Shown here piece after piece: positions 1 through 47,764 of a stretch of DNA of 47,764 nucleotides (within the stretch, counting starts at the first letter, position 1; each line of letters starts with the position of its first letter). Source of the stretch: Planctomycetota bacterium (lineage in GTDB: Bacteria; Planctomycetota; Phycisphaerae; SM23-33). A model generated the notes under the pieces. That model was not told the DNA's origin. It ran no database searches and saw nothing but the letters and a program-made list of their open reading frames with translations. Both the position numbers and the translations under genes were made by a program. Location: contig JAJRYB010000088.1 in assembly GCA_024275995.1 (NCBI GenBank), positions 1-47,764 of the forward strand, given 5' to 3'.

Positions 1-11
1 ACGAAAAACCG

Positions 12-92
12 ACACAGAGGAACAGAGGGAAATGAGGTTTAAAAACAAAGCAAAGCGTTTTTTAATTTCTCTGGATCTCTGTATCTCTGTGT
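12..92. repeat. Palindromic MITE-like element I
   Basis: This 81-bp non-coding segment has imperfect inverted arms. ACACAGAG at 12-19 pairs with CTCTGTGT at 85-92, and ACAGAG at 22-27 pairs with CTCTGT at 77-82. The centre is AT-rich. No protein can be supported across it. Short palindromes built on this cacagag motif look like non-autonomous mobile or foldback elements. No transposase is adjacent, so the mechanism is unknown. Confidence 0.5.
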
Positions 93-141
93 GTAATAAG
101 ATGTTACGTATTTTTGCCCCTCGAAAAACCCTTTCCAGCCT

Positions 142-223
142 GTTCCTGGTTGTCCCAGGATTTGCGTACTTGTGCGTACTTGTGCGGAGTTGTGCGAACT
201 TGTACGAAACGGTACGCTTTGGT
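142..223 (+). repeat. Decamer-repeat element, copy A
   Basis: This 82-bp element contains four consecutive 10-bp units related to ACTTGTGCGT, followed by a GTACGAAACGGTACG-like end. A shorter 72-bp copy lies inverted at 38145-38216 and lacks exactly one decamer (three units instead of four). Outside these limits the two loci are unrelated. Immediately downstream (238-263) is a short hairpin with a CCCTGC/GCAGGG stem. The 10-bp period equals about one helical turn, so protein binding is conceivable, but no function is known. Confidence 0.65.
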
Positions 224-274
224 TCGCCACGGCGCAGCCCTGCGTAGCCTTGGCGAAGCAGGGGCGAAGGCGGG

Positions 275-793
275 TCAGATTTTGCCCAGGATGATCCCGT
301 GTGTCGGCGGCACCGGCCAGAATGTGACCCACGCGTTCAGCTTGATCTGTTTGGTCTGCGAGGGCTTGTGCTCCAGCAGGGAAACGACGATCGGCGTCCC
401 GGCGTCCACCGCAATACCATGGCGCCCGTCGTTGTCGATAACCTTTCCGTTGATGGGACTCAGCCCGGCGAAGATTCTGGCGCAGTGGCTGATGCGTTGG
501 CACCGGCTTGCCGGATTGGTCTGGAAGGTCATCTCGTTCCGGACGCCCTTGGCGGCGGCGGCGGTCGCGGCGTGGATGATCACGTGGAGTTCGTCTTCGA
601 GGTGGATCCGTTTCTGGAGCGTTTTGCGATGCGTATCCAGCAGGAGAAAATCGATATAGCTGCCCGGCCGCTGGACGTCGGCGGTCGTGGGCGGCAGGCG
701 CAGAGTGAACAGCGGACCGATCATCCCGCTGTTGTCGACGGCTACGAGCTTTCCGCGAACGGAATAGGTCTCGTCGCTCAAGAGCTTCGCCAT
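275..793 (-). CDS. Conserved-looking hypothetical protein (172 aa)
   Basis: I do not recognise this protein. The ATG at 793 has a good ribosome binding site (AGGAG, about 8 bases upstream). The sequence has no signal peptide or membrane segment, so it is probably cytoplasmic. It alternates beta-type hydrophobic stretches with loops. The N-terminal half contains a charged segment (KRIHLEDELHVIIHAAT). The C-terminal half contains DAGTPIVVSLLEH and LNAWVTFWPVPP, which could be small beta-barrel strands. It lies 30 bases downstream of the mechanosensitive channel gene on the same strand and could be co-transcribed with it. No function is proposed. Confidence 0.6.
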   Translation of the reverse strand: MAKLLSDETYSVRGKLVAVDNSGMIGPLFTLRLPPTTADVQRPGSYIDFLLLDTHRKTLQKRIHLEDELHVIIHAATAAAAKGVRNEMTFQTNPASRCQRISHCARIFAGLSPINGKVIDNDGRHGIAVDAGTPIVVSLLEHKPSQTKQIKLNAWVTFWPVPPTHGIILGKI

Positions 794-823
794 GGCGCTG
801 TCTCCTGTATGTCGATCCAGGCT

Positions 824-1996
824 CTAAGTATATGCCTGCCCGCTGCGCGGTGCTCCGTCGTCGGAATTTTCCGCATCGGGCGTCTTTCCGTCGTCGCGCT
901 TCACGTATACCGTCTGGGTCGGGAAGGCGAACTCGATGCCCTCGGCGTTGAACCTTTGCAGCAGTTCCATGTTGAAATCGTGATTGAACTGGAGGTAGTC
1001 CCACCAATCGGGCGGGGTGAACCAGTAATAGACCACGATGTTAAGGTTGTCGGCGTTGAAGTCCGAGAAGAACACCCGCGGCGGGTTGGTTTCGGGGAAG
1101 TGATCCTTTCGCCCGTCCAGCATTTCGCGAAGGATATCGACGGCCCGCTTGAGCTTTTCCGGCGGGGTGTCGTAGGTTACCCCGACGTTCAGGACTCGTT
1201 TGAGAAAGGGTCGCCGGCTGACGTTTTCGATCGTATGGTTGGCGACGGTGGCGTTCGGTATCGTCACGAGGTGCCCGGTAAGCGTTCGGATGCGAGTCGA
1301 GCGGAATCCGACTTCTTCGATGTTTCCTTCCTGCCCGTCGATCTTTACCCGATCGCCCATGTGGAAGGGACGATCGGCGAAGATCGTCACCGATCCGAAC
1401 AGGTTGCCCAGGGCGTCTTTGCTCGCCAGCGCCAACGCCAGGCCGCCGATGCCAAGCCCGGCGATCAGCGCCTTGATGTCCCATTGCAGCACGTTGTCCG
1501 CTACGAACAGCAGGACCAGGATGACCACGAACACGCGAAGGCTCTTGCGGATGAGCGGAACGAGCTGGTCGTCCAGAAGCGTGTCGGTTCTGGAGGTCCA
1601 GCTGCGAAGGTAAAGCTCGACGATGTCGACGAGCCGGTAGATAAACCAGCCGCCCTCGAAAATCGTCAGGGCGTGGGTGACTTGCGCCCAGAGCTTCGCC
1701 ACGTCCGGCGCGAGCACGAGCAGCCCTGTATCCCCGGCCAGTTGAAGACCGCCCGCCATGAACAGAAGTATCATCGGACGCTCGACGCACCGCAGCAGCA
1801 ATTCCAGCACGATCCATCCGTCGACCTTCGCAAGCCGATTGGCCTGGTGCTGAAGGGCGAACGCCGTGACCTTTCCGGCGATCAGGCTGCCGAGCAGCAT
1901 GCCGAGCAGAGAGGCCCATCGCCACAATTCGTTTCCGACGTACTTGTCGACCACGAGCCAGTCCGCCCATCCCAAAGCCAGCAAATCCACAACCAT
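824..1996 (-). CDS. MscS-family small-conductance mechanosensitive channel
   Basis: This 390-residue membrane protein of the MscS family would open under membrane tension and release ions during hypo-osmotic shock. The N-terminal ~150 residues hold several hydrophobic segments. They are followed by the pore-lining helix region GLGIGGLALALASKDALGNL and then the beta domain signature FADRPFHMGDRVKIDG. An alpha/beta C-terminal cage region follows, ending in a polar tail (about residues 370-390). I place the start at the ATG at 1996, preceded by CGGGAG at a normal distance. Reading further upstream in frame adds about 90 arginine-rich residues with no membrane character, so the longer form is unlikely. 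The gene precedes the unknown 172-residue protein. Confidence 0.88.
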   Translation of the reverse strand: MVVDLLALGWADWLVVDKYVGNELWRWASLLGMLLGSLIAGKVTAFALQHQANRLAKVDGWIVLELLLRCVERPMILLFMAGGLQLAGDTGLLVLAPDVAKLWAQVTHALTIFEGGWFIYRLVDIVELYLRSWTSRTDTLLDDQLVPLIRKSLRVFVVILVLLFVADNVLQWDIKALIAGLGIGGLALALASKDALGNLFGSVTIFADRPFHMGDRVKIDGQEGNIEEVGFRSTRIRTLTGHLVTIPNATVANHTIENVSRRPFLKRVLNVGVTYDTPPEKLKRAVDILREMLDGRKDHFPETNPPRVFFSDFNADNLNIVVYYWFTPPDWWDYLQFNHDFNMELLQRFNAEGIEFAFPTQTVYVKRDDGKTPDAENSDDGAPRSGQAYT

Positions 1997-2343
1997 TACA
2001 TGCTCCCGATAGTGTATAGGCACTCTAACAAAATCTCGCGTGAGCCGCGTTGTGGCGAGAATCGGATGGCTGCAAGGAAGGATGACGACGCCATACCTCG
2101 TTACGGTATTGCGAGGAGTCCTGACGACGCAGACGCCGATTTTCGCCGCAACCGGTCGGGACGCGGGTCTTTTGCCCGCATCCTGTGTCGCTCGAAAGTC
2201 AATGATGCGAAAGGCATCGTATCCTCCTCGCTCCTTGGCTGCGAACAAAATCCCTCGCGTCGCGGCCACGGGAGGTTTGGTTAGGGTGCCTTAAAACTTC
2301 CGGGCGACACTATATCGAAAATCGCCGGGATTGTCACGGATGC

Positions 2344-3039
2344 CTAAGAGTTCGCCGGCGGGTATTCCGTGCAAAGCAGGTGGAGCGGCGGTACGTCTTC
2401 CTCGATATCGGGGAATCGCGGCAGATCGTGGAGGAATCGGTTATCGCGCGCGTCGTCGTTCACTCGCGAAACTTCCCCGCCGAGCACCGTGCCTCCGGCA
2501 GGTTCGCCATGGAACCGGTGATATACGTAGGGCGGCAGCGTGATAGACTCGCCCGGCGACAGCGTGATCGGCTCGCCCGGCGAAACCGTTCGCCTCATGC
2601 CGTCGATGCTCACGTCGAGATCCGTCGTCTCGTCCAGCCGTTCGGTTTCGCGATCGGCGTTCCACAGTTCCAGTACAAGCCTGCCGCCGGCGCGGTTGAT
2701 AATGTCTTCCATTTTCGAGAAGTGGAAGTGGGTCGGCGTGACCTGGTTCTCGCCGATCAGCAGCAGTTTTTCGCAGTAGTTCTTGACGAACGGGTCCGGC
2801 GGATCGGTCATTCTTCCGTTGCGGATGGTGAACAGCACAAGCCCCGTGTTCTCGTAATCACCCGAGCCGAAATCGGTCACGTCCCATCCGAGTTTGCGAA
2901 GGCGTATTTCCTCCGCTTCCTGCCCCGCCGATTTCCACCGATCGGGCGACCAGGTTGCCCATGCCGGCAGGTGAAAGTCATGGGCATCGAGGAAGCTTAT
3001 CGCTTCGCGCAACTTCGCATTGATAAAACTCCGCTTCAT
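2344..3039 (-). CDS. D-lyxose isomerase-like cupin protein
   Basis: The 231-residue protein matches the D-lyxose ketol-isomerase family (YdaE type, interconverting D-lyxose and D-xylulose) in length and in its metal-binding cupin signature. THFHFSKMEDIINRAGG supplies H104, H106 and E111, with the fourth ligand probably H174 in YVYHRFHG. The enzyme would be cytoplasmic. It begins 10 bases after the stop of the upstream Gfo/Idh/MocA oxidoreductase, indicating one sugar-metabolism operon. An oddity is an internal duplication, SPGEPITL followed by SPGESITL (residues 153-168), just before the last metal ligand. The true sugar substrate cannot be read from sequence; mannose or other aldoses are possible for relatives. 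Confidence 0.85.
   Translation of the reverse strand: MKRSFINAKLREAISFLDAHDFHLPAWATWSPDRWKSAGQEAEEIRLRKLGWDVTDFGSGDYENTGLVLFTIRNGRMTDPPDPFVKNYCEKLLLIGENQVTPTHFHFSKMEDIINRAGGRLVLELWNADRETERLDETTDLDVSIDGMRRTVSPGEPITLSPGESITLPPYVYHRFHGEPAGGTVLGGEVSRVNDDARDNRFLHDLPRFPDIEEDVPPLHLLCTEYPPANS
2536..2583 (-). repeat. In-frame 24-bp tandem duplication in the isomerase gene
   Basis: Two adjacent 24-bp copies (2536-2559 and 2560-2583) differ at only two positions. They encode the two successive eight-residue blocks SPGEPITL and SPGESITL. The near identity at DNA level suggests a recent slippage or duplication event rather than an ancient repeated fold. Confidence 0.8.
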
Positions 3040-3048
3040 GGATTGTAC

Positions 3049-4203
3049 TCAGAATGCCGTCTCGGGTTCGTCTTCGCGGCTGGAATGTTTTTGATTTTGA
3101 TTTTGATACCGATCCTGGTCATCCCTCCTTCTCGACAGGCTGGAGGCGAGACATTCCTCCGCGGTCAGGCCATGCGTCCGGAGAAGCTGCTGGGGATTTT
3201 CCGGCGTGCTCGTTCGGGTGGAAAGGTAAAGCGCCTCGGTGACGGCCTGGTTCAGCAGATTCTCTCTCGCGGAGCATTCGTAGAATTCGTCATCGGCCAG
3301 GACCGCCCCGGCGAAGGCTTCCGCCTGTCTGCGGAACACGCCGATCGCGCCGGGCTGCTCCTCCGTACGGTCCAGCACGCTACCGTCCGGGTCGCGAAGC
3401 AGGCACGTCTCGCTGTTTGCGGTCAGGGAGCCCCCGCGTCCGTGGAGGCTTATCTCCTCGCTCACCGGTCCGGACGCCCGCGTCGTAACTACGGTCGCCA
3501 TGCATCCGTCGTTGTAGCGGAGGATCGCCGCGGCGGTATCGTCGGTGTCGTACACAGCCATCGGCTCGTCGGTATCGGAGGACCCCCCCGGCCGGTTTCC
3601 ACCGGCGGAAAGTCCGTAGACCTCTTCGGGCAGCCCCAGCATCCAGACGAACAGGTCGATCGGATGGTATCCCAACTCGAGCAGCGCCCCTCCGCCCGCG
3701 GAGGACAGGTCGCCTCGCCATCCCAGGTTCGGACCCCAGTTGAACAGGTAGTGTGCGCGGGCGAGGAACACCTGCCCAAGGCGATCTCGAAGCTCGTGGG
3801 CTCGCCGATATCCCACGGCGAAACGCCGCTGGGTTCCGACGGCGAATTTCAGATCGGCCTTTTCCATGAGGCGGACCATGGCGACCGCTTCGCCAAGGTC
3901 GCGAGCCAGGGGCAGCTCCTTCCAGACGGCGATACCGCGTTCGGCCCAGGCGGATAATATTTCCGGGGCGCTGGTGGGAGGAACCGCAAGATAAACGATC
4001 TGCGGGCGGGTCTCGGCGAGCAGGCGGCGGTTATCGCTGTAGAAGGGCACATGCGCTTCCTGCCCGACCTGCTGGGCGGTACGGACATCGCGATCGGAAA
4101 CCCCGACCACGCGAACCGCATCGCCGGCGAGGAGCGCATCGAGCGTGAACCGTCCGAAACCGCCGACGCCGATGACCGCCGCTGAAATGGATTCGTCTGG
4201 CAT
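3049..4203 (-). CDS. Gfo/Idh/MocA family NAD(P)-dependent oxidoreductase
   Basis: This 384-residue cytoplasmic protein starts with a Rossmann dinucleotide-binding loop, IGVGGFG (residues 11-17). The family KELP motif (equivalent to EKP) lies in VWKELPLARDLGEA. The C-terminal alpha/beta domain contains GGALLELGYHPIDLFVWMLG, whose histidine is typical of the substrate site. Members oxidise or reduce sugar or cyclitol hydroxyl groups; the substrate is not predictable here. The gene heads a two-gene unit with the D-lyxose isomerase-like gene. It is divergent from an aldo/keto-reductase-like gene, with 161 bases between the two starts. The last ~30 residues are polar and Asn/Gln/Lys-rich (DRYQNQNQKHSS), an unusual low-complexity tail. 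Confidence 0.88.
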   Translation of the reverse strand: MPDESISAAVIGVGGFGRFTLDALLAGDAVRVVGVSDRDVRTAQQVGQEAHVPFYSDNRRLLAETRPQIVYLAVPPTSAPEILSAWAERGIAVWKELPLARDLGEAVAMVRLMEKADLKFAVGTQRRFAVGYRRAHELRDRLGQVFLARAHYLFNWGPNLGWRGDLSSAGGGALLELGYHPIDLFVWMLGLPEEVYGLSAGGNRPGGSSDTDEPMAVYDTDDTAAAILRYNDGCMATVVTTRASGPVSEEISLHGRGGSLTANSETCLLRDPDGSVLDRTEEQPGAIGVFRRQAEAFAGAVLADDEFYECSARENLLNQAVTEALYLSTRTSTPENPQQLLRTHGLTAEECLASSLSRRRDDQDRYQNQNQKHSSREDEPETAF

Positions 4204-4296
4204 TCGTTATACCCGGGAACCGGACACGTTGGTGACAAGGGGAGGATACCTTCGCCGGCGAGACCATGTCAACGCGCCGGCGGGTCAAATCTTGAA

Positions 4297-4324
4297 TTGC
4301 CGCGGCGATGAGCGGTTATATAAT
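4297..4324 (+). promoter_or_regulatory. Candidate sigma70-type promoter for the 4365 gene
   Basis: A perfect -10 hexamer, TATAAT (4319-4324), is preceded after 16 bases by TTGCCG (4297-4302). Transcription would begin near 4331, about 34 bases before the ATG at 4365. The site lies in the divergent gap between the oxidoreductase and the aldo/keto-reductase-like gene. Confidence 0.5.
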
Positions 4325-4364
4325 GAGACCTGTTCGCGAAGCTGCGCAAGGTAGGAGAATGTAA

Positions 4365-5171
4365 ATGGGTTTGGCGACCGTGAGTATCGGGGACGTTCAG
4401 GTCAGTCGGCTGATCCTGGGTGGAAATCCCTTCAGTGGATTTTCACATGGGAATATCGAGCTGGACCGGGAGATGTGCCACTATTACACAGCGGGGCGCA
4501 TCAAGGAAGAATACCGCCGCGCCGAGGCGCTCGGCGTGAACACGCACATCGGGCGGGCGGATCATCATATCATGCGCGTGCTCATGGAGTACTGGGACGA
4601 GGGTGGAAAGATACAATGGTTCGCGCAGACCTGCCCGGAAGTCGGCGAGACGCAGAAACTCGTGCGGGAGGCGATGGGTTTCGGCGCTTGCGGATGTTTC
4701 ATTCACGGCGGGCGAATGGACTGGCTGCTCGCCAACGATCAGCTTGACGAGGCGGTGGAATCCGTCGCCATGATCCGCGAGACAGGCCTGCCGGCGGGTA
4801 TCGCCGCTCATAACCCGGCCGTGTTCGACTGGGCCGAGGATGTCGCCCTCGACGTCGACTTCTACATGTGCTGCTACTACAACCCGACTGACCGCAGCGA
4901 TAAACCCGATCACGTTCACGGAGCCGCCGAAAAGTTTCGTTCCGACGATCGCGACACGATGGTCGCGCGCATCGCGACGCTCTCGAAACCGGCCATCCAC
5001 TACAAGGTGCTGGCGGCGGGGCGTAACGATCCGCAGGAGGCATTCGAATACGTCGCGCGGCACCTCCGCCCGCAGGACGCGGTATGTGTTGGCGTCTTTT
5101 CGAAGGACAAGCCCGGTATGCTCGAAGAAAATGTCCGACTGCTGGAACGCGCACTTGAGCAGGGGGCCTGA
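4365..5171 (+). CDS. Aldo/keto-reductase-like TIM-barrel protein
   Basis: The 268-residue protein begins with GLATVSIGDVQVSRLILGGNPFSGF, like the first strand of aldo/keto reductases. It continues with alternating helices and strands in barrel order (NTHIGRAD, FAQTCPEV, CGCFIHGGRMDWL, GIAAHNPAVFDWAE, YMCCYYNP, KPAIHYKVLAAG, AVCVGVFSKDK). It is shorter than standard aldo/keto reductases, and I cannot identify the catalytic Tyr/Lys/Asp/His set or an NADPH-binding tail, so enzymatic activity is uncertain. AGGAG sits 7 bases before the ATG. Its divergent neighbours handle sugars, so a role in carbohydrate turnover is a reasonable guess only. Confidence 0.7.
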   Translation: MGLATVSIGDVQVSRLILGGNPFSGFSHGNIELDREMCHYYTAGRIKEEYRRAEALGVNTHIGRADHHIMRVLMEYWDEGGKIQWFAQTCPEVGETQKLVREAMGFGACGCFIHGGRMDWLLANDQLDEAVESVAMIRETGLPAGIAAHNPAVFDWAEDVALDVDFYMCCYYNPTDRSDKPDHVHGAAEKFRSDDRDTMVARIATLSKPAIHYKVLAAGRNDPQEAFEYVARHLRPQDAVCVGVFSKDKPGMLEENVRLLERALEQGA

Positions 5172-5204
5172 TGTGAGGATTTCGCCTTCTATCGTCTGAC
5201 TGCG

Positions 5205-5229
5205 GCGTTCGCTACCAGTAGCGGAACGC
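5205..5229. terminator. Hairpin at the convergent 3' ends
   Basis: GCGTTC-GCTA pairs with TAGC-(G)-GAACGC around a 4-base loop, giving ten base pairs with one bulge. It is followed on the plus strand by TTCTTC. It lies between the convergent 4365-5171 gene and the prepilin-like gene and overlaps the 3' end of the latter. It may act as a weak terminator for the plus-strand gene. Confidence 0.4.
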
Positions 5230-6057
5230 TTCTTCGGGGACGTCTTTCCTCAGATCGACGTGCCCGTCGAGGTACGTGTAGTTTGTGCGCCCATTGGTGT
5301 GCCCCGAGGCCTCGATCACGATCGGGCCAATCGGACCGGTGGTGATTTGTTCCGGCCAGGGCTTGTAGCCGAAGCTTGTCTTGTATTGGAAGTAAATTCC
5401 ACCCGACGACGAACTCCACCCGAGGTTTCCGTCGGACAGCAGTATCAGGTCGTTACTGAATTGCTCTATCGGCGAGCACTTGCTGAGGTTGCCGTATCGC
5501 CAGGTCCACGTGCCCCCGGCGAACCGTCGGATGCCCAGCACCCACATGTTCGCCCCGAAGTTAAAGTCCCACTTTCCCGCGCTGAGGTCCTTCGGGCTAA
5601 TCTGGCGGTACGCGGTAGGGCACTTGAAAATGCCTTCCCTGAAATTCCCGCGTTTGTAGATCACCGCGCCGCTCTGCATAACCTGCCTGCGGAAATCGAC
5701 GTTGACTACCGACGGGTCGCCGTAATCGGCGTTTTCAACCACCGATATCCGCTCGATCCAGTTCATCGCCTCGTTTTCGCCAGCCGGGACTGCGCCGTCG
5801 GCCGGCTCGGCGGTGTATGGAAGCCAGCCTTCGTTGTCGGCTGCATAGAGGAAAATCGCGTTGGCGACGTGGCGCTGGTTGGATGAACACACGGTGTCGC
5901 GGACTAGTTCCTGAGCGCGGCCGAGCGACGGCGCCAGTATGCTCAGCAGCAGCGCGATAATGGCGATGACGACCAACAGCTCGATCAGCGTGAACGCCGC
6001 GCGCTTGTGTTTCCCTGTCACCACCGATTTGTATGATCCGTCATACATGCTGCGCAT
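5212..6057 (-). CDS. Prepilin-type N-terminal cleavage/methylation protein (pseudopilin-like)
   Basis: The 281-residue protein has a basic leader (TGKHKRA) followed by the type IV prepilin motif AFTLIELLVVIAIIALLLSIL. Prepilin peptidase would cut before the Phe and methylate it, and the hydrophobic helix would anchor or polymerise it. The C-terminal end carries an H-X9-DG motif (GHTNGRTNYTYLDGHVDL), usual in the large planctomycete families of such proteins. Tryptophan-rich stretches such as GGTWTWRYG suggest a globular extracellular head. The start at 6057 gives a leader of about 20 residues; a GTG nearer the motif is possible. It is a single gene, not part of a pilus operon, and its partner machinery is not in the window. 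Confidence 0.88.
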   Translation of the reverse strand: MRSMYDGSYKSVVTGKHKRAAFTLIELLVVIAIIALLLSILAPSLGRAQELVRDTVCSSNQRHVANAIFLYAADNEGWLPYTAEPADGAVPAGENEAMNWIERISVVENADYGDPSVVNVDFRRQVMQSGAVIYKRGNFREGIFKCPTAYRQISPKDLSAGKWDFNFGANMWVLGIRRFAGGTWTWRYGNLSKCSPIEQFSNDLILLSDGNLGWSSSSGGIYFQYKTSFGYKPWPEQITTGPIGPIVIEASGHTNGRTNYTYLDGHVDLRKDVPEEAFRYW

Positions 6058-6264
6058 TGCGTTTGTGTTGTGCGGGGCGCCCGAAATACCAAAACCGCCG
6101 TAACCTGCGGAGGAAGCCCCTGTTCAGTGGAACTGGATCGAACATTCTTTGTAAGCCTTCATGTCTCATCGTCCCAAGGCGTCTGGGAACTTCAATGTGG
6201 ATTTCCCCATCGGCGCGCAAAACAGGACCGATCCGCATCGTGCAAACCGGTCCATGCTGAAAAG

Positions 6265-6339
6265 GGTGGCTGAGGGGATTCGAACCCCCGACCCCCTGGA
6301 CCACAACCAGGTGCTCTAACCAACTGAGCTACAGCCACC
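6265..6339 (-). tRNA. tRNA-His (anticodon GTG)
   Basis: The minus strand folds as a complete cloverleaf. It has the extra 5' G (G-1) opposite C73 that is characteristic of histidine tRNAs, an acceptor stem GTGGCTG/CAGCCAC, and an anticodon loop with GTG in CTGGTTGTGGTCCAG. The T arm is GGGGG-TTCGAAT-CCCCT. The CCA end is not encoded. A matching promoter lies at 6370-6398. Confidence 0.95.
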
Positions 6340-6369
6340 GTGTTGCGACGGCGTGTCGGGTAAGCAGGG

Positions 6370-6398
6370 AGATTAGCTTATGGGGCCGATTATGTCAA
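6370..6398 (-). promoter_or_regulatory. Candidate promoter for tRNA-His
   Basis: On the minus strand a consensus -35 TTGACA (6398-6393) is followed after 17 bases by TAATCT (6375-6370). Transcription would start about 20-25 bases before the tRNA 5' end. The perfect -35 box and the position support the call; the -10 box is poor. Confidence 0.5.
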
Positions 6399-6407
6399 CG
6401 GCGATTG

Positions 6408-6641
6408 TCAAAGCAAACCCCGCAGGGCGAAGACGATCATGATTGCGCCGCTCAGGAGCGGGATGAGGACCACGGCTATGAAATAGAGGTCCAGAAACTG
6501 GCGATCGTTTTTCGTGGCGCCGCTTCTACCGAAGATGCCCGCGTCGAACCACCGGCTCGTTCCGCTGATCCATGCACTGAGCATGAACACGCCGAAGGAC
6601 ATGAGGGTGGCGCCGACGATAATGAATATCACGCCGATCAT
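6408..6641 (-). CDS. Small two-helix membrane protein (77 aa)
   Basis: I do not recognise the family. From the ATG at 6641 the protein reads IGVIFIIVGATLMSFGVFML as a first membrane helix. A polar loop (SGTSRWFDAGIFGRSGATKNDRQFLD) follows, then a second helix, LYFIAVVLIPLLSGAIMIVFAL. Starting upstream at 6710 would add 23 charged residues without membrane character, so the shorter form is preferred. It lies downstream of a strong terminator and upstream of the tRNA-His promoter, so it is probably transcribed alone. A real but minor membrane protein is the best reading. Confidence 0.5.
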   Translation of the reverse strand: MIGVIFIIVGATLMSFGVFMLSAWISGTSRWFDAGIFGRSGATKNDRQFLDLYFIAVVLIPLLSGAIMIVFALRGLL

Positions 6642-6708
6642 CGCACAGAGCCTATCCCGTTGTTTTTCGACGTGCAAACAGGAATCGTCTTTTTCGACCG
6701 GTCGGCGC

Positions 6709-6746
6709 AAAAAAGCGCGCCCCCGGCCGCGACGACCCGGGGGCGC
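6709..6746 (-). terminator. Rho-independent terminator after the receiver-like gene
   Basis: On the minus strand a 10-bp GC-rich stem (6746-6737 pairing with 6726-6717, GCGCCCCCGG/CCGGGGGCGC) with a 10-base loop is followed by GC and six T residues (6714-6709). It stands about 40 bases after the stop of the receiver-like gene (6787-7185), as expected for its terminator. Confidence 0.85.
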
Positions 6747-6786
6747 TGAGCGATGCCGTTACATGAGCGCGGCGCCGCGTTGAAAA

Positions 6787-7185
6787 TCAGGCCGACACGC
6801 GCGCCGCGGTGCGTTCTTCACTCGTTCCGGCGGCGGCGTTTTCCATGGCGGTAACTATCGACTCGTGCAGCTCGTCGATCCGGAGCATGGGCTTCATAAA
6901 CAGCTCGTCCCCGCCTTGCTGCCACGCTCGCCAGACGGCGTCGTATTTATCCATCCATCCGGTGAGCAAAACGGCGGGGCGCTGCGGGAGGTCATGCAGC
7001 GATTCGATCAGTCCGTTATCGCCGAGTTCCGCCGCTACGATTACCAGGTCGGGCTTCCAGTGAAGGGTCTGCTCGAACGCTTCGGACGCATTTGGCTGGA
7101 GCACCACGTGATGCGCGCGGGCTTCGAGGAAGTTGACGGCCTGGTGAGCGAAACGCCAGTCAGTATCGACGATAAGAACTTTCAT
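6787..7185 (-). CDS. Response-regulator receiver-like protein, phospho-acceptor missing
   Basis: The 132-residue protein has the receiver-domain outline. It shows an acidic pair near the N-terminus (MKVLIVDTDWRF; D7 and D9), the strand leading to the phosphorylation site (KPDLVIVAAELG), a Thr in LLTGW and the conserved Lys in FMKPM. The residue where the phosphorylatable Asp normally stands is Ala, so it probably signals without phosphorylation or binds another ligand. There is no output domain; the last ~20 residues are a flexible Ala/Thr/Glu tail. AAGGAG lies 7 bases before the ATG. A Rho-independent terminator follows the gene. No kinase is adjacent. Confidence 0.78.
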   Translation of the reverse strand: MKVLIVDTDWRFAHQAVNFLEARAHHVVLQPNASEAFEQTLHWKPDLVIVAAELGDNGLIESLHDLPQRPAVLLTGWMDKYDAVWRAWQQGGDELFMKPMLRIDELHESIVTAMENAAAGTSEERTAARVSA

Positions 7186-7395
7186 ATGGATACTCCTTGT
7201 AGGCCCCGCGATTTATCGTGCAACCGGCGCGGGACTGTACTCATATCGGACCGCCGGGGACGATACATGAAATGCATTTGCCTTCGACGCGGCTGGGTAT
7301 GGCGCATCGGACGCCGTAACGCTCTGCCATGAAAGCGATTACGATGGTGATATCCAGGGGAGAAATCCGGGCTTTCGAACCGCAGGAGAGGCCTC

Positions 7396-8532
7396 TCAGC
7401 GCCGTCGCCGGGTGGGAGTCGCTTCGCCGACGGCCTTGAGGTCCACCATCCGCTGAAGCGCCACGCGAGCGTCCCGAGCGATATCGTCGGGGACGGAAAC
7501 GCGATTGACCACGTTGCCTTCCGCCAGGTTGTCCAGCACCCACAGCAGGTGCGGCAGGTCGATCCGGTGCATCTGCGCGCACAGGGCGGGGGCTTCGGAA
7601 AGCGTTCGGATAAACCGGTCCGCATGTCGTTTCGCCAGGCGGTTGACGAGATTACTTTCGGTTCCGATGGCCCAGCGGCTTGCGGGTTCGCCCTCGCCGA
7701 CTGCGCGGATGATCTGTTCGGTGCTTCCGGAGGCATCGGCCAGCTGCACCAGTTCGTGCGGGCATTCGGGGTGGACAATCACGCGAATATCCGGATATCG
7801 CGAGCGGACGTTGGTCACGTCGTCGGTAGAGAAAAGCTGGTGGACGTAGCAATATCCCTTCCACAGGATGAACCTCGCCCGTTCGACGTCCCGTGCGGAA
7901 AGTCCGCCGCAAGGCAGCAGCGGGTCGTACACCACGCAATCGTCTAGCGAATAGCCCATCGCGACGGCGGTGTTGCGGCCGAGATGTTCGTCCGGAATGG
8001 CGAATATTTTTTGTCCGCCTCCTCCGGTTTCGTCCAGCGCCCACGCGAAGACGTTGCGGACGTTTCCGGACGTGCAGCAGGCGCCGCCTGCGCGGGCGGT
8101 AACCGCTTTGACCGCGGCTGCGGAATTGACGTAGGTGACAGGAACGACCTTCTCGCCGGTAAGCGCGGAGATTTCCTCCAGCGGAGCGGCGGTGGCGGCG
8201 TCCTCGGCCATATCCGCCATCGCGCAACCGGCGAGCATGTTGGGCAGGCAGACGATCTGATCCGGACCGCTCAGGATATCCGCGGACTCGGCCATGAAGT
8301 GGACGCCGCAAAAGACGATGTATTTCGCCCGCTTCTGAGAGGCGGCGAGTTGGGAGAGCTTCAGGCTGTCGCCGGTGAACTCTGCCAGGGCGATTACTTC
8401 GTCTCGCTGGTAGTGATGAGCGAGTATGCAGAGCGAATCGCCCAGCTCATCCTTCCTCGCGGCGATCCTTCGGCTGAGTTCGTCGAGGCCCATCGCCCCG
8501 TATTTCTGCGGTATCGCTATCTGCGATTGCAT
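7396..8532 (-). CDS. nadA: Quinolinate synthase
   Basis: The 378-residue enzyme condenses iminoaspartate with dihydroxyacetone phosphate to quinolinate in de novo NAD synthesis, in the cytoplasm. The three pseudo-repeated domains of NadA are visible: ILAHHYQRDEV at the start, VFCGVHFMAESADIL, and HPECPHELVQLAD. The [4Fe-4S] ligands are expected at C103 (AGCAMADM), C228 (WKGYCYVHQ) and C318 (ALCAQMHRI). The length fits long-type NadA, with a short basic extension (TPTRRRR) at the end. It lies 22 bases downstream of murJ on the same strand, so the two are probably co-transcribed. nadB and nadC are not in the window. Confidence 0.95.
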   Translation of the reverse strand: MQSQIAIPQKYGAMGLDELSRRIAARKDELGDSLCILAHHYQRDEVIALAEFTGDSLKLSQLAASQKRAKYIVFCGVHFMAESADILSGPDQIVCLPNMLAGCAMADMAEDAATAAPLEEISALTGEKVVPVTYVNSAAAVKAVTARAGGACCTSGNVRNVFAWALDETGGGGQKIFAIPDEHLGRNTAVAMGYSLDDCVVYDPLLPCGGLSARDVERARFILWKGYCYVHQLFSTDDVTNVRSRYPDIRVIVHPECPHELVQLADASGSTEQIIRAVGEGEPASRWAIGTESNLVNRLAKRHADRFIRTLSEAPALCAQMHRIDLPHLLWVLDNLAEGNVVNRVSVPDDIARDARVALQRMVDLKAVGEATPTRRRR

Positions 8533-8554
8533 GGTTCTGCGTTCTCCGGTGGTT

Positions 8555-10213
8555 TCACGTTATTGTACGGCCCCTGGAGGAGCGGGAACGGAAAAGTTCA
8601 CCCAGCTCGGGCATTCGCAAAATGACGGCGGCGGCGAAGTAAACGACGATTCCCGCCGCGACGCACGAAGCGACAAGGATCGCCAGCCCGACGTTTCGTC
8701 CCAGAGTCAAAACGTGGGGTCCGAGCAGCCTGTCCAGCAGGATGATCGTCGCGCCCATGGCGGTCGAGGCTATCAGCGTCCTTCCGGCGGATGCGGCGAT
8801 TCTGCGCCACCCCAGTCGCCCCAGGCGCCTCGCCAGCATCCATGCCAGCAGTGCCGCGGTAATGGTGGAGGTGATCGCGGTCGCCAGGCCGATGGCTGCG
8901 GACTTCATCGGCGTGAAGATAAGCCCCGCCACCAGCATCGCGTTGACGATCGCAAGGGTGGTGGTGATCTTCAGCGGAGTGGCGGTGTTTTTCATCGCGA
9001 AGAACGTCCGCAGCAGAATGTGATTGCAGAAGTACGCGCACATTCCCAGCGAGTACATACGCAGTATCATCGCGGCGCGGGCGACGTTGTCTATATCTCC
9101 CTCGACGAATTTTCCATGTCCGTAGATCAACTGGATGATGGGACCGGCCAGGACGATCAGACCGACTCCCGCGGGCAGCCCCAGGAATACGCTCAATCGC
9201 AGCGCCCGGTTTGTCGCGTCGCGCAATTGAGGCATCTCGCCCCGGCTTGCGTAACGGGACAGGAGCGGGAAGATAGCCGTCGCCAGTGAAATCGCCAATA
9301 TCCCGAGCGGGAACTGGTACAGGCGTCCTGCGGCGTAGATGCACGTGACCACGCCGGGTGAAAGCGGCTTGGCGATGGTCCAGCCGAAGATCGTCAACTC
9401 CGACGTTGCCCGCGTGGCGGTCATGATCCACGCGTAGATACTGTCGAAAAACGCGCTGAGTTGCGTGATTCCCAGCGGGATCATCATCGGCAGGGCGAAT
9501 TTCGCCATTCGCCTTACCGCCGGAAGTACGGGTCGCAGGCAGGGCATCGCCGCCAGTTGGACCCGTTTCAGCAGCCAGACGACAAGCGCCACCTGCACCA
9601 CCCCGGCGAGAAGTACCGAAGAGGCGAGTACGAACAGTCCCTCCGCCTTGCCTTCGGCGAAGTGGCGATGGGCGATGTACGCCCCGGCGATGAGGAATAT
9701 GTTCAGCAGGATAGGCGCGAAGGCGGGGTAGGCGAACCTGCCCCTGCATTGCAGCGCCGCCGAGCCGAGCGCCAGCAGGCAGATCGTGAACATGAACGGA
9801 ACGACGATCATCACGAGTTGCAGAAGCAGAACCTGGTCCCACTCGCCTCCCACCAATATCAGCCAGCTTCCCACCGCCAGTTCTATCAGGACGACCAGGA
9901 CCGCGAGGATCAATGACAGCAGACCGGCGGCATTTGCCAGGACGGCGCGCGCCTTGTCCGGCCCCTGGGATTCGGAAACCTCGGTGAACACGGGGACGAA
10001 CGCTGCCGCCAGCGCGCCCTCGCCGAAAAGGCGACGGAAGAGGTTCGGCACCCTGAACGCCGTCCAGAACGCATCGGTCAGCCTGCTGGCACCGAGGGCG
10101 ACGATGGCTACGTCTCGCACGAGTCCGAGCATGCGGGAGAACATGGTAAGCAGCGCGACCAGCTTGACCTTGCCGAAAAAGTGTTCCCGTTCCTTGTGCG
10201 ACGCGGTGTCCAT
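8555..10213 (-). CDS. murJ: Lipid II flippase MurJ (MviN family)
   Basis: This 552-residue polytopic membrane protein moves lipid II across the inner membrane for peptidoglycan synthesis. The N-terminal region has the family signature: MFSRMLGLVRDVAIVALGAS, then AFRVPNLFRRLFGEGALAAAFVPVF. About 13-14 hydrophobic segments follow, with the conserved GRLYQFPLGILAISLATAIFP late in the protein. I use the ATG at 10213; the upstream in-frame extension of 15 residues lacks a good ribosome binding site. nadA follows after 22 bases. A family 4 glycosyltransferase diverges from its 5' side. Its presence indicates that the organism makes lipid II. Confidence 0.93.
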   Translation of the reverse strand: MDTASHKEREHFFGKVKLVALLTMFSRMLGLVRDVAIVALGASRLTDAFWTAFRVPNLFRRLFGEGALAAAFVPVFTEVSESQGPDKARAVLANAAGLLSLILAVLVVLIELAVGSWLILVGGEWDQVLLLQLVMIVVPFMFTICLLALGSAALQCRGRFAYPAFAPILLNIFLIAGAYIAHRHFAEGKAEGLFVLASSVLLAGVVQVALVVWLLKRVQLAAMPCLRPVLPAVRRMAKFALPMMIPLGITQLSAFFDSIYAWIMTATRATSELTIFGWTIAKPLSPGVVTCIYAAGRLYQFPLGILAISLATAIFPLLSRYASRGEMPQLRDATNRALRLSVFLGLPAGVGLIVLAGPIIQLIYGHGKFVEGDIDNVARAAMILRMYSLGMCAYFCNHILLRTFFAMKNTATPLKITTTLAIVNAMLVAGLIFTPMKSAAIGLATAITSTITAALLAWMLARRLGRLGWRRIAASAGRTLIASTAMGATIILLDRLLGPHVLTLGRNVGLAILVASCVAAGIVVYFAAAVILRMPELGELFRSRSSRGRTIT

Positions 10214-10314
10214 GTGGAGATTATTACCTGTGGCGCAGGCCGATGAAAGAGCGGCCATGGAAATCGGGTCCCCGTCTTGACTCGCTACCGCCTGGCGTGC
10301 ACGATGGGTGCGCC

Positions 10315-11478
10315 ATGAAAATATGCCACGTCATAACGCGGATGATACTCGGCGGGGCGCAGGAGAACACGCTGCTTACCTGCGAAGGCCTGCGCGATCG
10401 CGGGCACGAGGTAACGCTCATCACCGGTCCGGCGCTCGGACCGGAGGGTGAATTAATGAGCCGTGCCGCCGCCGGCGGGTACCGCCTGATCGTGCTGGAT
10501 TCGCTGCGACGGGAAATAAATCCGCTTCGTGATCGCACGGCGTATTTCGAGATCGGCAAGCTTCTGCTGGAGATGCGCCCGGACATCGTCCATTCGCATT
10601 CGTCCAAGGCGGGCATACTCGCTCGAAAAGCGGCTGCGAAAATCGGCGGCATGAAGATCGTCCATACCGTTCACGGGCTACCCTTCCATCCGTACGAAAG
10701 CTGGTGGCGAAACCGCCTTTACGTGTCCCTGGAAAAACGGGCTGCGAAGCGGTCGGACGCTATCATCTCCGTCGCCGACGCCATGACGTGCCAGGCGATG
10801 GCCCAGGGAATCGGCAAACCTGAACAGTACACGACGATTTACAGCGGTATGGAGGTCTCGACCTTTCTGGACCGTCCCGCGGAGGCAGAGAAATTTCGCG
10901 CGTCGCTCGATCTCCCGGCCGATGCCGTGCTCGTTACGCAGGTGGCGCGTCTCGCGGAACTCAAGGGGCACGAGTACGTCCTCGAGGCTGCCGAGCGCAT
11001 CGAGAACAAGCGAGTGTACTTCTGCTTCGTCGGCGAGGGGGTGCTGCGGGAGACGATCGAGGCGGAAATCGCCCGGCGAGGTTTATCAGACCGCTTCCGC
11101 CTGGTCGGGCTTTTACCGCCGGAGAAAATCCCAGCCGTCATGCACGCGACGGACGTGCTGGTGCACTGCTCGCTGCGGGAGGGTCTGGCGCGAACGCTTC
11201 CGCAGGCGATGCTCGCGTCCAGGCCGGTGATCAGCTACGACGTGGACGGCGCGCGGGAAGTAGTTGACGACGAAACGGGCGTGCTGCTCGAACCGCGGGA
11301 AGTAAACGGGTTGGTCCGGGCGATCGAAACGCTGGCCGGTTCCGCGGAACTTCGCGAAAAAATGGGCCGGGCTGGACGTGAACGCTGCCGGGAAATGTTC
11401 GACCACAACCGCATGGTGGATCGAATCGAGTGTCTTTATCGCAAGGTGTGTAAAAATCGTCGTTCCGACGATTGCTAA
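10315..11478 (+). CDS. Glycosyltransferase family 4 (GT-B fold)
   Basis: The 387-residue protein transfers a sugar from a nucleotide donor, probably to an envelope or exopolysaccharide acceptor at the cytoplasmic membrane face. The N-terminal GT-B domain shows HVITRMILGGAQENTL, SSKAGILARKAA and VHTVHGLPFHP. The C-terminal domain shows VARLAELKGHEYVLEAA and the donor-site segment VHCSLREGLARTLPQAM. I prefer the ATG at 10315, because MKICHVITRM is the typical first strand; an upstream in-frame ATG would add 24 atypical residues. The last codons (NRRSDDC and the TAA) are part of a REP-like hairpin that matches another copy 700 bp away, so the native C-terminus was probably altered by insertion of the transposase unit. 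Confidence 0.9.
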   Translation: MKICHVITRMILGGAQENTLLTCEGLRDRGHEVTLITGPALGPEGELMSRAAAGGYRLIVLDSLRREINPLRDRTAYFEIGKLLLEMRPDIVHSHSSKAGILARKAAAKIGGMKIVHTVHGLPFHPYESWWRNRLYVSLEKRAAKRSDAIISVADAMTCQAMAQGIGKPEQYTTIYSGMEVSTFLDRPAEAEKFRASLDLPADAVLVTQVARLAELKGHEYVLEAAERIENKRVYFCFVGEGVLRETIEAEIARRGLSDRFRLVGLLPPEKIPAVMHATDVLVHCSLREGLARTLPQAMLASRPVISYDVDGAREVVDDETGVLLEPREVNGLVRAIETLAGSAELREKMGRAGRERCREMFDHNRMVDRIECLYRKVCKNRRSDDC

Positions 11479-11481
11479 ACG
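11455..11481 (-). repeat. REP-like hairpin, left copy
   Basis: On the plus strand AATCGTCG-TTC-CGACGATT forms a perfect 8-bp hairpin followed by GCTAAACG. Read on the minus strand it is CGTTTAGC followed by a hairpin with loop GAA. All 27 bases are identical to 12156-12182. It includes the stop codon of the glycosyltransferase (TAA at 11476-11478). Confidence 0.85.
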
Positions 11482-11494
11482 GATGGAACGCCAT

Positions 11495-12040
11495 TCATTC
11501 GTCCAACGGCGTCACGAAATCCCAATGTTGTGTCCCCAAACCCGCAACGATCGGATTCCGCACGATATAATTCGCGGCGGCACGGAGGATATGTTCGTCG
11601 TTTATGAAAACTTTCCAGCAGCCGCGGGTCCACGGCGTTTGTCGACGTTGCAATGCGTGCGTGGCCGCCCCCTTAAACTGGCCCACAAGGTATTCGATCC
11701 GATGAGTGGATCGCATCACAAGCAGATGTACGTGATCGTTCATGATCGCACACGCCCGCACGGTCAGGTCAAGTCGCTCGACCACATCGCCGAAACCCTG
11801 CGCAACCAGTACGCGCGTCGAGTCGTTTATGAAATAGGGAGCGCGGGACAACTTCGGCGCCGACGTGGTCCAGAACCGCTGCAAGACCCGCCTCGATGGT
11901 TGCGGATTCTGCCTGAGATATTTAATCTCGCCAATCGCCTTGAGTTCGGCGTTATAGATTTCTTTGGAAAACGACCCCCTCGGATCGTTGGGCAACCAGG
12001 TTCCATAGGTGGTGAAAATTGCATGATATGCAATAATCAT
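11495..12040 (-). CDS. REP-associated tyrosine (Y1, HUH) transposase
   Basis: This 181-residue single-strand DNA transposase is of the IS200-like/RAYT type. The HUH metal-binding motif is H103-V-H105 in IMNDHVHLLVMR. The probable nucleophilic tyrosine is Y158 in AANYIVRNP. The N-terminus (YHAIFTTYGTWLPNDPRGS) is typical of transposases associated with REP sequences. Such enzymes nick and join single strands at REP hairpins and are usually domesticated rather than freely mobile. A good GGGAGG site precedes the ATG at 12040. All catalytic residues are present and the frame is open, so it may be active. REP-like hairpins flank it on both sides. Confidence 0.92.
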   Translation of the reverse strand: MIIAYHAIFTTYGTWLPNDPRGSFSKEIYNAELKAIGEIKYLRQNPQPSRRVLQRFWTTSAPKLSRAPYFINDSTRVLVAQGFGDVVERLDLTVRACAIMNDHVHLLVMRSTHRIEYLVGQFKGAATHALQRRQTPWTRGCWKVFINDEHILRAAANYIVRNPIVAGLGTQHWDFVTPLDE

Positions 12041-12049
12041 ACATCCTCC

Positions 12050-12076
12050 CGCTTAGCAGTGGACCGAAGGTCCACT
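12050..12076 (+). repeat. REP-like hairpin with different stem, next to the transposase start
   Basis: CGCTTAGC at 12050-12057 precedes AGTGGACC-GAA-GGTCCACT at 12058-12076, a perfect 8-bp stem with 3-base loop GAA. The leader and loop match the flanking REP copies (CGTTTAGC, loop GAA on the minus strand), while all eight stem pairs are independent. The orientation is opposite to the flanking copies. It lies 10 bases upstream of the transposase ATG. Confidence 0.8.
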
Positions 12077-12111
12077 TTGAGTTGGTGTTTTCACGGATCG
12101 CAGGTGTCCGT

Positions 12112-12182
12112 TTTTAATCGTCGTTCCTATATTTTAATCGTCGTTCCGACGTTTTAATCGTCGTTCCGACGATTGCTAAACG
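12112..12182 (-). repeat. REP-like hairpin, right copy, with two extra 20-bp partial units
   Basis: Three 20-bp units beginning TTTTAATCGTCGTTCC follow one another at 12112, 12132 and 12152. The last runs into the complete 27-bp hairpin and tail at 12156-12182. The first unit ends TATA instead of GACG, so only the last forms the full hairpin with tail. The tandem partial copies resemble slipped or repeatedly extended REP ends. Confidence 0.75.
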
Positions 12183-12190
12183 TTGTTCAC

Positions 12191-12880
12191 TTATCGGGCG
12201 CAGTTTTTCGATAATTCATCAAGCGATTCGAGCGTTACCTCTGCAAGGCTCGCCACGATCTTGTGTGCAGATGATAGCGCCTCGGCGGGATAGCTGTTCG
12301 TGACGGCGAGGACCTTCAACCCGGCGGCTCGTGCGGCGTCGATACCGGCAGGCGAATCTTCCACGGCGACGCTGCGCTGCTCGTGGATTTCCCTTCCGGT
12401 ACATTCCCGCAGGCGCTCCAGCGCGAGGTTGTAACCTTCCGGATCGGGCTTGCCGCATGAGACGTCGCCCGCGTCCACGATCAGCCTGAACGCCCCTGCC
12501 GCCCCTATCGACTCGATCGCCAGCTCGATTTCCTCACGCAGAGCGCCGGAGCAGACCGCCAACGGAATGCCGGCCTCGGCAGCGGTGGAAATCAGCTCCA
12601 CCGCGCCCGGCAGGGCTTCGATGGAATCGCGGAACATCCGTTGCACCAGCCCCGTCTTGGCGTCGATCAGTCCGCTTATACAATTTTCGTCCAGTTGAAC
12701 GCCCCCATCGCGCGCGGCGGCGACGATGCAATCGTGATCGTCGTAGCCCAGGTACTCGCGGTAATAGGCCTCCCTGGTAAGCTCCACGCCAACGGTCTTC
12801 ATTACCTGCTGAAAGCAGAGAAGGTGGATCGGTTCACTGTCTGCCACGACGCCGTCGAAATCGAAAATTATCGCATCCAA
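12191..12880 (-). CDS. HAD-superfamily phosphatase (beta-phosphoglucomutase-like)
   Basis: The 229-residue cytoplasmic protein carries all HAD motifs. Motif I is FDFDGVVADSEP with the nucleophile D7 and the general acid D9. Motif II is VCSGAL, motif III is the Lys in CGKPDPEGY, and motif IV is VEDSPAGIDAA. The alpha-helical cap between motifs I and II is of the subfamily IA type (HLLCFQQVMKTVGVEL). This group includes beta-phosphoglucomutase, phosphoglycolate phosphatase and sugar-phosphate phosphatases; the substrate cannot be told. It starts 12 bases after the stop of the histidine kinase gene, so the two form an operon. Its 3' end abuts the right REP-like repeat. Confidence 0.88.
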   Translation of the reverse strand: MDAIIFDFDGVVADSEPIHLLCFQQVMKTVGVELTREAYYREYLGYDDHDCIVAAARDGGVQLDENCISGLIDAKTGLVQRMFRDSIEALPGAVELISTAAEAGIPLAVCSGALREEIELAIESIGAAGAFRLIVDAGDVSCGKPDPEGYNLALERLRECTGREIHEQRSVAVEDSPAGIDAARAAGLKVLAVTNSYPAEALSSAHKIVASLAEVTLESLDELSKNCAR

Positions 12881-12892
12881 AAATACTTCTCC

Positions 12893-14017
12893 TTACTTTT
12901 GGTCCTGAAGGCGTACGGAAACCTGCACGCCGGTTTGACCCTTCCGGGAGGAAATTTCCATCCTGCCCCCTCCGGCGCGCGCACGCTCAGCCATCGTGGT
13001 CAGACCCAGGCCATTGCGCCCGAGGTCCTGCGGGTCGAATCCCTTACCATCGTCCACTACGTTCAATATCAGCCATTCCCCCTGGCGGTCCAGATGAATG
13101 CCGATGTTATCGGCTCCACTATGTCGCATGGCATTATGGAGGGCCTCCTGTGCGATACGAAACAGCATGATCTCGACCTTGCCGTCGAAACGCACAGCGT
13201 CCAGGCCGGCTTCGCACGTTACGGAAACATTCTGTTTCGGTTCGAGATCGTTGACGAGCTGCTTGAGCGTGGGGACCAGTCCCAGCGCCTCCAGCGTCGG
13301 GGGGAAAAGCCCATGGCTGATCGCTCGCACCTCGCCGATCAACTCCCCGCACGCCTTGGATATCTGTTCCAACTGCTCGGCGAGGTAGGCCTTTTCATTG
13401 TTGCGACAGGTCTCGGCGGCGCTGCGAAGCTTGTAATGCACGGCGATCATGCGTTGCCCCATTGAATCGTGCAGTTCGCTCGCCAGTCGCCTTCGCTCAT
13501 CTTCCCTGGCGGTAACGAGTTTCATGTGAGCGGTGCGTGCAGCCTGCTCGGCCTGCTTCAATTCGGTGATATCGCGCACGACGGCCTGAAGCAGCTTTCT
13601 TCCACCGAGTGTCATTACGTTCAGCAGCACGTCGGCGGGAAAATCCGACCCGTCCGTTCGCCGGTGGAGCCATCCGAAATGGCACGTGCCTTCGAGAAAC
13701 GCCGTTTTGATTCGCTCCTCCGCCGCCTCGCGCGAGGACCGTCCGTCCGGTTGTCTCGGGGGCGAGAGGTCCGCAGGGTGCATCCGGCAGAACTCTTGGA
13801 CGCTGTCGCAGCCGAATATCGCGAGCGTGGCGTGGTTGCAGTCGATGAACGTCTTTTCATCGAGGAGCATCACGGCGTCGGAAGTGGATTCGTAGAGCGT
13901 GCGGTATTTCGCCTCGCTTGCACGCAGCGCCGCCTCCACGTGTTGCAGGCGGTCTGTTTTCGCCTTGAGGCGGGCAATTCGCCGGCGCAGGGTTTCGATT
14001 TCGTCACTGTTTTTCAT
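12893..14017 (-). CDS. PAS-domain sensor histidine kinase (NarX/DegS type)
   Basis: The 374-residue protein has a short N-terminal coiled coil (residues 6-35) and one PAS domain (about 36-155; KYRTLYESTSDAVMLLDE to AVVRDITELKQAE). A HisKA_3 dimerisation domain follows with the phosphorylated H183 in EDERRRLASELHDSMGQRM, then an ATPase domain ending in DDGKGFD and GLGLTTMAERARAGGG. It lacks membrane segments, so it senses a cytoplasmic signal. I use the ATG at 14017; a longer in-frame start adds an arginine/proline-rich leader. It is divergent from a LuxR-type regulator, its likely partner, and is followed by a HAD phosphatase gene. Confidence 0.9.
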   Translation of the reverse strand: MKNSDEIETLRRRIARLKAKTDRLQHVEAALRASEAKYRTLYESTSDAVMLLDEKTFIDCNHATLAIFGCDSVQEFCRMHPADLSPPRQPDGRSSREAAEERIKTAFLEGTCHFGWLHRRTDGSDFPADVLLNVMTLGGRKLLQAVVRDITELKQAEQAARTAHMKLVTAREDERRRLASELHDSMGQRMIAVHYKLRSAAETCRNNEKAYLAEQLEQISKACGELIGEVRAISHGLFPPTLEALGLVPTLKQLVNDLEPKQNVSVTCEAGLDAVRFDGKVEIMLFRIAQEALHNAMRHSGADNIGIHLDRQGEWLILNVVDDGKGFDPQDLGRNGLGLTTMAERARAGGGRMEISSRKGQTGVQVSVRLQDQK

Positions 14018-14147
14018 TTCGCTTTCACGCCCGGACGGATTTCGTTCGAACGGCGGGGCGTATTCTACCACCCATCCCGCCAACTTCGGTATTCATTCTC
14101 GACCTTTGTCGACGACGGAGGCAAGAGAGCCCTCGTATCTAATTTCC

Positions 14148-14175
14148 TTGCGAATTTTCCGTGCTGCGATAAGAT
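14148..14175 (+). promoter_or_regulatory. Candidate promoter for the response regulator
   Basis: TTGCGA (14148-14153) and TAAGAT (14170-14175) are separated by 16 bases in the gap between the divergent kinase and regulator genes. Transcription would start near 14182, about 85 bases before the ATG at 14266. Both boxes are imperfect. Confidence 0.35.
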
Positions 14176-14265
14176 ATTCTCCGAACGAGCGGCGCAGGGC
14201 GTGCAGAGCGGGTGCGTGTGACGCCCTGCGGGTTGAAAACGTGCTCGGGCAAGGGGTGGAATGCC

Positions 14266-14916
14266 ATGTCGGAAAAAGACGTAATCCGGGTGTTTCTTGC
14301 GGACGATCATTGCATGGTTCGCGAAGGACTGGCGGCGCTGGTCGCCCGGAATCCGGAAACACAAGTCGTCGGACAGTGCGGGGACGGGCTCCGCGTGATC
14401 GAAGAGGTTCGGAAAACGATTCCGGACGTTGTCGTGCTGGATATCACCATGCCCGGGCTCAACGGTCTGGATATCTGTCGGGAGCTTCGTCGCAAAGACA
14501 AGAACATCGCCGTGCTGATTCTCAGCATGCACGATGACGAGCAGTTCATAGTGCGTGCCTTGCACAACGGCGCATCAGGCTACCTGTTCAAGGAATCTGC
14601 CGCCGACCAGTTGATAGAAGCCCTGCGCACCGTCTCGGAAGGGGGGGTGTATCTCGGGCCCGGCATTTCCAGGAGCCTCCTGACGCGGATCGAAAACGGA
14701 GACGGCGACCTTTACGAACGTCTTACGACTCGCGAGCGCCAGGTTCTCCAGCTCATCGCGGAAGGCAACACAAATCGCCAGGTCGCCGAAGATCTGAATC
14801 TTGCGGTCAAAACCGTCGATACGCACCGCTCTCGTCTGATGCGTAAGCTCAACATCCATGACCAGACGGCACTGGTCAAATATGCCCTTCGCAGGGGCAT
14901 AATTACTCTTCGTTGA
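14266..14916 (+). CDS. LuxR/NarL-family response regulator
   Basis: The 216-residue transcription factor has an intact receiver domain. The acidic pair is in FLADDHCMVREGL, the phospho-acceptor is D59 in DVVVLDITMPGLNG, and the Lys is in SGYLFKESA. A linker leads to a LuxR-type helix-turn-helix (LTTRERQVLQLIAEGNTNRQVAEDL, then VKTVDTHRSRLMRKL). Phosphorylation by the divergent HisKA_3 kinase (12893-14017) is expected, since NarX/DegS kinases pair with this regulator class. The ATG at 14266 is chosen because the receiver starts right after it. The downstream gene is a c-di-GMP enzyme preceded by 11-bp repeats, which makes it a possible target. Confidence 0.92.
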   Translation: MSEKDVIRVFLADDHCMVREGLAALVARNPETQVVGQCGDGLRVIEEVRKTIPDVVVLDITMPGLNGLDICRELRRKDKNIAVLILSMHDDEQFIVRALHNGASGYLFKESAADQLIEALRTVSEGGVYLGPGISRSLLTRIENGDGDLYERLTTRERQVLQLIAEGNTNRQVAEDLNLAVKTVDTHRSRLMRKLNIHDQTALVKYALRRGIITLR

Positions 14917-14950
14917 AGATATATCCACGTCGCATGGGGTTGCCCTCGTA

Positions 14951-14994
14951 TTTCCGGGGTATTTCCGGCCTGTTTCCGGCCTGTTTCCGGCCAA
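14951..14994 (+). repeat. Four tandem 11-bp repeats (TTTCCGGCCTG)
   Basis: Units start at 14951, 14962, 14973 and 14984. The two middle units are identical; the first reads TTTCCGGGGTA and the last ends in AA. The repeats lie between the response regulator stop and the c-di-GMP gene start. The 11-bp spacing would place all copies on one face of the helix, as in some operators, but no binding protein is known. Confidence 0.7.
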
Positions 14995-15118
14995 ATTCAT
15001 TTGAGAACCTAGCTAAAGTCTCTTTTTAGCAGGACGATATAGTCTCTGTCGCGGCAGCCTTGCGCCGAGAAAGCCGCCGTAGTGCATGCAAAGATACCCT
15101 TGAAGGACGGGACTACAA

Positions 15119-15784
15119 TTGACTCGATTTAAACTGACATCACCGGGCATGCTTCTGATTCTGGCGGTCCTGGCGGCCGGTGGAATCTTCCTGCTGGACC
15201 TTTTTTACCTTAGTCCTAACGTTGACGGGCACAAGTGGGCCGCTCTGCGTGAACAGGCATCTCGCACCGAGCACTCCGCCCGCCTGATGTTGCAGGCCAG
15301 CGAGGAGAACCTTCGCCTGAACTGCGTCATCTGGTCCGGCAGCGACGAAATGGAATCTCTCGTATCGAGCTCGAAAGATGCCGATCAGGCTGTCCGGAAG
15401 ATCATGAACGTCTCCAAGGCGGACATGGTGTGGTTGACGGACGAACGAAACAACCCCCTGCGTGGATGGACCCAGTCCGGCCGGAACAGGCCCGTAGCGT
15501 GGACGCAGGCGATTGCCGACAGGGTCCGCAGCGTTCTTGAACGCCGGGACGACGCTGATGCTTCGGAAGCCGCCGGTGTCATGGACTTGCCGATCGGTCC
15601 GGTTATCGTAGCGAGGATCACCCTTTCCGACGGTGGGAACTCGGGCAAAAGTGTTCGTTTGTGGCTGGCGCGCATGCTCGCCAGGTCGCAGGTGCGCAAG
15701 GTCGGATTCGCCACGAGCGCGGACTTGATGCTCGTAGTCGACGAGTCGCTGCCCGCCGGAGCCGAAACCGAGGGTTCCGCTTAA
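15119..15784 (+). CDS. N-terminal sensor part of a split GGDEF/HD-GYP protein
   Basis: The 221-codon segment starts at TTG 15119 (GAAGGA 11 bases upstream). It encodes a membrane helix (LLILAVLAAGGIFLLDLFYL) and a periplasmic domain resembling CHASE4-type sensors (ALREQASRTEHSARLMLQASEENLRLNCVIWS). It ends at TAA 15782-15784. The next gene continues in the same frame after four more sense codons, with the end of the sensor, the second membrane helix and the signalling domains. I read both as one ancestral gene of about 750 codons interrupted by a nonsense codon, not as two genes, because neither half alone makes a complete transmembrane sensor. Confidence 0.7.
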   Translation: MTRFKLTSPGMLLILAVLAAGGIFLLDLFYLSPNVDGHKWAALREQASRTEHSARLMLQASEENLRLNCVIWSGSDEMESLVSSSKDADQAVRKIMNVSKADMVWLTDERNNPLRGWTQSGRNRPVAWTQAIADRVRSVLERRDDADASEAAGVMDLPIGPVIVARITLSDGGNSGKSVRLWLARMLARSQVRKVGFATSADLMLVVDESLPAGAETEGSA

Positions 15785-15796
15785 CGCGCTCTCTGG

Positions 15797-17380
15797 TTGA
15801 CGAACGAGGACAGCCTCGCCGTGGCGTGGGTGGCGAGGGGTCCGAACGGAAAAGCGCTGGGCTACTTCCGTTCGGTGATTTCCGTCGAACACATTCGTCG
15901 CCAGGCGACGGCATCCAGGCGAATGGTCCTTATCGTAATGTCACTGTCGGTGGGCCTGGCGCTTCTGGTGATCATCGGAACGCATATGCTCATCACGGGA
16001 CCGGTGTTTCGTTTGCTGAAGCGCCTGCAGGAGCTCGAGAGCGGCGAGGGGACGGCGGCGGAGCTTGCCAACGACCTGCATGGCGAACCGCTGATGCTCG
16101 CCCGCCGGTTGGAGTCCGCCTTCGACCGGCTTGCGAAAATCTCCAAAACCGACGAATTGACGTCTCTGGCGAACCGCCGGCACTTCGAGGAAGTGCTGGA
16201 GTGTTTCTACATCCAGGCCAGACGCTACAATCGTCCACTTTCCCTTATGGTGATGGATGTTGACTTTTTCAAGGCCGTCAACGACGTCGGAGGACACCCG
16301 GCGGGTGACGAACTGCTCAAAAGGGTTGCAATCGCCATCGAGGAGGCGTGTCGCAAGGCGGACCTGCCCGCACGGTTCGGCGGCGATGAATTTGCCGTGC
16401 TGCTTCCCGAAACCGTCTCGGCGGACGCCGCGGCCGTGGGTGAGCGAATCCGCAAGTCAGTGGAACAGATAGAGATGACGGATGAGCTTGTGGAACTCAA
16501 CGTCACGATGTCTATTGGTCTTGCGGACCTGAACGCAGATGAAATCGACTCACCGAAGTCCATGATCCGTATAGCCGATCGTGCGCTGTATCGCGCCAAG
16601 GAACTCGGGCGCAACCAGGTCGTCAAGGCCCACGACGTGCACGGTGGGCCGGAACGCTCCGAGAGCACGCGGGTGGACAATTTGTGCAAGAAGCTCGCCG
16701 GTCTGGACTCGCAGTGCAAGGCGTTGGTCCTGCGTGCGATTCAGCCGATCATAAACATTCTCGAACAGCGCGACCCTTACATGGCCGACCACGCCCGCAA
16801 GGTGCAGCATTACGCGATCCTGATCGCGCAGGAGATGGGCCTGCCGGATCGCGTAGTCAAACGAATCCAGGTAGCGTCAATGCTGCATGATATAGGCATG
16901 CTCGCCATGCCCGATGCCGTCATCATGCACCCCGGCTCCCTGGACGAAAGCCAACTCCGCATGATGCGCCGACATCCGCTGCTGAGTGTGCGCATCATGG
17001 AAGGCATGGAATTTCTCGAACAGGAAATACCGGCCGTGCGGTATCACCACGAACGGTACGACGGAAAGGGTTATCCCGAAGGCATCCAGGGCGCCGCAAT
17101 TCCGCTGACCGCGCGGATTCTGACGGTCGCGGACTGCTTCGACGCCCTTACTACCGAACGGGCGTTCCGCCAGGCGATGTCACTGCATGAGGCCGTCGCC
17201 GAAGTTAAACGGCACGTCGGCTCCCAGTTTGATCCTTCCGTGGTGGAGGCATTTGTAGCGGTCTACAACCGCATGGGCGAGGATCTCCAGAATGTTCCAG
17301 GCAAGAAGGGTTCGGCGTGGTTGGGCGATCTGAATGCCGATTCGCATGCCCTTTTGAACGCTATGTCTGAAGGGGAGTAA
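15797..17380 (+). CDS. Diguanylate cyclase/phosphodiesterase part (HAMP-GGDEF-HD-GYP)
   Basis: The 527-codon segment can only start at TTG 15797 or an internal codon; no ribosome binding site is obvious. Order: end of the periplasmic sensor, membrane helix (MVLIVMSLSVGLALLVIIGTHML), HAMP-like linker, and a GGDEF domain. The GGDEF domain has an intact active site (ARFGGDEFAVLLP) and an RxxD inhibitory site (RKAD) five residues before it. An HD-GYP domain with LHDIGM and HHERYDGKGYPEG completes the protein. GGDEF domains make c-di-GMP and HD-GYP domains degrade it, so the protein could do either. In frame with the preceding segment, separated only by TAA and four codons. Confidence 0.85.
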   Translation: MTNEDSLAVAWVARGPNGKALGYFRSVISVEHIRRQATASRRMVLIVMSLSVGLALLVIIGTHMLITGPVFRLLKRLQELESGEGTAAELANDLHGEPLMLARRLESAFDRLAKISKTDELTSLANRRHFEEVLECFYIQARRYNRPLSLMVMDVDFFKAVNDVGGHPAGDELLKRVAIAIEEACRKADLPARFGGDEFAVLLPETVSADAAAVGERIRKSVEQIEMTDELVELNVTMSIGLADLNADEIDSPKSMIRIADRALYRAKELGRNQVVKAHDVHGGPERSESTRVDNLCKKLAGLDSQCKALVLRAIQPIINILEQRDPYMADHARKVQHYAILIAQEMGLPDRVVKRIQVASMLHDIGMLAMPDAVIMHPGSLDESQLRMMRRHPLLSVRIMEGMEFLEQEIPAVRYHHERYDGKGYPEGIQGAAIPLTARILTVADCFDALTTERAFRQAMSLHEAVAEVKRHVGSQFDPSVVEAFVAVYNRMGEDLQNVPGKKGSAWLGDLNADSHALLNAMSEGE

Positions 17381-17641
17381 TACCGCCGCCACACAATCCG
17401 TCTGCGACGAGAATATACCCCTTCCCGAAGTGTCCGCCTTTCGCAGGGCACCTCACGGTCGCGGCTGGTTGGCAGGCGGGTTCATCTCGTTTTTGTCACA
17501 ATGCGGCTCCGTGCGGTTATCCGGATAAGTCCCAAACAAATACCATTGCAAATCGTTTTTCCGCTCCGTACAGTAATCCCCACAGGGTCAGGCGCCGGCT
17601 GGGTAGGCCTGCGCCTCTGGGACCATTGTGCGAGGTGCGCC

Positions 17642-17917
17642 GTGTCATCCGCACCAGCCGATGCCGAAAACAACATCCGCCAGTTCGTGGAAGGCATGAC
17701 CAGTGAAGAGCGCATGCTGGTGGTGCTGAAACGCGAATTGTACGAAGGCGACTGGCGCGAAATGGAAGCGGACCTTCGAGCTCGCCTGGAAGGTCGTCCG
17801 TATATTTTCAAGCTTGCCCACCGGATTACGGATGACCTGAGGCGCATTGACAAACTGCGGAAGTTCGAAGGCGCCTGTGGCGTGGACCTGGGCGAGTATA
17901 TCGAGATAGACACGTAG
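17642..17917 (+). CDS. Small hypothetical protein (91 aa)
   Basis: I do not recognise this protein. From the GTG at 17642 (GAGGTG just upstream, with short spacing) it reads as a helical, charged cytoplasmic protein. Segments include NNIRQFVEGMTSEERMLVVL, KRELYEGDWREMEADL and HRITDDLRRIDKLRKFEGACGVDLGEYIEI. An in-frame start at 17501 would add 47 residues without domain character, so the short form is preferred. It stands alone between the c-di-GMP gene and a lipoprotein gene. The coding look rests on the regular amphipathic helices and a normal codon pattern. Confidence 0.55.
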   Translation: MSSAPADAENNIRQFVEGMTSEERMLVVLKRELYEGDWREMEADLRARLEGRPYIFKLAHRITDDLRRIDKLRKFEGACGVDLGEYIEIDT

Positions 17918-17983
17918 GTTGGCGACCCGCAGCGAAACGTAGCCGGCGCCGGCGTGATTATTGAACTTTGAATGACCTATGCA

Positions 17984-18048
17984 AATCCGCCAACGGCGGA
18001 TTGTCCTGTGATTTCAGGCAAGGCGCACTTGCGAAGTTGCTTTCGCAA
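17984..18048. other. Two hairpins in the gap before the propeller lipoprotein
   Basis: AATCCGCC-AAC-GGCGGATT (17984-18002) is a perfect 8-bp stem with 3-base loop. TTGCGAA-GTTGCT-TTCGCAA (18029-18048) is a 7-bp stem. Neither is followed by a T run, so intrinsic termination is doubtful. They may be mRNA-stabilising or foldback sequences. Confidence 0.45.
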
Positions 18049-18101
18049 TTCAAATGTCAATAAAGTATCTGTGACAGTTTGGTTATCTTGAGGAGCGACG
18101 C

Positions 18102-19310
18102 ATGCGTAGTTGGCGGAAGTTCTTAACGGTTGCGATTGCGGGGATGAGTCTGGCAGGGTGTTCCCTGGGCGGTTCCGGGATGTCCAGGTTCGTCCATGAG
18201 GATGTGCTCGCCAGGGCGGGGTTGCGGTACTACTGGCATTACAAGATGCCGCTTCAGAGCGGCGAGTCCGTCGTCCGTGTGTACCTGATGGACGAGAACC
18301 TTTACGCCATGACGGACGATAACCGCCTCATCGCCGTGGACGCCCTGCGGGGTACGTACAAATGGTCGTTCAAGGTAGCCGATCGCAGGCATCGCGTTTT
18401 CCGCCCTTACCACGTCGAAGATATCATGATTCCACGGAACGTGCCGGGTATCAAGGGGATCTTGGATCCCAATACATCCAAGCCGGAGGCTGCGTTTGAC
18501 GGCGTGATTGTGAATACGCTTACCGAAATGGTGCTCCTGAACCGCAGTAACGGTGAGGTTATGCGCAGGATCTCCTTTAAGGACTTTTCGGCGAACTCCG
18601 GCGGGGCAAGTGACGGGTCGTTCTTCTACGTGGGCGCCACCGGCGGAATGTACCACGCCTATGCTATTCGCGAGGGAGTGCGCGTCTGGACGCGATCTAC
18701 CGGAGGCATGATCTCCGCGCCGCTGGAGATACCCTGGAAGCTGCTTTATGTCGCCAGCCGCGACGAGAGCTTCTACGCGGTCAAGGCTGGGCGGGGCCAT
18801 CAACTCGCCTGGCGGAAACAACTTGGAGGACCGGTTACGGCGCAATTCCACGTGGACGATCGCGGATGCTTCCTTCCCGGCGAGGACGGGCGGATATACG
18901 CCCTGAATCCCATCAACGGAACGCCCCTGTGGCCCCCATTTGTCTGTGACAGCGCCCTGCGAGAACCCATCCAGGTCGGGCAGAACACCATCTTCCAGCG
19001 AAGTGACGCCGGGAGCTTTTACGCCATCAACCTGACGACCGGCAAACAACGGTGGACTCGTCGCGACACGCTGGAGGTAATTGCCGTTTTTGACGGGAAG
19101 GTATATCTGCGCGACCTCAACAACAACCTGCTGATCGTGGACGAAGTTCTCGGTGACGAAAAGGTCGTCATGCCGCTTACCGGCCTCGAACTCTACGCTC
19201 GTAACGTCACCGTTCCGGCGATCTACGCCCTCACGCGGGACGGGTATGTGTTCTGTATTCGTCCGCTCGAGGCAGGTCGATTGACGCTGGATATCCTCAA
19301 GGGAAAATAA
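18102..19310 (+). CDS. PQQ-like beta-propeller lipoprotein
   Basis: The 402-residue protein has a lipoprotein signal peptide (MRSWRKFLTVAIAGMSLAGC) with the lipidated Cys at residue 20. Repeated four-stranded blades of the PQQ type follow, each with the A-x-D-x-x-T/S-G-x-x-x-W-like pattern (LIAVDALRGTYKWSF, YALNPINGTPLWPP, YAINLTTGKQRWTR). Relatives such as BamB act as outer-membrane scaffold proteins; others bind no cofactor and have unknown partners. AGGAG precedes the ATG at 18102. No bam genes are nearby, so BamB function is not claimed. purH follows 76 bases downstream on the same strand. Confidence 0.85.
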   Translation: MRSWRKFLTVAIAGMSLAGCSLGGSGMSRFVHEDVLARAGLRYYWHYKMPLQSGESVVRVYLMDENLYAMTDDNRLIAVDALRGTYKWSFKVADRRHRVFRPYHVEDIMIPRNVPGIKGILDPNTSKPEAAFDGVIVNTLTEMVLLNRSNGEVMRRISFKDFSANSGGASDGSFFYVGATGGMYHAYAIREGVRVWTRSTGGMISAPLEIPWKLLYVASRDESFYAVKAGRGHQLAWRKQLGGPVTAQFHVDDRGCFLPGEDGRIYALNPINGTPLWPPFVCDSALREPIQVGQNTIFQRSDAGSFYAINLTTGKQRWTRRDTLEVIAVFDGKVYLRDLNNNLLIVDEVLGDEKVVMPLTGLELYARNVTVPAIYALTRDGYVFCIRPLEAGRLTLDILKGK

Positions 19311-19386
19311 TCCCAGCGCCGCGAGGGGTTGCGGGCGGCGCCGATCGTTGGCGTTCAATCAGGAACTATCCGAAAAGGGAGCAGTC

Positions 19387-21012
19387 ATGGAAGGTGTCAC
19401 GATTCGTCGTGCGATGATAAGTGTTTACGATAAGAGAGGCGTCGAGGAGTTCGCAGCAGCACTGTCGGAAATGGGCGTGGAGATACTTTCTTCCGGTGGA
19501 ACCGCCAGGGCGATCGAGGCTTCCGGCGTCAAGGTCCGGCAGGTGAAGGAGTGGACGGGCTTTCCCGAGATGTTGGGCCATCGTGTCGTAACGCTGCACC
19601 CGAAGGTGCACGGAAGCATACTGTGCCTGCGCGACGATCCGGAGCACCAGGCCGATATCGAGAAATATGACCTGGAACCGATCGACCTGGTCTGCGTGAG
19701 CCTGTACCCGTTCGAGAACGCCATTGCGAAAGACGGCTGCACGCTTGCCGATGCGGTGGAGATGATCGATATCGGTGGTCCTACGATGGTGCGCGCCGCC
19801 GCCAAGAATCACAAGTTCGTCACCGTCGTCACGGATGCTTCCCAGTACTCCCTGGTGCTGGACGAGATGCAAGCCAACAACGGCGCCGTGTGCTTCGAGA
19901 CCCGCCAGAAGCTTGCCCGGCAGGCGTTTTCGCTGACCGCTCACTACGACACCGTGATTTCGGCCTATTTCCGCGAGCAGACGGGTGAAAACCTGCCCGA
20001 ACGTATCAGCTTCAGCTACACCAGGGCGGGTGAACTTCGCTACGGGGAGAATCCGCATCAGGAGGCGGCATTCTACGTTGGGACGGATGCCTCCGAACCG
20101 TGCATCGGGCGGGCGAAACTGCTCGGTGGAAAGTCGATCAGCTACAATAACTACTTCGATGCCAACGGTGCGCTGGAACTGGTAAAGGACTTCGAGGAGC
20201 CTGCGGTCGCTATCATCAAGCATGCCAATCCTGCCGGTTGCGCCATCGACGAGGATCTCGTCGAGGCATATCGTAAGGCGTACTTCGGAGACGTGAACGC
20301 AGCCATGGGCGGCATTGTAGCGGTCAATCGACCTGTTACGAAGGATCTCGCAGCCGCCATTACCGAAACGTATAAACGCTGGGGCAAGGACGCCGGGGCA
20401 GCGGGGTTCTTTGCGGAAATAATCGCAGCGCCGAGCTTCGAAGACGGCGCGCTGGAAATTATCCAAAGCCGTGAAGGCTGGGGCCGGAACGTCCGCATCC
20501 TGGAAGTGGGCGAACTGACGGGGCGTCGTAACAGCGAGAAATATCTCAAGTATGTCGTCGGAGGCATGCTCGTGCAGGACCGCGACCTGCTGACGCTGAA
20601 CGAGGACGACTGGAAGGTCGTCACGAAGCGAAAGCCCAGCGACGAGGAACTTGCCGACCTGCGATTCGCATGGGTGTGCGCCAAGCATACCAAGTCCAAT
20701 GCGATCACGCTCGCCAAGGGGCGATCTCTGCTCGGCGCGGGTGCGGGACAGATGAGCCGCGTGAACTCCGCCCGCCTCGCGGGCATTATCGCCAGGGAGT
20801 ACGGCGGGGGAGACGTTCTGGATACGGCCGGATGCGCCCTGGCGTCCGATGCGTTTTTCCCGTTCCCCGACTCGCTGGACTGGGCGGTGGACGTGGGCGC
20901 TACTTCCGTTATCGAACCGGGCGGCGCCAAGAAGGACGCCGACGTCATCGCCCGTGCCGACGAACTGAACCTGGCGATGATCTTCACCGGCGCGAGACAC
21001 TTCAACCACTGA
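19387..21012 (+). CDS. purH: Bifunctional AICAR transformylase/IMP cyclohydrolase
   Basis: The 541-residue cytoplasmic enzyme carries out the last two steps of IMP synthesis. The N-terminal MGS-like cyclohydrolase domain shows ALISVYDK-type sequence (AMISVYDKRGVEEF), ILSSGGTARAIEASG and VKEWTGFPEMLGHRVVTLHPKV. The C-terminal transformylase domain shows LRYGENPHQEAAFY, IIKHANPAGCAI with the catalytic Lys-His, AKHTKSNAITLAKG and ALASDAFFPFPDSLDWA. The ATG at 19387 follows AAAAGGGAG; the upstream in-frame start would add 13 residues. Length is near the family norm. It is followed after 197 bases by secDF and is probably expressed separately. Confidence 0.96.
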   Translation: MEGVTIRRAMISVYDKRGVEEFAAALSEMGVEILSSGGTARAIEASGVKVRQVKEWTGFPEMLGHRVVTLHPKVHGSILCLRDDPEHQADIEKYDLEPIDLVCVSLYPFENAIAKDGCTLADAVEMIDIGGPTMVRAAAKNHKFVTVVTDASQYSLVLDEMQANNGAVCFETRQKLARQAFSLTAHYDTVISAYFREQTGENLPERISFSYTRAGELRYGENPHQEAAFYVGTDASEPCIGRAKLLGGKSISYNNYFDANGALELVKDFEEPAVAIIKHANPAGCAIDEDLVEAYRKAYFGDVNAAMGGIVAVNRPVTKDLAAAITETYKRWGKDAGAAGFFAEIIAAPSFEDGALEIIQSREGWGRNVRILEVGELTGRRNSEKYLKYVVGGMLVQDRDLLTLNEDDWKVVTKRKPSDEELADLRFAWVCAKHTKSNAITLAKGRSLLGAGAGQMSRVNSARLAGIIAREYGGGDVLDTAGCALASDAFFPFPDSLDWAVDVGATSVIEPGGAKKDADVIARADELNLAMIFTGARHFNH

Positions 21013-21209
21013 TTGGAGCGGTTGTTCGCACGTACCAATCCACATCGCCAGGCGTTGGTCCGACGGATCGAAGGTCAATGTTTTGCTTGACCGTCCGGGT
21101 GAGTTTAAGGACAATCCCCGATTCCACCATGAGAGGTCCGCGCTTTGGCGGCGGCGGATCTGAAATTAAACGGTTTTTGCGCCAAAGGCGCAGATAGCAC
21201 GGAACGGAT

Positions 21210-24200
21210 ATGAATAAAAAGAACCTTGGATTCAAGATACTATTGGGCGTGGTGTTACCGCTGGCTGTCTGCATTGGCGCATTGACGTTAGGCGGCGGCT
21301 TGAAGATGGGCATCGATATACGGGGCGGTCACAGCCTGATCTTTGAGATACGCACGAACGATCGTGAGATCGAACTGCTCAACACGGAGAAGCAGCAGGC
21401 CGAGGCCCGGCTCAAGGAAGCCCTCGCCGCCGGGAAAAGCGCGCAGGTCGCTGCGCTGAAGGCGAAGATCGAACGGATCGCGGGGAACCTCAACCGTCTT
21501 GAAAGCCAGGGCGGCGTCGGTAACATTGCCGATCGCATGATCAGCATTCTCAAGGAGCGCATCGACCCCCAGGGTCTGCGTTCGCTGGAGTGGCGTCCGC
21601 TCAGTAATAACCGCATCGAGGTGCGGATGCCCGCAGCCGATCCCAGGAGCGAGCAGGCCCGCATGGCCTACGAAAAAGCACGCGACAACCTGCTGCGGAA
21701 GAACATACCGTTGCGGAAGATTCGCAGCCTGTGCAGGGCGCCGGAAAACGAGAAGGAAAAGATCATATCCAACCTTTCCGGGTCGGATATGAAACTGGCT
21801 GAAAGTCTTCGCGAAGTTTCGCGGGCATGGACGGTCCGGGAGACGTCCCGGAAAACGATGGTTGCCGCCAAGGAAGCCTACGAGACCGCGCGCAACACGA
21901 ATCAGTCCGCCGAGAAGCAAAAGAAGCTGAAGGACGAGTACGATTCGGCGTTGGACGCCTGGCAGAAGGCCTCCGGCGTCTACAACACGAAATTCCGAAG
22001 CGTCCTGGCTGGAAACATCTTGCGCCTCAGGCTGGAGACGATCCTTTCCAGCTACATTCCCCAAGGCGAAGTCGAGGTGATAAAAAAAGCCAACAAGAAG
22101 GAATACCTCAGTCGGACGAAACGTTTCGAAGAAGGGCTTGCTTCTCTTCGCCAAAGTCACCCCTCCCGCGTGAAGGAAATCGATTCGGTCGTGGAGTTGT
22201 ACCGCAAGTGGGCGGAGAACCGTCAGCGTCTGGAAGACCCCGAGGACCTGAAACGAATGATCGCCAAGGCGGGCGTACTGGAGTTCAGGATTGCCCCGCG
22301 GCATCCAGCCGACCCGAAGTCCCTCATCACGCAGGACGATTACGTCTCGGCGATCAAAAGTCTGAAAAAAGACGGTCCAGACGGGCTTAAGCGTCGCAAC
22401 GCGCGTCTGCGGTGGTTCAAAATCCGAGGTGAGAAAGACGACTTTCCCGGTATGGTCGTGGCGCCCTATGGTGGGAATTACTACATATTGCTTTTCGATG
22501 AATCCGGAAAGGTGATGCTGAACGATCGCGGACCGGGTGGATGGTCGCTGACCGACGCGCGTCGCGCATCGGACGAATACGGCCGGCTTGCGATTGGTTT
22601 CTCGTTAAACGCGGGCGGCGCCCGGCGGATGGGCAACCTGACGGCGGATAACAAGGGTCGTCAAATGGCGATCCTCCTGGACGACGTGGTGTATTCCGCC
22701 CCACGGATCCAGGCGATCATCTCGTCCAGCGGAATCATCACCGGGAGTTTCACGCCGCAGGAAGTGGACGATCTGATACGCACGCTCCAGGCAGGTTCGC
22801 TTCCGGCGAGGTTGAACCCCGAACCGGTATCGCAGAGCTCGTTCGGGCCTGCGATCGGCGAGGTCAACAAGCAGATGGGCATCCGCGCCGCCGTCTGGGG
22901 CCTGATCGCGGTGGCGGGCTTCATGTTCCTGTACTACCTGCTGGCCGGTGCTATTGCGGATATGGCGCTGCTGATGAACATCATCCTCGTGCTCGGCGCG
23001 ATGAGCATGCTCGATGCCGTGTTCACCCTTCCAGGTATCGCCGGCGTGATCCTCACTATCGGTATCGCGGTCGACGCCAACGTCCTGATTTTCGAGCGGT
23101 TGCGCGAAGAACAGCGCAAGGGCCAGTCCGTCGCGATGGCTATTAAAAACGCATACGAACGGGCGTTCAGCGCTATCTTCGACGCGAATATCACGACGAT
23201 GATTACGTGTTTGATCCTCGGCTGGGTCGGTACGGAAGAGGTCCGCGGATTCGCGATTACCCTTGGACTGGGCGTCATGTTCAGCATGTTCACCGCCCTG
23301 GTGGTGACGCGGTGGACCTTCGAACTTCTGATGAAAATCGGGCTGCTGAAGAATCCCATTTTCATGCTGCGCATCATCGGCGTTCCCAAAGTCAACTGGA
23401 TGAGCAAGCGGCACTTTTTCTGGGGTTTGTCGGCGCTGCTGATAGTGATGGGTATTACCTCGCTCGTCGGACAGGGTTCCGATATCTGGGGCATCGAGTT
23501 CTCCGCCGGAACGCAGGCGGTGGTCAAACTTCGCGACGACGCCCTGATCGACGGGAAACTGCCCGACGACGGGCTTGTGCGGACCAGGATTACGGCAACG
23601 GCCGGGCAACTGGGCTTCGATAAGTTGAAGGCCACCGCGCGCGTCGAGAGGCGCGACGATCCGACTCGCGTGGACAAGTTTCTCTCGGCTTACGATACGG
23701 ACAAAGACGGGAAGATCGGCAAGGTCGAGTGGCGGCGCCAGCGCATGAGTGCGGAGTACTTCGCGCTGGCTGACGCCGATAAGGACGGGTTCCTGGACGT
23801 CGATGAAATCCACGCCCTTCCATCGACGGAGTACCAGACTTCCACCACGGAAACGCGGTTGACGAGGATTCGCGAAACGTTCCGCAAGGGTTTCGGAACA
23901 TCGCTGCAAAGGCGCATCGCCCTGGAATATACGCTGCGGAAAGGCTCGCACGTCGACGGGTTGAATATAGATCTTGCCGACAGCGGGCTGACGGAAGTCC
24001 AGAAAAACGACGCCTCCGCGTATCGTGATTTGTTTGAGGATTTCGAAGGCGGCGTCCTGATGGTGCTCGACGTTACCACGCCACAGACGCAGGAGGAAAT
24101 AAATCGTCGGATCGGCGAGATGCGGCGTCAGCCTGACTTCGGCAGCCAGCAGAATCCGACGGAGGTGGTGGGTCTGAAACCCGACGCAGATGGTTTGTGC

Positions 24201-24926
24201 AGAACTTTCGCGGTTTTCATTCGCTCCGCCGAGGGTATCCCCGCAACGGACACGCGTGCGTGGAATGAGTTCTCCCAGAAAGAAAGTGAGCTTGTCGATG
24301 CCGCGATGAAGCGGGAAGAGGCGATGGAGGTGCTGAACTTCGACGCCGCTATCGCCGGTGAGGCAGCGCAACTGGCGATAGTCGCCGTCGTCCTGAGCTG
24401 GTTGGCGATAATCGCGTACCTCTGGCTGCGGTTCGGTTCCATCCAATGGGGCCTGGCTGCGGTCATCTGCCTCATCCACGACGTTATCATCGTTATCGGG
24501 CTTGTGGCCGCTTCGGGATGGCTTCATCGCAGCGTTATCGGACCGGTCCTGGGGATCACAGACTTCAAGATAGACCTGGCGATGATCGCAGCCATCCTTA
24601 CCGTCATCGGTTACTCGGTTAACGACACGATCGTCGTGTTCGACCGCATCCGCGAAAATCGCGGAAAACTGACGACGATCAGCTCGGACGTGATCAATTC
24701 GTCCATCAACCAGACGCTGGGTCGTACGCTGTTGACTTCGAGCACGACGTTCATCGTGGTGCTCATAATGTACGTCTGGGGCGGTCCCGGCATCCATGCG
24801 TTCAGCTACGCATTACTGGCGGGTATCATCTTCGGAACGTATTCGTCAATCGCGATCGCAAGTCCGCTGCTGATGGGCTTCAAGAAGGCGCTTGTCGCCA
24901 GGACTGTGCGGACGACGACAGAGTAG
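21210..24926 (+). CDS. secDF: Fused protein translocase subunit SecDF with EF-hand insertion
   Basis: The 1238-residue membrane protein uses the proton gradient to help the Sec pathway pull proteins out of the cytoplasm. SecD part: helix 1 near residues 8-30, [14 protein letters not shown], a large outer domain with a long charged coiled-coil stretch (about 55-330), and the motif [26 protein letters not shown]. SecF part from about residue 731: [15 protein letters not shown] and [22 protein letters not shown]. E. coli SecD plus SecF total about 940 residues, so some 300 are extra. The first outer loop of SecF contains two canonical EF-hand loops, [12 protein letters not shown] (829-840) and [12 protein letters not shown] (855-866), implying calcium binding outside the membrane. 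The reading frame is intact throughout. Confidence 0.95.
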   Translation: [1238 protein letters not shown]

Positions 24927-25011
24927 GCTGTGACGGCAGTATTGGAGCCCCTAACAAAATGATGCTGCCGTCGGCTTGCTTACGGATAGCCTGGCTACGT
25001 CCGGCTGCATC

Positions 25012-25090
25012 GGCAACCCATTTTGGGGTTGCCTGCTTCGCTGTCCTTGCCGGGCGACTCGCCGCGGCGCCTTTAGGGCGACGCCTCATA
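25012..25090 (+). other. Structured leader upstream of the 25109 lipoprotein
   Basis: GGCAACCC at 25012-25019 pairs with GGGTTGCC at 25026-25033 across a 6-base loop. A second GC-rich palindromic stretch (GGCGAC, GGCGCC, GCGACGCC) fills 25053-25086. AGGGA at 25097 follows, serving the ATG at 25109. There is no T run after the first hairpin. It could be an RNA regulatory structure or a foldback repeat; I match it to no known riboswitch. Confidence 0.35.
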
Positions 25091-25108
25091 TTTGTCAGGG
25101 ACTCCGAA

Positions 25109-26659
25109 ATGATCCGGTTGATTGTCATAACGGTGGTATTGGTCGTGTGGTCCGGCTGCGACGGTATCACACGGCCGGACCGTTCCCAGGCCGACGTGCC
25201 CCGGGAAACCGCCCCCGTGCGTCTAGATCCGTTTCCGGTCCAGCAGGCCAGGGCGTATCCGGAAACCGTTACGGGGCGTTTTCTTTCGCTCGTGGATTTC
25301 GAGGACGTTCCGGGCGGTATGCGCGGGCATGAATACGTTCGGCACTTCGAGATCGTCGCGGACAAAGCCACCCGTACCGTACTGGAGTTCGTCGTTAACA
25401 TAACCCGGACCGGCGCCGGGGCGATGGAAGCCCTCCTTCCCGCCGGTGGCGAGCTGGTGTTCAATATCCCGGACGTGCACGATTTCTCCGGGTACACGCT
25501 TTTATCGCTCGCCCTTTACAGTCGGACCCTGCGGGATGACTTCCAGGTAACTCTCAATTCGCCCGATGGAAACTGGACGTCGCACCGCAGGCTGGTCCTT
25601 CCGGGATGGAATAACGTGCTGTTCGATATCCGGCGACTTGAGAAGGCCGGCAAATTCAACGTGCGAAATGTGACGAAGATGCGTCTGGCGTTCGCGGACT
25701 CAACCGGTCCCGTTTCCTTCAATATCGACGATATTATGCTCATCAACAACCGGCGAACCCTCAAGGGCCTCCCGGACGGGATGTCGCTCGAAAAAATCGG
25801 GTTGGATTACCGCCTGACGGCGCCGGGACTGATGGACACGCTGGAGATCGCCCAATCTCGCGACGGCCTGTGGCGATGGGGCAAGGACCAAACGGTTGTC
25901 CGTCTGTCTGCCAAACCAGGTCCTGTCAAGCCCGGTTCCGAGCAGCTTCAACTTATGGGCGCCCGGCGCGTGGGACGTGTCACTGTCATCGAGCGCAATG
26001 GGATTCGCCTTCGCCTGGCGAACACATGGTATTTCCCTACAAGAGCGGGCGAGTGGGCGTCTCTGGCGGTTCGTCGGATGCAATGGCAGCATACTTTTTA
26101 TGCGGACGGCAGACACGTCGTGCATTTGGAGCTTAACAACGCCGGGGGCAGGGAAATATCCTCGGTGCGGCTTGACGCCGAAAAGCGAGTGGCCTGGGCC
26201 GGTAGAGAAAAGGTTGCGGCTTTTGTTCAAAAGACATTACGGGGCCCGATCGGGCGATGGAGTTTCCTGTCTGCCCCGCAGGGGACGCATGAGGGGATCA
26301 TGCTGGGAAACTACCTTTCCCCCGCGAAGGTCACCCCGACGCTGGCGACGACCGGGGCGTTCGCGCCGGGCGATGTGGAGAGGGACGGTTTTGACGAATC
26401 GCAGGGATGCTACTACCTGAAGGCAAGGTCGGGACATTGCCGTTTTCGGATCACCCCGCCGAAAGAAGGACTGTTCAATGCGGTTTTTCGCGTAGCGGGC
26501 AATTGGGCGGGCCCTGTAAGCGTCAACAGCGCCGGGCGGACTATTCGGGACGTTGTGATGTTGGAGGACGGATCGATCCTGTTCCAACTGAAGGGATGGC
26601 AGAAAGGTCCGATCTCCGTGGAAGTACAGGGAAAGGTGGATATTCTGAAAGAGGAATAA
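25109..26659 (+). CDS. Large hypothetical lipoprotein with beta-sandwich-like domains
   Basis: This 516-residue protein starts at ATG 25109 (AGGGA 7 bases upstream) with a lipoprotein signal peptide, IRLIVITVVLVVWSGC. The mature part begins with a Pro/Arg-rich linker. About residues 60-230 (SLVDFEDVPGGMRGHEYVRHFEI, then DDFQVTLNSPDGNWTSHRRLVLPGWNNVLFDI and PVSFNIDDIMLI) resemble CBM-like or CIA30-like jelly-roll domains seen on planctomycete surface proteins. The second half (RMQWQHTFYADGRHVVHLELNN and later GCYYLKARSGHCRFRITPP) is beta-rich, with a closing domain. No enzyme motif is recognised. It would sit in the outer membrane or periplasm. Binding of a glycan is an inference only. Confidence 0.65.
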   Translation: MIRLIVITVVLVVWSGCDGITRPDRSQADVPRETAPVRLDPFPVQQARAYPETVTGRFLSLVDFEDVPGGMRGHEYVRHFEIVADKATRTVLEFVVNITRTGAGAMEALLPAGGELVFNIPDVHDFSGYTLLSLALYSRTLRDDFQVTLNSPDGNWTSHRRLVLPGWNNVLFDIRRLEKAGKFNVRNVTKMRLAFADSTGPVSFNIDDIMLINNRRTLKGLPDGMSLEKIGLDYRLTAPGLMDTLEIAQSRDGLWRWGKDQTVVRLSAKPGPVKPGSEQLQLMGARRVGRVTVIERNGIRLRLANTWYFPTRAGEWASLAVRRMQWQHTFYADGRHVVHLELNNAGGREISSVRLDAEKRVAWAGREKVAAFVQKTLRGPIGRWSFLSAPQGTHEGIMLGNYLSPAKVTPTLATTGAFAPGDVERDGFDESQGCYYLKARSGHCRFRITPPKEGLFNAVFRVAGNWAGPVSVNSAGRTIRDVVMLEDGSILFQLKGWQKGPISVEVQGKVDILKEE

Positions 26660-27166
26660 AAGACGGATTGTTTCCGTCGAAGATGTGTTTTTTTCTCACA
26701 GGCGTGACCTGCCTGTCGGCGGGTGACGTAATAACTATCGGACGTGCAAAGGAAGATACTACGGAGGCGCCGCAGGCCTTGAGCGTTGGCAAACCCTTAT
26801 ATTTTATAAAGATGGGGGGAAACTTAGTCGATATGTCTTACGAGTTTTTACATTTGGAAATCCTCCGAAACTCCCGTCGGCATCGTGTTGTGCGGGAGCA
26901 GATGGATCGCCTTGCCATGAGCATACAACGACAGGGACAGTCGGTCGCCGCCAGGCGTAAAAAAACCAGTTCGCATTTCCACTTTCCCGGCGTGTATACT
27001 ATTGCGATTTATAATTGGATGCGGCGTATGGATCGCGGACGAGGTCGTGCGCCGGATGCCGGGCCTGCAGGCTTCTCTTTGTGCTGCCCGAAAAATTCAC
27101 CGGCACGACGCTGTTGTGGAAAACGCAGTAATGAGAAGGTTACAAACGGTTGAAGAAAGGCTCATC
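26660..27166 (+). other. Gene-free 507-bp region with candidate promoter for the exosortase locus
   Basis: No supportable gene lies here. A short open frame from the ATG at 26833 (MSYEFLHLEILRNSRRHRVV) has no strong ribosome binding site and drifts into low-quality sequence, so I do not call it. The best promoter element is TATACT at 26995-27000; a recognisable -35 box 17 bases upstream is lacking. Transcription from there would begin about 160 bases before the polysaccharide export gene, leaving a long leader. Confidence 0.35.
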
Positions 27167-28843
27167 GTGGAAAAACAAACAGTTTTCAACAGCATGGCGT
27201 GGGTCTTGATCCTGTGCGGTCTGGCCGGCGCGAGCGGCTGCCAGAAGGTCGGTGATTTCTTCAAGACTGACGTTCGACGGTTTCTCTCGCCGGATAAGGT
27301 TATCGACGCACCGGATCGCGCGCCGATCATTCCGATTCGCCAGAGCTTCGGCGTTGTTGACGCCCAGCAGGAGATGGTCCCCAACGCGACGTTGCCCACG
27401 CTTGCCGACCTGTCCTACAGCGACCGGGATTACATAATTGGCCCGACGGACGTGCTGGATATCTCGATACTCGACCTGTTCTCCGAAGGCGTCGAAACGG
27501 TGCTGAGACGGCAGGTTTCCACCAGCGGATACGTGGACCTGCCATTATTGAAGAATCGCGTTCAGGCGGACGGGATGACCGCCGAGCAGTTCAAGGAAAA
27601 GATCAGGAAGGCATATCAGGCGGGTCTGATTCTTCGCGATCCGACCGTAGCTATCACGATCATCGCTCAACGACGGAGCGTGTTCTCCGTGCTGGGCGCC
27701 GTGGCGCGTCCGGGCAGCTACAACATCATCCGTAAAGATATGCGCCTGATGGAAGCCTTGGCGCTTGCGGGCGACGTGACGCAGGCGAATATCCGCTATA
27801 TTTACGTCATTCGTCCCGCACCGGCGGTTCGCCGCACGCAGCTACGATTGAAGACCGACGAGCCGATTGTCCCTGGGGAACTTCCCCCGCTTCCGACGCT
27901 TCCGACACCGTCTCCGACCGCTCCCGACAGCGCACCGGCAACGACACGGAGCACGAACGTCAGTGACGTGATCAAGGAGTTCGGAACCGTAATCGAAGGA
28001 CCATCGCCGGCAACGCAGCCGCTTACGCAGCCTTCTCCGGCACCTGCCCCCTCGGCGCTTCTGCGTCTGAGCGAGACAGGGAACGTCCCGGTGGCATCGT
28101 TACCGGCGACGGCGGACGACCCCGACCTGAAGAAGGCGACGGACAAGGCGTACAAGTGGGTTTATACCAACGGTCGTTGGATTCGTGTCGCCCAGGAAGC
28201 GCCGGTTGCGAGCAAGCCCTCCGGAAAGGGTGCGCCTCGCGTCCATCCGTCGGGATACAAACCGCCCGAGCCCAAGACAACCACTGCCGAAGCCCAGGAA
28301 GCGGATCCGTTCGGCTGGCAGAAGCAGGGCGATGTGGGGCTGGCCCGAATCATCGCGATTAACCTGAACAAGCTCAACCAGGGCAATTCGAGAATGAACA
28401 TAGTGGTTCGCGATAATGATATTATCCAGGTACCGACGCTTGAAGTCGGCGAGTTTTACGTGATGGGTGAGGTTTTGCGCCCGGGGGTGTACTCTCTGAC
28501 CGGGCGACGAGTGACCGTGAAGATGGCCCTTGCGGCGGCAGGCAACCTGGCGCCGCTCGCCTGGCCGGAAAACTCGATCCTGATCCGACGGGTCGAAGGC
28601 GACAAGGAACAGATAATCGGAATCGACATCGAAGCGATCTTCGATGGTAAGGAAAACGATATCTACCTCCGTCCCAATGACGTGCTGGCAATCGGAACCG
28701 ACGTTCGGGCACAGTTCTACGCGGTATTGAGAAATGCTTTCCGGATGACCTACGGCTTCGGGTTCATCTACGATCGAAACTTCGCGGACCCGTTGGAGAA
28801 CGGCGGGAGGGGATATACCTCCGAACGCTTCAGGAAGTGGTAA
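27167..28843 (+). CDS. Polysaccharide export lipoprotein (Wza/EpsA-like, Poly_export and SLBB)
   Basis: From the GTG at 27167 (AAGAAAGG 6 bases upstream) the 558-residue protein has a lipoprotein signal peptide ending LCGLAGASGC. The Poly_export domain follows (YSDRDYIIGPTDVLDISILDLFSEGVET, then VSTSGYVDLPLLKNRVQADGMT), then an SLBB-type domain (FSVLGAVARPGSYNIIRKDMRLMEALALAGDV). A second SLBB-like domain is near the C-terminus (FYVMGEVLRPGVYSLTGRRVTVKMALAAAG). A Pro/Thr/Ser-rich linker of about 150 residues separates the two. Wza-like proteins form outer-membrane channels for polysaccharide. In-frame ATGs at 27131 and 27194 are alternative starts. It opens the five-gene exosortase locus. Confidence 0.9.
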   Translation: MEKQTVFNSMAWVLILCGLAGASGCQKVGDFFKTDVRRFLSPDKVIDAPDRAPIIPIRQSFGVVDAQQEMVPNATLPTLADLSYSDRDYIIGPTDVLDISILDLFSEGVETVLRRQVSTSGYVDLPLLKNRVQADGMTAEQFKEKIRKAYQAGLILRDPTVAITIIAQRRSVFSVLGAVARPGSYNIIRKDMRLMEALALAGDVTQANIRYIYVIRPAPAVRRTQLRLKTDEPIVPGELPPLPTLPTPSPTAPDSAPATTRSTNVSDVIKEFGTVIEGPSPATQPLTQPSPAPAPSALLRLSETGNVPVASLPATADDPDLKKATDKAYKWVYTNGRWIRVAQEAPVASKPSGKGAPRVHPSGYKPPEPKTTTAEAQEADPFGWQKQGDVGLARIIAINLNKLNQGNSRMNIVVRDNDIIQVPTLEVGEFYVMGEVLRPGVYSLTGRRVTVKMALAAAGNLAPLAWPENSILIRRVEGDKEQIIGIDIEAIFDGKENDIYLRPNDVLAIGTDVRAQFYAVLRNAFRMTYGFGFIYDRNFADPLENGGRGYTSERFRKW

Positions 28844-28855
28844 GGATCGGACTGA

Positions 28856-29863
28856 TTGCACGATATTATGACCGATGACGCGAAAAATATCCCAGTCGCC
28901 GGGAAGCCTTCCGGATCGCTGACCGACATGGTCGACGAGGTGAAGGACCTGTCCTGGCGGCAGGCGATGCCCGGTGCGACACTCCTGAGGATGCTTGTCG
29001 TCGTCGGCCTGGTCGTCGCGATGAACTTTCGCCAGTTCCCGTACATGTTCCGCCTCTGGGTGGACGATCCCAACTGGTCGCACGGATTCATGATTCCGCT
29101 GTTCAGCCTGTACTTGCTCTACAGCCGGCGTGACGAACTTCTCCGCATCCATCGGAAGGTCTGTCCGTGGGCGCTGGTCCTGGTTCTTGTCGCCGCCGTA
29201 CTGCAAGTGGCTGCCTATCAGATCCAGAACCCATGGTCCTGCCAGGTGGGCATGTTGCTGCTCATCCTGTCGCTGGTGTTCTATCTCGGTGGATGGCAGG
29301 CAATCAAGATCATCTGGCTGCCGGTCATGTTCCTCTCGTTTGCCATGCCTATTCCCGAATCGTATTACGGGAAGATTGCGCTGGCGCTTCAGAACGTCGC
29401 GGCAACGGGTTCGGGCATAATGCTTCGCATGTTCGGCGCAAACGTGGTGGTTACCGCGAGTAACCTGAACGTGCAGGATTTCAGCGGCACGTGGCTTTCA
29501 CTTACAGTCGCCGAAGCGTGCAGTGGAATGCGACTGCTGATGGCGTTCGTCGCGCTCAGCGTTGCGATGGCGTACCTTGGCGATCGACCGCTCTGGCAGC
29601 GCATCATACTGGTAGCTATGGGTATCCCGGTTGCGATACTCTGCAACGTCCTTCGCGTCGTGATCACGTCGGCTATGTTCATTTGGGAAAAACCGGCGCT
29701 CGGTAAGGACTTCATGCACGAATTCACGGGAATGCTTATGCTGATCCCGGCGTTCATCCTGTTGTGGCTGCTGGGTAAAATACTCAACGCTGTCTACATG
29801 GCGGACGAAGATCCCGAAGAGGACGCCTCCGGCGGACCTGAGACGGTGGAGGAAAAGGCATGA
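28856..29863 (+). CDS. Exosortase (membrane transpeptidase-like)
   Basis: The 335-residue polytopic protein has the exosortase active-site set. It has C222 in VAEACSGMRLLMAF, R267 in LCNVLRVVITSA and H288 in DFMHEFTGMLM. The N-terminal part carries the family block DPNWSHGFMIPLFSLYLLYSRR. Exosortases recognise C-terminal tags (PEP-CTERM type) on secreted proteins, cut them and probably link them to another molecule. The start is taken at TTG 28856, because AAGGA lies 9 bases upstream; the ATG at 28868 is the alternative. Its stop overlaps the start of the EpsI-like gene by 4 bases (ATGA). The C-terminal tail is acidic (DEDPEEDASGGPETVEE). Confidence 0.93.
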   Translation: MHDIMTDDAKNIPVAGKPSGSLTDMVDEVKDLSWRQAMPGATLLRMLVVVGLVVAMNFRQFPYMFRLWVDDPNWSHGFMIPLFSLYLLYSRRDELLRIHRKVCPWALVLVLVAAVLQVAAYQIQNPWSCQVGMLLLILSLVFYLGGWQAIKIIWLPVMFLSFAMPIPESYYGKIALALQNVAATGSGIMLRMFGANVVVTASNLNVQDFSGTWLSLTVAEACSGMRLLMAFVALSVAMAYLGDRPLWQRIILVAMGIPVAILCNVLRVVITSAMFIWEKPALGKDFMHEFTGMLMLIPAFILLWLLGKILNAVYMADEDPEEDASGGPETVEEKA

Positions 29864-30768
29864 CCGGTGCTCCCGCCAGTTCCGAGCCGGCCTCTGAAGA
29901 CAGGACGCGGAAAGGCTTCGTGCGGCGCAATCTGCACTTCCTGATCGCCGTGGTGATTCTGATCCTCACGTGGACGGCGGTTACGCTTCTTGGATGGGTC
30001 GAAAAAATACCCATCCCTTGGCCCGAGGGTAACGAGGTGAACGAGGAATTTCGTCTCGTAAAGGGGCTGCCGACGAAGTTCGGGCCTTTCATACGCGAAG
30101 ATAGGGACGGATTCATAGCGGAGTTGGACGGCAAGCCGGACGGGGAGATTGTTTTCCCTGATGAGATTATGAGTCCGCTGGGTATAGGACAATCTGTGGA
30201 CCAGCGGCGGCGCCCCATGCGACGCAGCAACTGGTACCTTTCCAGGATCTACCGCGACACGCGCATCCGGAACATGCGCAGTCCATACGCCTACTGGCGA
30301 TTGGCTGTGTTTTACTACACGGGCAAGCGCGACGTGGTTCCGCACGTGGCGGATGTATGCCAATTGGCCAGTGGCGCTAAGCAGATCGGGAAGGAGCGGG
30401 TCACCATGAACGTGCCCACAGCGCCGGATGCGTGGAAACAGGTCGCTTTCCAGCGTGGCATTTTCGAACGTAAAGATCCGAAAACCGGCATATATAGAAA
30501 ATCGATTGTGTACTACATTTTCAACCTGAACGGAACGCCGCAAAATGACAGGAACAGGGTTCGAGTAGGCATCGCCAAGCCGTGGGTGCGATATTCCTAT
30601 TTCGCGAAGATCGAGGTGGCTCCGCTCGGTGACCTGATCGAGGAAACCGGCAAGGTGGACCAGCGTACGGAAGAGTTCCTTCGCAGCGCCCTGCCCGCGG
30701 TCCTGAAGACGCTTCCTACGGTAGAGGACATAGAAAATCTCGAGGCCGGGACTTCGAAGGATAAATAG
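29860..30768 (+). CDS. Exosortase-associated EpsI-like protein
   Basis: The 302-residue protein overlaps the exosortase stop by 4 bases and has one N-terminal membrane helix (LIAVVILILTWTAVTLLGWV). The outer domain contains YWRLAVFYYTGKRDVVPHVADVCQLASG, comparable with the EpsI-type stretch where a conserved HxP...C region marks exosortase partners. It also has the strand-rich end (YRKSIVYYIFNLNGTPQNDRNRVRVG). EpsI-like domains occur fused to, or next to, exosortases in exopolysaccharide loci. Their precise role is unresolved. The protein here is longer than stand-alone EpsI and has a weak match, so I call the family from context as well as motif. Confidence 0.7.
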   Translation: MTGAPASSEPASEDRTRKGFVRRNLHFLIAVVILILTWTAVTLLGWVEKIPIPWPEGNEVNEEFRLVKGLPTKFGPFIREDRDGFIAELDGKPDGEIVFPDEIMSPLGIGQSVDQRRRPMRRSNWYLSRIYRDTRIRNMRSPYAYWRLAVFYYTGKRDVVPHVADVCQLASGAKQIGKERVTMNVPTAPDAWKQVAFQRGIFERKDPKTGIYRKSIVYYIFNLNGTPQNDRNRVRVGIAKPWVRYSYFAKIEVAPLGDLIEETGKVDQRTEEFLRSALPAVLKTLPTVEDIENLEAGTSKDK

Positions 30769-30797
30769 CAAGCAGTTCGACACTGCTGGGAAAGAAA

Positions 30798-33700
30798 ATG
30801 GCAAGACGAAGAAGAAGAAAGATTAACAAGCGTGTAGTTCTCCTTCTGGGTGTGCTGGGCGCCTTTATGCTCGCAGCCATCGTTGTTGCGATTATTTTGC
30901 GCCTGCCGAAGGATCCGACCGCTTACGCCCAGCGAGCGCAACAGGCCCACCAAAAGCAGAATTACAGCCTGGCGATCGAACAATGGGAGAAAGCAATCCA
31001 GTACGGACAGAAGGCAGCGAGCGCCCCATTGCATGAGTGGCACTATCTGCTGGCGAACTCCCAGTTGGACTGGATCACGAAGCGCGGTAATGAACTGAAT
31101 CAGACACAACGCGTGGGTTTGTATAAGCAGGCGAAGTCGAACCTCCAGACGGCCCTTCGGATCGATCCGTCGTACATGGACGCTCAGAGAATGCTGTGCG
31201 AGACGATTTGGCAGCACGAAACTAGACGATCGCGAAATTATGTCGACTACATCGATGAAGCCAATAAGCTCCTGAAACTCGACCCGAAGGATCATCTTAC
31301 GTATTACCGTCGCTCGATCGCCTTTGCCAGTCAGATCGCAGCCATGGGCGAAGAGTCATTCCAGAAGGCGATGGTGGACATTCGAAAGGCTGTGGAACTC
31401 AAGCCGGATAATGTGGATTACTGGTCGTCGATGATCAGCCTGCTGTATGACAGGGGCCTCTACGATGAGGTGGAGCAGGCGTACCTTCGAGCCGAGAAGG
31501 CGAATCCCACGAATCCGGAGATCCGCGTTCGGCATGCAGGCTACCTGGTCCGTCGCAATCGCAAGCCGGAGGCGCTGAAGGCGATCCAGGATGCCATCAA
31601 GGTCGCTCCCGAAAAATCGACGGGCAACTTGGCACTCGCTCAGTTTCATGTCGGCGAGGCGAAATACGCCGAAGCGATGCAGGCCCTCGAGGCGGCGTTG
31701 AAAGCCGACGAAACAAACGGGCGTGTGTATCTTATGATGGTCGATTTGTACCTTCAGCAGCGTAAGACGGATGATGCAATCAAGGTCATTCGCCGTGGCC
31801 TGTCGGTGATAGACAAGCAGGCCGAGAATATTTCGGAGAGCACAGATGCCTCCCTGGCACAACGGATTCGGGTCGGGCAGGTGGAACTGACCCTGCGGCT
31901 GGCGAACATCCTGCTGAACGAAATCACCAAGGGTGGTATCGAAAAAGACAAGCGCCAGGAGATGCTGGGCGAGGTCAAGAAGTGCCTGGATCAGGCCAAG
32001 GCGCAGGGTGTCGCCCAGCCACAGGTCGATTCGATTGCCGGACAACTGGCGATGGCCGAAGAAAAGCCCGAAGAAGCCTTCACTCTGCTGCGACGCGCGT
32101 ACGACGGCATGCTTCGGATGAACCGGGTCGATGTGCGCGCTGCGGCGATTCTGATTTCCCTGTACGATCGAAAGGGTAATCCGGGAGAGTCGGAAAAGAT
32201 TCTCGATCAGATCCTGCGGGTGCGTCCGAACAGCCCGGCCATATGGAAGGCAAAGGCGAGGCGCGAGATTCAATTGCAACGGTTCGGTCGGGCATTGGTG
32301 GCGATCCGGAAAGTTCTTGAACTTGACAAGAATGATACCGAAGCGCGTGATCTTCGTCGCGCCATAGAGGCCGTGACAAGCTCAGACCCAACCGTGCCCA
32401 AGGGCTTGAAACTGAACCGGCAGATGGTTTACCTGCTGTTGCAGAGGGCGGCTGACCTTTGGATGGACGAGCGCCAAAATGAAGCCGTGCAATTCGTTGA
32501 GAGTATTCTTCAAGACACTCCGAAGAACCTCAGGGTCATTCAGCAACTCATGGGCTTTTACATCCGGCAGGGTCGGCTGCAGGAGGCACAGAACCTGCTC
32601 AGTAAAGCCATCAAGGACAACCCCGACAACGAGGATCTGAAATTCCAGTCCCGGTTGTTGGCCGAGAAGGACCGCGAAAAGCAATTCGAGATGCGGATGG
32701 CGAGGCTGGAGAAGGAACTCAAGAACGATCCTCTTGCCTTGGCGCTGTCAAAGGCGAATCTCTGCGCCATGTGGAATAAAGATGATGAGTATCTTCGCTA
32801 CCTTCGAGAGGCGGAAAAGCTTGCACCGAAGTCCGTCGTCGTTATCGAACGCCTGCTCTCCTACGCGTTCCGTAATAAGGATTGGAAGCAGGCCGAGGAA
32901 TGTATCCGCAAGGCCGAGGAGGCGGACCTCGACAGGGTTGGCGGACAAACCTACCGTGCCCGCCTGCTGATGGCCAAGGGCGAATTCGAGTCTGCGATTC
33001 CCGTTCTGAACGAGGTTCTGGCCCTTCGTCCGGAATTGAAAATAGCATTCGCCCAGTTGGGCGAGTGTTACCTGCAAACGGGCGAGTTGGATGAGGCGAA
33101 AAAAGCGTTCGAAGAGGCAATCAGTCGCGATCCAGCCTTTGGCCCGGCGGTGATTGGCATGGCACGCGTCGCCGAGAAGCAGGGGGATATGAAGGCCCTG
33201 GACCAGTGGATTCTTCGCGCTCGCCAGTTGCCGAGCGTAAAGGCCAACGCGTACGTCGAGCGGCACTATCTCCGCATCGTGGAAAAAGAAGCCCCGATCG
33301 AGAAGAAGGTTTCGGAGCTGATCCCAAAGCGTGAGGGACTTTTCCGTCGGAATCCGTCGGACCTGGTGAACGTCGTCCGTCTCGGGGTTCTGTATGAGGA
33401 AGTGAAGCGATACGGCGACGCTGAGAAAATGTACCGATACGTGTACGATAATGTTTCCGACAAGTTATCCGGCGCCAGGATCCTTGCCGATTTCTACTTA
33501 CGGAGGAATCGCACTCCCGAGGTGGCCAGAATTTTCGGCGAGTGCATCGACAAGGCAAAAACGCCGGCGGCCAAGGCGCGGGCCTGGGTTGCTTACGGCG
33601 ATGTTCTGAGCGTGTACGACTTGTCTCAATCGCTGACGGCGATGAGCGAGGCGATCAAGGTCGACGGAACCTACGCGCCCGCGTATTCGGCGAAGGCGGC

Positions 33701-35339
33701 GGTCCTGGGACGCATGGGGCGATGGACAGATGCCGTCAACGCGATGCAGGACCACATCGCGAAATTACCGGAGCGGTCCGTTGCGCAGGAAAAACGCCTG
33801 ATCGGTTACATGATCAGCGCCGGCCGGTATGAACCGGCACTGCAACGGCTGGACAGGATTCTCAGCGAGAACCCCTCCGACGCACAGGCGATGCTGCTCA
33901 AGGGTGAAGTGTATGCCGCCCGGGGCAATATCAACGAGGCGGAAAAGTTCTATAAGTCCGCAGCGGCGTTGAATCCGAATTACGCTCTTCCGTATCGGGC
34001 ACTGGCGAGAATGTATCGTCTCGCGGGGAATATCGGCGGCGCGCTTCAGGCGCTTCGCAAGGCGAGGACGATTTCCGACGACATCGGGACCGCATTCGCT
34101 CTGGCGAGGGTCTATTTCCAGAACGGTGATTTTGCGGACACCGAACGGATATGCCGTGACCTTGTGAAGAATCCGGACCAACCGATCAAGAACCAGGCGT
34201 ATCGATTGCTGCTGCAGGTCCAGATGCGGCAGAAAAACTGGTCCGACATGACGATAAGAATTGCCGAAGCCCAAAAGGCTTTCCCGAAAGACGAAGTTTT
34301 CTGGTTGATCGAAGCGGACATGTGGCGTGCGCGCAAGGATGCGAACCGGCGTCTGCAAGCGTTTAATCAGGCATTGAAAATCGCGCCGAGTTCTCTGAGA
34401 GTGACGGCAGGATACCTGCGAGCTTTGCTGGACACTAAACGCTACGACGAAGTGGAGACCGTGGCGGCGAAGACGCAAGTTCCAGATGCCAAACGACCGA
34501 TCATCCTGGCGTATCGGGCGGCGGCGTTGGCATTGCAAAACAAGACCGTCCAGGCCGACAAGCTGTTCGTCGAGTCGCTGAAAAAAGCCCTCCCGAAGGA
34601 TTTTGCCACTATCGTTCGCCTCATAGCCGATGGTTATGGCCTGAAGAACGCTCCGGACAAGCTCAGGGGATGGGTTTCCCTGAGGCCCAGGGAATGGCGG
34701 TTGTTATCGGAACTCTCGGCCATTTGTCGAGAATCGCAACTGGCAAATTCCAACCGGGATTACTCTCAAGCCCTCTCGGCGTTGCAACAGGCCCTGGACC
34801 TGGCGGACACTCCCGCGGCGCGGGCACAGATTCATTATCGGTTCGCCCTGATGTACTACGAGCTTGGAAGGTTTGCCAAGGACAAGTCAGTCAAGGCGGC
34901 GTACTTTGAAAAAACCAAGGCGTCGTACAACGAGGTGCTCAAGATCGCTCCCGAGTCCGTAGGCACGTTGAACAACCTCGCCTACATGTATTCGAACGAC
35001 CTGGGCGAGCCGGACAAGGCTGAACCATACGCACGCCGGGCGGTCGACATGCGTCCGATGGACGGTAACATTCTCGACACGTACGGCTGGACGCTTGCGA
35101 AGCTCGGCCAGTTGGACAGGGCGCGGGCACAGTTGCAGCGATCGGTCAAACTCAAGCCCATGGCGGTCAATCGCTACCACCTGGGATGGGTCCTCCAGAG
35201 GCTTCGCAATTTCACCGAGGCCGAAATGCAATATGAGCTGGCACTCGGCATGGCGCAGGACGCGCAAAATGCCGAGTTGATAAAATTAGTGAACAATGCC
35301 CTTGATAGGGTTCGAAAAGATATAAGAGGTGAGGAGTAA
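30798..35339 (+). CDS. Giant membrane-anchored tetratricopeptide repeat protein
   Basis: The 1513-residue protein begins with a basic stretch (ARRRRRKINKR) and one membrane helix (VVLLLGVLGAFMLAAIVVAIIL). It is then almost entirely TPR-type helix pairs outside the membrane. Recurrent examples are AYAQRAQQAHQKQNYSLAIEQWEKAI, ARVAEKQGDMKALDQWI, ALARVYFQNGDFADTERICRDL and TLNNLAYMYSNDLGEPDKAEPYARRAVDMRP. It resembles the PEP-CTERM-system TPR proteins (PrsT type) encoded beside exosortases, but it lacks their lipobox and is anchored by a helix instead. A scaffold role in the polysaccharide secretion complex is inferred. It lies 29 bases after the EpsI-like gene, with GAGGTGAGGAG at its end serving the next gene. 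Confidence 0.85.
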   Translation: MARRRRRKINKRVVLLLGVLGAFMLAAIVVAIILRLPKDPTAYAQRAQQAHQKQNYSLAIEQWEKAIQYGQKAASAPLHEWHYLLANSQLDWITKRGNELNQTQRVGLYKQAKSNLQTALRIDPSYMDAQRMLCETIWQHETRRSRNYVDYIDEANKLLKLDPKDHLTYYRRSIAFASQIAAMGEESFQKAMVDIRKAVELKPDNVDYWSSMISLLYDRGLYDEVEQAYLRAEKANPTNPEIRVRHAGYLVRRNRKPEALKAIQDAIKVAPEKSTGNLALAQFHVGEAKYAEAMQALEAALKADETNGRVYLMMVDLYLQQRKTDDAIKVIRRGLSVIDKQAENISESTDASLAQRIRVGQVELTLRLANILLNEITKGGIEKDKRQEMLGEVKKCLDQAKAQGVAQPQVDSIAGQLAMAEEKPEEAFTLLRRAYDGMLRMNRVDVRAAAILISLYDRKGNPGESEKILDQILRVRPNSPAIWKAKARREIQLQRFGRALVAIRKVLELDKNDTEARDLRRAIEAVTSSDPTVPKGLKLNRQMVYLLLQRAADLWMDERQNEAVQFVESILQDTPKNLRVIQQLMGFYIRQGRLQEAQNLLSKAIKDNPDNEDLKFQSRLLAEKDREKQFEMRMARLEKELKNDPLALALSKANLCAMWNKDDEYLRYLREAEKLAPKSVVVIERLLSYAFRNKDWKQAEECIRKAEEADLDRVGGQTYRARLLMAKGEFESAIPVLNEVLALRPELKIAFAQLGECYLQTGELDEAKKAFEEAISRDPAFGPAVIGMARVAEKQGDMKALDQWILRARQLPSVKANAYVERHYLRIVEKEAPIEKKVSELIPKREGLFRRNPSDLVNVVRLGVLYEEVKRYGDAEKMYRYVYDNVSDKLSGARILADFYLRRNRTPEVARIFGECIDKAKTPAAKARAWVAYGDVLSVYDLSQSLTAMSEAIKVDGTYAPAYSAKAAVLGRMGRWTDAVNAMQDHIAKLPERSVAQEKRLIGYMISAGRYEPALQRLDRILSENPSDAQAMLLKGEVYAARGNINEAEKFYKSAAALNPNYALPYRALARMYRLAGNIGGALQALRKARTISDDIGTAFALARVYFQNGDFADTERICRDLVKNPDQPIKNQAYRLLLQVQMRQKNWSDMTIRIAEAQKAFPKDEVFWLIEADMWRARKDANRRLQAFNQALKIAPSSLRVTAGYLRALLDTKRYDEVETVAAKTQVPDAKRPIILAYRAAALALQNKTVQADKLFVESLKKALPKDFATIVRLIADGYGLKNAPDKLRGWVSLRPREWRLLSELSAICRESQLANSNRDYSQALSALQQALDLADTPAARAQIHYRFALMYYELGRFAKDKSVKAAYFEKTKASYNEVLKIAPESVGTLNNLAYMYSNDLGEPDKAEPYARRAVDMRPMDGNILDTYGWTLAKLGQLDRARAQLQRSVKLKPMAVNRYHLGWVLQRLRNFTEAEMQYELALGMAQDAQNAELIKLVNNALDRVRKDIRGEE

Positions 35340-35342
35340 CGT

Positions 35343-37559
35343 ATGAGCGTGATCCCAACACGAGATCGACCTCCGCAGGTTATGCGTACCGCTCCAGGCG
35401 TGGTGCGCAAAGGCCCTGGGATGCCTGCTGCTACCGGTTTGACCGGGCGCGACATCCTTCGGATCCTTCGGAAACGGAAATGGTTGATCATTCTTTTGGT
35501 AGGCATTTTTACCGCAATTTCCATTATATCGACCGCCCTTTGGTTGCAGTATTCCCCGTTCTATACCGCCGAGGCGCTGATCAGTGTGCGCCAACCGATG
35601 GGAGAAACGCTCAGGGGAGGCGCTAATCGTCCGATCAGTACGGACATCGTCAACCAAATGACGCGAACGCAGGCCCAGCTCATCAAGGGCGAACCGACGC
35701 TGGCTGACGTGGCGAGACGTGACGACGTTCGGGGGACGGCGTGGTACTCTCGCATAGGTCCGCAGAACGTACTCCAGGAGCTCGTGGACGAAATCCAGGT
35801 TGCGCCCATCCGGGACACCAACCTGATCCGGGTCTACATGAGTGGCGTTGCGCGCAACCCCACCGAACGGTCGGAATTGGCGCTGATCATAAATGCCGTA
35901 TGTATCGAGGCGATCAGGAGTGTCGTCTCGGTGGCCAAGCAAGGCCGCCAATCGCACATCGAAGAACTCCAGACCGAAAGTCGTAACCTGGCAACACAAC
36001 TGGCGCGCATAAGACGCGATATAGCCGCTGCGCTACCGACGGACTCTCCCAAAATCTCCGAATTCCGCACGGTTCTGAGTATCAAGTTCCAGGCGCTGGA
36101 GAACCAGGTCACGCGGTTGGAACTCGACTTGGCGCAAGCAAAGGCGATGCTTCAATCGCTTCGGGAACAGTCGCGCCGTGGAACGCTGTCCAGTCAACCA
36201 CAGGTTATGATGATCGTCGATAACGACCAGATCCTGCGATCGCTCCGCATTGCTGAAGTCAACCTTGAGACGCAGCGCAAAAGTCTGCTCCGCAAGTTCA
36301 TGCCCAAGCACCAGACCGTTATGGACCTGGAAACCCGGCTGGCGAGTGTCCGAAACCAGATCGTCGAACGCGAGAAAACCGTTACCAAGGACGCCATTAC
36401 GAGCCTTGTTGAAATGCGCCAAAATGAGGTTGACTCGCTGACGGCGCAATTGGCCGAGGTGCGTGACAGGCTTGCGAATACGAATGCCTCGCTCAAACGC
36501 GTGCAAGAAACGCTGGCGAGAGTGGACCAACTCCGTGCACAGGAAGATGCTCTGGTCTCGCAAATCGATCGCATCGATCAGCGCGAAACGGAACTGCGCA
36601 TCGCGGTTCGACGTGAAGAACCGATCCTGCTTGCACGATCCGCCACCGAACCGAGAGAACCGTCCATGCCGAAATGGTCGATCATGGTGCCCGTCGGCGT
36701 GATGCTGGGCCTGCTCATCGGCCTGTCACTGGCGTTCCTGCTGGAGTTCATCGACACGTCCATCAAGGGACCGGCCGACCTGACCAAACGCATGGATTTA
36801 CCGCTGCTGGGCGTCGTACCGCACACGGACGACCTCGAAGAAACAATCGACGACATTCGATTGGCCTTTGCCACGAATCCGAACTCGCTGATCGGCGAAG
36901 CGTTCCGACAGATTCGGACGTGCCTGATGTTCAGCGGTCCGGCCGAGCAACGGCGAAGCCTTCTGATCACCAGCCCTTCTCCAGAGGACGGACGCGGCAC
37001 CGTTACGATGAACCTGGCCGCCGCCATGTCCAGCGGAGGCAGGAACGTGCTCGTAGTGGACGCCAATTTCCGACAGCCTACCGTTCGGGAATTGTACCCC
37101 GACTGCCCGGAAGGCGGACTCAGCAGCGCCCTTACGGGACAGGCCGACTGGCGCGATCTGGTCCGCCAGGTCGAACCAAACCTTTCCGTGATGACTGCCG
37201 GACCACTTCCACCGAACCCTGCGGAATTGCTCGGCTCCGAACAGATGCAAACGCTGGTCTCGGAGATGGTCGCACAGTACGACCAGGTGGTCTTCAACGG
37301 GGCGCCCTGCCTGGTCGTAAGCGACGCTGCCGTGCTGAGCACGATGATCGACGCGGTGATTCTGGTCGTGCGTGCGGGTGTGAACACGTCCGGCATTGTG
37401 CAGCGAACGCGCATTATGCTGGATCGTGTTGGCGCGAGGATCCTCGGCGTGGTGCTCAATGGCATGCGTGCGACGGCAGGTGGGTATCTTCGCAAGAATT
37501 ACGATACGTTCTACGAGTATCACGAGCAGCGAAAGCTCCCCGTTAAAGACAAGGCGTAG
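35343..37559 (+). CDS. Wzz-type polysaccharide co-polymerase fused to a degenerate BY-kinase
   Basis: This 738-residue membrane protein has a Wzz domain with membrane helices near residues 45-65 (WLIILLVGIFTAISIIST) and 445-465 (WSIMVPVGVMLGLLIGLSLAFLLEFIDTS), and long coiled coils between. The C-terminal half is a bacterial tyrosine-kinase domain. Its Walker A reads SPEDGRGTVTMN, with R551 where the catalytic Lys belongs; Walker A' keeps D573 (VLVVDANFRQP). Walker B reads VVFNGAP, with N652 instead of Asp. The tail has four tyrosines (715, 720, 724, 726) like the autophosphorylated cluster of BY-kinases. It may control chain length without kinase activity. It ends the exosortase locus. Confidence 0.88.
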   Translation: MSVIPTRDRPPQVMRTAPGVVRKGPGMPAATGLTGRDILRILRKRKWLIILLVGIFTAISIISTALWLQYSPFYTAEALISVRQPMGETLRGGANRPISTDIVNQMTRTQAQLIKGEPTLADVARRDDVRGTAWYSRIGPQNVLQELVDEIQVAPIRDTNLIRVYMSGVARNPTERSELALIINAVCIEAIRSVVSVAKQGRQSHIEELQTESRNLATQLARIRRDIAAALPTDSPKISEFRTVLSIKFQALENQVTRLELDLAQAKAMLQSLREQSRRGTLSSQPQVMMIVDNDQILRSLRIAEVNLETQRKSLLRKFMPKHQTVMDLETRLASVRNQIVEREKTVTKDAITSLVEMRQNEVDSLTAQLAEVRDRLANTNASLKRVQETLARVDQLRAQEDALVSQIDRIDQRETELRIAVRREEPILLARSATEPREPSMPKWSIMVPVGVMLGLLIGLSLAFLLEFIDTSIKGPADLTKRMDLPLLGVVPHTDDLEETIDDIRLAFATNPNSLIGEAFRQIRTCLMFSGPAEQRRSLLITSPSPEDGRGTVTMNLAAAMSSGGRNVLVVDANFRQPTVRELYPDCPEGGLSSALTGQADWRDLVRQVEPNLSVMTAGPLPPNPAELLGSEQMQTLVSEMVAQYDQVVFNGAPCLVVSDAAVLSTMIDAVILVVRAGVNTSGIVQRTRIMLDRVGARILGVVLNGMRATAGGYLRKNYDTFYEYHEQRKLPVKDKA

Positions 37560-37679
37560 CAGACCCATGTACGCAGAAATCGGCCTCCAGCGGCGACAGG
37601 GAGTAACAGGTCGTCGGTGGGGGCCGCCTTCGTTACGCCAACGCCGTGCCGGATGACCTGGGGTATTGAGGTGGCATCC

Positions 37680-37708
37680 TTGATCGTAATCCCGCCGGGA
37701 GATACACT
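37680..37708 (+). promoter_or_regulatory. Candidate promoter for tRNA-Thr
   Basis: TTGATC (37680-37685) and TACACT (37703-37708) are separated by 17 bases, each matching the consensus at four of six positions. The predicted start near 37715 is about 20 bases before the tRNA 5' end. Confidence 0.5.
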
Positions 37709-37734
37709 GATCTTCGCCCGGCGACGACCGTTTT

Positions 37735-37806
37735 GCCAGCGTAGCTCAACGGTAGAGCACCGCTTTTGTAAAGCGGTGGTTGTGGGTTCGATTCCCTCCG
37801 CTGGCC
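37735..37806 (+). tRNA. tRNA-Thr (anticodon TGT)
   Basis: A 72-base cloverleaf has acceptor stem GCCAGCG/CGCTGGC, D stem GCTC/GAGC, and anticodon stem CCGCT/AGCGG with loop TTTGTAA (anticodon TGT, reading ACA). The T arm is GTGGG-TTCGATT-CCCTC. There is one T-T mismatch in the T stem, and the discriminator is C, unusual for threonine tRNAs. The CCA end is not encoded. The final 13 bases are repeated in each unit of the tandem array that starts directly after it. Confidence 0.9.
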
Positions 37807-38083
37807 TTCCCGAGAGTAGAGTCGGGGCGCCTACGGCGTCCCTCCGCTGGCCTTCCCGAGAGTAGAGTCGGGGCGCCTACGGCGTCCCTCCGCTGGCCTT
37901 CCCGAGAGTAGAGTCGGGGCGCCTGCGGCGTCCCTCCGCTGGCCTTCCCGAGAGTAGAGTCGGGGCGCCTGCGGCGTCCCTCCGCTGGCCTTCCCGAGTG
38001 AGTAGAGTCGGGGCGCCTGCGGCGTCCCTCCGCTGGCCTTTCCGAGAGTAGAGCCGGGGCGCCTGCGGCGTCCCTCCGCTGGC
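37806..38083 (+). repeat. Six tandem ~46-bp units carrying the tRNA-Thr 3' end
   Basis: Units start at 37806, 37852, 37898, 37944, 37990 (48 bp) and 38038. Each ends with TCCCTCCGCTGGC, identical to the last 13 bases of the tRNA acceptor arm (37793-37805). Each contains a hairpin, GGGGCGCC-TAC/TGC-GGCGTCCC, with an 8-bp stem including one G-T pair. The units differ only by A/G in the loop, one 2-base insertion and few substitutions. There are no unique spacers, so it is not CRISPR. The open frames across it on the minus strand are spurious. Confidence 0.9.
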
Positions 38084-38144
38084 CTGTGTCCGACGCAGCC
38101 GAGATGTCTTCCGCAAGGCGGTCCGGGCTTGCGCACGAGTCCGT

Positions 38145-38216
38145 ACCAAAGCGTACCGTTTCGTACAAGTCCGCACAAGTACGCACAAGTACGCAAATCC
38201 CGGGACAACCAGGAAC
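38145..38216 (-). repeat. Decamer-repeat element, copy B (inverted)
   Basis: Read on the minus strand this 72-bp element matches 142-223 with one single-base difference in the CCCAGG/CCCGGG flank and exactly one 10-bp unit fewer (three against four). It lies about 60 bases after the tRNA-derived tandem array. Confidence 0.7.
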
Positions 38217-38225
38217 AACCATGGA

Positions 38226-38582
38226 CGAAAAAAAACGGGGTTTGAGGACCTGGAATCAGGGTCCGGAAAGACGTAACATCCTTAATACCCGAAGGTTGCG
38301 CATCGTCCGCAATAGGCTCGCCGTTCCGCAGTAGTTGTTTTTGACCTGATTCTGTTTTCAAATAACATCGGGCGCGCGTAATGCGAGCCTTCCATACTTG
38401 GACGAATACCCCTGTTTTGACCACCCGAACAGGTAACTTTTCGAAAAGTGATGTGCGCAAGTTCTTATTCAGGCAGGGGATAAAAAAATTCATTTTTAGT
38501 GTCGTTTTGAGGGTCCGCTGGACTTTTCGGGCGCGCAAAAGGGGCGTTTTTTATGCCTATCCGCATATGACACAAGAACTTA
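38226..38582. other. Gene-free region with a promoter-like site and a palindrome
   Basis: No gene is supported between copy B and the palindromic element. A plus-strand promoter-like pair TTGACC (38341-38346) and TAACAT (38363-38368) with 16 bases between could drive a small RNA. A perfect 14-bp palindrome, ACTTTTCGAAAAGT, lies at 38436-38449. No recognised RNA family is seen. Confidence 0.35.
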
Positions 38583-38712
38583 GCAGGGATAAAGGAGATG
38601 AAAGGGATAAAGCGGAAGATGTTTTGAAAATGGAATGTCGGGTTTTGATTTCATTTCAATTTCATTTCAATTTCGATTCGATTCGTTTTGTTTTCATCCC
38701 GTTTATCCCTGC
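38583..38712. repeat. Palindromic MITE-like element II
   Basis: GCAGGGATAAA (38583-38593) is inverted at 38702-38712 (TTTATCCCTGC). The internal flanks also pair imperfectly (GGAGATGAAAGGGAT against ATCCCGTTTATCC-type sequence). The middle is AT-rich with a duplicated TTTCATTTCAA. It contains no gene. The remaining 119 bases up to cysH (38713-38831) hold two interleaved GC-rich stems (GCAGGCAG/CTGCCTGC and GAGCGGG/CCCGCTC) that may end the cysH transcript. Confidence 0.55.
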
Positions 38713-38831
38713 GAAACGTTTTTTGGTTTTTTGGAAAAGCGGGCAGGCAGGAAAGCGAAAGGTCGGGAGCGGGCGCACTGCCTGCTTCACTGTTCCCGCT
38801 CGCTTTGACGGTCGGTCGTGGACTTTCGGTA

Positions 38832-39563
38832 TCAGATGCCGCTGCCGCCCTTGTGCAGGCCGCATTCTTTGCCTCCCTGTTCCCAGGGGAACTTGCCGGC
38901 CCGTGCGCCGAGTTCCTCGCGAACGGGGATATGGCAGGGTTCGCAACCGATCACGAAGTACTTTTCCCCATACGGCGAGACGAAGTCGTAGAGCTTGTTG
39001 TACGGCAGGTTGTGCTGCTTGCCGTACCGCTCGACGTCTTCGCTCGACCAATCCCGCAGCGGATTGAGTTTCAAAATCCGTCGCCCATTTTTCGTCTGAA
39101 CCCAGGCCGCCTTGCGGGTCGATTCCTGTCGCTGCTGCGACTGGTCGGCCCGAAGCCCGGAAATCCAGACGTCCAGCGTCGCCAGTGCCCGTTGGAGCGG
39201 CTTGGTTTTTCGGATTCGGCAGCAGGTGCTCCGGGCCAGGAAGTGAGCGAATTGTCCCACGGTCCGGTGGAGATTCTCGATGTCTTCGGCCTCCGGGCAG
39301 AACCGCTCGATCGTGACGCCGTACCGCTCCTGGACCTCTTCGAGCAGGTCGTAGGTCTCCGGGGGGTTCATGAGCGTGTCGATGAAGAACACGCGGAAGG
39401 GTAAGTCCAGCCGGGAGGCGATATCGATGATCACGATGCCCGTCTTCTGCAGGCTCGTGCCGATTGCGGCGCGGTCGCCATACTGCTCGAAGGCGTGGCG
39501 CAGCATGTCCTCGGGAGGCATCGTCTCGAACTGTTCAAACTGGATCGTATCAGGCGGATTCAT
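38832..39563 (-). CDS. cysH: Adenylylsulfate (APS-type) reductase, CysH family
   Basis: The 243-residue cytoplasmic enzyme reduces APS or PAPS to sulfite with thioredoxin. The substrate-binding start (QYGDRAAIGTSLQKTGIVIID) and the FFIDTLMNPPETYDLL and VWISGLRADQS blocks are typical. It has the cysteine pairs of the [4Fe-4S] class: C114-C115 (STCCRIRKTKPL) and C207/C210 (GCEPCHIPVRE). The catalytic C234 lies in GKECGLH. The iron-sulfur cysteines mark the APS-preferring assimilatory class. No other cys genes are adjacent. It lies 98 bases downstream of the coiled-coil lipoprotein gene on the same strand, and next to the repeat-rich zone. Confidence 0.92.
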   Translation of the reverse strand: MNPPDTIQFEQFETMPPEDMLRHAFEQYGDRAAIGTSLQKTGIVIIDIASRLDLPFRVFFIDTLMNPPETYDLLEEVQERYGVTIERFCPEAEDIENLHRTVGQFAHFLARSTCCRIRKTKPLQRALATLDVWISGLRADQSQQRQESTRKAAWVQTKNGRRILKLNPLRDWSSEDVERYGKQHNLPYNKLYDFVSPYGEKYFVIGCEPCHIPVREELGARAGKFPWEQGGKECGLHKGGSGI

Positions 39564-39661
39564 CGCTGTTCTCTCTCAGATTTCGTCGAAGGTCGGCAGG
39601 GACACTACGCCTGCGATTGCCCGCGTGCAAGCACGTTGCGCGTCCTGCCGCCGGTTCGCTG

Positions 39662-40330
39662 CTATTCGGCGGGTTTCGTCGTTGTGGTTTTTTTATCGCC
39701 GGTCCTGGCGGACAGGCGGATCTTGCAGACCTTCTGGGCGCTGAAAGTCTTGCCCGTCAGGTAGTCGGTGAACTCCGCGCGAACGGTGATTTCCTCGTGA
39801 TCGGGCTTGCGGGACTTGAAGGGACACTCGAAGCTGTAATGGTACGTGAACGCGGCAGAGGACCAATGCCCGGATATCTCGTCCACGTCCCAGACGTACT
39901 CGCCGAGAAGGTTTTCTCCGGGCTTTTCCGCCAGATCGTAGAGTTGTATCTTCACCCTCCCCGCCGCCTTGATGACGCTGCCGGATTTGTCCAGCGGTCT
40001 GAGGAAAACCTTGATCGCGTCGTGCCCTTCTTTTCCGTCCGTGTCCAGGCCGCCGGTGTATCGGCCCAGCTCGATCTTCGCGACGTGGAAAAGTTTTTCC
40101 AGACGCTTGTCTCCCAGTTTCATTAGCGTCTGGATTTGTTTCTGCTGACCTGCGATCAGGCGATGCAACTCGCCCCTGCCCCGCTGAAGCTCGGTGAGTT
40201 CCTCTTTCGACGCCTGAAGCTCGGCCTGGCAGTCGTCCAGGTCCTTCTTCGGCACCAAGACGCATCCGGAGGAGCTAAGCGCAAGAACGAGTCCCATCGC
40301 CACCGACGCCAGTGCGATGCATCGTTTCAT
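39662..40330 (-). CDS. Coiled-coil lipoprotein of unknown function
   Basis: The 222-residue protein has a lipoprotein signal peptide ([21 protein letters not shown], lipidated Cys near residue 23). A coiled coil follows, about residues 30-75 ([32 protein letters not shown]), and then a beta-rich outer domain ([30 protein letters not shown] and [26 protein letters not shown]). The tail is Lys/Thr-rich. The start overlaps the end of clpP by 4 bases, so it is translationally coupled to it. I recognise no family and infer an outer-membrane or periplasmic location. A link to protein quality control is suggested only by position. Confidence 0.75.
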
Positions 40331-40956
40331 TTTTCATCCTTCTTTTCCGGCATTTCGGGCATGCGATCGAGGATCGCGTCGACGCAGCCGTACTCAATCG
40401 CTTCCTGCGCGTCCAACCACTTGTTGCGATCGCAATCGTGCTCGATCTGCTCGGGCTTCTGCCCGGTATGACTGGCGAGGATAGCATAAAGCTTCTTTCG
40501 CAGCCGAAGTATTTCCTGCGCTTCGATGTCCAGCTCCGTCGCCGGTCCGGTCAGCACGCCGCGAATCAGCGGCTGGTGTATCAGCACGCGCGAGTTGGGC
40601 AGGGTGAATCGTTTTCCCGGCGATCCGCCCGCCAGAAGCACCGCGCCCATGGACGCAGCCAGACCCACGCAGTAAGTGGCGATCTGCGGACGGACGAACT
40701 GCATTGTGTCGTATATCGCCAGGCCCGCCGAGACGTTCCCTCCGGGCGAGTTGATGTATATGCTGATGTCCGCGCGAGCGTCCTCGTTGCTGAGGAACAG
40801 CAGTTGTGCGACGACGACGTTGGCGACCTCGTCGTCGATCCCTCCTCCGACGAAGACGACCCGGTCGCTGAGCAGGCGGCTGTATATGTCGTACGCCCGC
40901 TCGCCGCGCCCGGTCTTTTCGATGACGATCGGTACCAGGTGTTGGTTCTCTACCAT
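40327..40956 (-). CDS. clpP: ATP-dependent Clp protease proteolytic subunit (first copy)
   Basis: This 209-residue serine protease forms the barrel that degrades proteins delivered by ClpX or ClpA-type ATPases. The catalytic triad is S102 ([14 protein letters not shown]), H127 (VLIHQPL) and D176 ([14 protein letters not shown]). [18 protein letters not shown] and the handle helix region are normal, and the length fits. It is one of two clpP genes in tandem, 59 bases from the other, with 7-bp repeats in the gap. Paired ClpPs often form mixed barrels. The tail is Glu/Lys-rich ([10 protein letters not shown]). The next gene starts within its last codons. clpX is not in the window. Confidence 0.95.
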
Positions 40957-40980
40957 GATGCAGCGGTCCTTTGTTTAGCG

Positions 40981-41008
40981 ATCAGCTATCAGCATTCAGC
41001 TTTCAGCT
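40981..41008. repeat. Four tandem 7-bp repeats between the clpP genes
   Basis: Heptamers ATCAGCT, ATCAGCA, TTCAGCT and TTCAGCT follow each other in the 59-bp gap between the two clpP genes. They are short-tandem-repeat-like and may affect the transcript or be slippage products. Confidence 0.7.
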
Positions 41009-41015
41009 TTATTTC

Positions 41016-41630
41016 TTACTTTTTCTTTTTCTGCTTCTTTGACTGGCCCTCGACGATCTCGTCCACGATACCGTACTCGCGGGCTTCCTCCGGCGAGAGA
41101 TAACGATCCCGCTCCGTCTCCTTTTCGATCTGCTCGACCGGACGGTTCGTGTGCTTTGCGAGCAACTCGTTGAGGAGACGCTTTGCCTTGAGAATTTCCT
41201 CGGCCTGGATCTTGATGTCCGACGCCTGACCCGTCACGCCGCCCCAGGGCTGGTGGATCATGATCTTACTGTGGGGAAGGGCGTATCGCTTCGAGGGCGT
41301 TCCCGCGGCCAGGATGATGGCTGCCCCGCTGGCAGCCTGCCCCACGCAGTAGGTCGCCACGTCGCAACTGAGGAACTGGATCGTGTCGTATATCGCCAGC
41401 GTGTCGTCCACCGATCCTCCGGGCGAGTTGATGTACAGGTTCACGTCGCGATCCGGCGACTTGGACTGCAATTCGAGCAGGCGCATGATCAGCTCGCCGC
41501 ACGAACCGGGGTTGATCTCGCCCCAGAGGAATACTATCCGCTCTTCCGCGAGGCGCTCCTCCAGCGTCATCTCGCGACGCTGGGCGTAATCTCGATAGGC
41601 CTCGATGTTCGGTACATGCGATAGGTTCAT
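41016..41630 (-). CDS. clpP: ATP-dependent Clp protease proteolytic subunit (second copy)
   Basis: The 204-residue ClpP homologue has an intact triad: S101 (CVGQAASGAAIIL), H126 (IMIHQPWGG) and D175 (ETERDRYLSPEEA). The segment after the catalytic Ser reads AASGAA rather than the usual AASMGA, so the oxyanion region differs slightly. YINSPGGSVDDTLAIYDT is normal. The C-terminal tail is strongly basic (SKKQKKKK), echoing the lysine-rich end of the upstream trigger factor. The gene lies 316 bases after tig, with a palindromic element between, and 59 bases before the first clpP gene. It may form a mixed ClpP1P2 barrel with that product. Confidence 0.94.
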   Translation of the reverse strand: MNLSHVPNIEAYRDYAQRREMTLEERLAEERIVFLWGEINPGSCGELIMRLLELQSKSPDRDVNLYINSPGGSVDDTLAIYDTIQFLSCDVATYCVGQAASGAAIILAAGTPSKRYALPHSKIMIHQPWGGVTGQASDIKIQAEEILKAKRLLNELLAKHTNRPVEQIEKETERDRYLSPEEAREYGIVDEIVEGQSKKQKKKK

Positions 41631-41712
41631 CAGTCACTCCAGATGTATTGATTCATACACGCGATACTACTTCATTGCGAAACTGCATCGCAGTTGTGTT
41701 TTTTCTCTTACT

Positions 41713-41873
41713 AAAATCCGAAGCACGAAATAAGAAACTCGAAACAATATCGAATGTTCAAAATCCTAATTTTAAACACACACCCGCCGACGCTTTGTCC
41801 ATCGTTTGTTCGATTTTTTGGAATTTGCTGATTGGTTTTTCATATTTGTTTCGAATTTCGATATTCGGATTTC
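41713..41873. repeat. Palindromic MITE-like element III
   Basis: The left end AAAATCCGAAGCACGAAA, running into CTCGAAACAA, is mirrored at the right by TTTGTTTCGAATTTCG and CGGATTTC (41866-41873), giving imperfect 30-bp inverted ends. The 161-bp AT-rich element contrasts with the GC-rich genes on either side. It splits tig from clpP. No transposase lies inside it. Confidence 0.7.
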
Positions 41874-41946
41874 ATGTCATCTACTATGACCACTCGTGTC
41901 GTCGCAGATTATGACTCTCGGTGGTTAGCGACTTCACGATGTCGTA

Positions 41947-43503
41947 CTACTTGTCCGAGTCTTTCTTTTCGACCTTTTTCGCTGCCTTCTTTGGGGCTTT
42001 CTTGGCAGCCTTCTTCTCAGTCTTCTTCTCGACCTTCTTCCCGGATTTCTTTTTGGTTTTCCCGTCCGGTTTTTTGACGGCCTTTTTGCTCTTGGACGCC
42101 TTTCCGGGCTTCGCCTGGTCAGGCTGGGCGGGTGAAACTTCCTTCACGTTCGCCTCGGCCATGAGCTTGTCCAACGCCTTCTGCTCCTTCAGCGATATGG
42201 ACACCTGCTCCAGCGAGCCGTCGGCTGCAAGCTCCTGGCGCAAACGGTCGGGACGGCGATTGTAGGCACTCGCCATCTCCGCGATCCGCGAGTTGATCTC
42301 CTCTTCGGAAACCTGGATGTCCTGCTCCTCGCAGATCTTGTCGAGAATGAACGACAGCTTCATTTCCTGGGTGGCCTGCTGGCCGGCGGCGGCCTGAAGC
42401 TCGGTAAGGTTCTCGTCGATCTTCTCCCGCGGAACGCCTCGCTGGAGCAGGTCCACGTATCGTCGGCGAAGAACGCCGGCTGTGTGCCGCGCGACGGCGC
42501 CTTCGGGAACGTCCAGCTTCGTACCGTCCAGCAGGTACTTGCACACCTGGTCGCGAAGAGCCTGCCGCTGTTCGTTCTCGATTCTCGCTTCCATGTTGTG
42601 CCGCATCTCCGCGCGGAACTTTTCCAGCGAATCGAACCCGTAGACGCTTGCGAATTGGTCGTTCAGCTCCGGAAGGACACGACGGTTAACCTGGCTGATA
42701 TGCACCGCGACGGTCAGCTCCTTGCCTCGCCAGGACTCGTTGGGGTGGGCTTCGGGAACCTTCACGGTCAGCGTGACGGTATCGCCGGCCTTCTTCCCGG
42801 TAAGCTCTTTCCCGAGGTCCACCAGCGGAAGCCCTTCGATCTGTCCAGGCGCCACGCGAAGAGTCAGCCCGGGACTCTTGAATTCCTCCAGCCCATCGCC
42901 GCTGATCGTGGCGTCGGCGGTAACGGTATCCGCCTCGGCGGCTGCGTCTTCGGTAGGCTCGTATTTCGCCTGCGCCTCTCGCCATTGCTGGAGCGCTTCG
43001 TCCACGCGCTCGTCGGTAATTTCGATGACGGGCCTGGCCAGTTCGATACCCTTGATCTCCGGCAGGTCAAACTGGGGCGCTATTTCCACTTCGAATGAAA
43101 ATTCCATATCGCCCGCGTCGGGCAGTTCGATCGCTTCGAGGTCCAGGTCAGGCTCGCCGAGCACTTTCAGTTCGGATTTCTCGATGGCGTCGCCGAGCGA
43201 CTCGCCGATAATTGCCCGCCGCACGTCCTGTCCGACCTCCCGGCCGAAGCGCTTCTCGATCAGCCTTCGCGGGGCTCGCCCGATGCGGAATCCCGGCACC
43301 TGCGCAGTGCTGCCCAACTCGCCGAACATTTCGTCCATCTTGGCGTCAATGCGCGCACGGGGAACGGTCACGGTGACTTTCTTCTTCAAGGTCCCGCAGT
43401 CTTCGACGCTTACGGCGTTTTCCGGAAGGTTGTCGCCTTCGGTGCTCTCCGGCGCGTCGATATCGCCTTTGGTGTCCTTGGTATCCTGGGTATCTTCGGG
43501 CAT
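41947..43503 (-). CDS. tig: Trigger factor with lysine-rich C-terminal tail
   Basis: This 518-residue ribosome-bound chaperone has the ribosome-docking signature VPGFRIGRAPRRLIEKRFG in the N-terminal domain. It also has a PPIase-type middle domain (APGQIEGLPLVDLGKELTGKKAGDTVTLTV) and the helical C-terminal arms (ALRDQVCKYLLDGTKLDVPEGAV, IRDKICEEQDI-type helix). I take the ATG at 43503 (AAGGGAAA upstream); a longer start would add arginine-rich residues. The normal protein would end near residue 465, but here about 50 further residues are nearly all Lys, Ala, Pro and Glu (KKSGKKVEKKTEKKAAKKAP), like histone H1 tails. It leads the tig-clpP-clpP cluster. Confidence 0.93.
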   Translation of the reverse strand: MPEDTQDTKDTKGDIDAPESTEGDNLPENAVSVEDCGTLKKKVTVTVPRARIDAKMDEMFGELGSTAQVPGFRIGRAPRRLIEKRFGREVGQDVRRAIIGESLGDAIEKSELKVLGEPDLDLEAIELPDAGDMEFSFEVEIAPQFDLPEIKGIELARPVIEITDERVDEALQQWREAQAKYEPTEDAAAEADTVTADATISGDGLEEFKSPGLTLRVAPGQIEGLPLVDLGKELTGKKAGDTVTLTVKVPEAHPNESWRGKELTVAVHISQVNRRVLPELNDQFASVYGFDSLEKFRAEMRHNMEARIENEQRQALRDQVCKYLLDGTKLDVPEGAVARHTAGVLRRRYVDLLQRGVPREKIDENLTELQAAAGQQATQEMKLSFILDKICEEQDIQVSEEEINSRIAEMASAYNRRPDRLRQELAADGSLEQVSISLKEQKALDKLMAEANVKEVSPAQPDQAKPGKASKSKKAVKKPDGKTKKKSGKKVEKKTEKKAAKKAPKKAAKKVEKKDSDK

Positions 43504-43768
43504 GGGTTTCCCTTGCAGTTCGATCCGTCGCGACCAGCTGCGCACACACGCGCAGCCCCGGCGACGCGAAATCAAGATCCCGCCCTTTCGGCGTGGCATG
43601 TCGCCTCCGATCGGACGGAGCACAGACTTTATTCCAAGTCCGCCCGGTAGTCAACGGTGAAAAAAGGACCAATCGGCGGTGGGCTTTTGGTGCTTGGAAA
43701 AACAGTCCGGGTCTGTTTCATTGGTATTCGTTGGGGGTCCTTGTCGCCTTTGTGGAAAGGAGTTTGCA

Positions 43769-43972
43769 GTGAAGGAGACAATGGACCACAAGGAAGGCCG
43801 GACGTACGGGGCCTGCGGGGCCGTCATTCTGCCGGACGAGGCGGCATGGCGGTTGCGCTCGGCCTTTGAGCAGATGGATCTGCTCCTGGAAACCCAGCAG
43901 GTGGACGTTGGTTTGGATCATCTCCTCGAACTGCTGCGAAGTTTGCAGGCGGTCCGGAGGCTGGTGACCTGA
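43769..43972 (+). CDS. Small hypothetical protein (67 aa)
   Basis: I do not recognise this protein. The GTG at 43769 has a strong AAAGGAG site 6 bases upstream; a nearby ATG at 43781 is closer to another AAGGAG and is less well spaced. The product, about 67 residues, runs HKEGRTYGACGAVILPDEAAWRL and then two amphipathic helices (AFEQMDLLLETQQVDVGLDHLLELLRSLQAVRRL). It looks cytoplasmic and helical, perhaps a small dimer. It is alone between the divergent tig gene and the methyltransferase gene. The ribosome binding site and regular helices favour a true gene. Confidence 0.6.
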   Translation: MKETMDHKEGRTYGACGAVILPDEAAWRLRSAFEQMDLLLETQQVDVGLDHLLELLRSLQAVRRLVT

Positions 43973-44156
43973 CACGTCCCGGCACCGGTCGGTGTATAAC
44001 GCCGGCCGGTTGCTACGCGCCGAGGAACATCGAGGCACGCGGGGTTGTCCGGGCAGGCACTGAGAGTTACTGATGGTAACTTTCGCATTCGACGATATTA
44101 TCTGGATAGGTTCTTGGAACTTTGGCGGGGTGGACCCTTAAAGAATATAGCTGTCG

Positions 44157-44810
44157 ATGAAAGCGACGCGAGAGATCAGCCGTTTCGCATGGCGGTGTTA
44201 TCGTAACGAATCGATGGCGGTTCGTTGGCTTATGAGGTTGCGTCCACGCATCTGTCCGCTGGAGATTGTAGCCTCGGCGGTTCCCGAAGGGGCGAGGGTG
44301 CTCGACGTGGGCTGCGGAGGAGGATTATTGCTGGCCTGGCTGTCCAGTAAGCACATTCTTGGTGAAGGTCTCGGCGTAGATTCCTCCGCGCGGGCGATCG
44401 CAATCGCGCGCAATTGTTTGTCGGACAAATCATTGAGTTTCGAGGTTCTTGCCCCATCCGATCCCTGGCCAATCGGTCCGTTTGACGTGGTAACGCTTGT
44501 TGACGTGCTTCATCACGTTCCTCGCGGGCAGCAACGCGCGTTTATCTCCCGTATTTCAGGGACCGCGGCGCAAAAAGTAATATTGAAGGATCTCGATCCG
44601 TTACCACGATGGAAGAGATGGATGAATGCTCTCCATGATTTCATTATGACCCGACGGCGCGTGTATCCGCGCAGGATGGTTGAACTCGTCGCGTGGTTCG
44701 AGGAAGACGGCTTCCGCGTAACAAGGTGCGAACGGGTGGATCGTCTCTGGTACAACCATTATGTGATCGAAGCCCAACGGGACTGCGCCGGTGACGGGGG
44801 GGCGTCATGA
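44157..44810 (+). CDS. Class I SAM-dependent methyltransferase
   Basis: The 217-residue protein has the Rossmann-like methyltransferase core. Motif I is VLDVGCGGGLLLAWL, followed by the acidic end of strand 2 (GLGVDSSARAI) and motif II-like PFDVVTLVDVLHHVP. A short N-terminal helix (ATREISRFAWRCYRN) precedes it. A later segment (RRRVYPRRMVELVAWFEEDGF) is typical of small-molecule or lipid methyltransferases. The substrate is unknown. The ribosome binding site before the ATG is weak, and an internal Met near residue 20 is an alternative. The stop overlaps the next start by 4 bases, coupling it to a membrane glycosyltransferase-like gene. Confidence 0.85.
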   Translation: MKATREISRFAWRCYRNESMAVRWLMRLRPRICPLEIVASAVPEGARVLDVGCGGGLLLAWLSSKHILGEGLGVDSSARAIAIARNCLSDKSLSFEVLAPSDPWPIGPFDVVTLVDVLHHVPRGQQRAFISRISGTAAQKVILKDLDPLPRWKRWMNALHDFIMTRRRVYPRRMVELVAWFEEDGFRVTRCERVDRLWYNHYVIEAQRDCAGDGGAS

Positions 44811-46366
44811 ACCGATCGATCTTCGCCGATGATTGCGTATCGGGATGTGCCGAACCCTCATCGCGACGGAAACTGCTGGCGGGATGGTTTGTCGCACTTG
44901 GCGTCGCCGGAGTTTTGTACGCCTTTACAATGGCGCCGGACCTGGTCTGGCAGGACGCGGGAGACTATCAATGGCAAGCGGCGAAGCTGAATCTTGTCCG
45001 CCCCGGCGATACTATTCGCGTACATCCGTTTTTCCTCGTTCTGGCCCATGGTCTGGGACGGCTGGGCGTCTGGAACTACGCCAAAGCCGCCAGCGTCGCC
45101 AGTATCGCCGGCACCGCGATCCTCGCCGCAAACATCTGGCTGCTATCGTTTCTTCTGACCAGACGCCTCGTACCGTCGATAATCGCCTTCCTGGCGTGTT
45201 TGCTGGCACACACGATCTGGCAGCAGGGAGTACAGCCACAGACCTATGGCTGGTCCAACGCCTTCTCAATCGCGGTGCTGATTGCTGCCGTCGGGTACAT
45301 TCGCACGGGGCGACTGCGCTGGCTGATGCTGATGTTCTTTCTCGGCGGGATGGGCCTGAGCGTCCACATGATGTCGCAACTGGCGCTGGGGGTGCTGGGC
45401 GTTTGGGTATTGCTGAGAGTGATCAGAAGGCGGACACCGGCCTGGACACTGGCGGCAGGAGCGGCGTTGTGGATTATCGGGGGATTATTGTTCTGGTACG
45501 TGGTGTTCCTGGAATATCAACGAACCGGAAACGCCGGCGCAACGCTGGTATCGGCATTCGTGGGCAAGTGGGGAAGCGCCGTATTCAACATCAGCGGCCT
45601 GCCGGGGATGTTTGTCCGAAGCATGGCGATGTTCGTCTTGAACTTCCCAACACCAATTGCCTTATTTGGCGTTTATGGTATTTATCGCGGTATTCGTGGC
45701 CGCCAACTTTCATGCGGATCGCCCATTTCCGGCTTACTCGGCGCCATTCTGGGTATTTATGTGCTTTTCGCGATGCGATATCGAGTGCCGAATCAAAACT
45801 TCTTTTTCACGCCGGCGTATGCGTTTTTTTCCGTCTACATAGCCTTGGGAATTAGTGCGGCCAGATGGACACGACGGACGTGGGCGCGGATAACCATAAT
45901 CATCCTGGCCGTTGCCGTTGTGCCTGGTTACTGGGCAATCTGCCGGCTCGTCCAGACGTGGAAGATCGACCTGCGGGGTGATGGAAAAACCCGCTCGGTT
46001 CCATACAGGGATTTTAACTCTTATTACCTGCTGCCGTGGCAGTGCGGGCAAACCGGTCCGCGACGATTCGCGGAGGAAACGCTGGATTCACTTCCGCTAC
46101 GAGCCGTCCTGATAGCCGATTCGACGACACTGCCTCCGTTGAGATACGTGCGGTATTTCGAGGGGAGGCGGCCGGACGTGCTGCTGGTCGTTCCGGAGGA
46201 GCACCGGGAATACTGGACCGCTCGGCAGGACCTGCTCGGTAAATTGCAGGAGGAAGGGCGTCGGGTTTTTGTCGTTTCCGATCACCCCGCATACATTCCG
46301 CGGTGGGTCCGCCTGTACGGGCGCCTGGAACGGTTTGGCCTCGTCTACGAAGTTGTTGAACATTGA
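44807..46366 (+). CDS. DUF2723-like polytopic membrane protein (GT-C type glycosyltransferase)
   Basis: The 519-residue protein opens with a cytoplasmic tail and then many hydrophobic segments. The first outer loop (FTMAPDLVWQDAGDYQWQAAKLNLVRPGD, then HPFFLVLAHGLGRL) matches the acidic-loop region that DUF2723 proteins share with GT-C glycosyltransferases, with D-A-G-D as possible catalytic acids. About ten membrane helices extend to about residue 370. The last 130 residues are a soluble outer domain (YYLLPWQCGQTGPRRFAEETL to HPAYIPRWVRLYG). GT-C enzymes use lipid-linked sugars. It overlaps the methyltransferase gene by 4 bases and precedes a polyprenyl-phosphate-linked sugar enzyme, which supports a lipid-linked glycan pathway. 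Confidence 0.8.
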   Translation: MNRSIFADDCVSGCAEPSSRRKLLAGWFVALGVAGVLYAFTMAPDLVWQDAGDYQWQAAKLNLVRPGDTIRVHPFFLVLAHGLGRLGVWNYAKAASVASIAGTAILAANIWLLSFLLTRRLVPSIIAFLACLLAHTIWQQGVQPQTYGWSNAFSIAVLIAAVGYIRTGRLRWLMLMFFLGGMGLSVHMMSQLALGVLGVWVLLRVIRRRTPAWTLAAGAALWIIGGLLFWYVVFLEYQRTGNAGATLVSAFVGKWGSAVFNISGLPGMFVRSMAMFVLNFPTPIALFGVYGIYRGIRGRQLSCGSPISGLLGAILGIYVLFAMRYRVPNQNFFFTPAYAFFSVYIALGISAARWTRRTWARITIIILAVAVVPGYWAICRLVQTWKIDLRGDGKTRSVPYRDFNSYYLLPWQCGQTGPRRFAEETLDSLPLRAVLIADSTTLPPLRYVRYFEGRRPDVLLVVPEEHREYWTARQDLLGKLQEEGRRVFVVSDHPAYIPRWVRLYGRLERFGLVYEVVEH

Positions 46367-46453
46367 ATGGTGAATGTAACAGGCAGCGACGCCACGTGGC
46401 GATTGCGATACTGGATCGGCGTTTTATGAAGCCCCGGATACCGTTCGGTCGAT

Positions 46454-47449
46454 ATGACATCCATGGCCTGTAACGCGAAACAATCCGCCGGCGAATCTGC
46501 CCGGAGGCGCACGGGACTCGGCGCAGTTGTCGAAGCCATGCGCATGCCGCACTGGATCAAGAACGTATTCGTCGTCGTACCGATCCTGTTCTCCCAGCGT
46601 TACGGACAGGGTGACGCCTGGGCGCCGTGCATACTGGCGGTCGGAGTCTTCTGCCTGCTCTCCAGCAGCATCTACATTATCAACGACATCTTCGATTATG
46701 CGCGCGATCGGGCGCATCCTCTCAAACGCAATCGTCCCGTAGCCTCCGGCAGGCTCTCGAAGACCCGCGCGATCATCGCGGCGGTCGTTCTCCTGGTAGC
46801 AGGAGCTGCGCTGGCGGGATACCTGTCCGTGTCGATGTCAAACGCACTGCTGCCGATGTACGGAATGGGCGTGGCGATCTGGGCGGGGAGCTACTTCCTG
46901 CTGAACCTGCTCTATTCGCTCTGGCTGAAAAACAAGGTCATCGTGGACGTGCTTGTCGTTGCGATGGGTTTCGTCCTGCGGGCAATGGCGGGAGCTGCCG
47001 CCATCGCCGTTGCGGTAAGCCCCTGGCTGGTCATATGCACGTTCACGCTCTGCCTGTTCATCGCACTGGCGAAACGCCGCAGCGAGGTGACGGACCTCTC
47101 TGACGAGCAGGTAGCGAAAGTCCGCAAAACGGCCAGGCAGTATGGCCCTGAAACCGTCGAACACATGCTCACCGTATCGGCGGCGATGGCGATTCTGACC
47201 TACAGCCTCTACTGCCTGGCGCCGGGAACCGTCAGGCGGTTCGGATCGGCACATATGATCTGGACCGTGCCGCTGTTCGTCTACGGGATGTTCCGATACT
47301 ATGTCCTGACGCGCGGCGGCGGGCGGGGCGACCCGGTAAACGTCGTGCTGCGCGATAAGGTAATGTGGCTGGTCGTGCTGGTCTACATCGGACTTACCCT
47401 GATCATCGTGAAGTTCGGCCCGGATCACGCGGATATGTTCCTGAAATAA
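46454..47449 (+). CDS. UbiA-family prenyltransferase (decaprenyl-phosphate phosphoribosyltransferase-like)
   Basis: The 331-residue polytopic enzyme has the UbiA aspartate motif, NDIFDYARDR (N77, D78, D81, D85), with HPLKRNRPVASG directly after, and eight or nine membrane helices. The second aspartate-region equivalent follows KNKVIVDVLVVAMGFVLRAMAGA. The NDxxDxxxD plus KRNRPVASG combination is that of enzymes that transfer phosphoribose to polyprenyl phosphate. This is the first step to decaprenylphosphoryl arabinose or ribose, rather than quinone synthesis. The start at 46454 has no strong ribosome binding site. It precedes a family 2 glycosyltransferase by 5 bases, indicating one operon. 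Confidence 0.88.
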   Translation: MTSMACNAKQSAGESARRRTGLGAVVEAMRMPHWIKNVFVVVPILFSQRYGQGDAWAPCILAVGVFCLLSSSIYIINDIFDYARDRAHPLKRNRPVASGRLSKTRAIIAAVVLLVAGAALAGYLSVSMSNALLPMYGMGVAIWAGSYFLLNLLYSLWLKNKVIVDVLVVAMGFVLRAMAGAAAIAVAVSPWLVICTFTLCLFIALAKRRSEVTDLSDEQVAKVRKTARQYGPETVEHMLTVSAAMAILTYSLYCLAPGTVRRFGSAHMIWTVPLFVYGMFRYYVLTRGGGRGDPVNVVLRDKVMWLVVLVYIGLTLIIVKFGPDHADMFLK

Positions 47450-47454
47450 CTTTC

Positions 47455-47764
47455 ATGACACGCGAAGATACTTCCACCAGCCCGACGCTTTCGATTGTGA
47501 TTCCCGTCTACAATGAGCTGGACACGTGGCGAGAGCTTCTGGACCGTGTCACGCGGGTCGAGCTTCCCGGCTGGCGACGCCAGATTGTGCTCGTTGACGA
47601 CGGTTCGAACGACGGGACGCGCGAGCAGTTGCGGCAGTTCGCCGACCGGTGCCGGGGTCTCTCCGGGGGCGAGATCGACTATTGCGTTCTCTTTCACGAG
47701 CGCAACCGGGGAAAGGGCGCCGCGCTGCGGACCGGTTTCGCAGCCGCCTGCGGCGAGGTCGTTA
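47455..47764 (+). CDS. Glycosyltransferase family 2, N-terminal part (runs off the window)
   Basis: The 103 codons visible encode the nucleotide-sugar-binding start of a GT-A glycosyltransferase. They include LSIVIPVYNELDTWRELL, the acidic motif VLVDDGSNDGTREQL and ERNRGKGAALRTGFAAACGE. These last two blocks are typical of polyprenyl-phosphate sugar transferases such as dolichol-phosphate mannose synthase. The ATG at 47455 begins 5 bases after the prenyltransferase stop. The C-terminal half, including any membrane helices, lies beyond the window, so the subfamily is not settled. Confidence 0.88.
   Translation, partial: MTREDTSTSPTLSIVIPVYNELDTWRELLDRVTRVELPGWRRQIVLVDDGSNDGTREQLRQFADRCRGLSGGEIDYCVLFHERNRGKGAALRTGFAAACGEVV

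Follow-up and report, generated by a model that had tools for sequence, protein, structure and literature searches.

Most REPs fall in two super-families, GTAG and CGTC, according to one survey (PMC3733652). Another study describes the RAYT subclasses as GT[AG]G readers, subclass 2.6 and class 3 having atypical hairpins, and the residues Q95, E100, H101 and R104 are those reported to touch GTAG in the E. coli enzyme (PMC6006769). In the guide model, A3 and G4 of the GTAG tag select CT (PMC8266576). This model would hold for TTAG too, which keeps the T, the A and the G, and the hairpins analysed here are therefore assigned to the REP/RAYT kind, as a variant. That kind is itself known; what is distinct from the described REPs is the leader, GTTTAGC and not GTAG, together with the swapped GTAG-contact residues of the enzyme. 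No paper on TTTAG-tagged REPs was found in the literature covered; a TTTAG example may already be listed in the supplementary tables of PMC3733652 and PMC6006769.

Several described systems resemble the present one in part. The E. coli protein TnpA-REP/RayT (b0228; 4er8) shares with the protein studied here the HUH motif and the one tyrosine, with W94, Y115 and N119 aligned, and is its best fold match; both systems also have oppositely oriented REP pairs around the gene and dispersed copies. However, the E. coli leader is GTAG whereas TTTAG is found here, the GTAG-contact residues (PMC6006769) are replaced, the present family has an additional N-terminal YGxWLPNDPRGS region, and its REPs are short perfect stems in which the E. 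coli bulge is absent. The group 3 RAYT of Stenotrophomonas and its REP-Sm (PMC8266576) have the same perfect 8-bp stem and 3-nt loop starting with G, with the leader at the foot directly or one base off, but their tag is GTAG, their loop is GCT (GNA here) and their proteobacterial protein has no such N-terminal region. A planctomycete distribution, a length of about 180 aa, the W[TA] motif, an extended conserved N-terminus and atypical flanking hairpins are features in common with class 3 TnpA-Y1 (PMC6006769); that class is set apart by its Y----Q motif and CnGA foot, whereas the present family has Y---NP, the class 2 signature, and TTTAG. The CGTC-tagged REPs are likewise short tagged hairpins, mostly in inverted pairs, though with another tag and without an associated transposase gene (PMC3733652). 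REPINs (PMC3116915) are gene-free units of two inverted REPs and a short spacer, as seen here in the related genome G325, but they differ in tag and host lineage, and the outside copies in the genome studied here are mostly single.

The cassette and its hairpins

The window, that is, the whole 47.8 kb stretch of planctomycete DNA that was analysed, holds a REPtron at positions 11455–12182, composed of a one-gene Y1/HUH transposase (RAYT), three framing hairpins and a set of partial units. The order along the cassette, which as a whole has no assigned strand, is REP 1, RAYT gene, REP 2, partial units, REP 3. REP 1 (11455–11479, minus strand; TTTAGC-AATCGTCG-GAA-CGACGATT) lies 3' of the RAYT gene (11495–12040, minus strand), REP 2 (12052–12076, plus strand; CTTAGC-AGTGGACC-GAA-GGTCCACT) is oppositely oriented and closely precedes the RAYT start, and REP 3 (12156–12180, minus strand; TTTAGC-AATCGTCG-GAA-CGACGATT) is identical to REP 1. 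An earlier note on this DNA had proposed three hairpins with TTAGC, an 8-bp stem and a GAA loop around the transposase, and all three are present at these positions with 8/8 stem positions paired. The opposite orientation that it likened to BIMEs is also borne out: REP 2 is opposite to REP 1 and REP 3, REP 3 and REP 2 form a BIME-like inverted pair, and in relatives oppositely oriented paired REPs flank the gene on both sides. Both ends of the cassette carry an identical 27 bp (AATCGTCGTTCCGACGATTGCTAAACG).

The DNA-folding z-scores of the three hairpins are -2.6, -2.5 and -3.9. Besides these three, the 47.8 kb window holds no other hairpin with TTAGC, a perfect 8-bp stem and a 3-nt loop, and by our own estimate about 0.001 would be expected by chance. 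The AATCGTCG and AGTGGACC stems are the same at positions 1, 3, 5 and 7 and differ at positions 2, 4, 6 and 8, and all four differing positions are compensated in the opposite arm. The earlier description of the stems as entirely different was too strong, since 4/8 positions agree and the changes at the other four are compensated.

On the left, the cassette is convergent with a glycosyltransferase (GT) ORF (10243–11478, plus strand), and on the right stands a HAD-family phosphatase ORF (12191–12880, minus strand). REP 1 encodes, on the plus strand at 11455–11478, the final residues and the stop of the GT ORF (ending in NRRSDDC and the stop codon), and the GT ORF in relatives stops near residue 403, about where REP 1 begins. 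The TTTAG leader contains TAG in one strand and, read from the opposite one, TAA.

Positions 12112–12171 on the minus strand are taken up by a tandem array of three 20-nt partial units (CGTCGGAACGACGATTAAAA; 3.0 copies by TRF). Each corresponds to the 3' part of the AATCGTCG REP (CGTCG-GAA-CGACGATT-AAAA) and contains the loop, the 3' arm and only the tip of the 5' arm, the leader being absent; the unit nearest REP 3 overlaps it. A mirror-image array is found upstream of the RAYT in the related locus L121, with 3.5 copies of 18-nt units of leader and 5' arm, and arrays of full units are found in L115, L130, L180 and L182. The three units had earlier been taken to suggest repeated extension. They are a genuine tandem array, which either palindrome slippage or RAYT-driven rearrangement may have produced.

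The RAYT protein

The RAYT gene encodes a 181-aa Y1_Tnp protein with the HUH residues H103 and H105, together with W137, the catalytic Y158 and N162. It matches PF01797 (Y1_Tnp) with 29.8 bits over a cut-off of 23. Its best NCBIfam model is NF047646 (REP_Tyr_transpos), which matches 17/17 members scanned, although for the window protein the match lies below the cut-off (55.6 bits vs 80). Across 93 rows from clades A–C of the family, no variation occurs at H103, Y158 or N162, and H105 and W137 are each absent from one row; the Y---NP motif is present, as YIVRNP in the window protein, with P163 in 89/93 rows. The relatives have in common an N-terminal YGFWLPNDPRGSWS-like region, that of the YGxWLPNDPRGS family. 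The AF2 model has a pLDDT of 87.4, and its best fold match is 4er8, the E. coli TnpA-REP (E 8.6e-6, TM 0.53/0.58). When the PDB was searched by sequence, the single protein returned weak IS200 matches only and the family alignment returned 4er8.

At the positions of the E. coli residues Q95, E100, H101 and R104, which contact GTAG, the 93 rows mostly have T/A/G, K, V and D/N. The pair K143/V144 was considered as a TTTAG-specific code and rejected: clade C mostly has the same residues yet a different leader, so K and V alone do not set the TTTAG preference.

Copies and covariation across genomes

A covariance model found at least 14 REP copies in the window genome, a 2.64 Mb draft assembly, at E < 0.004, at least 11 of them outside the cassette, before a drop to noise (E > 1); nine of the 14 copies were used in training and match by construction, while the remainder are independent. 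Copies with other stems include TTTAGC-CGTGGGTG-GAA-CACCCACG, the AGTGGGTG and TGTGGGTG forms, CGTCGCCG-GCA-CGGCGACA and TGTCGTCC-GCA-GGACGACA. With up to 3 mismatches, no strict AATCGTCG REP beyond the cassette was found among the genome matches listed, the two window copies being the only ones. The dispersed copies are mostly single and diverging, and in a crude ORF test 4/11 had no ORF of at least 120 aa covering or touching them, the others overlapping short or unverified ORFs. Rfam gave no match.

The linear pattern YTTAGC-N8-GAA has at least 23 matches in the genome, 11 of which make a stem with at least 7/8 pairs (G-T allowed). By itself this pattern is not enriched, with at least 8 and at least 15 matches vs at least 46 and at least 44 for the reversed pattern, and only the hairpin-forming subset is meaningful. 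The search of the genome for further TTAGC hairpins, set as a check beforehand, thus succeeded in this draft assembly with at least 11 copies beyond the cassette. The same genome contains two shorter IS200-like Y1 genes, L003 (contig C9) and L004 (contig C42; there is one in-frame TAG in this match). On their flanks they have TTAG hairpins whose four-base loops are GTAA, GTTA and GCAA, including a 68-bp tandem of three, and these genes may account for some of the CGTGGG-type copies dispersed in the genome.

The comparison was extended to 97 loci, 80 from a GTDB scan and 17 from the window genome and a phylum search. The 80 are nearly all labelled Planctomycetota or a subgroup, and one is titled uncultured bacterium; one close RAYT relative (63%), L120, stands on a record titled Candidatus Nealsonbacteria, possibly through mis-binning of the contig or transfer. 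A TTTAG-led hairpin of at least 7 bp lies no further than 250 bp from the gene in 39/97 loci, and occurs in 0/97 control stretches 550–800 bp away; 5-mers ending in GTAG precede near-gene hairpins in 0–2 loci, vs 39 for TTTAG. A looser, energy-based scan gave TTAG at 54 loci and 172 sites, vs 16–35 loci and 20–42 sites for eight other tetramers. Enrichment of the leader-hairpin pattern over background appears around the RAYT loci and not in the linear pattern. The further genomic copies and the enrichment near related RAYT genes support the REP/RAYT/BIME reading made from the window.

In 30 leader-aligned hairpins (29 distinct), two-sided changes occur at all 8 pairs. Paired cells amount to 88.4% vs 54.4% in shuffled sets, two-sided changes to 76 vs 26.3, and the covariation score is 0.817, vs 0.224 when shuffled and 0.085–0.153 with slid partners; the sequences are related, some are from the same locus and all were chosen as hairpins, so that the shuffles do not give probabilities, and the weight of the covariation rests on different stems all staying paired. 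In clade A, the hairpins were selected for TTAG and for 6 or more paired positions, which leaves the flanking G, T and C together with the loop as the informative parts: the leader is G-T-T-T-A-G-C, with the G in 51/55, the first T in 51/55 and the last C in 54/55, and the loop is GNA in 47/55. The pairing of a conserved leader with compensating stems, taken earlier as the mark of a recognised structure, is thus upheld by covariation far above the controls, with the qualification that stems are not free within this clade, where a NGTCGCCG-like sequence is retained.

A tree made by a short search, with SH-aLRT support only, contains three groups. Clade A (23 rows including the window, support 99) has nearly all TTTAG leaders, clade B (36 rows, support 99) has mostly TTTAG, and clade C (34 rows, support 92) has almost none; near the gene, clade C loci such as L131, L134, L185 and L035 have C[GT]AA[GA]-CCGCAAGCGG palindromes instead, and CCGCAAGC is found at 25/34 clade C loci near the gene and at 2 far from it. 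Leader type clusters on the tree, with 0/500 shuffles as low. Since the branch leading to the E. coli protein is very long, this tree does not fix the place of the family among RAYTs. A leader switch suspected in L109, L111, L113 and L122 was discarded, as these loci do carry TTTAG or TTAG leaders, next to hairpins that are longer or imperfect.

Among 60 relatives, REPs were detected in 17/21 genomes with a RAYT vs 8/39 without (RAYT E <= 1e-15, REP E <= 0.01; p = 8e-6, or 3e-5 minus the two genomes that supplied model sequences), the genomes being related, so that this is an association and not a set of independent trials. The highest count named is at least 102 REPs, in the relative G077. 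G301 and G321, with at least 14 and at least 10 TTTAG REPs, have no RAYT at E <= 1e-15, as orphans after gene loss or because of draft gaps.

Probable mobility and its alternatives

In three relatives (L202, L205 and L207) the GT and HAD genes directly adjoin and are convergent, with no cassette between them, which makes an insertion in the lineage of the window the simplest explanation of the cassette. Within the genus g218, an intergenic site of G325 holds two inverted REPs separated by a short spacer, and the orthologous site has 24 bp (G321), 114 bp (G327) and 66 bp (G301) between conserved flanks and no TTTAG REP in any of these three. G325 and its congeners thus differ by a REP gain or loss, to which the comparison assigns neither a direction nor an agent. 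At the L189-orthologous site, G327 and G301 have a different palindromic repeat starting GTAGGCTGGG (L243 and L244), so that this genus may also harbour repeats of the GTAG type, sharing a site with TTTAG REPs. In G325, another RAYT (33% identical; L208, 847–1407) lies immediately upstream of the same GT gene.

The region is very probably a REPtron in the functional meaning of the word, with a single-copy RAYT and its cognate REP hairpins as non-autonomous mobile elements. This reading is directly supported by the leader, the compensating stems, the genomic copies, the co-occurrence, the occupied and empty sites, the catalytic residues and the fold, and most likely it is the enzyme gene that spreads the hairpin repeats; binding of single-stranded DNA, cleavage and mobilisation are functions that we infer for this protein. 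The RAYT would bind the single-stranded REP by reading both the hairpin, with its 8-bp stem and GNA triloop, and the leader (G)TTTAG, which is unpaired and 5' of it. It would cut close by, using Y158 and a metal bound at H103/H105, and would then rejoin the ends. REPs, often as inverted pairs, could thereby be copied or moved into intergenic DNA, and by analogy with the proposal for GTAG, the TTTAG leader would guide the choice of the cleavage site. Counting against the REPtron reading are the NF047646 score below its cut-off, the failure to find a conserved cleavage dinucleotide beside the REPs, the REPs without a detected RAYT in several relatives, and the dispersed copies that the two shorter Y1 genes may account for.

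The same absence of a RAYT beside the REPs of G301 and G321 would suit a decaying, immobile remnant, maintained here by vertical descent only, as would a left side with just one REP and the few, mostly single and diverging copies in the window genome. Such a remnant appears unlikely, given that the ORF is unbroken and lacks none of the catalytic residues, that 27 bp are the same in the REPs at both ends and that occupied and empty sites within one genus imply change in relatives. The insertion of the whole cassette between the GT and HAD genes, together with the inclusion of IS200 transposases in PF01797, could also point to an ordinary IS200/IS605 insertion sequence, with the hairpins as its ends and the gene moving as a whole. 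This is very improbable: the gene is single-copy, the other Y1 relatives in the genome being at most 34% identical and near-identical mobile copies being absent, gene-free hairpins exist alone and in pairs, and the protein has the Y---NP motif and matches the RAYT profile, not that of IS200. The hairpins might, finally, be transcription terminators or mRNA ends between convergent genes, independent of the transposase, as REP 1 lies between the convergent GT and RAYT genes and one terminator-like match (12139–12151) overlaps the partial units. We give this reading hardly any credence, since what is conserved is the 5' leader and no 3' T-run, terminator-like sites are about as many as in shuffles (3 vs a mean of 2.0), and the hairpins go with the RAYT gene, none being found 550–800 bp away; a secondary role as terminators is possible.

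Beyond the REPtron reading of this region, it seems somewhat probable that TTTAG REPs represent a further large class beside GTAG and CGTC, centred on Planctomycetota and served by the YGxWLPNDPRGS RAYT lineage, with a rebuilt guide-reading pocket and a clade-specific leader, TTTAG for clades A and B and C[GT]AA[GA] followed by CCGCAAGCGG for clade C. If so, this lineage would be a natural series of leader and enzyme co-evolution. Knowledge of RAYT specificity has so far come from a few proteobacterial enzymes, all of them users of GTAG. A planctomycete family with another tag, swapped contacts and covarying stems would make REP recognition and the choice of the cleavage site comparable across RAYTs, and it supplies a search model for REPs that would be missed by scans based on GT[AG]G, such as the RNAMotif search used in PMC6006769.
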